Source: Daphnia pulex (Eukaryota > Arthropoda > Branchiopoda > Diplostraca > Daphniidae). Taken from it: a DNA stretch of 64,000 bases. Location of the stretch: NCBI RefSeq assembly GCF_021134715.1, contig NC_060026.1:4092001-4156000 (forward strand), written 5' to 3'. The notes beneath the pieces were generated by a model, which searched no databases, was not told where the DNA came from, and saw only the letters and a list, made by a program, of their open reading frames with translations. This document shows, in pieces, positions 1 to 64,000 of the stretch. The translations under genes and the position numbers were made by a program. Each line of letters starts with the position of its first letter. The first letter of the stretch is position 1.

Positions 1-3000
1 TAACAATAAAAATCAAATAAACGGCGCGACGACGACGGAGGAGGAGTAGTGAAGAATCGGGAGACTGACAAAAGTTTGCGGGCGGGTGGTGGTGGCAAGT
101 GTGTGTGCCAGTTGCGTTAGTGTGTGTGCGAGCGGGCGCGTGACTCTGCCGCGACTGATGGCGATATAGCTCGCGTATGAGCGGGTCTATAAAAGCGACG
201 AGTCAAGAGGAAGAGAGAGAGAGAGAGAGAGGACATGTATATAGACACGAATGGGTAGGAGAGAGAGAGAAAAGAGCTTTTTCATGGCCCCATTAGGCAA
301 CTTGGCAATGGCGCCCGTGTAGCCCGTTTCTCTCTCTCTCGCTATAGCTCTGCCACTCGTTAAAAATCATCGGCAGAATCATCTCTGCTGCGCGAAAAAT
401 CGTCAAACGAAATATATTTCCGTCGACAATCGCGCGATGTTGATTTGCTTCTTGTTTTTTATTCGTGTGATCGAATTTCTTTATATCGTCTAGCCGTGTA
501 CATATGTAATTGATTGCGTAACGTTTCAATTCCGGGGCCCCGGGTCGCCATGGAAACGATGAGAGAGATACAAAATGATTTGTCTTTTATTGACGAGCGA
601 AATCTCTACACAGCACAGTCTGGGAATAAAAATAGAGGAGAATTTCGGACGAAATAAATAAGAGAGTGGCTCACGACGCCGATGGCGACTGACGCGTTGA
701 TTCTGTTCTCTTATTTATTCCACATTTTGATCTATATAAATATTCTTTTATTTTATTCAGGAAAACAAAACAAAAAACAGCAGCAGCAAAGAAAAAAAAA
801 GAATAGAGACAAGAAAGAAAAAAAAAGGAGCTGATCGGGTTATATTTTCTTTCGTGACCGGCTATGATCCCTATCCCCTCCCTCCCCCCCTTTTATATAT
901 TATTACATTTACGTTGCCCATCTAGAGGAAAAAGAAATGGGTGTAATATAGATATATATACTATATATACTATAGATATATCTATCCATCGATGCCCATA
1001 GAAAGCCACGCCCACCCGCAGCACAGCACACTCGACTGTAAGAGAGAGAGAAAGAAAGAAAAAAGCTTTTATACTTATCATATCCCCTATACTCTGGTTT
1101 CATCGTCTAAGCACATATTCCTCCTCCTCTTCTTCTTCTTTTTCTTTTGGTGCTGGAGAGAATAATAAAAAGGTTAGATGATGAAGAACTTTTTTTTTAA
1201 CCACGAGTCTCTCTCATTGTGTTGGCGTTCGTGATTGAAACAAAAGAAATAGTAGTCGCCGAGAAATCTCATTTTTTCTTCAAATTTGTCTGTAAAATGA
1301 TTTTTTGAAAAAGAACGGCGGGAACTTGAACATTTTTTCAATGAGCTAATTGTCTTGCGGGTTTTATTTTATTTTATTTTTATTTCGATTGGCGATGGAA
1401 GGGACCCCATGACTGGGTTGGGTCCAATAAATAATATCGGCCGGGAGTTATTGACTCGAATGCGGAATCGATAGATTATACAATAATCACGGAGCGCGGT
1501 GGATGATGATGTGCAGCAGCAGCAGCTCTATAAGAACTAAGAAGTTAAGAGAGAAGCAGCTGATTTGTTTGGATGTGAGATTTGAAAATGTGCAGCGGCG
1601 CCATTTTGCAATAGCCGCGGGAGTTTATCCATTCTGATTGTTTTGTTTTCTCTCTCTAGTTCTCTCTTGCGTGTGTGTGTAAAATAAAAATAAGAACAAA
1701 CCGGGAAGAAGAAGAAGAAGCTGCTGCTGCTGCTCCATCCAAAAACAACTCACTGACGTAATGATAGATGAATAGCAGGGCACCGAGCCATCTGCGTCGC
1801 TATCATTTCTAAATAGCCGCAGCACTCCCGCATCAGGCTACTCTCTCTCCTTCTCTCTTTCTCTGCTGGAACGTTTTTCTCTTTTCCTTCTTCTTTTCAT
1901 TTTATTTTTTACTCTTTTAAAAATAAAAATCTCAAATTGTTCCAGTTTATTTTTTCAAAGTCGAACTTTTTGACTTCCCGTGTCATTTATACATATTTGC
2001 ATTTGCCATATGATTTGATATGTAAATATGTATGTGTGTGTGTAAGTTAAGCCTTATTTGTACAATGTATTAAAAATCAGGTCATCGATCGCCGCCACCA
2101 CCCCCCCCAGTCTGTGTGTAAATATTCTCCGCATTTGTACAAAACGGCATCCGGGTCTTTTGATTCTTATATTGTGCTGTGCATAGAGATCTATATTGCA
2201 ACTCTCTTTTTTTCAGAAAAAAAAACGTTGATACATATAATCACGGCCGGCGGGATTGAGCGGGTAAAGCGGTTTCATCGTATCATTTGTTCACGGATTT
2301 CTAAATAACCGAATCAAAATGTTTTTTTTTTTCTTCTTTTCTCTTTCCGACCGATGATGCAACCGGATGTTACTACACACCGCGAACAAACTCCCTTATA
2401 AAAACCAAACCAAAAAAAACAATTTCCTAGAAAAATCCGTCCTGTTTTTTAACACAAAACAAAAACCAGTCGTGAAAAATGGAGAGAACAAAAAGACAAC
2501 GTCATCAACGTGAATTCGTGTCTATCTCGTCGATTTCCCGCCTTCCTTCTTCTATACTATATACCAAATAAAATATATTATAAAAAGCCACTTGAAAACG
2601 ATCGTCGATACGATCAAGGAGCATCCAGTGAGCGGATGGGATGGATGGATGGGGGGGGGGGGGCGCCAACACAAAGACCATCTCATTGCACATCATCCAC
2701 CCAGGGATGAGAGAGTCTATAGCTGCCAGCCCAGCAGCACAGGCTCTCTCACTGTGTGGCTGATGAACTTTGTCTGGTATAATATCGACACTGGGTTCGT
2801 CTCTCATCGGCGAGAGACAAAAACCGTCCGGGGCTATATAGAGGAGGGCGAACAACAGCATAATAGGAGAGAGCCCATTGCAACTCTCTCTCTCGTCATC
2901 GAGCCAAGGGGGTGCATGGGAGGTGAATCTCCCTCCCGTATAGATATGGTCCGCTTTTGATGCCCACCACGTTCATTGATTTATCGGCAGGAGAGAGAAG

Positions 3001-5560
3001 AGGAGCGCGATGGTTGTATGTATTATATAGTCTAGCTGCTCTGCAGCAGCAGCAGCATCAGTCAAGTGCTGTGGGGGTCCATCAGCACGGAAAGGGACTT
3101 GACATGGGAGGGGCCTCCATCATTTCCGTATCGAATGTCGCCATCATCTCAAGCCCTATAGATCTAATACAAGTCGGGATTTTTTCGTACGTGTCTATAA
3201 AAGAAAAAAGGGTTGATCGACATATATCCCCCCCGACTCTCTCTCTCTCTTCTAAAACAGCATAACAAAAGGAAAGAAGGAGAGATAGAGAGAGAGAGAG
3301 AGAGACAAGTATATATATATAAGAGTGGGGGGGTTGCTGCTGTGTAGCCAAAAAGGAGGGTACGCGGATGGATGTGATCTATATGCCGTCATCATCGATC
3401 GGCTCTCTCCTATTTAGTTTCGGCAGCACAGAGAGAGAACGGCACAGGAGGGGGGTCGAATAGGAGGTCATTCCACGCCCTCTCTCTCTCTCTCTTTCGT
3501 GCTGCACAAACGGTTGTGTGTATGTATATACTATATATATTCTCCCGCGTGCCGATTTTGGCTGCTAGTATTGATGGAACCCGCCTTCATTCTCCCGTTT
3601 TTTCTGTTTTGTTCTATCTATCCCGCGTGCTGTGTGTCGTCCTTTTGCGCAGATGTGGGGGAGGTCATGTGACTCGCATGTTCACCCAAACTAATTGGAT
3701 CCGGCATTATCGTGTATATATATATACTTATAATAGAGTTTATAGATATCTAGATAGTTTTTTTTTTTTGAGGGGTTGAACAATAAGAATAAATCTTATC
3801 GTTCAAATTTTTTTTTCCCTTCTTTTTATTCTATACTCTACTCCTCCCACACCGCCATCGTCGATCTATTCAACCGACGGCACACAATGTCATGGAGACA
3901 GAGTCTATTTCAACCGGAGGGCCCCATATAATCACATGCGCAAAGCTCTTTCGGTACAATACTCGTTCGGGGGAAAAGGAAAAAAAAGAACCGGTGACAT
4001 TCTGCGGTTTTTATATTATATCGTTGACGATTGACGCCCATTTGACGAGGTTTCAATTAGATCCAGATAGATACATCTATACACAATGTCTATACTTTAA
4101 TGTAATAACAAAAGGAGAAAGAGGAAGTCAGAGGGGGAAATAGAGTATATAGAAGAAGAAGAAGAAGGACGGTTTGGATATTTATAGCCCTACCCTCTCT
4201 CTCTCCCTCTACTGCTGGTATCTACAGACAAATAAGCGCTTGTAAGACTTTGCAGGAGGCCAAGGAATTCGGTCTGCAACTTCCTCTCCCTTTTCTCCCG
4301 AAAGGAAGGAAGGAAATTGATCATTTCGGTATGATGAACCAGCAGCGCCCGAGTTTATGCGCTCCTACACCAACCACCAGCATGTACGTAATAATAATAA
4401 TAATAATATTAAGAAGCAAAAAGGAGAAGAAGGGAAATGAAACAAAAGCAGCCGAATATAACAGACTAGAGAGCGAAAGACGCGCTGCTGCTGGTATATA
4501 GTAAATATAGTGAGTAGTAGACGCGTATACTACATATAAGAAATTATAACGTCCATATGATGGCAGCAGCGAAAGAAAGGAAAAAGAAAAAAAAATATAA
4601 GGCAGAGAGATGCAGAGAGAGAACCCATAGAGCGTGTTGACGTTGTGCCAGCCATTCCATTAGCCGAGCCATTTAACCTTCAGCTAACCAAGCACTTTAA
4701 CACACATACACACACACACACACCCTTGCTTTATTTTTTTATTTTTTGTCTTTCTTTGCGCGCTCCTTCGCTATATATGTGTGGCCGGGAGCGATTTATG
4801 GCTTCTTTTCGGGAGCAACGGGAGCGCGCTCTCTCAGCACGACTCCCGCAACCCGAAAAAAAAAACGAACGAACCCGTCGATTCATTTTCTTAAATTGTT
4901 TGTTTGTTTGTTATATATTTCCTTCTTTTTTTCTTAGTTTCCACTGGTGCATTTATTATAGATATATATATATGTGTGTGTGTGTACTAAATAGTGACTC
5001 GTTCCAATGGTTGACAGCTTCGTTTAGATCCGGGCGGCCCTCGGGCGACGAGCCGCTAGTTTTTTCTTTTCTTATTTTTTCCCCGATCGTATTTCAGGTC
5101 GATGACTGAATTTTTTTTTTTTCGTGTATAGCTGCAGCTTGTTTATAGATTTGCTTATTTGTTTGACGGTCGTGAGAAAAATAGGAGATGAACGATTTTT
5201 TGTTGTTGAAACAAATGAGAATGGCGCGTCCATTGGCCCGCTGCGGTCCCCTCCACCCGTCATAATTCTCGTTCGATGCGGGTTCGAGTAGACGGGGGGG
5301 GGGGGATGACGACTTGAAAGGTTGCACACACATGTACACACGGAAAGGAATCCATTCAATAATGCAGGCCATGTCGCATGTGTCGCCGTAGTTTCGTCAA
5401 AAGTTGAAAAAAGGGAGGAAAAAGGAGAAAGAGGGAATATATAAATAAATGAAAATAATATGGCGGGAGAGAAGCCATCAGGAAATCAATCAATTAACGA
5501 ATAGCCGTCGTTGTCCTTAATATCACACTATTATTACACCTTTTGCTTGATTTTGTCAGG
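1..5560. other. Low-complexity region without a recognised gene
   Basis: No frame here resembles a known protein. The longest open stretches (near 2592-2960 and 4645-5109) translate simple repeats. The DNA is full of GA/CT runs (near 211-232, 1036-1060, 3240-3305, 3480-3495), GT/CA runs, CAG/CTG clusters (1510-1525, 1720-1735, 3040-3056), an ATA repeat near 4390-4410 and a G run near 2650-2663. TATAAAAG boxes occur at 188-195 and near 3197. It could be the promoter, 5' UTR or first intron of a gene lying to the left, but nothing in the sequence proves this. Confidence 0.5.
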
Positions 5561-5662
5561 CGATTTCGGAATTTTCGTCCAAGTTTGGAGTATCCACCGA
5601 CATCTAGCGGGGTTTTCAGAGGTTTTTTTTTTATCACGTTAGATGTCGTTTTCGCGGTTGCT

Positions 5663-6904
5663 GACAGTAGAACTCCAAAGACAGAAGAACTCCACCGACA
5701 AGCCGACAATAGAACCCCAAATAAAATTTTAAAAATAATTTTTTTTTATGTCTTTGTATGCGACAGTAAAACTCCAACGACAGTAGAACTCCAAAGACAT
5801 AAGAACTACTCTTTTAAATATTATTAAAAATACCAGACAATAGAACTCCAGTGCCCGACAGTAGGTATAGAACTCCACTACGCGACAATAGAACTCCAAT
5901 AAATTCATTAATTATTTTCATGTTCGACAATAGAACTCCAACGGTTTTAAAATTACATTCCTCTCGGTCAATCATTTGTCTCTTATTTGCCGGTCTTGCC
6001 GAATGAATCGGATGTATCTCAGAGCAGGAACATGGCATTGTACGGGCAGGTCCAGTGAGTCAACTTTAATCATACCATTGACCCATCACCTTGATCATCG
6101 CCTTTTTTTTAGAAATCATCCCGCCAGATGAATTGATCAATCGCGATCCGGCGTATTTGGCTTACGCGGGACTCGGAATAGCACGAAAATTATCCTCTTC
6201 ACCGATGGCCGGAAAACATTGGTAAATGTTCACAACGAGCCACTGGTGAGCGGTTCGTACGAGCGACTCACGAGACTGTCACAAACGGGAAAGTCGCTGA
6301 AGCTCTTGATCCGGTCCTTGCGTTCGATTCATCCCATGACTGATGTCAAAAGAAGCACCAATAGGATCCTATCAGCGCCAAACGTGACGGTCGCAATAAT
6401 TCCGCGGAAACGATCGGAAACTGGGCGCGCGGATGGCTTCAGGAAACGTGCTGGAGGCTCCAAAGAATTCTTTTTTTCAGGCGGATGGATCCGGATGGCA
6501 TTGGAAATGTTTGACTCCAACTCTGGAGACCGGAATGCGATAGCGTCTTTTGGACACTAGAGCGCACTGCATATTTTATGAAAAGTGGAGTTCTACTGTC
6601 GGGAATAATTTTTGTTGGAGTTCTATTGTCGGACATTTACTGTAATATATTTAAAATTTAATGGAGTTCTATTGTCAAACATGAAAATAATGAAAGCATT
6701 TATTGGAGTTCTATTGCCGCGTAGTAGAGTTCTACTGTCGGGCACTGGAGTTCTATTGTCGGGTATTTTTTTAATAATATTTTAAAAAGGAGTTCTTATG
6801 TCTTTGGAGTTCTACTGTCGTTAGAGTTCACCTGTCGCATACAAAGACATTTTTAAAAATTATTTAAAACATTGGGGTTCTATTGTCGGTGGAGTTCTAC
6901 GGTC
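5663..6904. mobile_element. Foldback-type element with motif-array inverted arms
   Basis: The left arm (about 5663-5940) carries at least nine copies of a 15-bp motif, GACARTAGAACTCCA, at 5663, 5680, 5705, 5762, 5779, 5836, 5857 (interrupted), 5884 and 5926. The right arm (about 6586-6904) carries the reverse complement at 6586, 6616, 6662, 6703, 6725, 6746, 6788, 6805, 6822, 6873 and 6890. Neighbouring copies are often exactly 17 bp apart. The spacers also match between the arms in inverted order, so the arms are true inverted repeats of roughly 280 bp and not only arrays of a shared motif. Such long repetitive arms are typical of foldback transposons. No transposase is visible inside and no clean target-site duplication was found, so the element is probably non-autonomous. 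Its outer ends are approximate. Confidence 0.75.
5941..6585 (+). other. Interior of the foldback element, possible captured gene fragment
   Basis: This middle segment is less AT-rich than the arms and has no copies of the motif. On the plus strand it contains splice-like signals: a GTGAGT at about 6054 followed by a T-run ending in AG near 6112, and a T-run ending in CAG near 6480. The stretch after 6112 is open for about 30 codons (it contains the peptide INRDPAYLAYAGLGIARK) and then stops. A 113-codon frame covers 6219-6560 with no recognisable family. This fits a decayed gene fragment carried by the element, but I could not identify a source gene. Confidence 0.35.
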
Positions 6905-8256
6905 GCCATACCGTTTTTGCGACCAACAGAACGTGTTTATTCCCAGTTCCCACGAAACAGCAATCCTAACAAAAAAGTGTCTATGCGAACTTTTGTCTAA
7001 TTTTAATCAGACAAATCAGAGTTTAGAATTTTACACGATGTAGAAGCAGGCAATTTAACAAAAACGGGAACCCGCGTAATATTGATTGGGGCTTCCAAAT
7101 TTTGCCGTTCCCAGTGTCACATATGCCCGCACATATGAATAAATTCTTAATTTTCATTAATAAAGTTAGAGTGCAATTAAAAAAAAAAGTGTCTTTCCTT
7201 CTTTTCCCTTGCCTTTTCTTTACGAATAGAGCTCCCACAACAGTGTTGCACTATTTCAAAAAAATCAAATATTTAATCGTGCAGAAATTATTTTTTTGTA
7301 AGAATAATTTTGTTTATGAAAATTTATGGTGTATGTTTTTCACGTTTATTCACATGCAAATACCGTACAACGATATCAAATAAGTAACAAAAACTAGGGG
7401 TTTGTGAATTAAGAATGAAGTATTACAATAACGTAATGTAGGGGGGCGCCAATATTCTTGTTATCGATTTGGATTATTTAATCGTTTTATGTTTAATTCT
7501 GTATATAAATTAGCATAGGGCAGTACACGCGATACCTTGCGCGCAAATGATTTTCTTCACTTATATACATAGCCGATTTCTAATCAATTGGTAAATTTGA
7601 AAAGGCTGTGGCGAGTGTAGATGAGATGGTGAAATAGTGTGGCACAGAAGCGCAGCTGTACAGCGCAATTATAGGGTAGAACGATATCGCTATATAGCAT
7701 AGCAAAATAGCAAGATCGAATCAGATATTGAATGTCGAGAATAAGATAATATAATGAGTGAATGATGGGCTATTGGAGAAAACAAATCGTAACCTATAGC
7801 GTTTGGCATTATAATCTATTATCCGCGAGACTATCTGGGTTTCAAAATATTGAAAGAATACCTATTAGGTAATAAGGAATGGTTGGCCGTGGCTGTTAAA
7901 CAGTTGCAGTCTAGTCTAGGACATAGATGGTAGTTCTAGTTAATCTAATATGTACGGCACAAACATTTTGATTTACACGGAACGGGTAACATAAACAATA
8001 ATAGCCATAGTTACAATCAGACAACTTAAAACCTTTTATTTTTTTAATATTTTTTTAAATTATTGTTATTATTATTATTAATTATTATTTTATTTTGTTA
8101 ATATTTGATTGACATTGAACTTTAACTTTTGGTAATTGATTAAGCGATATGAATTATAAGAGGTCTGGGCAAAGACGGGAACGTTCTATATCAGACAGGC
8201 GAGGAGTAGGGGTTTACTTTGATAGTATAGCAGAATACCCACCCCAGAAATTCGAA
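6905..8256. other. AT-rich intergenic stretch, no gene seen
   Basis: This stretch lies between the foldback element and the 3' end of the TGF-beta-prodomain-like gene. It has only short AT-rich frames. It was read on the minus strand specifically for a cystine-knot exon (several cysteines with a GW..W motif) and none was found. ATT-rich simple repeats occur near 8030-8105. Confidence 0.5.
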
Positions 8257-8262
8257 TTTATT
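8257..8262 (-). terminator. Poly(A) signal of the prodomain-like gene
   Basis: AATAAA on the minus strand, about 90 bp after the stop codon at 8351. It supports the transcript ending here rather than continuing to a ligand-coding exon. Confidence 0.5.
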
Positions 8263-8350
8263 TTTTACACGACGTTAACCACTATACATCCTTTTTGTTC
8301 TTTAATCATCCTTTCTAGAAGCGAGTGGATCAAGGGAGTTATTTAGATAT

Positions 8351-11300
8351 CTAATGTTTTCGGTTGTCTTTATTAGTCCGTGGATAATGTGTCATCTTTG
8401 AATGATGCTGCTGCTGAGGTGGCTGTTGCATCAATCTCTGCATAAAAATTCTGGTAGACCACGACATGTTAGGTGACTCGTCAGCCTCGGGTCGAGTCGT
8501 TTCTTCTTCTTCAGTCTCTCGGAAAAGATCGTGATCTTCTAGAGTTGCTAAGGTTGGCACCGCAGATGAGGTCGGACGATAGTTTGGTGCCTGTTGATTG
8601 CCTGTGCGATGTGACGTCCTGTGCTTCCCTACTGTGGCTGCGCCTAACACTCCGTCGCCCTTCAATGTCCGGAGCACTGCTTCGTCAGCCTGCTCTTCCT
8701 GGGAAGTGTGAATAATACGACTCGAGTGCTGGTGTCGATGCTTGCGCGATGTCGGCTCTTCCAGTATTTCACTCAATGCGTCGAGATCTTCACTGCCGGC
8801 GCTTTCCATTTCGTCAAAACGGCCTTTGATGACACTTGATGGCAACTCGAACACACTCCTACCTTCGGGCATTTCAATGACGGTCAGCTCAAGAACGGGC
8901 GAAGCGATGTTTGTTGGATCGAAAATTTCGTCGGATCGGATGGAACCTATACACAAACATGTAAAGTCATGGACTATTAAATGGATATCCGTTCATATTA
9001 CATAAGTCGTGATTATGGTGGCTAAAACAAAATTAGGGTGGTCTCTTGTATACCTTCATTTTCAGAAGAGCAGTTACGCGATCGGAAAAAGCGGCTAACT
9101 GGCTTGCGCTGGCCGTCTGTATCTTCGACTTCTATCGCGAGCCCAAAGTTACGGCCATCACTGTTAATAATACCTCACGTTTTTCGAGACATACAGTCCT
9201 CGGAAACCGGGCAACTAGAAACGTATATTATAATCTACGATAACCGAGACGTGTTTTCCGTCTCGGAAATCGAGAGTAATAATCGTCCATTCTCATATAA
9301 AAGATTAGACTTCGGTAGGAATTGAACTCGGATCTCCGACATCACAGTCGGATGCTGATCCGCTGTGCCATTTCAATATGTTATAGGGAACAGTACCTTT
9401 TTGATACATTTTAGGCTGTTTTTTTAACTAGACAAAAGGAAGGGAAAAAGTAGGAAACAAAAATTGAGAATGTACATTTTTGGTCGAGACGTGCTATTGA
9501 AAATCGAAGGTTATAACTACCGAAACGGAGAACCTACCGATTTTCGATACATAGTAACAATTTTCGGTAATATGTATTTACCCATAAACGAGACCTTTTT
9601 TAACAGTGCACCTGGAGCTAGCCACCATCGAGCGGCCAGTTTAATGTCCAGCTTCATATAATTCTCTTCTTTAGCCATTGCCATTTGAGAGTCTAACAGC
9701 TTCTTTTTCTGGGCTATTTACATCGCAGAAAAGAAAAGGAGGTTATTTTCGTTGGCAGAAACCAAAAAATATGTTGTAATATTCTACATAAAGTATAATT
9801 TCATATTGCTAGACGCAGATCTCTCAGTATAAGCCTAAAACGAAATATGAGAATAGAAATGCCATATGTACCACGGTTTCGTTTGAGAGCGCGAGTATAA
9901 TTATGAACCGAGACGCGAATTTTCTCTTCGTCCGAAGGCAGCAACGGCGGGTCAAAGAACGGTGCAGCTTTTAGCGTTTGCAGAGGTTGTTCTAGACCCG
10001 CGTATCCTGAGCTGGCATCTACTTTTTCAGGGCCAAAGTTGGCTGAAGGAAACGCCTCTCCCTAAAAAAAAAAATAAATATTGTAGTTAATAACAAGAGC
10101 AATAAATGCGCAATCTATAAAATCACTTCCACATTGGTACAGTTATGTTTGCTTTGGCAATCGTTGTTGGACATACCTCAGCGAATTTAAGTAGACGCAA
10201 TTTAGCTCCAGTGACGTACAGTTGGAAGCCGTCACGAGTCTGAGATTGGATCCCGCTTAGGTTGAAGAACAAATGGAGTGACAGTGGAGTGGATCCTGAC
10301 GACCAGATCTCTTCGTCCGCGTGTTTCGGCCCGTCACCTGTGACATTGAAAACGTGAGAGTCAGGTATGAAATAATTTACATCAAAAGCTATTAAAATTT
10401 CATTCATCGTACATGATGGTTGCAGATAACGAGTGCGTTCCTGAAGGTCGACTGTTGCTTCAGGGCGCTGGAACGGGGAGAAAAATGGGGAAATTGGGGG
10501 AGCACCAGGCGACGTCCCTCCCGATATGGACGGAACTTGAGGACGGCCATTAAGGTTAACAAAACCAAGAACATTTCGGAACACCTCTTGTTTACGTTGG
10601 AGAGCCGACCTAAAAATTAACAATAAAAATCTTTAACATTAACATCATTAACTTCAATTAACAAAAGGATCGGTATGATGAAAGAAGTGAAAAATTAATA
10701 ATATAGATTAACAAAGCGGTATAAAATAGTATAAAATTGATGTGATGAGTTAGTAACAGAACCGCTGTTGGTCTGGGGGAGTTAAACCGTTCAAAAGATA
10801 TGGATACAGCGGTCAAGGTAAGAATTAAGAACAAATAAAATGCAAACTAAAGAGAATGTTCTTATGCAGGTCTCTACGAATCTTTACAGCACTTGCAATT
10901 ACGGATCGTATAATATTTCATATCGAGCCCACATACTTTGGCGTCAAATACAAAATGTTTTCAATCAAACGTAGGAAGCATTAAAAAAACAAAGCAAATA
11001 AAATTGAAATTGAAATATGAATATGACAAGTACAGGAGAGGAGTCTATAATAAATTACTGTATACTGAAACAGACTGTCTAGTAACAATAAATTATCTGA
11101 TTCGATAAAAGATTGAAATAGCTTTGGTCGCGTCTTTAGTGGTACAACGTGTTCACGAAGAGCGTGAATTCATACTGAATATTTTTTTACGACAGCTTAA
11201 ATCATTTCGTTGATAAACGTTTAGATTTTTTATCATATTTTTATTAATTTGGATAAATTTCTCGTAGAAAAACAGTTATAGCATAATATACTACGCTTAC

Positions 11301-14300
11301 ATGAATTTTCCCTTGTTGTTAATCGCTAGACTAATAGTATATTGTGAAGTAAGCCATTTTATCCCCAACAAATTGTTATTAGATTTTTTTACAAAACGTT
11401 ATTTGATAATTTAATTTTAAAAAAAATACTTAAACAAATTCTAATCTTTTTCATGTATCGTTTGATCGAAACATGTGGTAGGGAATTTGAGACTTTTGTA
11501 TGCCATGGGAGGACACAATTGGACCATGGGACACGTGGAGCGTTGGATAAAAATTTATCGGAGCGCGAGATGGGCGCGTGCATCATGCGTCTCCCAGTCG
11601 GGCAGTTCCAGACAAGAAAAACCTGGAGCGGTCTGCTTTTTTTCCCTTGATTTCCGTCACAGACACAACCACACGGGCGCAGAACACGTAATGTAAACAC
11701 AGACGCGTCCATTCTATGACGCACAAACTTATCGGTCCAGACATGCTACTTTTCGACGAACGATGAGGAGCACTGTTTGAAAGCCGAAAACATGCGACGT
11801 TGGGAAAAGCCGAAAAGAAGGAGAGAGGAAGGGGGAAAATGAGAAGGAAAGCGAGACACAAAGGAGATGGAGAAAAAGCAGAAGAGGAAAAAGAGGAAGA
11901 AGAGGGGAGATGGCGGATGGAGGGGGTTTAGAGGAGCGATGAGGAATGCAGACAGGCCGCCACCACCACCAGCCGGCAAGGGGAATGAAGGACAGTGTCG
12001 GCAACACTTCGCACTTCTCAGAAGAGAAGAAGATGAACACAAAACTACCAAAGTCTCTGGCTCTTAAGGGAGGTCCAAACATAAAGGAGGGACCAAGAGG
12101 AGGAGGAGGGGTGAGGGTCAGCATCACACACAAAAAGACGAGTACTACACTATACACTATGCGGGAGGAATAACTCAATAGAAAAAATGTAGAGAAACCG
12201 TGAAATGCTTCCCTGTCGACTTGTTTTTGGTCTTGACCCCACTTTCATTTCACCACTTCCGTTATAGTATAGTGGCTAGTGGCCCACAGTGCCGAGACAT
12301 TTGAAAGGAAGAAGGGGGGGGGGGGGGGGAGAGAGATCTCTGGTATTTTTAGTATTGGTATTTTTCACAAACATCCAGTCGTACCAGGCACGAACGGAGC
12401 TATTGCTGCCCTTTTTGAGGGAGAAACCAGGGGAGAGCCAAAAGGAAACAGAAGGCATGCAGTCATCATCCATGACTGCTATATGTACGAGGCATCCGAC
12501 GGGAAAATGTTGGCGGGAAGCGATAGCGCGGGCATGGCCATTGCGCTGGAAATCGGGGGAATAAACTATAAGAGCTTCACAAAAAGCGTCAATGGGCTCA
12601 TCCATTCATGAACTATTGTGACAAAAAACTGTCTGAGTTCTCTGTGTAGATTGTAAATCGTAGAATAAGAATTGCGTAAATTGTAAGATCCTCGTTGTTT
12701 CTTTCCCATTTTGATGAAAGAGCCGAGATCGGGCAGATCGCCTATAGTTCGTTCCCTTTTCCCCTCCTCTTCCCACCAACCCTTTTTCCATTCTTCCCCA
12801 TTGTACTATGTAGATTGATCGGCCCTTGTCTGCCTCGTGCAGTCTCTACGTCTTTGGAGAAGAAGTGAGTAAATACGAGATTCATTCATCCATCTATTCA
12901 TTCATTCCAACCTAAGAACTAGCTAGCCCCTTCCCGCCGAATACAAATTCAAGATGTCTGCTGTCTGGCCAAAGCCGCAGCGTTACTAAACTTGTAAAAC
13001 AAGAATAGACTACGTAGCTATTGATAAACGACGACAAACTATTCTCGAACTAAATAATTATAGCTTGTATCTAGAATTCCCACAGCAAGTTTGGAAACAC
13101 GCGAATCTTTGCGCGCTTTTAACATGTCGGCTTAATATACGGACTAAAATGTTCGCCTTTTTTGCGCGATAACTCACGTTATAGACGATTATCGCAAAAA
13201 ATTTAAAATACCCTCGTTAAGAGGAAATAATAAGCTTTTACCAAGAATTTTTTTAATATTATGGTAAACTCCCGCAATGCTAAAGTGTGTGTTATTTTTA
13301 AAAAATGCAATTTACATTCAAATATGAAAATTTATATTTAAAGCTAGCACAAACGGTAGATGACATAGCCATCTACAACTGGGTAATTGTAGCGATTCAA
13401 TCACGGTGTAGGTCGTCACACTCTCGGCGGTAAAAGAGACGCCCAGCAGAAGCCAAAAAATCATGACGCTAAAAAAGTCAAGAGTTTTGGCGTGATTATT
13501 ATCGACCCGATTTACCGAATGGCTTTTTTCCTCCCACGACTGAAAGTGGCCACCACTTGACTGGATTGACGCAAACCAAAACTGCCAACAAAAAACAGAC
13601 AAGGCGAGACGTGCCACGGTGTGCCGCGAGCGAAATGTCACAGACATAGATTTGCGCACTCTTTGGCCGTCATCTATTCATACCGGGCACGACATATCTC
13701 AATTTAAAATCGGAGCAACAATCAGCCTTTTGTGTGGGTTGACAAATATTAGGGAATCAAGTGAGTGCATTCAGGGCTTGTTCTTCAAGAGAAAAACTAT
13801 AGCCCGCTCAATTATTCCTTCACTGCTGCGACTATAAATCTACCATCAACTCAAACTAAATAAGCAGTTTAACAGGCTAGACAGGTGACTATAAGTAGGT
13901 CTACACAATATTAGCAAGAAATGTCTATAGCAACGGAAGAAAAGTAATAGCGCTCAGCTACTTTGATGCAACTTCCGGCAGTGGCATGCGCGTCATTCAT
14001 TCGCTAGTTTATTCGAATGAAAAACGGAGCGACGGGTGAATGAATTACCCTTGCAAAATAAACTGGTGCTTTAGTATAGTCTATATATAGCTGTAGCATT
14101 CAGAGCATTCGCATACAAGTTATTATTGCATGTCATTAACTTTTCATTCGCTAAATGACGAGACGAGTCGCCATTCTTCAGAGGCAAGTCAAAATTTCAG
14201 TATAGCGCAAAGCTGTATAAAACATCGCACTACTTTGCTGTTATACAGCCTACTTGCTACTATAGATAGAAATAATACATTGAAATGCTTTTTGCTGAAT

Positions 14301-15703
14301 GCAAGATAATTACGAAATGGGGCATTGTGATGTCAATGTTTCCTTACCTGCTGTTCATATTAACAGCCACATTTGATCTGAAATTTAAAAAAAGGAAACA
14401 ACAACAACAACAGAAAAACTATTTTAGAATCAATCAGAATTTTTAAAAACCTCTACTATATAATAATATAATGGCTATATATATTTGCAATACCTAATAT
14501 ACGCAGTGAAACTAATTAAATAGGCCGGCACTTATTGGAATGAGTAAAAGCCATTTAATCTGTGCAACGTTGACGTCTATAGGTACTGATATCAGTACCT
14601 ATAGATGCCTATCATCATTTATGTTTTTATGAATTTTTCTTACGTACGACAAGGCAATTTACTCGTATCCGATACATCTTATCTTGTCTAAAAATTTATA
14701 TTTCAATTGATATTTCTTATGCCACTTATTATCAATGAATTGGCAAATACGGATTGGCAGATTAATATCATTCAATTTGGAATGTTTGCGTGTCAGCAAC
14801 TTCCTGTGCGTGAGGGATTGCGCCTTTAGCGTTCATGCAATCGAAGTCCGCAATATAGACCCATGAGCCACCCACACAGTGAAATGTAATCAACTAAACG
14901 ACAAAAAGACTAATTATTATACCATCAACCAAAATTAATTAAAGCGAGTTTAGGTGTCTAGGTGATGGGGTGCAACTTAAACAAGTCCTAGGCCTAATCA
15001 AACAAAATCACACAGAAATGATTAACTCCTTTGTTAACTTATATTTACAATCTAAGCAGCAATATCATTTTCTAATTTGAATTTCTAATTACTAATAATG
15101 ATCGTAGAGATCTAATTATTTATTTCCGCAAAACAAGAAACCAAATTATCCCGTTAACAAAAAAAAAGTAAAGCTAAAAAATAAAACAAACAAAATGAGC
15201 CTAATTGCCCGAAATTATTGATACTCCTACATTGTATCGAGTGTAATAGAGAATAAATAATAACGTGATGGACACTCAGGGTGAAAAAAAAGCTTCAACT
15301 ATATTTTAAGAAGCTATTACCTGTTGCGTTGATTAATGATGCTTTGAGCGTCATAAGCGGACGCAGATCCGCCCGCCGCTTCCGGATGAGCAACATGCAG
15401 CGATGAATGCTGATGGTGTTGTTGATGCTGGCGGCTGTTGGTGGGGAAATTGTGATGATTGACACTGCTGGAATGGCGGATGGCGATCTGCTTTTGGCGG
15501 GAGGCTTCGACATCTTCGTTGCTGACGTTGTACAAACGAAGGAGGTCTTCGACGAGCGGCGACGAAGGGGACGAAGCAGAAGGGTCGGCCGCCGTGTCGA
15601 ACAGCGGCAGACACTCGATCGTCGTCAACACATAAACCAGCACGAAACATATCAACAAACGCCGAGCCGCGACTCGCTCCATTGGACAAACAAACGTTTT
15701 CAT
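8351..15703 (-). CDS. Secreted TGF-beta-family prodomain-like protein without a cystine-knot domain
   Basis: Six exons join in consistent phase: 15703-15321, 14377-14348, 10609-10177, 10061-9872, 9713-9612 and 8946-8351, giving 577 aa. Residues 1-31 form a signal peptide with a hydrophobic core near 16-30. The middle resembles a TGF-beta propeptide: LYVTGAKLRLLKF, then IRVSVHNYTR, then KKLLDSQ (349-355) with KLDIKLAARWWL (366-377), then VLELTVIE. This follows the family order of a strand ending in an LRL-type motif, the RLLDSR-like motif, the FDVxxAVxxWL-like helix and the LELxV strand. A minimal furin-type RxxR lies at 447-450. The remaining 127 residues are polar, rich in Glu, His and Gln, and lack cysteine, and the gene then stops. 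Only one cysteine (204) lies outside the signal peptide. Alternatives are a ligand with an unseen alternatively spliced knot exon, or an unrelated secreted protein. Introns are 943, 3738, 115, 158 and 665 bp. Confidence 0.62.
9244..9266. repeat. Perfect 8-bp stem hairpin in an intron
   Basis: CCGAGACG (9244-9251) and CGTCTCGG (9259-9266) flank a 7-nt loop. It lies in the last intron of the prodomain-like gene, close to the tRNA-like segment, and may be part of the same short repeat. Confidence 0.5.
9312..9380 (-). repeat. tRNA-derived sequence (SINE head or tRNA pseudogene)
   Basis: On the minus strand an A-box-like TGGCACAGCGG lies near 9373-9363, an anticodon-arm-like CCGAC/GTCGG stem lies near 9350-9335, and a B-box-like GAGTTCAATTCC lies at 9329-9318. 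The spacing fits a tRNA. The acceptor stem does not pair and the anticodon loop is one base short, so it is not a working tRNA. The best reading is the tRNA-like head of a SINE or a decayed tRNA inside the last intron of the prodomain-like gene. Confidence 0.5.
10610..14347 (-). other. Large second intron of the prodomain-like gene
   Basis: This 3.7-kb intron has no recognised coding exon. A less AT-rich block at about 11450-12800 has GA-rich (11815-11930) and G-run (12314-12331) sequence and several chance frames on both strands. It could hold regulatory sequence or an alternative promoter, but there is no direct evidence. Confidence 0.4.
14348..14377 (-). other. 30-bp micro-exon of the prodomain-like gene
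   Basis: Exon 2 on the minus strand lies between a TTTCAG acceptor and a GTAAGG donor. It encodes ten codons (SNVAVNMNS plus shared bases) and keeps phase 2 on both sides, so it can be skipped without a frameshift. Confidence 0.6.
14576..14605. repeat. Perfect 30-bp palindrome
   Basis: The half-site TCTATAGGTACTGAT (14576-14590) is followed directly by its exact reverse complement (14591-14605), with no spacer and no mismatch. It lies in the first intron of the prodomain-like gene, about 200 bp upstream of the micro-exon. Confidence 0.9.
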
Positions 15704-17250
15704 TTTTTAAAGGGCCCGCTTTTGATCGCTCTGGTCAACCGAAGTAATTGCAAATGAAAAACAAAACGCAGGGAACTATAAGTTGAAACGCGGTTGAAAA
15801 CTATTGAAACCCAAAACGAATGCGGCCAATTGCCAGAAGGAATTCACAAAATGACAATCAACTGGCTGCTGGATTATGGAATCTAACGAATGAATGGTAA
15901 GAGTTAACCTGTCAATGAATGAATGAAACCCGTCAAGTGACAAAAAATCAAATCTGATGTATAAGAAAGAGAGGTGCAAGTGGGCGCAACTATTTCTGGA
16001 ACGCCGCGCGGAAACGGCGGGAGTCGGAGTGAGAATGGAGAAAAACGATAGCCAAAACCCGACTATATAGACTGGCGGAGTGATGCTAGAGCTAAGAATG
16101 GTGAGACACGGCGTGCGCTCAAGTGGAGGCGGAAGGATGGACTGAAGGCGGGCAAAAGTTTCGGGCCGGTGCAAAGTCTTGAGGTGCTGGTCTGGGACAC
16201 ACAGGCAGCTATAGCAGCAGCAGCAGCCGAGAGAGGAAGAAGGAGGAGATGAGAGGCGGAGGGAGTGAAGAAAAAAGAAGAGGGGGGGAGGAGGAAAAAG
16301 AGATGGTGAATGGGAAAGAAAGAAGGAAACCCAAAATGATGGAAAGAGAAGAGTATCTATATACTATGTGCTGCTGCTTGTGTGTATATATCTGTCTGGA
16401 TTTATACTCTCTCACACAAGTCTGACGAGGTTGCTTGCTGCGCTTTCGTTTGGTCGCTCTGTCTGTGTGTATATGCTATATGGCGAACGTGTCTGATGTG
16501 CGTGCGTGTGTGCCTGGTATATGATGGGTATGGCTGTATGCATTGGTGATATTTTCTATGTGGTGATGATGACGGATAATCAGCCCAAAGGTTATTCTCT
16601 CTCTCTATCGCCTTGCCAGAGCTTAAGCACTTTGGGTGTGTGGGCGGTGGAATAATATAAGAAGACTCGGCAAGGAGAGGGAAAAGTTTATATAAAAACA
16701 TACATAAAAGAGAAAAAAAAACGGGCTTGAACGTGTTTTTAGTCTCTTGGCAAAGCCACAGCACGGATGAGTGAATAAGTGAATGAAGCGGGCGGGCGGG
16801 CGGGCCGTCAGACATTTCACTCGACTTCTTTTCTCCGAGACCAAATGCCAATATATCCGACGGCCAAAAAAGCCAAAATAAAAAGTGATGCATTGATAAA
16901 AGTAAAAAAGAGAGAGAGAGAAGGGCATCAGCAACAAAAAAATCAGATAGAGTATTATTTAAGAGAAGAAAAACTTGATTGTGTATTATAGAAGAGAAAA
17001 GAGATATAGGAAAATAGAAAAAAGAGGGCGGGAGTGCTGCTGAAGAGAGCGTGGGATCTCAGCGTTGACGGCCTGCTGCGGAAAGACAGCTGCTGAAAAC
17101 ACACGTCACGTCAAAAGACATGTGGTTGCGTCAGTCTTTTATGACGATCATCCAGTATTGTTATATATCCGACTGCTCTTACAGTCTCTTGCTGAGATCT
17201 GGTGCAAGTACGTCGCTCTATAGTCTCTTTTTTACTTTGTATTAATTTCT
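15704..17250 (-). promoter_or_regulatory. 5' flank / probable promoter and 5' UTR region of the prodomain-like gene
   Basis: Immediately upstream of the start codon at 15703, the DNA is rich in GA/CT and CAG/CTG simple repeats (16215-16330, 16905-16925). Minus-strand frames at 15776-16174 and 16402-16893 are open but of low complexity and do not look coding. A promoter is expected here, but no clear TATA or initiator could be fixed. Confidence 0.35.
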
Positions 17251-20200
17251 TTTTATAATAGAGGCACGCGATGTATATGAAAAGGTGACTGATCGCAAGA
17301 TATCAGGTGGAAATGGCAAACATTATACGGTACATTAGTAGATTTGTATCCAGATATTGTCTTCAATTTATTTTGAATGCGTTGCACAGTACTTTGGATA
17401 TTCGTAATTGGATGTTTATCTTAGTTTACCATCGACTTTTTCTGTCGTTCAATTGTGGATGTATTATTCGATTTCATACATTTTGTATGAATCATTTGAT
17501 AACTTCAAAGGCTTCTTACTTGCTGGAACTGATGTAAATGTACTATATATCAAGTGCATTGACCGAAAAACTTAACAGGTTTCTCTCAGCTCAAAGTGTA
17601 TAATGAGAACAATAATAGCCTATATTTTACCAAGAATATAAATCCGAACAAATCATTTGCTCTCAATTATAAGGACTAGACTTCTGCGGCTTTCAGTGCC
17701 TGAAGATAATACATCAGTCTAGCCTTATTTCCAACAACTCTCATGTCATTACGAAGCGACTCTTGGAAATGTAGACCATAATTTCAAGGTAAACTTGAAT
17801 GATTGGTGGGCGAGTATAGGAGAGGAGATGCTGGTGGAGTATATAGTTGAATTGCAGGCTTAATGGCTAATTGCCTAATACGCCAGGGCATATTGTGAAA
17901 CATCTAGCTGGCAATAAAAAAAAAAAACTCACAGCCTTGACATGACAAGATTATTCAGCTTATTTTTTTTGTTGCAGGTCCGTTATCAGAAACAAGATAA
18001 TTTGGCATCGTGCCATACTTGAAGGTTGGTGGACGGTTCTTAATTATTTAATTTAATCAAATCCACAATATTTTGTGAAGCATTTCAAGTGAGATTGATG
18101 GTATATGTTTGTGTACTATATATGATATGTTTGCCCTTAGTTTAAGTGCTTGGAGGCAGGAATTTTCCAATGAGATCCCCCTCCCCCCCTCTATTAACAT
18201 CGTTAAGATCTGAGTAGGTATGATGAATTCGGGATGAATTGAATTACAACGTTTTATTCTTTTGCAAAAAAAAAAAAAATGTCTGCTTGATTGACGCTCG
18301 CTCCGTGGAGTGCCAGTAAATTTGTTACCCGGTCAAGAGCGGACTGTTCAATTTTGCATTGCATAATCATTTTAATAAACACTGTGATTTGTGATTTCGA
18401 CTATAAAAGCGTCTAACAATTAATGATGTGTATTTTAACCTTGAAGGTGTCCTTGATAAGGCAGAATCACAGGCTGATTTCTGATTCCCGTTGGCCCTCC
18501 AAAATTTTTACAAACAAACAAAACAAATTCAAATAGATGGACGATAATTAGACGGTCAGGCGGAACAGGCGAAACCTTTTTGAAAGCAAAAGCTTCGGGG
18601 GAATTACTATACCTAACAGATGGATACCGAGAAAAATATAGTTGATTTTGTATTACACGCTATACAACTATTGATAGTGCATTATATACTTGGAAGAATG
18701 AAGTCAGCCATTCATATTTAATCGTGACTATATTTTGTTTACTACTTTCCGGATATAGATGTCTGCAGGTCCGCAGCAGCAACATTCAGATAGCTGATAT
18801 TACATCATCGTGAAATCGTGAAGATCCGGGGCCAAACAAAACAAACGTATCGGAGAGCGTGACTATGCCGTTCTCATTTTCATGAAATGGGACCACCTCA
18901 AAACAAGTAGACTATACTATAGTAAATGCTGTTTAATCATTTTCGATTGTGAAGGTAGGCCTAACATGAGTCACAAGAAACACCAAATTATTTAATGTAT
19001 AAAACTTACCTGTTATTTCGTCACCGCTTCATTTTCACGTGTCACAGCAGTCTTATTCGGAATGCAATTTGATGGGGGGAATCAGCACAAATAATGAATA
19101 TAAGTTTCCTACAGACAGACATAATATAGTACTGATGTAAATCGCCCTTCTTTGAGTCTATATGGACTGTGGACTTTGGTGGCTGGCCAGTGGCCACAAT
19201 CACAGCAGAGGCTCGACTTGCTGCTGTCCCCCCGAAGGCCTTGATAGTACGTCGCGAGCACGGCCTGATTTTGATTTCCAAAGCTCGGAGTTCGTTTCCA
19301 GGAAGTTTGTTTCATGAAACTGATTTGATTTTTACATCTCATGGTGCTGGTGAGTTATTGTGATATGGGATATGGCAAGAAGAAATGTTCTTCTTTTTTC
19401 TTCTTCTTCTTCTGCTCTTACAGCTGATGCAACTTCTGCGCGCATTGCAGGGCGTTGGGTGCACATTTGAGCCATTGCGAAGGTCCCAATAAGAAGTTAA
19501 CTCCAACGGCTCTATCCGTCATCGCACCGACCCGATTCCCCCTATACATAATCGAGTGTGGAGTTACATCCAACCCCCCTTTTTTCCATTACATCCGCAT
19601 CCAACCCTCCAGCATTTTCTTTATGCGGAATGGCATCGATACAGGCCAACTGCGAAACTATTCCACGTAATATACACCCAGCAGCAGCACTATATAATAT
19701 AGTCTCAACATGCGACTTATGGGCTTTTCCACATCATATAAAGAACGCATCACCCGTGCGGTTATACAGTCCTTTTTATATCTGCGATCATTCGCCAAAT
19801 CTACCGCGATGATGTGATGAGAAAATAAAGGCCGCCAACAGCACCACACGTCTGCCAACACATCGTTGAAAATCTTCCATTTATGACCGCGTTCTTCTTC
19901 ATTTATAGTGTAATCTTATTGTAGCCAAACTTTTCTTAAGTTTCGTTCACATATTTTCTTTGAAAACCACACCGCATTTGAGCCCCGCCGTGCAGCGCAG
20001 AAGCACGCAAGTTCGTGATGGAAATAAGGGCCTGTATAATAAATATAGAAACATATAGAAACTTGTTCACGTGCGTCAATTATATTTTCGTATGCTTTTA
20101 TTGTTGGTTGATGCGGAAATTCTTGGATTTGATCCTTTCTTGTATAGAGAAGAATTTTATTAATTTTGTATAATATACTGTACATACCGGTAATACACCC

Positions 20201-23200
20201 ACACGGCAGTTTTTGCCATCTGCGTTCGAAATAGATTTCACATAAGATCTTCTTAAATCTGTAAAAGTATAGCTTTTTGAACCAATAAAATATGAATTGG
20301 GAGTGACGCACTGATGAAAGCGTAATTATTAGTATGTACAGGCTATATGTATAATACGTATATAATATAATATATACAAGATGATTTTTGATATTTGCAT
20401 TTCGTTAGAATGATGAGCGCTAAATATAGCAGCTATATATAGGAAACATTTCGTCATAGAGGTAAAGCACCTGGGAACAATAAAAATCCGATAAATCCAA
20501 CAGCAGCATGCCAGCCGTTGTAAAATAGCACGCAATAGTTTGGGGGAAACCAAAGTTAGAAGAACTTTCTCTTCGCCAAAAAACCTTGTAGTTATAAACC
20601 TGTACCGAAAGTAGACAAAAATGTTGGTGTTGCAATTGCCAGTCGAAGGGATTAAGCAATAAATGTTCCTCGATTATTTTCCCGTTGACTAAGTAGCTCG
20701 TTAAATCTCTTATTCGTCTAAATATATATTCAAGAATGAGCACGACGCGGAAGCTCGTGACGCGATACCAAGTCAGACAGACAGACAGCAATGAGCAGTC
20801 TGCTAATGTCGTAGATCCTGTTTAGCCAACCAGCGATGGAATGTCATGGATTTCTTTCAATGGAATGACCACGACGAAAATACACAGCACACACGCTACT
20901 TTGATTTCACAGCGGCTTCGTGCATGTCTGGCATGCAAGCAGCACACTCACAACGCGCTGATCCAATGGTTCTTTCCGTCGAGATTACCACAGTTGCTTA
21001 TATAGACAGAATGTCGAAAAAAAGAAAAATAATAACAACATTATCAATATACGTACGTAGATAAAATTAAAAGTTGAACGGGTCCAGTCTATATAGCAAT
21101 TTATGTTTGCGGGAAAAACCAGCGCAGCAGAGTAGTAGCTACACAGCTGTCGTTGTTAACTGACCTTGCTGACTGCGTGATTTCAAAAGAGATTTCGTTT
21201 CTTCTAATAATTAAAAATAAAATAATTCCAGACGTTTACAACGTAATCGTTCATTTGGTTTCGTTTCTTCTTTTTAATTTGTCTTATAGAAATAACAGAA
21301 TTTTAAGTTTAAACCAATAATTTCTGATACCTTATTGCTGTTATTGTCATCATTTTTATTTAGCTCGCATAGTTAGAGCGTTGTAATTGTCCAGGGAAAT
21401 ACTCGTCTGTAAATAGCGCCCAATATAATCCCCGTATGCGCTGATTATTATTGTTTATGCCAGTTTATATACGAGCGCTGTGTGTGTCCTGCATGCTTGT
21501 TGCGTTGTGTGCTGTTATCTTTCGTGTATACGCACGCGAGTCGTCTAGCCGCGATGAAGCAACAAGCCGATCCGTCGCAACAGGCGATCCGCTGATCGTG
21601 TCGAATTTCTTGGCCGGATATGCATTCACACGACTTTGCTGGTGCACGGCTCTTTTACATTAGAGTCGCATCGGATATCTTATATACAGCCGTTATAACC
21701 GTCAACCGTACATTCCGATACCAACAGTGCTGGGCAGTCGTCTCTAAATTTGTATATACGCATATCTGATGATGGCCTGGTTGATACGTGTGAAACTGTT
21801 TAATTATCAAAGTTACCACCGTAAAACAGTTGAGCAACTGTAAGGGGCCAATTAGTCTTCTGTATTTATAGAAAAAAGATTGATTTGTATAGGCCTGTGT
21901 ATAGAGATGCTGTCAGGAGTAATCGATTCCCCCCAAACCAACAGGGAATCAACAAGTCTATAGGCCTGTGGGCTATTTTCTTTGCTTGCGCAACCAGCAG
22001 CGTGTATAAGAGAAACGAAAGAAGACGGAACTGAAAAATATCTGCATGTCCAGAGATTTCTTGCCGTTGTCCAGCCATCAGCCATTACGCAGTCTGCCGC
22101 TGCCGCAGAGTTTATACAATCAACAAACAGAAAGGTCACTGACGCGCGTCAATGCGCCTATCGACACAAGAAAGTTTTACATAAGAATCAAAGATGTGTG
22201 AAGAATCATTTTCAAATGTTATACGTTATACATATTTGCTTGTTAGTGTTGAAATCTTCTCTTTCAGTTAACGATGTCTGCTGACAGTGTCGCTTAATAA
22301 TTATATAAGGCTACGTGACTTCGGTCATCTATGAGATGAGTCGATGGTGCATCAAATAACGTATCAAACTTACAGTATTATCTTGCTTTGAATCCTTTAA
22401 CAAATGACCCCACTGCTGCATGTGCACTGTTCAGAAGCCTTAATAAGGTGCCTTGGCTCTGAATAACCAGTTAGATACAATGGTATTGACTCTATACCTA
22501 TAACCAAAGGTTCGATTTCTTTTTTCCTTATTATAGTGAGTTGCAACATGCTCATGGAATTTCCAGCACCATTTTCTTACAACACGAAATTTTGTGATTT
22601 GTGTCCCGCGGGTCCCGCGACAATCTAGATAACAACAAAAAAGAAAGGAACCAAAAAATATTACTACATGCCGAAATCAAATATATTCCATTCGGCATCA
22701 CCCCTATTAATGTACAACAGCTTTTCTATATGCGAAGATGAAATATAACACGAACGTTCGGGTTCGGACGTCAGCAGTTGACTCCGCGCACAGACAAATG
22801 AAAGGAAAAGAATTAAGTGCGTATGGTAATTATAGTTGACAGTGTCTTATATATAAGTTGGTGTCGGTGCGTTGGTGCTGCCTTCCAGCCTTGCTAATAA
22901 ATGATTGTATTTCAGGAAATAATCAAAAATGTATGATAGTTTTCTATACCGTGGTATCATGTATAGCTTGTTGATCTCAAATGTGCTGGATGTACAAAGT
23001 TTGGTTTGAATATGTATACAGTATGTTTTTGTTGTATATTCAATCCCCTCTTATATATTGGCTTCCACTCTGAAAATTGCACGCACCTCCGCGAAAAGTC
23101 CAATTAACCTTTTGAATGCTGCTGCAAACGTATTAACTATTCACAGCATGAAGGGGCGCAGCAGGAATAAGGAATAAACTTATATACAGAGACAGAATGG

Positions 23201-26200
23201 GTGATGGGGTGCAACGAACTCACAGGTTGAAAGCAAAAGCGGGAGCAAAAGGCGTTTCTCACCAAGTCACCATTTTCAAACTGTTTTCCATAACTGACAA
23301 CCGCTCTTGTAACTTTCCGATCAACTATATATACGTCTACGTGTAAATATAGTTTGAAACAAGCTGTATAGGCCTATCCAATATGAGTTGGATAAAGTCG
23401 CCGCCGACCGTCTCCGTGGTGATAAATTGGACACCGTCTTTCGATGGTGATAAATGTACAGTCATGAGTCGACGACCTTTTCAACAACCCCAAAGTTTCT
23501 CCTGCAAAGCATCTGCTGTCTTCTAGGAGCTGCTTCTGTCAGAATTGTCAGAAATTGCTTGGCTTCTCGGAAAGTCGTCTGCTGCGTGGGCGGCCCAGAC
23601 ATCATCTCACCAGAGCAGCAAAATGTGCACTTCATCTTTCGATTTGTATATTTATTTTGTGGATAGATAATAAGTGTAAGGAACTAATTATCATTTGATA
23701 ATTGGGATTTTATCTGTATATTATTTTTACAAATGAGTACTATGTACACAGTGTGGTTGTTTATTTGTTTAAAGTCCGATCAGCTCATCAGTACATGGTG
23801 CGTTCATAATTGACATAATTCAAGCCAGGAAGCTGAAAGTCAAACACAGAAATCCGAGGGAAATTTCTAGAACTGATTAGAACAACCGCAGTTCTGCAAA
23901 ACATCCATGACGAGGGACATATTATTAAGCGAAAATGAAAGAGAGGCGCATGAGGTCCATTTCCGTGACGTCATTCTCGGTCGTATTTTCCCTATATCAA
24001 TTTCCGAAGTTCTTCATGTGTATAGTCTTAATATCATAGATGCACTTGGCATGAATCACGATTCCACCGTTTGGTGGAATATGGCCATGAGGGGCCACGT
24101 TAAAAGGGCCAAAAAACGGCCAAGTATACTATAGAATAGTTTGGGTGGGTACTGTATGCAAATGGAAAGTGGATAAGGTGTTGCGTCATCTAGAGAACCC
24201 AATGTCAAAGAGGGTAAGATTTCACTTAATTTATGACTCCGCTCCGGGCTCCGCTCGAAACAAAGGCGCCCTAGCTCGGTGTTCCGGATATTGTTGAACA
24301 ACACGATGGAGTGGTATACAATATCAAAAAAGAAATAATTACAACAGAGAAATACGAGTAGGCTGACTAATGTGGTCCTTACAGACGATTTCGACAGGAT
24401 TTCAACGGAGTTCGATTACTAAGTAGCTTTGCATGACAGCTTACAGAAAGTACAAATTAGCTCTGTGCAATAGCTCTAATAGCTCTATAAGAGCTATTGG
24501 CCAGTGGTTTCACTGATTGTACCTTGACTCATAAAAAAATAAGACTCATAAATAATAATTTCAATATAAGTCTAATGAAACTATACTAAATATTCGAAAA
24601 TATATCCAACGAAGAGTTGGAATGCTTGAAATAATTATCTTTTAAACATTTCATAATTTGCTGTTATAAATATGCCCCTTCCGCTCCACTCTCCAGCTGG
24701 CATTATAAATTAGATGTTGCGAAAATTCGAATCCAGATGTGATAGCGCTGTTATTTCAGACCATTTACTGGTGTACGTAAATGTTGTGATTTCAAACCGA
24801 TAAGTAAACCTCGTTTTGGCAATGAAACTTATAATTGATAATAACTTTTTTATGACAGAGGAAACCACCCGATTACAAAAATTAAAAATTGAGCCATGTC
24901 TGCGATCTTGTGAAATCTGATCTCTCGTAACGCGTCGTAACGTTGATTCCATTTTATAATTAAATCATTTTTCCTCATTTTATTTTCCAGTCTCAATTTC
25001 ACGCCGTACTGTCGAATATTAGTGGACGCGTGTGTTGGCTGGCTGCCGACAAATATCATCAGCATGCGATGTTATTTCGAGACTAGTAGACTAGTAGACG
25101 CAGTAGCTAGCGTGTCCAAATCTAATAACGTTGAATTATTTTTATTTATTATTATTATTGTCACGCTGCGTCTGATCAGAGCAATAATCGAGCGGCTATC
25201 AGAAACCTTCGCCGTTCACCCGAGAAGATATCAATCCATTTCTGAAATCTATAAGCGAGCGATGATGAAAGGCTCGGAATAGAACTGGCAAAGGGAAACG
25301 ATTTCACAAATAAAAAATACCACGACTAATCTAGAAGGCGCTTTTTCTCCGAAAGGTCAAATGGGTGTCATCGATTTATTCCGGTATTAGACTATTAGGT
25401 ATACGATACATGCATATAGCAATACGAGCTCGAGTCAAAAATCGTATCCTGAATAGATACGTACTGTAAGTTCCCGTCAGACAGCAAAAATAATACCAGT
25501 GCGTTCTTAGCGGTTCATAGACACAACATATCGCATACTGTAAATAAATCTTGTATGTTAATTTAATACTCTGTGAATGCACAGTTCCGTTGGAGATGTC
25601 AGACGTGCATTATATAGAGTGCGTGTATATAGCTTATTGTGAACCCAATAAAATAACCGACTTTCATAGCGGGCGGAAGCAATATATATATAGGAGCGAT
25701 TCCCATGCATCACTCGATAGACACGGTTGAAATCATATCGAGTTGATACCGTCGAGACGCTTGAAACGCTATTGAAACCATTATATAGGCTCTTCTCCTG
25801 TTCGAACAATAAAAAAGCCTCGCGTGACCAGATGAAGGCTGATTTCAAATAAGCCAAAAGGTCGGTAGCCGGCCGGCCCTCTTTATATGGCGGGAATGTC
25901 CAGCGGATGTCTAGCATATACTGTTTCCTCCTTTACATATTATTCGCCATTCAAATGAGCATCTCGCAATCAACGGCGGAGTCATCGATCAAATAAAAGG
26001 AATTGCGGTTGGGCGCTTGACGACGAGGTGATTCAGTTTCCTATGTACATCATTATACTTGCGCGATCTATTCCCGCCATCCTCGGGCAATGTTACACAT
26101 CCTGAAGGTCAGCTTCCAGTCGCCCGCCCGCCCTCGTCATGCAAGCTTGCTGGCCTAACGGCGGGCGGCAGCATGACGCCATTGACGCCCTGATTCGAGA

Positions 26201-28487
26201 ATTGACGTATGCTGATCCTTTTGCCACGGATTATTTATCTACTATTACTGCTGTTAAGGAACATCGTGATTTTTCACATTTTATTCACGCGGGTTATTAT
26301 ATTGCGTTTGCTTATACAGAAGTGAAATTTACTACTATCAAGTTCATATTTTCTCTAGTCAGTTATTTGTAATCTCGAAAACTCGGATTCATTATAAAAA
26401 CATGTTTGCGTGTGTATAAACTATAAAGCCATATCGTCCAAACAGATTTTCTCACAACAGCGAGCACAACAGGCCTGCATTAGGTCATTCAGGGTTTATT
26501 TCGAAGGTTATAGGTGCCCTGCAGATCCCAAAATCAAAGGATAATGTAGATGATGACGCAGGCTGTTTAATAAGGCGAGCTGAACATAATATACTTCAAG
26601 AAACCGGAAACTCGATTAGTTATCTTAAATATTTACTTTCTTTTTTGTTTTTCAATGTAGATTTATTTTCACGCCTGACGTCCTCAATATTTTCAAGATT
26701 ATCCCAAGCCTCGTTTCCTTTCAGGCATCGTAACAGCCAGGTCAGTGTCGTCCGACCGGCACAATTTTCTCCGGGCTGTTTCAAGCGACGCCAGAACCAG
26801 TCCCGCACTCCCGCTCGTCCAAAGTTATGTAACAATAACAAATAAACATATCGGTTGATTGTGGCTCGCAATCACACGGCTGTTGAGGCAACCGAAAAGG
26901 ATATAAAGCAGTTAAAAGGCAGCACCATATCTCCGCGCCAGCACGAAATCATATACTGTAAACAAGCCGCAGCTTTCTTGTCACGGTCGGTTTAAGCAAG
27001 TGGAATTAATGGTCTGCGCCCGTTTCGACATGTAATACGCAAACCAAAACAACCAGCACGTCTGGATGAAACCAGAAAAAAAAAAACGAAATTCCAGCAG
27101 CCGGGAGTAAACGGATCCTTAAACTAAATATGTGTCTACACACACACACACACACACACAGCACACACACAAATAGAATTATTTTTGTTATCGACACGTA
27201 TTATTTTTTTTCAGTAGCTACTTTATTTGGATAAGACATGCTTAGCTGTCGTGAGAAAAATTTTGGTATAGTATAAAAAGTAGTCTGTGATGTTGTGAAC
27301 TCGATTAACGGAGAGCGGTATCATTTCAGATGATTTGATTTCCCCTGTCTCGACTATAGACACCCAACACAGGCAGCACGGGGTGTGGGTCAGTGCGGTC
27401 AGGCGGTATACTTTACACGCAACAGAATGAACTATTCAAGGAGATCTACATTTCAACCTACATAGGTTGGGTTGTTGTCACAGTTGGAAAATATTACATT
27501 TCATCTTTCCTTTCCAGTGTAAATTTAAATTTCACAATTTTGGGTTTTTGTAAGGCCCTCAACGGTCCGGTGCAACCGTTCGGTTGCCGGGACCGGTCAC
27601 CCCCTGAAAAAATCCTAAAAATTTCGGACCGGGCCACAGCAACGCTATTTGACATCAGATCTTCTAAAAAAGATGAAAACATGTTTAGAGAAAAGGCTAA
27701 AAAACATTTCCCAGCCCGCCTAGACCTGATTTCGTTTATTTGGCGGGGTTGTGGCTTCATTCGATGTAATCCATTATCCCGCTAGGGGGCTCGTTGGCTT
27801 AGACGGTTATTGTGTAGTTACTGTTTTTTGTGTTTGGTTAGGTTATTTAACGATTTTAGGGAGTATTTGAATATTTCATTCGGATTGAGAAAGTCATTAC
27901 AAATGTTTCTGTTTTGCGCACAACAAGCTTCTCTATTTGCTCAATTTTAAACCGACGCAACCGCGCACACCGAACCGAATCGTAAGTAATTGGGTGATTT
28001 ACTATTTCTGAGGGAAATTCCCAAAACATTACGAAAACTTACGAACAGGTAATTCATGACAGATGACAGATACGTTGGTTTTCTTAACCTAGCGGGCAGA
28101 CAAGTGGGCCACTGACCAAGTCCGTCTCCACTATCTCCTGTTAAAGTTGCATCACATAAAGTAAATAATATTAAAAATTAAACATGGCATTACTAGTACA
28201 AGAAAATGTTGTTCACACTGGATAAATAGTACATAAAACTACAAATTCACAAACACAGTCATATTGTTTGTTTAATTTAAAATATTAAACTTAAGTAAAA
28301 GAAAAACATTTAAAAGAAAATTTCACGTGTAGGACTAATCTGTTATCTTAGTGAAATAACAGATAGGCAGTATATTATATCAAGTTTCTTTTTTTTTCAT
28401 ACACTGATGATCATACTGACCATATGACTGAGTCCCATGCTGTTGAGATTTCACTTCGCGACCATTATACACTAATATAGATCCTCT
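17251..28487. other. Gene-poor intergenic interval
   Basis: About 11 kb without a frame that matches any family I know. Open frames are short (under about 130 codons), AT-rich and without consistent splice partners. Local structure includes a 9-bp stem with a 3-bp loop at 24478-24498, a GC-rich inverted repeat at 26122-26169 around a GCAAGCTTGC palindrome, CA repeats at 27137-27170, and an imperfect GC-rich hairpin near 27563-27595 followed by an A-box-like TGGCTTAGACGG near 27795. It may hold regulatory DNA or non-coding RNA. Confidence 0.45.
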
Positions 28488-28493
28488 TTTATT
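28488..28493 (-). terminator. Poly(A) signal of the DBT gene
   Basis: AATAAA on the minus strand, about 72 bp after the DBT stop codon. Confidence 0.55.
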
Positions 28494-28564
28494 AAATTTA
28501 GAAACGTACCCTTCCGCCAGGAGGACACGGATTGTAGAGTACTTCATTATTAGTATTTGAATAT

Positions 28565-30608
28565 TCATTTCAAGTCTAAGATCATAATGCTGGGATTTTC
28601 TAGATAAGCCTTCCACAAATTGGAAAATCGCGCCATTGAGGCGCCATCAATCACTCGATGGTCAGCAGACCAACTAACTTGCATGATGGATGCTCTCACC
28701 ACCTCACCTTTGTTGTTGAAACGAGGAAGTACCTAAACAATTCAATACTACTGAATCATCTGAATAATTAAAGGTTGCCGAAATTTAAAAACTACCTGGA
28801 CACGTCCTATTGCTCCAATAGCAACCTCCGGCGGCATAATGACGGGTTTGGCATAAGTTCCTCCTATCTGAAATTAAAAGGGAAAACGTTTTAAACGAGG
28901 AATTTATAAAAAGTAATCAATAAAATATATTAAGAGATTTATATCCAACCGATCCAATGTTGGATAAGGTGAAAGTTCCACCGGTTAAATCTGCAGTGCC
29001 CAAAACTCCTTTATTGCCTAGCTCCTGCAGCCTGGCTAGTTCGATAGCAACATCCATCACAGACAATGATTGGACATTTTTTACATTCGGCACAATTAAA
29101 CCGAGACTCGTATCCATGGCAAATCCAATATTATGAGAGGCTCTAAATAAAAGAAGTTCAATAATTATTTACGTGAGAAAGAAACTTTTTTTTTTTTTTT
29201 TGGTTACATACTTGTAAGTAATATTTTCGCAAGCTTCGTCAACCGAAGCATTAAGAACTGGGAACTGTTGCAGAGCCATGGATGCAGCTTTAATGAAGAA
29301 TGGCATGAAAGACAACTTAATGCCTCGCTCTTTAACCATTGGATTCTCTTTCAGAGAATGTCTCAGCGTAGCCATTGATGTCATGTCAATTTCATCACAA
29401 TAACCAAAATGAGGAATTCGCTTTAAAAAATAAATATCTTGAAAATTATGAACCGAAAATATGAACGTGAAATCTCTTGATCATACCAGTGCATTAGTCA
29501 TGGACTTTGCCATAGCCTTCTTAAATCCTTTAATCGACTCAGTGCGGTCCACTCCAACCGGACAGGCTGGTCTCACTTGCTGTGGGCTTTTTGTTGAAGG
29601 CGACGGCTGTTGGGAGGTAGCTGCAACAGGTTTAGGTTGTTCCTGGGGCGCCTGTTGTTTAGCTTTCGGGGCGCTCTTAGAGCTACGAAGAGTTTCAATG
29701 TGCCGAAGCATATCTTCCTTCAAGATACGTCCGTCTCTCCCACTTCCTTGTACATCTCGTAGATTTATCTATAATATTAAAACCAAGTTTTACTGACAGA
29801 ATTTCTATTAAAGTTCAGTCGCTAAAACATACCTTATGATCACTGGCCATTTTTCTAACAGATGGTGTTGTCAATACCTTTTCTGCTGGAAGTTCTAGAG
29901 TATCCAAACTCTCGTCTTCTCTTTCACCGAGGGGTATGGCATCTTTTTCTTGCAACTCTTCAACAGGCTCTTCTAAAAAAAAAAACTATAAGCAACACAA
30001 AATCAAGTGAAACAAGAATCACTGTTTTTTGTACCTGTGACTGAACCACTGACTTCTATATCTACCAATGGTGTACCCACTTTGGCCATATCGTCTGTAG
30101 CATAATGCAACTTGCTAATGATTCCATCATAGCGACTGGTAATGGTAACTGATGCTTTGTCACTCTGAACTTCACAGATGGGGTCAAACTGAGCCACTTT
30201 ATCACCTTCCTTGACATACCTTTAGAATTGATTTCAATCTCATATAAATACAGTGAACAATAAATGTTAAACAAAGACTATTACCATTCTTTAACCGTAA
30301 CTTCCGTGATTCCCTCTCCAATATCTGAAAGTTTGAAGGGTACTTTCTCTCCATAAAAAGGTTTCGAAGAATGAAAAAATCTAGTAGTTATTGGATGAAA
30401 TTGTTCGACGTGACCGCAGGGTCCGAAACGAGAAATAAGCAATGGAACGGCATTGTATTGCAATCGTGATTTCTAGGTGTTATTTAAAACGGGATAAATT
30501 TTTAAATTATTCTATCGAATCTAGTTGACAAATTAAAAATCTAATTACCAGGTAGAACAACTTATGTTGTCGAAAACTACAAACAATTCGTCGTGAAGCA
30601 GAAGCCAT
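28565..30608 (-). CDS. DBT: Branched-chain alpha-keto acid dehydrogenase E2 (dihydrolipoamide branched-chain transacylase)
   Basis: Nine exons: 30608-30549, 30472-30285, 30219-30035, 29972-29833, 29768-29487, 29420-29212, 29142-28950, 28867-28796 and 28732-28565, giving 498 aa in unbroken phase. The protein forms the core of the mitochondrial complex that breaks down valine, leucine and isoleucine keto acids and transfers the acyl group from its lipoyl arm to CoA. A basic presequence (about 1-60) is followed by the lipoyl domain (about 63-140; lipoyl lysine 104 in EVQSDKASV). Next come the E3-binding domain (around VRKMASDHK ... [12 protein letters not shown]), a Pro/Gln/Ala linker, and the catalytic domain with [21 protein letters not shown] and the active-site HRVIDG (His468, Asp472). 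The protein ends in ILDLK. Length is close to the human protein. The start codon follows the short 5' UTR, and the gene lies 237 bp downstream of PUM3 on the same strand. Confidence 0.95.
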
Positions 30609-30801
30609 GTTTACTCGCAGAGGAAAAATTCTACACTTATCACGTCCGACGGAGAGAAGATGGCGCTGAGCACACACTTATATTTATTGAAATTATTTAT
30701 AAAATAATAATTTAAAATAAATAAATTTGCAAATATGGCAACACAAAATTCTTATTTGTTTTAAATTAAAAAAAAAATACAAAATGTTCCAGAAATTATT
30801 T

Positions 30802-30807
30802 TTTATT
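30802..30807 (-). terminator. Poly(A) signal of the PUM3 gene
   Basis: AATAAA on the minus strand, about 40 bp after the PUM3 stop codon. Confidence 0.55.
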
Positions 30808-30845
30808 CCAATGATTTTTTTTCGATTACAGTTCAACAGTGAAGT

Positions 30846-33213
30846 CTAGATTGGTTCCAACTTCGCCAATTTGGAATCAAGGATGTCAGAGCCTTTGTTG
30901 GTTTGTTTTTGTAGAAATTTCCTCAAATTTTTAAGTTTTTCTAAAACTGCTTGTATGACACTGTCAATTTCGGTTTCAACCATTCCAACGAGCAAGAAAG
31001 AACCGCGATTGCAGCTTAGCCAACCTTTAATCTCATCAGAGTCTACTTCATCGATGATTGCCTGGCTAAAATAGGGAGGTTGCGTTCGTAGCTTGTCAAA
31101 CTGAATTAGCTTTTTAACCGTCATATGAACAGCCGACTGTTCAACCCAATATTGAACTTTTTCGCCACTAGAGCTAAACGCGTTTCTCAGATCTTGGTCG
31201 AGTGGGTTACCAATAACTGAAGCCACTGCTTTAAAAGCAGCTTGCAATTCTTCCCCGACGCAAAATTTGAGAATGGAGCCAAGAACAAGACAGTTTTTGC
31301 TATCTTTCAACCACATTTCAGGTTCGTGTGAGACAGCTTCCAACCAGGAAGGGGAGGCATACTGGAGAAGTTCCTTGTGACGAGTTTCCATATCTTTCTT
31401 GCTGTTGGGATTACCGTCTCCTTGCTTCAATATGTCAATAATCTGTGGATGGGTGAACTTGGGATCGCGGCCAGCAAGCAAGTACATGACAACCTTTCGG
31501 CCGTGCTCGTGAACAGCAATCTCTCTCCAGTTGGTAGCAATTTCTGTGACAATAGCTTTGGCAACGAGTTTGGTGTCATCCACGGAATCGAAAAGCGCCA
31601 TCAGCACCATGTGGCCGTGCTCCTCTAAGCAGATCTTGGTTACGTGACCTTTGAAACTTTTGATGATATCCTATATAATTTTCAATAGACAGGCGGGTGA
31701 GATATAATTTCGAACACAAAATAAATAAAATTTAAATTTACCTTTCGATCTTTTTGGGTACCATACCAGAGGCACGTCATTCCAACTCGAGCTCCATCGC
31801 GAGTGTGCAAAACTTGAACGACTGCCTGACGAAGACTTTGGATCATTTCAGAGCGTTCATTCTCTTTGCAGTGAGTAAGGTACTCATTAGTCAAACGATG
31901 CAATAAACTGTGATTGAAGACACCTTTTCCAATTAAAAAATCGATTAGACGGTTGAATACAATCGAATATTGGTATCAAATCAACAAACCTTTGGCAATG
32001 ATTGGTTCGATGGCCTGGTTCATATGCTTTAGGAATACTTCTCTCTTCTCGGGATGTTTAGCCAGAGCGGCACTCAACGTAGTAATGGACTCATCTTTAA
32101 AAAGTTTAAATTCAGGTCCATAAAATTCCTGGCTCAGCAGAGCGCGTTGACTTGCGTTAGCCCAATCGTTGTATGCCGTTTCAACCACTTTGGAGGCGAA
32201 CTGATAAATAATAAAGAATTAATTAGCCAAATATTGAAATAAAGAAGATGGTGTTAAATAGATGCATACCTTGTGTTTCATAAGAAAAACAACTTTTCCG
32301 CTTAACGCAGTGATGACATAATTTCGCTGTTCCTTGTTACCATGGCGGAGAACTTTCATCAAGTAGAAATGTGCGTACTGTGATTTAGCCAAATTAACAG
32401 TATGGCTTTTAAGTTCATTGAATAAGGCATCTCTGATATCCTGAGATGATTTCTCAAACAAGCATTCAATAACTCTGGCTGTATCATGGGCAAAGACCAA
32501 CTAAAAGGAAAATTTAATTATACAATTTGTAATGAATTACAGCTTTTCATCAACTTTTCACTTACCTCTGCTGCATGAGTTTTGATCAATCCATAGAGAT
32601 CAGCACTAATGGAAAGTTGACGTTCTTTGGTAGTGTCTTCCCTTCTGAGTTCCTCCCAGAGCTTTTTGGCTTTAACAGACAGCAGATAGCGATTTTCATT
32701 CTCCTTGGTCTTTCGTTCAACTTTGAGTGCTTCTTTTTCCTTCTTCTTGAATACACTTGTCTGTTCTCCAACAGTCTTTTTGGCTTTCTTACCATTGACT
32801 TCTTCTCCTTCATGTTTTCTTTTAGGTGCTACCTTTGGTGCTGAGAAGCCAGGGATGACTACATCACTTGAAGACTCTGTTTCTTCAGTTTTCTTTGATT
32901 TCTTTGAGGGCTTGATAACTTCGAAATCTTCATTATCCACTTCCATTTTCTTGGACTTTTTCTCCTTTTTAACAACGACTTTCTCTTCTTCTTCTTCAAT
33001 GTTTTCTTCAGCATCAGCAGTTTTCTTTTTCTTTTTGAACATGTTTCCAACTTTACCGTAATCTTCTTCGACTACTTTATCATGTTTGACTTTTTTCTTG
33101 GCTTCTAACTGGTCGATGAGTTTGCTTTCTGAATGAGTGAAACCTGGGGCATCTGCTACGACAACTTGCTTCTTGGTTTTCTTGACAGCCGCTTTGTTAA
33201 TTTTGAGCGTCAT
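30846..33213 (-). CDS. PUM3: Pumilio homolog 3 / Puf6-like nucleolar RNA-binding protein
   Basis: Five exons: 33213-32566, 32500-32270, 32200-31990, 31923-31742 and 31670-30846, giving 698 aa. The family (yeast Puf6, human PUM3, fly Penguin) acts in the nucleolus in ribosome biogenesis. The first 200 residues are Lys- and Glu-rich, with nuclear-localisation-like runs and a KAKKLWEELRR helix that leads into the PUF-like repeats. Repeat-like helices include KSQYAHFYLMKVLRHGN, FASKVVETAYNDWANASQR, RDGARVGMTCLWYGTQKDRK and EHGHMVLMALFDSVDDTK. The C-terminal part (HPQIIDIL ... SHEPEMWLKD ... ILKFC) matches the CPL domain that marks this subfamily. It is slightly longer than the human protein because of the charged N terminus. 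The start ATG has an in-frame basic N terminus typical of the family. Confidence 0.93.
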
Positions 33214-34574
33214 TCTTGTACTTAAAAGTTCACAACTGTTTTAAACTTGATTAAATAACCTACGGTCAATCTCGAGAAAGAAAACAACGCGTTCGTACAG
33301 AAAACTATGGTAAACTTTAAGCAAAAAGTCAGCACGGCGCACGCAATATATTCCTGTCAAACACGTGGTTTGAGAATGCTTTCTGCTAAATTGTTGCCAG
33401 ATTGCTCTGCAGCTGAGCAAGTTTACGAAGGAAAATTTAAAAAATTTCTATTCAAAACAAACTTAACCATAAATACTTTTGTAATTAATTTTTAAAATTT
33501 AAATGACATTAATTTTGATTAATCAAAGGAGTCATAAAAACAGAGCTCTGATGCACCATATGACATTTGCGGGAAATTCAAAATCTATCATAATCAAAAG
33601 CTTATTTCCCACTTTCACATCATGAATGCACCACTACCGTGCCAAAGAAAATCGATTTGAATACATTTAAGATTTTGATCGAAAAATTTGCTAATAAACA
33701 AGCTTTCATTCCCCTTGTATCGACAGTGAACGTGCGACAGAGGGCAGTATGGCAGTATCATTCGCAGATTTGCCACTAGTGCCACTGCTACGTTAATCAT
33801 TTTTTAAATAATAAAAAAAAATGTATTAGTTAAGAGTTGTTTTTCTACGATTATCAGAATTTGTTCTATTTAAAAAGTAAACATACTAAATTTTATTATT
33901 TTCCATGATGGATGGGCAAGAACAGATTTAGATTTTCCGAGGCATTACGAAATACGTATCATATTGACTTGATTTTCGCTTAAGAATAGGCGAGCATTGT
34001 TCAACGCTGTCTTTATGAATTGAAAAAGAACTGGAGCCAAATGTGTCTATGTCTTATCAGAATACTTCATCTCACGCCGACTTCTCAATCGTTGCAAAGG
34101 CCATCAGTTATCAAGCCTTTTGCTTGTTATTTGGATCTTGCCCTTTGCTTCCAGAATTCTTATCATACCAGCAGTTCATAAGTTCATAGTAGTAGTAATT
34201 TGAAATAACGACACTTGAAAAAGATCGTAAGCAATTGAAATTTACGGGTTGAATATGTATTGTTTATTCGCATTCCTCAAGTTTTCACAGCTACATCACC
34301 AAATATAAAGTAGGCCACAAGTCAGACATAATATGGCTGGCGGAAACGATACACATTCTTGTGCACCATGCAATCATCCGTTTCCGCCTAATAGCCTTTT
34401 TCTCTCTAGGAATGATGAATCTTATTTTGAACCCATGTAATAACAAGAAGAGGTGATGTATGATATTTATCAATCTAGAAACTACAATAGGAGGCCAGAG
34501 TGGCAGGAGAAGTGGGGAAAAAAAAGACAAATTAAAGTTGCGGAATATCCGAGGTCAGGTAAAGAGGACAGAAT
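33214..34574. other. Intergenic, PUM3 5' flank and peroxiredoxin 3' flank
   Basis: No coding exon was recognised. The right-hand part contains the peroxiredoxin 3' UTR; a possible minus-strand AATAAA lies at 34263-34268. The PUM3 promoter should lie just above 33213, where no clear TATA box is visible. Confidence 0.45.
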
Positions 34575-35293
34575 CTATTCGTTAGAAGCCTCAAAGTATT
34601 CTTTGCTTCCAGCAGGATCAGCCTTCATGGATTTCTTGCCAGGAGTCCAGCCAGCAGGGCAAACTGAAATTGGCAAATGAACAAATTAAAGCAATGCTCA
34701 TATTGTGTCAAGGAATTATAAAAATTACCTTCTCCATGTTTGTCAGTGAATTGGAAAGCTTGGACTAGACGCAGAGTTTCATCAACGCTGCGACCGACAG
34801 GTAGATCATTAATGGTGACTTGACGGAGTCTCTGCTGCTCGTCGATGATGAAAAGGCCGCGGAAGGTGAGACCCTCGTCCTCCTTGTAAACTCCATACGA
34901 CTTGGAGATGGTGGCTGACTTGTCGGCCAAGAGAGGAATGTTGAGCGAGCCCAAACCACCTTGCTTGCGAGGAGTATTGACCCAGGCCAAATGACAAAAG
35001 TGGCTGTCGGTCGAGCAGGCAATTAGTTCGCAGTTGATTGCTCGGAACTCGTCAGCACGTTCGGAAAAGGCAATGATTTCAGTAGGGCAAACAAATGTGC
35101 TGCAAATAAAAATGAGATTTAGCATATGGCATATGGAACGAGCAGGTGAAGATGCTTACAAGTCAAGAGGGTAGAAGAACAAGATGACGTATTTGCCCTT
35201 GTAGTCTTCGAGTGAGATTTCCTTGAACTGTCCATCCACAACTGCGGTACCTTTGAAAATAGGGGCAGGTTTTTGCAAATCGGGGACTGGCAT
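34575..35293 (-). CDS. Typical 2-Cys peroxiredoxin (Prx1/Prx2 type)
   Basis: Three coding exons: 35293-35160, 35099-34729 and 34663-34575, giving 197 aa, the normal length. The enzyme reduces hydrogen peroxide and organic peroxides in the cytosol using thioredoxin. The peroxidatic cysteine is Cys49 in FVCPTE, and the resolving cysteine is Cys170 in VCPAGW. The GGLG motif and the C-terminal YF motif (EYFEASNE) are both present, and these mark the eukaryotic type that is sensitive to over-oxidation. The chosen start (MPVPDLQKP) follows a likely 5' UTR splice acceptor at about 35319, so an untranslated first exon probably lies further up. No signal or mitochondrial presequence is seen, so it is the cytosolic type. 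It could be named Prx1 or Prx2, and the sequence alone does not decide. Confidence 0.96.
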
Positions 35294-35766
35294 TTTCAAT
35301 TCAGAAACAACGAGGGACTGTTGAAAAAAAAAAGAGTTGGTTAGAAAAATGGCACAAGCAATACACGGTAAAAGTAGATAAGACTTGACAAATAAGCCTG
35401 TGACTGCTAGATTAACTGAACAAACAAATGTCACAATAACTACGCACTACTACCGGCAGGAAATATGGGAGCTAGGCAACGGGAGCTTCGATTGTGCCAA
35501 GTCACGTTACTCGTTTACGTAATCAAGACGAATACATCTTAAGTTTAATTCCAAAAGTCAACATGGAAAAAAGTATTAAACAATGTCAGAAATACATTCT
35601 TATCAAAAACTTAAAAAAAAACTTAAACTTAAATTAATTAAAAACTTGAAATATAAAAGCACGATACCGGCAAAGTGTTCAACTGGCTTCATAAATTGAC
35701 AGACGAATGGCAAGAAGACGATTCTAGAATGTCTTACAAAGAGGACGTGAAACGCCGCTAGGGGTA
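35294..35766 (-). other. Peroxiredoxin 5' UTR and promoter region
   Basis: The interval runs from the peroxiredoxin start to the 3' end of the BED-like gene. It includes a probable 5' UTR intron with its acceptor near 35319 and a TCAGTTAAT initiator-like site near 35410-35420 on the minus strand. No separate gene is visible. Confidence 0.35.
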
Positions 35767-35772
35767 TTTATT
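35767..35772 (-). terminator. Poly(A) signal of the BED-finger-like gene
   Basis: AATAAA on the minus strand, about 65 bp after the stop codon at 35836. It supports the unspliced C terminus. Confidence 0.5.
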
Positions 35773-35835
35773 ATTTAAGCAAAGGGGAGCAGCGGTGAAA
35801 GGAACAAGAAAAGAAAGCTGTACAGCAGCGCCAAA

Positions 35836-37569
35836 CTAGGTCACAGCGGTATCGGTAAGTACTAACGGGATCGATTGCTTAGCACGCACGACGCGCAAGA
35901 TTTGAACGAACAAAGAAAACGTTACCTTTTTGTGAAGATCGAGGAGCGAGTGAAGGCACGTTGTGAGATCATTGAGCTGAATAAGTTGAGCGGCATCGGC
36001 TAATGAACACTGGGGCGATCCCTGTAGAACTTGATGCATAGCGGCCACAAAGCTCTCTACAGGTTTAGCCAAAACGGTACTAGGACTTTGAGCGTAGCTG
36101 ACGAGCGATGTCGTCGAGGAAGCATTATTATTATTTTCAGCAACTGATGGCACATTAAGATGAGCAGGTACATGGAATTGAGCAGGCGATGAGGTACCCG
36201 ATTTACGGGAAGTAGAAGAACCGGCCGAACTGGTGGCACTGCCGGCCGGATGGTCGCCATCTTCTTCAGCGGGACTAGGCACGGAATGCTGGCTGGTTGG
36301 CGTCAATTGACCACCGTTCACTATCAATGGAGAGACGCCGTCAATAATAGCCTCAACAAATTGTTTCACAAAGTTGGACCTACTCTGATAACGGTAGCTG
36401 TCGACAAGATGGTGGTCGGGACTGGAGATTCGTTCACGTTTGACAGCCGGTGGGTCGTTGGCAACGTGAGCCAGCATTTGTAAATTAGCCTCAATGTCTG
36501 GATGATGGTGATGGCCATTTCCATTGCTGCTGAATGTGCGATTGGACGGAATGGCACGATCGGGATTGGAACGTTTCCTGGGCCGACGTGTCGATCCCGA
36601 CGAAGAACGTGACGCCGGAACAATAGAGAATCGAGAAGTTTGTTCGTTTTGATTAGCGTCCTTGATTAGAGAAGAGGACCCGCCATTCTGTTGTTGCTCC
36701 AATTTTGCTTGATGGCTAATGTTTAATAAAATATGATCAACAATGCTTTGAGCTTTACGACCCTCTGGAATTGCATCATCATCGTGGTCGTTTGGTTCCG
36801 GAGAAGACGATTTCTTCATGGCCAAATCGAGTGCAGAGTCGGCCATCTTGGGCGAAGAAGAACCGCCATTGTGGCGATGGTGGTGATGGTGGTGGTGGTT
36901 CTGCTGTAGGGGGTGGTGTTCAGAGATCGGCGGGAGCTGCAGTTGTTGCTGATGTGCCTGAGGGTTGTTGGCCGAAGAAGAGGATGAGGTGCTGAGGTAG
37001 GGGGAACATCGCGGGACGATGCCCTGGAGGGCGGCGAATGCGCTAGCGATCGACAAACCGCCAGATGGCAATCCTGCAGAATTGCTCAAATCAACTAGGC
37101 CTTTTTCGGCAGCCCACATGGTCAGACTAACTGGAACGGTTGCTGAACGTCGAGATGAAGAATTGCCATTGTTAGCTGCTCTCGATCGAGGTGATGCCGC
37201 CGCCGACGACGTTGATGTTGCGTTGTTGTCGGGAGTAGCCGCTCCCGAACCGTTGCGTTGATTCTTTCTGGCGCCACTGTTTGGTGAGGGCGTTTTAGAT
37301 TGTGTCAAACCCGATTTGGCTTGTGCCATGGCCACCGTGAGCGGGCAAGCGTGCCGTCTCAATCCGCCCGTACCATCTCTCGGCGTGTAGTGAACGGGTT
37401 TGAAACATCCATTACAAACGGCGTAGGGTAAAACGGCACCGTCGACTCTGACACGTTTGAACCAACGCCAAGCTTCCGATTTACCAGCCTCGAATGAAAC
37501 CAATTCCAATCGTGGAGACTTTAACCGGATCATATCAATGATCTCTTGTTTGTCAACCATGCTACTCAT
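35836..37569 (-). CDS. BED-type zinc-finger-like nuclear protein, single coding exon
   Basis: One open frame of 577 aa. The start at 37569 (MSSMVDKQ, AAAATGA context) is preferred; an upstream in-frame ATG at 37596 would add nine residues. Near residues 35-80 there is a BED-like finger: WRWFKRVRVDG, then CNGC, then GTGGLRRHACP, giving Cys-x2-Cys and His-x-Cys ligands with the GT..LRRH signature. The remainder is Ser/Asn/Gln-rich and disordered, with poly-His and poly-Gln tracts, basic clusters (STRRPRKRSN) and a serine-rich linker. Two short helical parts follow (FVKQFVEAIIDGVSPLI and the last 80 residues). This fits a sequence-specific DNA-binding protein, perhaps derived from a transposase as in ZBED proteins. 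I do not recognise the orthologue. A strong donor-like AAAAAG/GTAACG at 35926 could give an alternative C terminus. Confidence 0.72.
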   Translation of the reverse strand: MSSMVDKQEIIDMIRLKSPRLELVSFEAGKSEAWRWFKRVRVDGAVLPYAVCNGCFKPVHYTPRDGTGGLRRHACPLTVAMAQAKSGLTQSKTPSPNSGARKNQRNGSGAATPDNNATSTSSAAASPRSRAANNGNSSSRRSATVPVSLTMWAAEKGLVDLSNSAGLPSGGLSIASAFAALQGIVPRCSPYLSTSSSSSANNPQAHQQQLQLPPISEHHPLQQNHHHHHHHRHNGGSSSPKMADSALDLAMKKSSSPEPNDHDDDAIPEGRKAQSIVDHILLNISHQAKLEQQQNGGSSSLIKDANQNEQTSRFSIVPASRSSSGSTRRPRKRSNPDRAIPSNRTFSSNGNGHHHHPDIEANLQMLAHVANDPPAVKRERISSPDHHLVDSYRYQSRSNFVKQFVEAIIDGVSPLIVNGGQLTPTSQHSVPSPAEEDGDHPAGSATSSAGSSTSRKSGTSSPAQFHVPAHLNVPSVAENNNNASSTTSLVSYAQSPSTVLAKPVESFVAAMHQVLQGSPQCSLADAAQLIQLNDLTTCLHSLLDLHKKVTFSLFVQILRVVRAKQSIPLVLTDTAVT

Positions 37570-39103
37570 TTTCAAAATATTTTTTAAAACAAACAAAATA
37601 ATAATAACAAAATAAAGAGATCACGAAAAAATGGCGCCTTTTGGCGCAAACACACGCACACTCGCACACGAAATATTTTAATCAAAGTTGATTGTAGTAG
37701 GGGTGGGAATAAATTTTCGCGTCAGTTAAAAAAAATTAAACACGACACGTCGAGCGTTCGAAAGCAGAATGACCGTGAGTTCTAGGCTTCGGACTTTTCG
37801 TAGGGATTTGTAGAGGGGGCTGCTTTACACACACACAAGGGGTCGGGGTTGTTAGCCCCCTCCCTTTTTTTCCCTTCCCTTCTCTTTTTTTTTTGGCTCT
37901 TCCCGCCACCCCGCCACCCTCTTGTCAACTTTTATCCGAGCCCCCCTCCTATACCACCCTCCCGGTTGGTTCAACAGCCGCCCGGTTGTTGCTTATGGAT
38001 TCACCCGATTTTCTGTCGACCCACTTCAGAGCAGGCGGGCCCCCAACCCCCCCTTTTTATTTTTCCCTTGCCCTTTTTTCTGTTCTTTCTTTCTTTCTAC
38101 TTTTTACCCTCGTTCGCTTCTTCCTTCCATTCCGGGGGTACAGCAACACAAAGGGGCCCCCCCTCTACCCCTCGGCCGCCCGATTCCCGTTTCCTCCTCC
38201 TCTTCTTCTTCTTCTTCCCCCCTCCTTTTGACCAGATATCGGATGGCTTCGCTTCACGAAAAGCATCCCCCCCCCTCTTATTCTACCCCCCTACCTCCTT
38301 GCGCTTTTTCTCCACTGACCTCTGGACGACTGACCGAAAAAAATAATGCGGCCAAATGTCGGCCATCTTGGATGCGAAAAAAGATAAAAATTCGATTTTT
38401 AAATTAGACGTTCAAAATTATTTGTCGTGAATAGTACCGACCAAATTGTTACCCTCATATTTACAAATTTGGTATCCCCTTACTTTTATTTAAGAAAATT
38501 TTCGTTCTGTCTGCCGACCGAGCAAACAAATATAAAAATCCTTGGGCCCCCCCTTTTAAGTTTTAGTTTTTTATTGTGGAAAATTTGACCGCCGCCCTCT
38601 GGCGACCGGGAGCCGGGGGTAAAGAAGAAAAAAAGGTTTTTTTTTTTACCCAGCCCCCCTCCCGCAGCCTAGTTCTTCCAACCGACATTTTCTCTGCCCC
38701 CCCATTTCTTTTTTTTTCCCAAAAAGTTCTCCTCCCAGAAAATAAAAAGGGGCTTTTAAATGGATGACAAGAGTTTTCTTCTTCTTCCATCTCCTATTTT
38801 TATTATTCTTTGACCATCACCAGATGCAAGAAACGGAATTGAAGAGGAAGAAGGTCATTCTAGGTCGTTCCCACCCACCGGAATGTTTTTTCCGAACCAT
38901 CCCGAAAATGACCATCATGTTTTTCCATTGCGTCATTAAGGTCATCTTCTATGGAAAAACGTTTACGCGGAAATTGGGGGAATAAATTGGAAGCTTCCAA
39001 GGTTGTTGTTGAGTGGACTGCCGTTGTCATGACAACTTGTTACCGTTCATAACAAATCCCGCGGGTTTTGCTCTCAGACGGCCATTGAAAACCAAGTTCT
39101 ACG
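37570..39103. promoter_or_regulatory. Divergent intergenic region between the BED-like gene and ARL6
   Basis: The two genes start on opposite strands, so both promoters lie here. The centre (37850-38330) is strongly pyrimidine-rich on the plus strand and contains only low-complexity frames. No TATA box or other site could be assigned. Confidence 0.4.
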
Positions 39104-40661
39104 ATGAAATTTTGGGATAGTTTTTTAACGTGGTTGAAAATTAAAAAGAAAGAAGCTAATATTTTAATTGTAGGTTTAGATAATTCGGGAAAATCGACTG
39201 TTGTTCAATATTTCCAATCGGGAGGCAAACGAACGGAGGTGACTGTTCCCACCATCGGATTCAAAGTGGAAAAGTTTCAAAGTAAATTGTAAAACATTTT
39301 TCTATCTTTTAATATTGTAAGTTTAATTTGAAAATTTAATTAGATGCCGGGTTAACTTTAACGGCATTTGACATGTCTGGCCAATCAAAATACCGGTCGT
39401 TATGGGAACGTTATTACAGTGATTGTCACGGCGTCATTTTCGTGATCGACAGCAGTGACACCATGCGGATGGCTGTCGCTTCCAACGAACTTTTACTCAT
39501 GATCCAGCATCCGGAGATGGTCAAAAACCGTTCAACTGGTGTACCTATTTTAATTCTAGCCAACAAGAGCGACTTGCATCTGGCCATCCCGATCGGTCAG
39601 GTAAAGAAAAAACGGTCATGGCGCCGGACATTTTGGAATTTTCTCCTCCTACTTTTTTTTTTTACTCCGTCACACAAAAGAGAAGGAAGACCCTCTGTTC
39701 ATGGGGAAATTGTAGAAGATGGTTGACTCTCTCACGTGATAAGGTTTCCCTACCACCACCCCCATATATATTCCAGACAATTCAGAAGCATCTCGGGAAA
39801 TATCCGCCATGTTGTTTTCGTGAAGCGAAAGAAAAACGTTGGGGAAACAACCCCCCCCCCCCTTTTTTTTCTTTGTGTGTGTGTGTGTTCCCGGAGGCTC
39901 TATTTCCACCGAATCTTTTGGTTGAGGGGAGGGAAATCGGCCGCTTGGCGGGATTGCACGTAGGCTCGTCTACCCACCATCTGCTGTTGTATTTCAATCT
40001 AAAAAAGAAAAGGGATATGTATGATGAAACGATCCCCCACCCCCCAAAACCCTCAGGCTGGCGTGATGTAACAAACGGTAACGGTATATAAAATACGTCA
40101 TCGTGAATTGCTTTCAAAAAATATAAACCGGTATTTTTTTTAAAACAATCAACCGTATCGATGATTGCAGGGTTAAATAACCAACACCTGTTTGATTGTT
40201 GCCAACTTGTTGATCTGGATAAATAAGTACATTAACAAATGTAATGACCAAAGAAAAATTGTTATCTTGGATAACAAAAGAAAAAAGCACTCGGGAGTTT
40301 CATTGACCCTGCGCGTTGGCTAAACGTCAGCAGCCCCCCCTTTCCATCACCACCCTCTTGGGTGTATGGCGAAGATTTAACGAAGGTCAACTGCAAGGTC
40401 ATTTTTTTAAAAACCCCAACCAAAAAATATTTTGTTCCCAATCAAAACAAAAAAACAGTTAATCGGCTTATTACTCAGGTAGTAAACGCCATGATATTTT
40501 AAGAATTATTTTATCAAATTTTTCAGATTCGTGCCGAGCTGGGATTGGACGAAATTGACACACACCCCATCCATCTTGAGGCTTCCAACGCTTTGACCGG
40601 TGTCGGCCTACACGCCGGACTTGAATGGCTCTCTGACCAAATTATTAAATTAAATTTTTGA
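39104..40661 (+). CDS. ARL6: ADP-ribosylation-factor-like GTPase 6 (BBS3)
   Basis: Three exons: 39104-39281, 39344-39600 and 40527-40661, giving 189 aa (human 186). ARL6 recruits the BBSome coat to membranes for trafficking into cilia. The P-loop is GLDNSGKST, the effector region has TVPTIGF, and switch 2 reads FDMSGQSKYRSLWERYY; ARL6 has FDMSGQ in place of the usual WDxxGQ, which favours ARL6 over other ARLs. The base-recognition motif is NKSD. The last exon ends in LDQ-like helix residues EWLSDQIIKLNF. Residue 2 is Lys rather than Gly, so N-myristoylation is not possible from this start. Intron 2 is 926 bp and holds only low-complexity sequence. Confidence 0.92.
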
Positions 40662-40752
40662 CTATAATTTTTCCAGCTCCAGAGTGTGTGTGTTGTATTT
40701 CTTTTATGGAATGAAAGAGAAAAATTACACACTCGAAAAAAAGAAAACGATA

Positions 40753-40758
40753 AATAAA
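40753..40758 (+). terminator. Poly(A) signal of ARL6
   Basis: AATAAA on the plus strand, about 92 bp after the stop codon. Confidence 0.55.
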
Positions 40759-41232
40759 ATATGAAATTGATAGCAGCAGAGCAAAAAGGTGCACACTCAC
40801 ACATTGAAAATATTTTTTTCCTCGTGATTATTGAAAATGCCCAAAGTATAATTGAAAATAATGAGGAAGCTTGAAATGTTGTTTTCCTTCTCCCGAAATT
40901 GAATTTTTTGAATATTAATTATTTTAGAGCCAGTTAAGGGAATACGACTGGAGATATCACGAAACACAGCCAATGACGTGTAATAACAATAAGCTTTTTT
41001 GTTGTTGTTGTTTGCAAGTGTGTGTGTGTACCATATATGCCAGAAGTAAAAGGTGGGGGAGAGCAGAAAAATAAGAATCGGATAAATGGGGGGCATAATA
41101 ATTCACACAATTATTTTTTGTTTGTTTGGGAGAACAAATATTCAGAGATAGCAAAATTAACCAAAAATTTCCATCTTCTGCACTTGGTTAAGACAAGAAA
41201 AAAATTTGACGTTTCCCCCTAATTGACTTTTT
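40759..41232. other. Tail-to-tail spacer between ARL6 and Rab GDI
   Basis: AT-rich 3' flanks of two convergent genes. No coding potential was recognised. Confidence 0.5.
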
Positions 41233-41238
41233 TTTATT
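41233..41238 (-). terminator. Poly(A) signal of Rab GDI
   Basis: AATAAA on the minus strand, about 130 bp after the stop codon. Confidence 0.5.
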
Positions 41239-41367
41239 TATCAAAGAGTTGAACGTCATATTCAATGGGGGAGTCACGAAAACGGAATATGCCTTTTTTT
41301 CTTTCTTTGTTATTTTAGTTAGCATTCCTGAATTGTAATCTGGTTAGTGTGTCTTTTGCTAAATTTC

Positions 41368-43295
41368 CTACTGTTCCTCGTCACCAAGATCGTGACGGAC
41401 TTTGGAAAAGTCAAAATCTTCACCAGTACCACGACGGTAAACATCCAAAACGTCCAAGCAGGTCGTTTCAAAATGAGTGGTGGCGTCGTAAGACTTGGAG
41501 ATGAAAACTTGCGAATCACGACCATCTTCTTTGGGAGTGTAAAAGTCAGTCACCGTCAAAAACCTGCATGACATGAAAAAATTTAATGAGCAAAAAGCAA
41601 GAAATTTTGACTTGAAAATAATCATTCATACTTTTGCTTGATGGGACCGAGAAGATCCAAAGCCGGTTTGATTTCAGCTTCTGGGTTATTGGTCTCTACA
41701 GTGGTAGACACCATAGCGATGAACCAGCCCTTGGCGGCCACTTGGTGCGTGTAGCTAACCATCGATATGTAAATATCTATTCAAATATTTCAATTAACCA
41801 TCGACAAAGGAGGAAAATTCAAACAAAAATTTTGAATACCCGAATTGCGGTTGACTTGCTTCTGTGGAATGATAATTTGAGTGGAGAGAGCGTCCTTGGT
41901 GTTGGGAATGGGATGATCCATCAAGCAAACACAACGGACCACCTTGCTCACCTGAAATATTCAAATTGTAAAAATTTCTATCGTCTTTTGTTATTCACAA
42001 AATTCACCTTTTCGACGCGATCAGGGACATAAGTAGGGTCACAATAGAGTTGCTTGCACCGGGCCATTTCTCCACCAGACTTGACGCCGACCACCTTGCC
42101 GCTCTCATCGTAGACGATTTCGTCAATGGGTTTATCCAGCATATAAGTACCGCCGTAAATTGCGCTGAGACGGGCGAAACCTTGCGGCAATTCACCCAAG
42201 CCGTACATCGGATACAGGTACGGCGATTTGCCTGTAAGATTTCAACAATGACGAGTTAGCGGAATTCTTTTTGCACATGATCAAAATGCGTATGAGGTAC
42301 CGTAACGGGCCAGCGAATCCGAATAGAGCTTGATGCGCCGGATGGTATCGTAACACGGCTTGGCTAGATACTCGTCATCACGGTGTAGGGCTAAAGCGTG
42401 ACCGGTAAAATCGGCCGTGTTCTTATCCAAGCCAAACTTTTCGTACACCTGGGCCATGTTGGTGTTGTTCGGGTCGACATCCTTCCACGTCTTGGGGTCA
42501 TCCTCACGGTAATCTTGAACAAAGACTAGGAAGTTCTTGAAGCGGCGTTTTTCAAACATGCCCATCAAATCTACAAAGAATAGGCTATTAGTTATCAGAG
42601 AAAGTTGGATTGAAGGGTGTGTGACAGCTGAATTACCCGAAGCAAGAGCTTCCCTCTCATCCACAGGGACTTTGGAAATCTTTCCACCTTTGTAGACGTA
42701 AGAGCCTTCGACAGACTTGAACTCCAAGTAACGGGTGACACCCGTATGGATAAGTAGCTTGACCAACTGACCGTTGGCCATCAAGAACTTGGGGATCAAG
42801 TCCACATTCCAGTCCCTTTGAACAATCAAAGAAATGTGTGATTAACATTTGTATGAGAATACAAGTTGGAGAAAAAACACACCTTCCTCTGCCATAGCTT
42901 TCATTGGGAGCTGGCGCCTCGTACTTGGTGAAGAGCTCCTCCAACGGGGTGATGGAAGCAGATTCTCCTCCATAGTACTTGTTCCGGTCCATATGGAGAA
43001 CTTTCTTCCCCGAAACAGACAGCATACCGCTGATGATGCATTCCTATCGATCAAATGACCATAGATTAGAAAATAAATAATAATAAACGTCCAAGATGGC
43101 GGTGCCGACACGACAAGAGCACCCCCCTTCGACTTTGGGCTCACCGTTCACCGGCCAATAACTCGGCCACAGTTTTTAGCAATTAAAAGTTTAAAAAAAA
43201 AGGTTGACATTTCATTTAAAAATGAATAAATTATTGAAAAAATGACTCACTTTCAGGCCTGTTCCAAGGACGATGGCATCGTATTCTTCATCCAT
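41368..43295 (-). CDS. Gdi: Rab GDP-dissociation inhibitor
   Basis: Eight exons: 43295-43251, 43043-42883, 42815-42637, 42570-42301, 42231-42008, 41951-41840, 41776-41632 and 41563-41368, giving 443 aa (human GDI1/2 about 447). The protein extracts prenylated GDP-bound Rab GTPases from membranes and recycles them through the cytosol. It begins [18 protein letters not shown], the GDI/REP nucleotide-fold signature. It contains the conserved [15 protein letters not shown], the Rab-binding-platform region around [34 protein letters not shown] and the late conserved [10 protein letters not shown]. No part is missing. Exon phases all agree. It runs tail to tail with ARL6. Confidence 0.97.
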
Positions 43296-44798
43296 GGCGA
43301 ATGACAGGAGCAAGTCGACAACGGGTTACGGCAGAAATAACACTGCGAGGGGCGGTCCGGTTTCGATCCAGCGTTGCCAGTTCTTTGGAAATCGCCGGGA
43401 AAAAATAAAAAAAGAAAACGAGGAAAAAGAAAATGTCACGATCGTAAAAATGAATGTAACGAAAAATTGGGGAGAAATCGACTTTCGATATAAAATAAAC
43501 GGCCCGTATCAATTGTCAACGTATATCCCGGAATCAATTAAATTACACACACACAAAAATCTATAATGAATAAAAATAAAGAGTGATCTAGTTTTTACGA
43601 CCAATCCTTAATAACAATATATTTACAAATAATTTTGTTTTTTTTTCCAGTTTTTTTGTGGCTCGTTTGTCATTTCCACACGTGTGAAAATTGGCTTCTC
43701 AGATGATGACGCCAGCCCGAGAGAAGCTGTTTCTTTCGATGTTGGGTAAATCGTTCATCCGTGACTTTTGTGCGCCGCAAGCGCACGCACACACAGTCTA
43801 GCTATAGCACATCAGCCACCACAAGAAGCCAGCCAAAAAAGAATAGTGTATATATACACACACTATATAGGCGCACCGGAACTTACGGTTTATTGGTTTT
43901 AGTGTCTTGGTGTTTAGGGGATGAGATCCAGCCAGTTCCATCATCCGTACCGCGTTCACCGGTTAACGGATCGTAATATTACTTTAAGCCGTCTATAAGC
44001 TTGTTCTTGTTGTATCAACCACACACACGTGGAACACACACACAGAATGAAAGTTGTTGCTATAAAACACCCAGCACCACCCGGAAGATAAAAAGCCACC
44101 GGTACAATGGTGATTCATTTTTTTTTAAAAAATAAGTGTATAGATTATCTATTCAATTGAGGTTGTCATGGCGACCTTCTTTGGGGTTGTGCATGATGCT
44201 GGTTATAAGAGAAAAAAATACATCTTTCAGAATGTATCGCTGGCGGAGGGATTCCACACATTCCTAACCGGTGAAACACACATACATACGAGTCTGTACT
44301 TTTATAAACACAAAAGAATTCTTTTTATCGTCTGTCCTGTCTAACCCGTCCCACTTTTTGGGGGTTCGCCGCGGGATCGGGACTCTGCTCCTCCGGGGTT
44401 TCGAAGAAATCTATTTATGCATAATATAACATTATTCATCTTTTGGTTGAAAATCATCTGATCAACATTTTTCCAAGTTGGCCAATCGCATTTGCAACAG
44501 CTGTTTTTGTTTTTTTTTCGGGATTAATATCACGGCCAATCGATGAATCAGTATAACGTTGCGGGTAGCAGCAGCAGCAGCGGACGAACGGGTAATTTCA
44601 TTTTCATTGTCTGGAACATACACAAGAAGGTAGGAGGAAAGAAGACGAAAAAGAAGGAGGAGCTGTACACAAGCCAGCAGAAGCAAAAAGGGGGATATGA
44701 CCCAGCTTCGTCAGCGGCAGGTGGGCTTCATTCACTCACGTGATTTCCCGCCTTCAACAGGTGAATATAGTCTCTCTCTCTCTCCAGTCGCCGGTTCG
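43296..44798. other. Intergenic, Rab GDI 5' flank
   Basis: No gene was recognised. The first few hundred bases should hold the Rab GDI 5' UTR and promoter. CA/GT repeats lie near 43780-43870 and 44028-44045. Confidence 0.4.
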
Positions 44799-44840
44799 TT
44801 TAAAAATTCAGATAGTCTCCAACACGCGTGCAACTCAGTT
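44799..44840 (+). promoter_or_regulatory. Possible core promoter of the ZP-domain gene
   Basis: TTTAAAAA at 44799-44806 lies upstream of a TCAGT initiator-like site at 44835-44839. A strong GTAAGT donor at 44880 and an acceptor ending at 45611 frame a likely 5' UTR intron that leads to the start codon. The assignment is an inference. Confidence 0.3.
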
Positions 44841-45632
44841 TCAACATTCCAATCGCTCCACCAAATATAAATCAGCGGGGTAAGTCTCGTATAAGAACAT
44901 TTTCACGATCGCATATTAAACCCAATTGGTTTTAATTGCCTTACCTACTACTACTACTGTAAATGGTGCGCTTAGTGAGTACAAAAGAAACATTTTTCGG
45001 CGTGAAATTTATTGGCGCAATTTTATAACCAGATGATGGCTCAATTATTTCAACCAATTGCATACATCCATTCATCTTCGTTTTTCTTGTATAATTCACG
45101 AACGAAATTTGGCGTTATCCTTTAAGAAAAAAGGTTTTTAGTCTACATCATGCCAATGTCAGCGGTAATATGATGGATGAGCAAAAATGAAATCATCATC
45201 TTAAATGTGCAATAGTTTAGCCTCTCCGTCAGAAAAATAGCCCTGCAAGTTTTTAGACCCCACCCCTGCTATCACTCTTGTTTGTCGTGTAATCAGGGAG
45301 CATAGAGCGAGAATGCGGTCACACTTGCCGTGTGTACACACACCTTTATTAAAGTAGGTCATCATCTACATTATCTGCTACCAAAGAAAAGAAAAAAAAA
45401 GAGTTAAGGGTTACAAAAGAGAAAAGACCCAGGTGTGTGTGTGTGTGGACGGGGTTAATAGCCGCGTCATCTTCCCACGACCCAGCAGCAGCAGCAGCCG
45501 GGTCCAGGGGCTATGTATATTGGAATGTGTCACGTGAAACTTTCCTTTTATAGTTAAGATTTATGTAGATATTATTTAAATTTTGTATTTTTTTTCGTCT
45601 GATATATACAGGTATAATATATAAGAGTTAAA
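44841..45632 (+). other. Likely 5' UTR exon end and 5' UTR intron of the ZP-domain gene
   Basis: A non-coding exon would end at 44879, followed by an intron at 44880-45611 and 21 bp of leader before the ATG. It contains GT and CAG simple repeats near 45432-45446 and 45485-45500. Confidence 0.35.
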
Positions 45633-48093
45633 ATGGCGAGACCACAAAATCATTTCCTCATTGGTCTCCTAGTCTCAGCAGCCGCCTACCTGTTATTGGT
45701 GAAAAACCCCTGGAAATATATTATATAAGAATCCAGTTATACTTATCTGGCAATCTATTCAGCAGGTTGATGGTGCGGATTTACGAGAGTTAAAAGTCCA
45801 ATGTTCACGCTCGGGTCTTACGGTCCATGTCAAATTCGATGGTCCCTTCTACGGGATTGTCTACTCGCAGAATTATTACCAAGTGCCTCAGTGCACTTAT
45901 GTGACGTCGGACAACAGCCAGGGCCGCACCTCTTTCAGGTAAGTTTCCGTTTCTTTTTCTTTTTCTTTTCTTTTTCGTGATAAACGTCTGGACCATCTCA
46001 CAACAACGATATATATCGGTTGATCCGCTCTCGTGAGTTGGCCAAGGGAAAAAGGCAGCAGCCAGCCAGTCAGATAACAATAAGTGAAAAACAACGGGAT
46101 GTCGGCTGATGCGCTTCTTTGCCCCGTGTACAGACAACAACAGAGAAGAAAAAAAAACATTTTTTTTCGCTCGTAACGGCGTCTCTCTCTCTCAGTCGTC
46201 TAGATATACTGTAAATATTGAAAAAAACCTTGAAAAGGGTTGGTAACTTACCAAAATGTCCGACGTGTTCAACCAGCCGGAATAGGCGGCGGGGGAGGTC
46301 CCACCGTGTTCGTTCATCTCTAAACCGATATCGAGGAAAAGAATAATAACGTATTATACCTAAAAATATATATGACAGCTAATATAGATTGAAACCGGTC
46401 GGGAATCTAAAAAGAAAGTTGTGTTGATTTAGTTGTGTATACGAGTTCACGTTGAATATAGCGGCCGGTCAGGTTTATACTACTTGATGGAATTCTAGAT
46501 TATTCAGAAGAAAATCAACTAGCTATTTGGTTCATAATTATTGCGGTGTGATGGCCTCTTTTCGTGATCTGAATAATAATATTTCCAGACGTGATTTGAT
46601 CATTTTCCGATTGATGTACACAACAAATTTGGTTTGTTTTGCGGCCAGTTTTAACGTGCCACAAAAAGGTTGCGGAACCGTCAGCCAATCGGGTTACAAG
46701 AAATCCAACAATGTCAACACGTTCCAGCGATCGTTGGACGTCCAGCCGGCAACAGCAGCACATCAGCTCGAAAACGAGGAAATTTCATTGGAGAATACCA
46801 TCGTTATCCAGCACGATCCCGACTTTCAAGAGGCCGGAGATACGGCCCGCCGTCTACGTTGCGTTTGGGGCGCCCATTCGCTACAGAAATCCGTCAACGC
46901 CAAAATGCCTGAAGTCTACCAACCCTCGACGGTAAATATATTTTAAATTACTAGTAGGCCTATTTTACAATTGCGTGACCCAGTTAGCCACTGATATGTG
47001 TGTGTGGCCTCTGTGTGTGTTGTACAACTTCCCCCAATCACCGCGTTCCGCTTCTATGAATGAATTAAAGACTTTCAAGACAACAATCTCCCCGCCTTTG
47101 GGGAAATAATATACTTTAGACAAGATTCTTTTTTATTTTTACCAGAGTAGTATATATAAGATGGTCATCTGCGGGCTGTGGCCGCGTCTGGCACTAACAA
47201 TGTTACGCTCCAGCGTCTTTTACTTCCGCTTTTTTACAGCCCAGCGTCTGCTGTTTTTGTAATAAGCAGAGAAACTCGTTTAACTTATATATTTCACAAT
47301 TGGCCGTGAAGAATGTTTTTATCTCATTTCTGGCATGTGCTGCTGCGAAGCCTGTGGCGTCATGATCGTAATTTTACACGGCCATTTGCCTTATTTTTTT
47401 TCGCGTGGTGAAACAAAACACGAGAGATCGAGACTCTAAATTATAAACGAATAAAAATGGACGTTTTATGAATGTTTAAAATAATAATTTTTTAAATATT
47501 TTTTTTTTTTTTTTGAAAAAGATTACGGTAAAGTACGATTACCGGACCGTAAACCAGCTGGTGGAGGTCCAATCGGACAGACGTGGACCACTTAGCTTAC
47601 CGGCCAGAGGTTTCATTAGCAGTTCACCGGCCCATTCATCGCTTGTCATTTACTTGAAAAGTTTGTAGTTTATATAGTAGAAAAATGATGATTTGATTCC
47701 ATTTCTAAAAATTTCATTTCGCGGAAATTATTATTATCAGATTCAGGTCAGCGATTCGATGCCAATGTCCTGTCGTGCACTTATTCCGATGGCCACAAGG
47801 GTGAAACTATCCAATTGACGGATGAAGAAGGATGTTCACTCCGTCCCGATTTGACGACCGTCTTTTACAAACTCAAAGAAACTACCAATCCCAATACTGA
47901 TTTAACCCTCTACACTTACTTCAGGGTAAAGACGCTACTTTCACCTCTTCTTAATCACGAAATTGAAATATTTAAAAAATGATTTTTCTTCCAGGGATTG
48001 AAAGCGCTCCGTGAAAGTTATTTCTCCATTACCTGCAATGTGGAGATTTGTTTCCCTCGATGCAGCGAACGTTGCCGCAACCGTCTTGCCTAA
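45633..48093 (+). CDS. Small secreted zona pellucida (ZP) domain protein
   Basis: Six exons: 45633-45698, 45766-45938, 46649-46931, 47522-47660, 47741-47925 and 47995-48093, giving 314 aa (the second exon could start at 45763, adding one Gln). ZP modules polymerise into apical extracellular matrix and cuticle. Residues 1-22 form a signal peptide. The ZP-N half has VQCSRSGLTVHVKFDGPFYG and FNVPQKGCGT. The ZP-C half has LRCVWG, TVKYDY, FDANVLSCTY, DEEGCSLRP and ends with SITCNVEICFPRCSERC. There are ten cysteines, a usual number for the module. Unlike most ZP proteins, it has no C-terminal transmembrane helix, external hydrophobic patch or clear furin site, because it stops nine residues after the last ICxxxC-type cysteines. 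The family assignment is firm. The exact orthologue is not recognised. Confidence 0.87.
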
Positions 48094-49061
48094 AACTCAT
48101 ATTCTATCTTTTCTTTTTTTAAATTAAAAATTATTAAGGCGTGAATGCTGTGCGTGAACGGTTGCTGCTTGCTTGTGCCCCATCATCATTGGAAGAAAAA
48201 ATAATCAAGTTACAACAGCTAATTATTAGTACACCAAATAGTACATTTGTAGTAATTAACATAAGAAAAGGTCAAGCTGGATTTGGCTTTCTTAAAAAAC
48301 ATGTGGCAAAAAATTAACACTATTAAACACCTTCTTTAATTATATTCATCTTTTTAAAAAAATTGCTTTTTTTTGTCAAACTGATTTGCATTTTTATGTT
48401 TTTTTTCCCCCCACCGAGTTTGACATCGTTTTAGCATATCTATCGGCCTATTTGCTTATTATGTATTAAAAATGAATCGAAAATACATTACCCATGTTTT
48501 GAAATAACAATCTCACCCCGCCTAGTTTTATAAATGACTAAAACGAATTCACTGACCTTAGCGAAAAAATATACTCAGGTCGTTACGGAATTTGTGTGAA
48601 ACTATTTTTCGAGTTGAGCTTTATAACGGCTAGGAGGAAAACGAGAATATCAAGGAATCGTTTTTGGTAATGGCATTATTACACCAAAGTTTACGATCGC
48701 ACGGACCTAGCAGACTTTTCCCATTACCGCTCTCCGATTTTTAATTGTCGAATGAAATCAAAGGCGCCAGACGTTCATTTTTTTTCAAGTCCCGAGGATT
48801 CACGATTCAGTTTTAACGACTCAAACAAAAATAATTCACAAGGAGATGGACCTCGAAGCCATCTATCGGTGCGATTGCGAAAAATCTATTTGAAAAAATA
48901 ATAGACTAAAAGTTAATCAGATATTGCCGAGTTTAATATTCTTGAGGTACAACGTATTTTCCATCGAGGTATCGAGTCATACGAGAGAAAAAAATAATAA
49001 AGAGAATTCAAATGAGAGAGACTATATGACTTAATTCTTTGTTGTTTTGGCTGGGGGCAGA
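48094..49061. other. Tail-to-tail spacer between the ZP-domain gene and GASZ
   Basis: AT-rich 3' flanks. ATTAAA-type poly(A) signals occur on the plus strand at 48123-48128 and on the minus strand at 48932-48937. No gene is visible. Confidence 0.45.
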
Positions 49062-50952
49062 CTATGCAACTAGGAGAACCGCTGTGGAGTGTTGGAGTAA
49101 GCGGGACGGAGTGGTCCACAATACGAGTCCTCCGGTGAAGGCCACGATTGCCATAACAATGTAGCGACCCCATGGACGTCGCCAGAAACTTTGATCTCTT
49201 TTATCGCGATTATTGTTCTTCTCCGTGATCAAATCAGCTGGAACGAATTCAGATTTATCCTGAACCTATTAAAAAAAAAAGAAAAAGGATTAGGTTGAAA
49301 TTGATCTCATTGGAATGAGGAGAAATTCAGACCTTGTCAAGATAGAGTTTGAGGAACTTGAGCTGACTTTGTAATTCGTTGATTTGTTTCATGGCGTATT
49401 GTGTTTGAGCGGACAGAGCGTGGACGGACGCAGTCTAACCATAGAAAACGAGAAAATGATTAGATATTGAAGTTCAATAGTCTTGTTTTATTAACTTTAA
49501 TTTACCTCCATTCCTAGTTGGAGGATCCTGGGTTTGCGTTGAATTTGATCGCGAAGGTACGCCACGCTGGCCAACATGTACCGTCCGTGAATAGCTAAAT
49601 TACCAACGAGCGCGGTTGCTTCAGGACAGCTAAAAAAATGATAGCCCACAAAAGAACATGATCGTCACGCAATACTCTGTCATTCATGATTCATGGGAAC
49701 AAAATGTAATACCTGAGGTATTTGCTGTATTGTATGGCGGGCAAGCTACCACGCTCCCACTCTTTGGTGTGGATTTCTTTGACAGCGCTCAGCAATCTCG
49801 TTCTGTAGCCAACCTGTAATAATGATCATGTAGCTCGTTATTGACTATGTACGTCGATGGGAAATGAGCGAAGAGCAACTTGCTTGAGTGATGCCCATTC
49901 GATCTAGGTCTCCATCGTCCATGAGTAGGAAAGAATCGTAATTCATCTTGTGCTCGTAAAAATTTGGTAGGAGGCACGTCAAATCCAGTCCCATCAATAC
50001 CGTTTCCAGTTCAGTGACTGTGGCAATCGAGTCGGTGGATGGCGGAGGGGCTGGCGCCGGAGATTCTTGCGGTTTCAGTGTTAGATCCAAAAGGGCCGCC
50101 ACGTCTTTGTGTCCGGCTATCAGGGCAACGTCAACGGCTTTCTGTCCGCTTGTAGACATCAGGTTAGTATCAGCTCCTTTTTCACCGTGCTCCAAAAGAG
50201 CTCGAACGACGGCTCCGTCTCCCTTATCGGCAGCCCACATTAAAGCCTAACGGAAAAAGGGTATAGATTTCTGAACTGTTGTGGGAAATGGTTGAGAGTA
50301 GACTTACACTCCAACCGCGATGATCCTGCAGATCAATGTTGATTTCTTCCCTTCTAAGTAATGTTTGAACTATTTTGAGCCTCTTTTCTTTACAGGCAAA
50401 CATCAACGGTGTCACTTTGTGTCTCTCTGTGGCATTGATGTTTGCTCCATTGGAAATCAGGATCTCGACACACCTGACCAAATCATCTTCAACTTCGTGG
50501 GAGGAAGCACAGGCAGCCATGAGAGGTGTGAATAGTTCTTTGTGGAAATTTGGATTGGCTTTCATCTCCAGCAGATATTCTGTCACTTGCCATCTACCGC
50601 AGCTCACAGAATACATGAGCGCTGTCCAACCTGATCTCAAAACTTGGCTGACGGAAACACCATTCTCTACGTAAGACTCGACTGTCTCAAGGTTCCCCTT
50701 CATTGATGCTATTCGAAAATCGTCCAAATCCACTTCTGATTTTCTCACAACCTACGTAGTAATTGTGAAATCAGAAACAGAAATTTTAAAAAAGTATTCC
50801 ATATTATGTACCTGTGCTGTTGGTACAGGATTGGACGGTGGCCGGGCCCGCAATTTTGGTAAAGGTGCCGGTGCTTCAAACATTCCAAAATCATCATCAT
50901 CCGATTCCCCATCAGAAAATCCAGCGGGACGACCAGCCATCTTTAAACCCAC
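49062..50952 (-). CDS. ASZ1: GASZ: ankyrin-repeat, SAM and C-terminal membrane-anchor protein of the piRNA pathway
   Basis: Seven exons: 50952-50812, 50751-50308, 50246-49884, 49813-49713, 49629-49506, 49434-49333 and 49265-49062, giving 492 aa (488 if the second ATG at 50940 is used; human 475). In animals GASZ sits on the outer mitochondrial membrane of germ cells and is needed for piRNA biogenesis in nuage. An acidic start (DGESDDDDFGMFE) leads to four to six ankyrin repeats (about 50-250; GWTALMYSVSCGRW, FTPLMAACASSHEVEDD, VTPLMFACKEKR, GWSALMWAADKGD). A SAM domain follows (about 263-335; MGITQVGYRTRLL). Then come a coiled-coil-like helix (NELQSQLKFLKLYLDK) and a basic-flanked membrane span (about 459-474). 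Domain order and length match GASZ rather than other ankyrin-SAM proteins. Intron 3 uses a GC donor. Confidence 0.88.
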
Positions 50953-53603
50953 GACACAAAATTAAGAGAGCAAAAGAGTGACAAAAGAAAACGAAGAGAC
51001 TAAGCTACTTAGTGCTTCTAAAAATAACTAAATTTCGTAATAGAATGCACGTGCATCTAAAACTAAAAAGCTGAAAAAAAAAGAAAATCAAAAAAAGATA
51101 CACATTTTAGTCTGCTTAAAGCAGCGTTGCCAATTTGCATGAAAACAAACGTTCTACACCTGAAGGCGTGCCCCCAGGCTGCAGAACAACATGCACGAAA
51201 CTAGCGCCGTGAAAGGACGTCACGCACGGTGCCAGGTGTCCCCGTCGTGTAGGAGCCACGAACGAGCTTGAAAGGTTAACCATCTTTTTCCTCCCCTCAG
51301 TCCGGCTGCATTGATCAAACACGAGCGAAAAAAAAAATATCATTCACGAACAGATGGAATGTATTATAAAAAGCCTTTTTGAAAAATATTCCAAGCTCAT
51401 CACAAAGGCAGCCGAATTCTTTTTCATAAAAATATTATTCATATCGCAAAAATGGAACTTTATCGACCAACACCTTACGGTATGTTCCATTCATTTCTTC
51501 GTCCGTGACGTACACACAATGTGTACAACATATTTCTGAATTGGGTAAGAAATAATTCCAACACGAAAGATGACCGTCTCCCCTCCGCGCCCTCAGGTGT
51601 CAAACATTCATGGCGAGGAGGAGCCTATCTCTAGTCTTCTCTGTAAGAAAATATATTCGATATTCAGTCTGCACCAAGGTGTGTCGTTGCCAAGACGCTC
51701 CATAGTTACACTCCCGGTTATTATTATTATTTGTGCAGTGTGTGTGTGTCTTGTTTTCTCTCCACATTTTTCGTGTGTGATTAAAAACACGTTGCAGTTT
51801 CCTTGAAGAAAATAGAAAATTTCCCAATCATTTTGTGTTTTTGTGGTGAAATTGTGTGGTGGACCGGAACTCTCTCTCTGACGGAACACATCCTGTGGCT
51901 TCTTCCATCACACACACGCAGGTGCAACTGTGTGCATTTCATAATAGAATATATAAGGATATATATATATACCTCGAGTGTGTGTGTGTGTGTAGTGCTC
52001 ATCACGTCATCACCAAATTGATTCGATGAGTGACTGGCTAAGGAATTTAGTAACCACTTTTCGAGTTTTTGTGTCTGTGATCGTAGAATTATCGTTGTTG
52101 TGTTAGAAAAACCGCCAACCAGCAACGTTATTTCACGAATATAATTATCCAGGTATAGTAGTAGTAGTAGCATCGTGACTTTTGCAGACGACGTTTCAGC
52201 ACGAAATGTGTGTGTATGTGCTGCATGTCGTTTATCGGTTGATTTATTTTTGACACAACAAATAACCAAACGTCACGAAACGGATAAACAGCTCTGAAAT
52301 ATCTCATCGTGATATTCAACTCGAGTCTCATATCGAAATGAAACACATGAAAAAGATTTTCACGTGGAATCAATTGTTCACCCACATTGTCTGCCGTGTG
52401 TTTCCCTCCTTTTTCTACATGTAAAACTAAAAATAGTTTCTTCTTTTTTTCTTTTAAAAATGTAATAGCTAGGCGCCAAGCATTCAAACAACAGTCACGA
52501 GGAATAGCAGTAAATAAATACAACGCAGGTATATCCAGGAAGAAGAAAAAAGGCCGAAAAGTTTATTTGACGATATAAAAAGAAAAAAGAGTCAGCAGTC
52601 GGTACACCGCGTGATTTTCTCTCCTCTCGAAGAGACACGCGTCTAAAAGGAAAAAAAAATAAAATAACTGGGTCATCTCCGTCGTTGTGCGGTTGTCTCA
52701 CGTCAAACATTTTTCTTTAAAAGTTAAAAAAGAGTTTTCAATTTTCGCACTAAAGTTTTTTGAACTCTCGTAACCGGTTGAAACGGTAGCAATCATGTAA
52801 CGTTCAATCGACAGTCTTGTTGTAAAAGAAAAACTTGTTATCCAGTTTTGAACGAACGAACTTGGTTGTTACATGTTTCGTTTGTGTGTATATTACCTCT
52901 ACTACTACGTCTATGTGTGTAGAAAGGTGAAAGGGGTGGGTTTTTTGTGTCGTGAACCGCTCCCGAAGATCGCCCCGGGGTGTTGTTGGGAAAAAAAAGA
53001 GGGTTAGAAAAAAGAAGATGGTGGAGACTGGCTGGCTGGCCCCTGTCTGTGTTAACACACAGAGCGCCTTATATGCATATGGTTGTGTGGAGGAACCGTT
53101 GGATATAGCCAGAGCCAGCAGGTGCGTCCGCGTGTGTGTGTAATCATCGAAAATGTAGGTAGAAGAAAAAAGACGCTGAGAGAGAGAAAAAGAAATGTGT
53201 GTGTATACATCTACACCACATATACATATATAAGAATATATACGACCTAGTCAGCAGCCAAGGGGAGAGAGAGAAGAAACAACTAGCCGAATATTATATA
53301 GCCGAGACGACGACTCTCGACTCTTTTTCGGGAGGAATCCAAAAGTGGGCTGAAAAAAAAGAAAAAGATATTGAGGTCGAGCTGTTAGACGCTGTGTTGT
53401 TGCTTTTATTCTTTTCAACTACTTCCTTCTTCGCAGTTTTCTTTTTTTTATTTTATTTTGAAAATTCCATTTTTGGCGGGTTGTGTAATTTTTTGAAATT
53501 TTTCTTACAGGAATCATTTTGAAGACAAAAGTTTTGTGAACTGAACAATTTTGACAGTTGAATAACAAAAAAACCGGAAGTGGAAAAAGATGTCGAGTTC
53601 AGG
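50953..53603. promoter_or_regulatory. Divergent region between GASZ and MAGI
   Basis: Both genes start outward from this interval, so it should hold both promoters and a long MAGI leader. No coding exon was recognised. GT/CA and GA repeats are common (51980-51995, 52200-52220, 53180-53280). An in-frame TGA at 53559-53561 closes the MAGI frame upstream of its start. Confidence 0.4.

Positions 53604-64000
<10,397 letters not shown>

What the first reader, a model, noticed from the sequence alone, without database searches (positions are those of the whole stretch)
8351..15703. TGF-beta prodomain-like secreted protein that lacks the ligand domain
Six exons join in phase to a 577-aa secreted protein whose middle follows the TGF-beta propeptide pattern (LRL strand, KKLLDSQ, KLDIKLAARWWL, VLELTVIE). 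After a minimal RxxR site at 447-450 there are 127 polar residues with no cysteine, then a stop and an AATAAA about 90 bp later. Only one cysteine lies outside the signal peptide. A free-standing prodomain could act as a ligand antagonist, chaperone or matrix tether. I know of no named arthropod protein of this type, but could not search.
Basis: partly seen in the sequence, partly recalled or inferred. Interest (0 to 1): 0.75.

Follow-up and report, generated by a model that had tools for sequence, protein, structure and literature searches.

The report
Stand-alone TGF-beta prodomain-like protein
A genome that is probably a water flea's carries two copies of a gene for an apparently secreted protein that resembles the regulatory half of a TGF-beta growth factor but has no growth-factor half, so it may control other growth factors from outside the cell.

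Summary
Its six-exon, 577-aa model is reproduced exactly, but one "exon" keeps a 75-nt intron; a second gene copy on contig C2 shows that intron must be removed there. The better model has seven exons and 552 or 562 aa. The second copy is 79-89% identical in the six exons that could be seen, so this is not an annotation artefact. The middle is a divergent TGF-beta prodomain arm. PF00688 is the only Pfam hit on three trimmed fragments with the whole arm core (E about 7e-4, below Pfam's cut-off); the full-length protein gives none. A profile of four prodomain-arm fragments from the same genome ranks exon 6 first of 2731 window frames. No ligand domain was detected in the window, and none of 12 genome-wide ligand matches is on either contig carrying a copy. 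A straitjacket, the inhibitory part of known prodomains, could not be shown. Best reading: a stand-alone, prodomain-like extracellular modulator of TGF-beta/BMP/activin ligands. The mechanism is inferred. Other animal genomes, transcripts and the second copy's DNA could not be examined.

The parts
15321..15703 (-). exon 1: start codon, hydrophobic signal-like segment (aa 1-31), N-terminal region with PLVEDLLRLY (aa 49-58), resembling prodomain alpha2 by eye
   Evidence: second copy 83% identical over query aa 1-130
14348..14377 (-). exon 2: 30-nt in-phase micro-exon (aa 128-137); weakest exon call
   Evidence: acceptor TTTAAATTTCAG and donor GTAAGG; not seen in the second copy, where the search may miss so short an exon
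10413..10609 (-). exon 3: FRNVLGFVNLNGRP (aa 148-161), resembling alpha1/latency lasso by eye, not supported by profile
   Evidence: second copy 88% identical
   Evidence: frame change between exons 3 and 4 in the second copy
10177..10337 (-). exon 4: start of the arm (LHLFFNLS, AKLRLLKF)
   Evidence: PF00688 and hhalign ranges begin here; second copy 88% identical
9872..10061 (-). exon 5: long loop plus strand EEKIRVSVHNY
   Evidence: second copy 79% identical
9582..9713 (-). exon 6: KKLLDSQ...YMKLDIKLAARWWL, the arm core; alternative donor after 9612
   Evidence: best of 2731 window frames with the prodomain-arm profile; best in 4 of 4 leave-one-out profiles; second copy 89% identical up to residue 356
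8351..8946 (-). exon 7: hydrophobic strand SPVLELTVIE, acidic linker, RKHR at 8746-8735, 127-aa cysteine-free tail (8734-8354), stop codon
   Evidence: second copy 79% identical over query aa 364-561 of 562, no stop inside
8257..8262 (-). AATAAA polyadenylation signal, 88 nt after the stop

Best explanation
This is a working, duplicated animal gene for a secreted stand-alone relative of the TGF-beta prodomain, with an arm (shoulder) domain and no cystine-knot ligand. It most likely binds TGF-beta/BMP/activin-family growth factors, or their precursors, non-covalently outside the cell or in the secretory pathway, and changes their assembly, spread or availability. The cysteine-free tail after RKHR may bind matrix or be clipped off. 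Shown here: the gene model in outline, the second copy, the arm similarity, and no ligand domain detected. Inferred: secretion, binding partner, direction of effect, cleavage. My confidence is about 0.85 for 'stand-alone prodomain-arm protein' and about 0.4 for the modulator mechanism; the figure given is for the whole statement.
For: PF00688 is the only Pfam family reported for the three trimmed fragments that hold the whole arm core (E 0.00072, 0.00087, 0.0006; 19.5-20.0 bits). As a yardstick in the same scan, a true 55-aa arm fragment of the C12 gene scores 18.5 bits and a dpp-like arm 62.7. An HMM from four TGF-beta prodomain-arm fragments of the same genome gives 20.5 bits for the fragment and 17.8 for the full protein; the best of 2000 shuffles is 6.6 (1381 of the 2000 were reported with a score); reversed sequences score -0.9 and -0.5. 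In a scan of all 2731 window frames of 15 aa or more, exon 6 is first (E 5.8e-4; next 0.81) and stays first in 4 of 4 leave-one-out profiles (margins 12.4 v 7.2, 19.6 v 6.6, 11.0 v 8.8, 14.3 v 9.9 bits). hhalign P 2.9e-5, probability 73.8%. The profile is a sound prodomain profile: it finds solved TGF-beta2, BMP10, BMP9 and inhibin beta A precursors. The second copy on C2 is 79-89% identical in six exons, with different intron lengths. No ligand detected: best window match E 0.67; 0 of 12 genome-wide PF00019 matches on C10 or C2, while 4 of 4 genes with PF00688 matches have a PF00019 match within 2 kb.
Against: The full-length protein also holds the arm core but has no PF00688 hit even at E 10; all three fragment hits are below the curated cut-off of 25.8 bits; a shorter fragment that starts at EEKIRVSV misses PF00688; and the exon-by-exon PF00688 search of the genome lists neither copy. 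In leave-one-out tests the query (14.5, 21.5, 14.9, 18.1 bits) scores below the held-out true member each time (37.4, 34.7, 23.9, 18.2). The profile has only four, fragmentary rows. The near-universal first tryptophan of the arm core is Tyr339, and the F and T after it are L and K. Whether SPVLELTVIE is the strand after alpha4 or the last strand of the arm is by eye; no profile alignment reached it. The alpha1/lasso/alpha2 profile scores -0.4 bits, inside the shuffle range. AlphaFold2 on single sequences failed (pLDDT 43.6 and 42.1) and its fold search found nothing (best E 2.9). There is no transcript, binding or expression evidence.
Confidence: 0.43

Rival explanations
1. A former TGF-beta family gene that lost its ligand and whose arm is now an inert or structural extracellular scaffold; the tail or the N-terminal region does the work (matrix or surface binding), with no role in TGF-beta signalling.
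For: The arm is divergent (below the Pfam cut-off), no straitjacket is detected, and exon 7, most of it tail and linker, is kept at 79% identity in the second copy. Conservation does not single out the arm: exon 5 is also at 79% and exon 3, outside the arm, is at 88%.
Against: Two of the three inner arm exons (4 and 6; 88 and 89%) are among the best conserved, which fits an arm that is used.
Confidence: 0.27
2. A precursor of a secreted, unstructured peptide: cleavage at RKHR releases the 127-residue tail as the active product, with the prodomain-like part as its carrier.
For: RKHR sits after the arm, where a TGF-beta precursor would be cut; the second copy's match runs through exon 7 to query residue 561 of 562.
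Against: RKHR is a minimal site (His before the last Arg); the tail is polar with no cysteine. Whether the second copy keeps RKHR itself could not be read.
Confidence: 0.12
3. Chance resemblance: an unrelated secreted protein.
For: Sub-threshold Pfam score and no full-length hit; pairwise score with one of four own-genome arms (gbb-like) no better than 99 of 1000 shuffles.
Against: 0 of 1000 shuffles reach the score with the dpp-like and the C11 arms, 10 of 1000 with the C12 arm; window scan and leave-one-out.
Confidence: 0.1
4. A ligand-bearing gene after all: the cystine-knot exon lies elsewhere or is reached by alternative splicing.
For: Intron 2 is long (3738 nt), and no transcripts could be examined.
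Against: Stop and polyadenylation signals follow the arm. The ligand HMM finds nothing in the window (best E 0.67), and Pfam's ligand model finds none on contigs C10 or C2 among the candidates it scored, although it recovers ligands split over two exons elsewhere.
Confidence: 0.04

Closest known systems
TGF-beta family precursors (prodomain plus ligand; Pfam PF00688 + PF00019)
   Same: Signal-like N-terminus; arm-core motifs (FFNLS, A-x-LRL, VSVHNY, LLDS, aromatic-x-K-L-D-I, W at the end of alpha4); an RxxR after the arm. The checklist of conserved features is from PMC7017013 (outline with abstract, and sections 26 and 28, read); matching it to this protein is by eye.
   Different: No cystine-knot ligand detected; cysteine-free tail instead; straitjacket not detected by profile.
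Free myostatin prodomain as ligand inhibitor (PMC4520684, passages seen)
   Same: A prodomain acting apart from its ligand is a known way to regulate TGF-beta family members.
   Different: That prodomain comes from a ligand precursor and inhibits through a 29-residue alpha1/lasso core, whose removal abolishes inhibition; no such core was demonstrable here.
Pro-activin A shoulder domain (PMC4932183, passages seen)
   Same: The shoulder domain (two beta sheets and a helix) is the part that the window protein resembles by sequence.
   Different: The pro-activin shoulder acts with a forearm that wraps the ligand; here the forearm is uncertain and no ligand was found.
Nord, a Drosophila BMP modulator (PMC8856659, search listing only)
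   Same: A secreted arthropod protein that tunes BMP signalling without being a ligand.
   Different: The listing calls it NDNF-like; no relation to prodomains was looked for.

Membership tests
TGF-beta propeptide (PF00688) | curated Pfam score of at least 25.8 bits for the protein | tested here: not met
   Full length: no hit at E up to 10. Three fragments with the arm core: 19.5-20.0 bits, E 0.0006-0.0009.
TGF-beta propeptide (PF00688) | arm-domain sequence similarity above chance | tested here: met
   pairwise in 3 of 4 arms.
TGF-beta propeptide (PF00688) | straitjacket: alpha1, latency lasso, alpha2 | tested here: inconclusive
   The alpha1-alpha2 profile (three rows) gives -0.4 bits; best of 2000 shuffles 6.7. 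Motif patterns written after seeing the sequence match at 148-161 and 49-58, in reversed order: 35 and 13 of 10000 shuffles of residues 33-204, 195 and 55 of 10000 over residues 33-562; the alpha1 pattern missed 1 of 3 true members and the alpha2 pattern 1 of 4.
TGF-beta propeptide (PF00688) | shoulder fold | tested here: inconclusive
   AlphaFold2 without an alignment: pLDDT 43.6 and 42.1; Foldseek best E 2.9.
TGF-beta superfamily ligand precursor | cystine-knot ligand domain (PF00019) after the cleavage site | tested here: not met
   Tail without cysteine, no ligand exon detected in the window, none of 12 matches on C10 or C2.
Secreted protein | signal peptide and no further membrane span | tested here: inconclusive
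   Hydrophobic segment 16-30 (LLICFVLVYVLTTIE); the most hydrophobic later 19-mer averages only 0.87. No signal-peptide predictor available.
TGF-beta ligand antagonist | binds a ligand and lowers signalling | not testable with these tools
   Needs protein biochemistry.

The most novel reading that the evidence does not exclude
A lineage of arthropods has freed the TGF-beta prodomain from its ligand and keeps it, in two gene copies, as a dedicated extracellular regulator that chaperones, shuttles or sequesters ligands made by other genes, with a tail that replaced the ligand.
Probability: 0.33. Interest if true: 0.8.

Novelty: new variant of a known kind. Interest (0 to 1): 0.58.

Why it matters
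Prodomains are normally read as accessory parts of a ligand precursor. A gene that keeps the prodomain arm alone, in two conserved copies, would make it possible to ask what a prodomain does without its own ligand. It would also add a class of extracellular TGF-beta/BMP modulator that ligand-based annotation cannot see, because the arm falls below Pfam's threshold.

Tried and rejected

Tried without result: NCBIfam (0 families; a bacterial and archaeal library, so uninformative); PDB by sequence (0 hits); viral contigs for relatives (5 stretches matched a pattern, none encodes a relative); AlphaFold2 on single sequences and one Foldseek search. My by-eye claim of a straitjacket was tested and not supported by profile; the two motif patterns were written after seeing the sequence, and each missed one known member.

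Noted but given no weight: the activin-like gene on C12 has an intron in the same codon column as intron 5, but in phase 0 rather than 1 (by eye). The end of the protein (exon 7) echoes DUF6432 in Pfam (E 0.15 and 0.071), taken as chance.

Literature: 10 searches. In the rows listed I saw no title or abstract start that describes a stand-alone TGF-beta prodomain gene in an arthropod. The lists were cut (20 of 55; 12 of 45; 15 of 57; 3 of 31469; badly framed, told nothing; 12 of 49); one search returned 0 papers. The library lacks most subscription journals. Passages of PMC8256442 were seen and had no 'prodomain' or 'propeptide'.

I therefore lowered the best explanation from 0.45 to 0.43 and the novel case from 0.35 to 0.33, and raised the inert-scaffold rival from 0.25 to 0.27.

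Not done: the second copy's DNA could not be fetched, so there is no dN/dS, no check of RKHR, Cys204 or exon 2 in it, and no gene neighbourhood. No search of other animal genomes was possible with the tools held.
Full report
Where it is. The window lies at C10:4092001-4156000 of a genome of 133.19 Mb in 13 contigs. Size and contig number fit Daphnia pulex from recollection; no call names the species. The gene runs on the minus strand from 15703 to 8351.

The observation. I rebuilt the gene from splice sites. With seven exons and GT-AG introns (15703-15321, 14377-14348, 10609-10413, 10337-10177, 10061-9872, 9713-9582, 8946-8351) it gives 562 aa. In the second copy the stretches matching exons 3 and 4 are 68 nt apart and differ by 2 in frame, so an intron must be removed there; in the window they share one frame (coordinates, arithmetic). 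The end of exon 6 is open: the short donor gives 552 aa and the long one 562. The second copy's match ends at residue 356, one residue past the short donor, and the arm score is hardly affected (21.0 against 20.5 bits).

It is a real gene. One search of the own genome found a second locus on C2 (8377250-8389141, plus strand) with six of the seven exons; exon 2, 30 nt, was not seen and may be too short. Identities of exons 1 and 3-7 are 83, 88, 88, 79, 89 and 79%. Intron lengths differ, for example about 9.4 kb between exons 1 and 3 there against 4.7 kb here. The last exon matches query residues 364-561 of 562 without a stop inside. Conservation in the exons but not in intron length argues for selection on the protein, but I could not fetch the DNA for dN/dS.

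Is it a prodomain? The full-length protein has no Pfam hit to PF00688 at E 10, and the exon-by-exon PF00688 search of the genome lists neither copy among its six matches. Four trimmed fragments that include exon 6 were scanned. The three that hold the whole arm core hit PF00688 alone, at E 0.00072, 0.00087 and 0.0006, under the curated cut-off. The fourth, shorter fragment, which starts after the first strands, did not hit it (protein 2). In all three hits the match begins at profile position 109-111, so it is the arm, not the straitjacket.

Because trimming is a choice, I ran tests that do not depend on it. I read TGF-beta prodomain exons from the same genome, built a profile from four arm fragments and scanned 2731 six-frame segments of the window (all of 15 aa or more): exon 6 came first (E 5.8e-4), the next at 0.81. 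It came first in 4 of 4 leave-one-out profiles, in one of them by only 11.0 against 8.8 bits. In those tests the query scored 14.5, 21.5, 14.9 and 18.1 bits, and the held-out true members 37.4, 34.7, 23.9 and 18.2, so it is about as far out as the most divergent true member. The best of 2000 shuffles was 6.6 bits (1381 reported with a score) against 20.5 for the fragment and 17.8 for the full protein; reversed sequences scored below zero. hhalign gave P 2.9e-5. Pairwise, 0 of 1000 shuffles matched the score with the dpp-like and the C11 arms, 10 of 1000 with the C12 arm and 99 of 1000 with the gbb-like arm, so the last is no support. The four-row profile is a sound prodomain profile: it finds solved TGF-beta2, BMP10, BMP9 and inhibin beta A precursors.

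Against the published checklist (PMC7017013, outline with abstract and sections 26 and 28 read), matched by eye, the arm has the second near-universal tryptophan and the core aspartate. It has Tyr for the first tryptophan, and Leu and Lys for the core Phe and Thr. SPVLELTVIE looks like a late arm strand with its proline, but no profile alignment reached it. In that paper alpha1, the latency lasso, alpha2, beta6 to alpha4 and beta10 are the best-conserved features. The straitjacket is not shown here: its profile scored -0.4 bits, with shuffles up to 6.7. By eye FRNVLGFVNLNGRP and PLVEDLLRLY look like alpha1-lasso and alpha2, but the patterns were written after the fact and the two stand in reversed order. 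Structure prediction without relatives was not usable.

No ligand detected. Pfam's ligand model finds 12 matches at eight loci in the genome, on C3, C5, C7, C11 and C12, none on C10 or C2. All four genes with a PF00688 match have a ligand match within 2 kb. A profile from the eight ligands finds nothing in the window (best E 0.67). The genome search scores only the best candidates, so this is strong but not complete.

How it may work. Known prodomains can act apart from their ligand. The myostatin prodomain inhibits through a 29-residue alpha1/lasso core whose removal abolishes inhibition (PMC4520684, passages seen), and the pro-activin A prodomain holds its ligand with an affinity of about 5 nM (PMC4932183, passages seen). 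By analogy the likeliest role is a secreted binding partner of other TGF-beta-family ligands or precursors. Because the inhibitory core is not demonstrable here, a chaperone, dimer-partner or tether role is as likely as simple antagonism. All of this is inference.

Verdict. The thing is real, conserved in a second copy and unusual. The prodomain reading is well supported for the arm, but not to the standard of formal family membership, and the function is open. I rate it a new variant of a known kind.

Noticed in passing
window 5660-6900: Foldback, transposon-like element: a motif of about 16 bp (CGACAATAGAACTCCA) recurs in one half and its complement in the other; the three longest arm pairs are 86-97% complementary, e.g. 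5725-5830 with 6768-6873.
   Followed up: partly
window about 9310-9385 (- strand, intron 6): Sequence resembling a tRNA-derived short interspersed element by eye (box A- and box B-like stretches); ARAGORN reports no tRNA in the window.
   Followed up: no
window 35842-37620 (- strand): 593-residue open frame with a BED-finger-like N-terminus (by eye) and a long low-complexity remainder; no Pfam family at E 0.01.
   Followed up: partly
window 10338-10412 (- strand): An intron that is open and in frame with both flanking exons (75 nt); its counterpart in the second copy is about 68 nt and breaks the frame, so a frame-keeping retained-intron isoform is possible in this copy but not in the other.
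   Followed up: partly
window 59930-62391 (+ strand): Guanylate-kinase-like and WW-domain segments close together, as in MAGI-type scaffold proteins (the MAGI name is recalled).
   Followed up: no
G000 C12:8361365-8364487 (L015): Activin-like ligand gene (by-eye label) whose intron before the arm core falls in the same codon column as intron 5 of the window gene, but in phase 0 rather than 1.
   Followed up: partly
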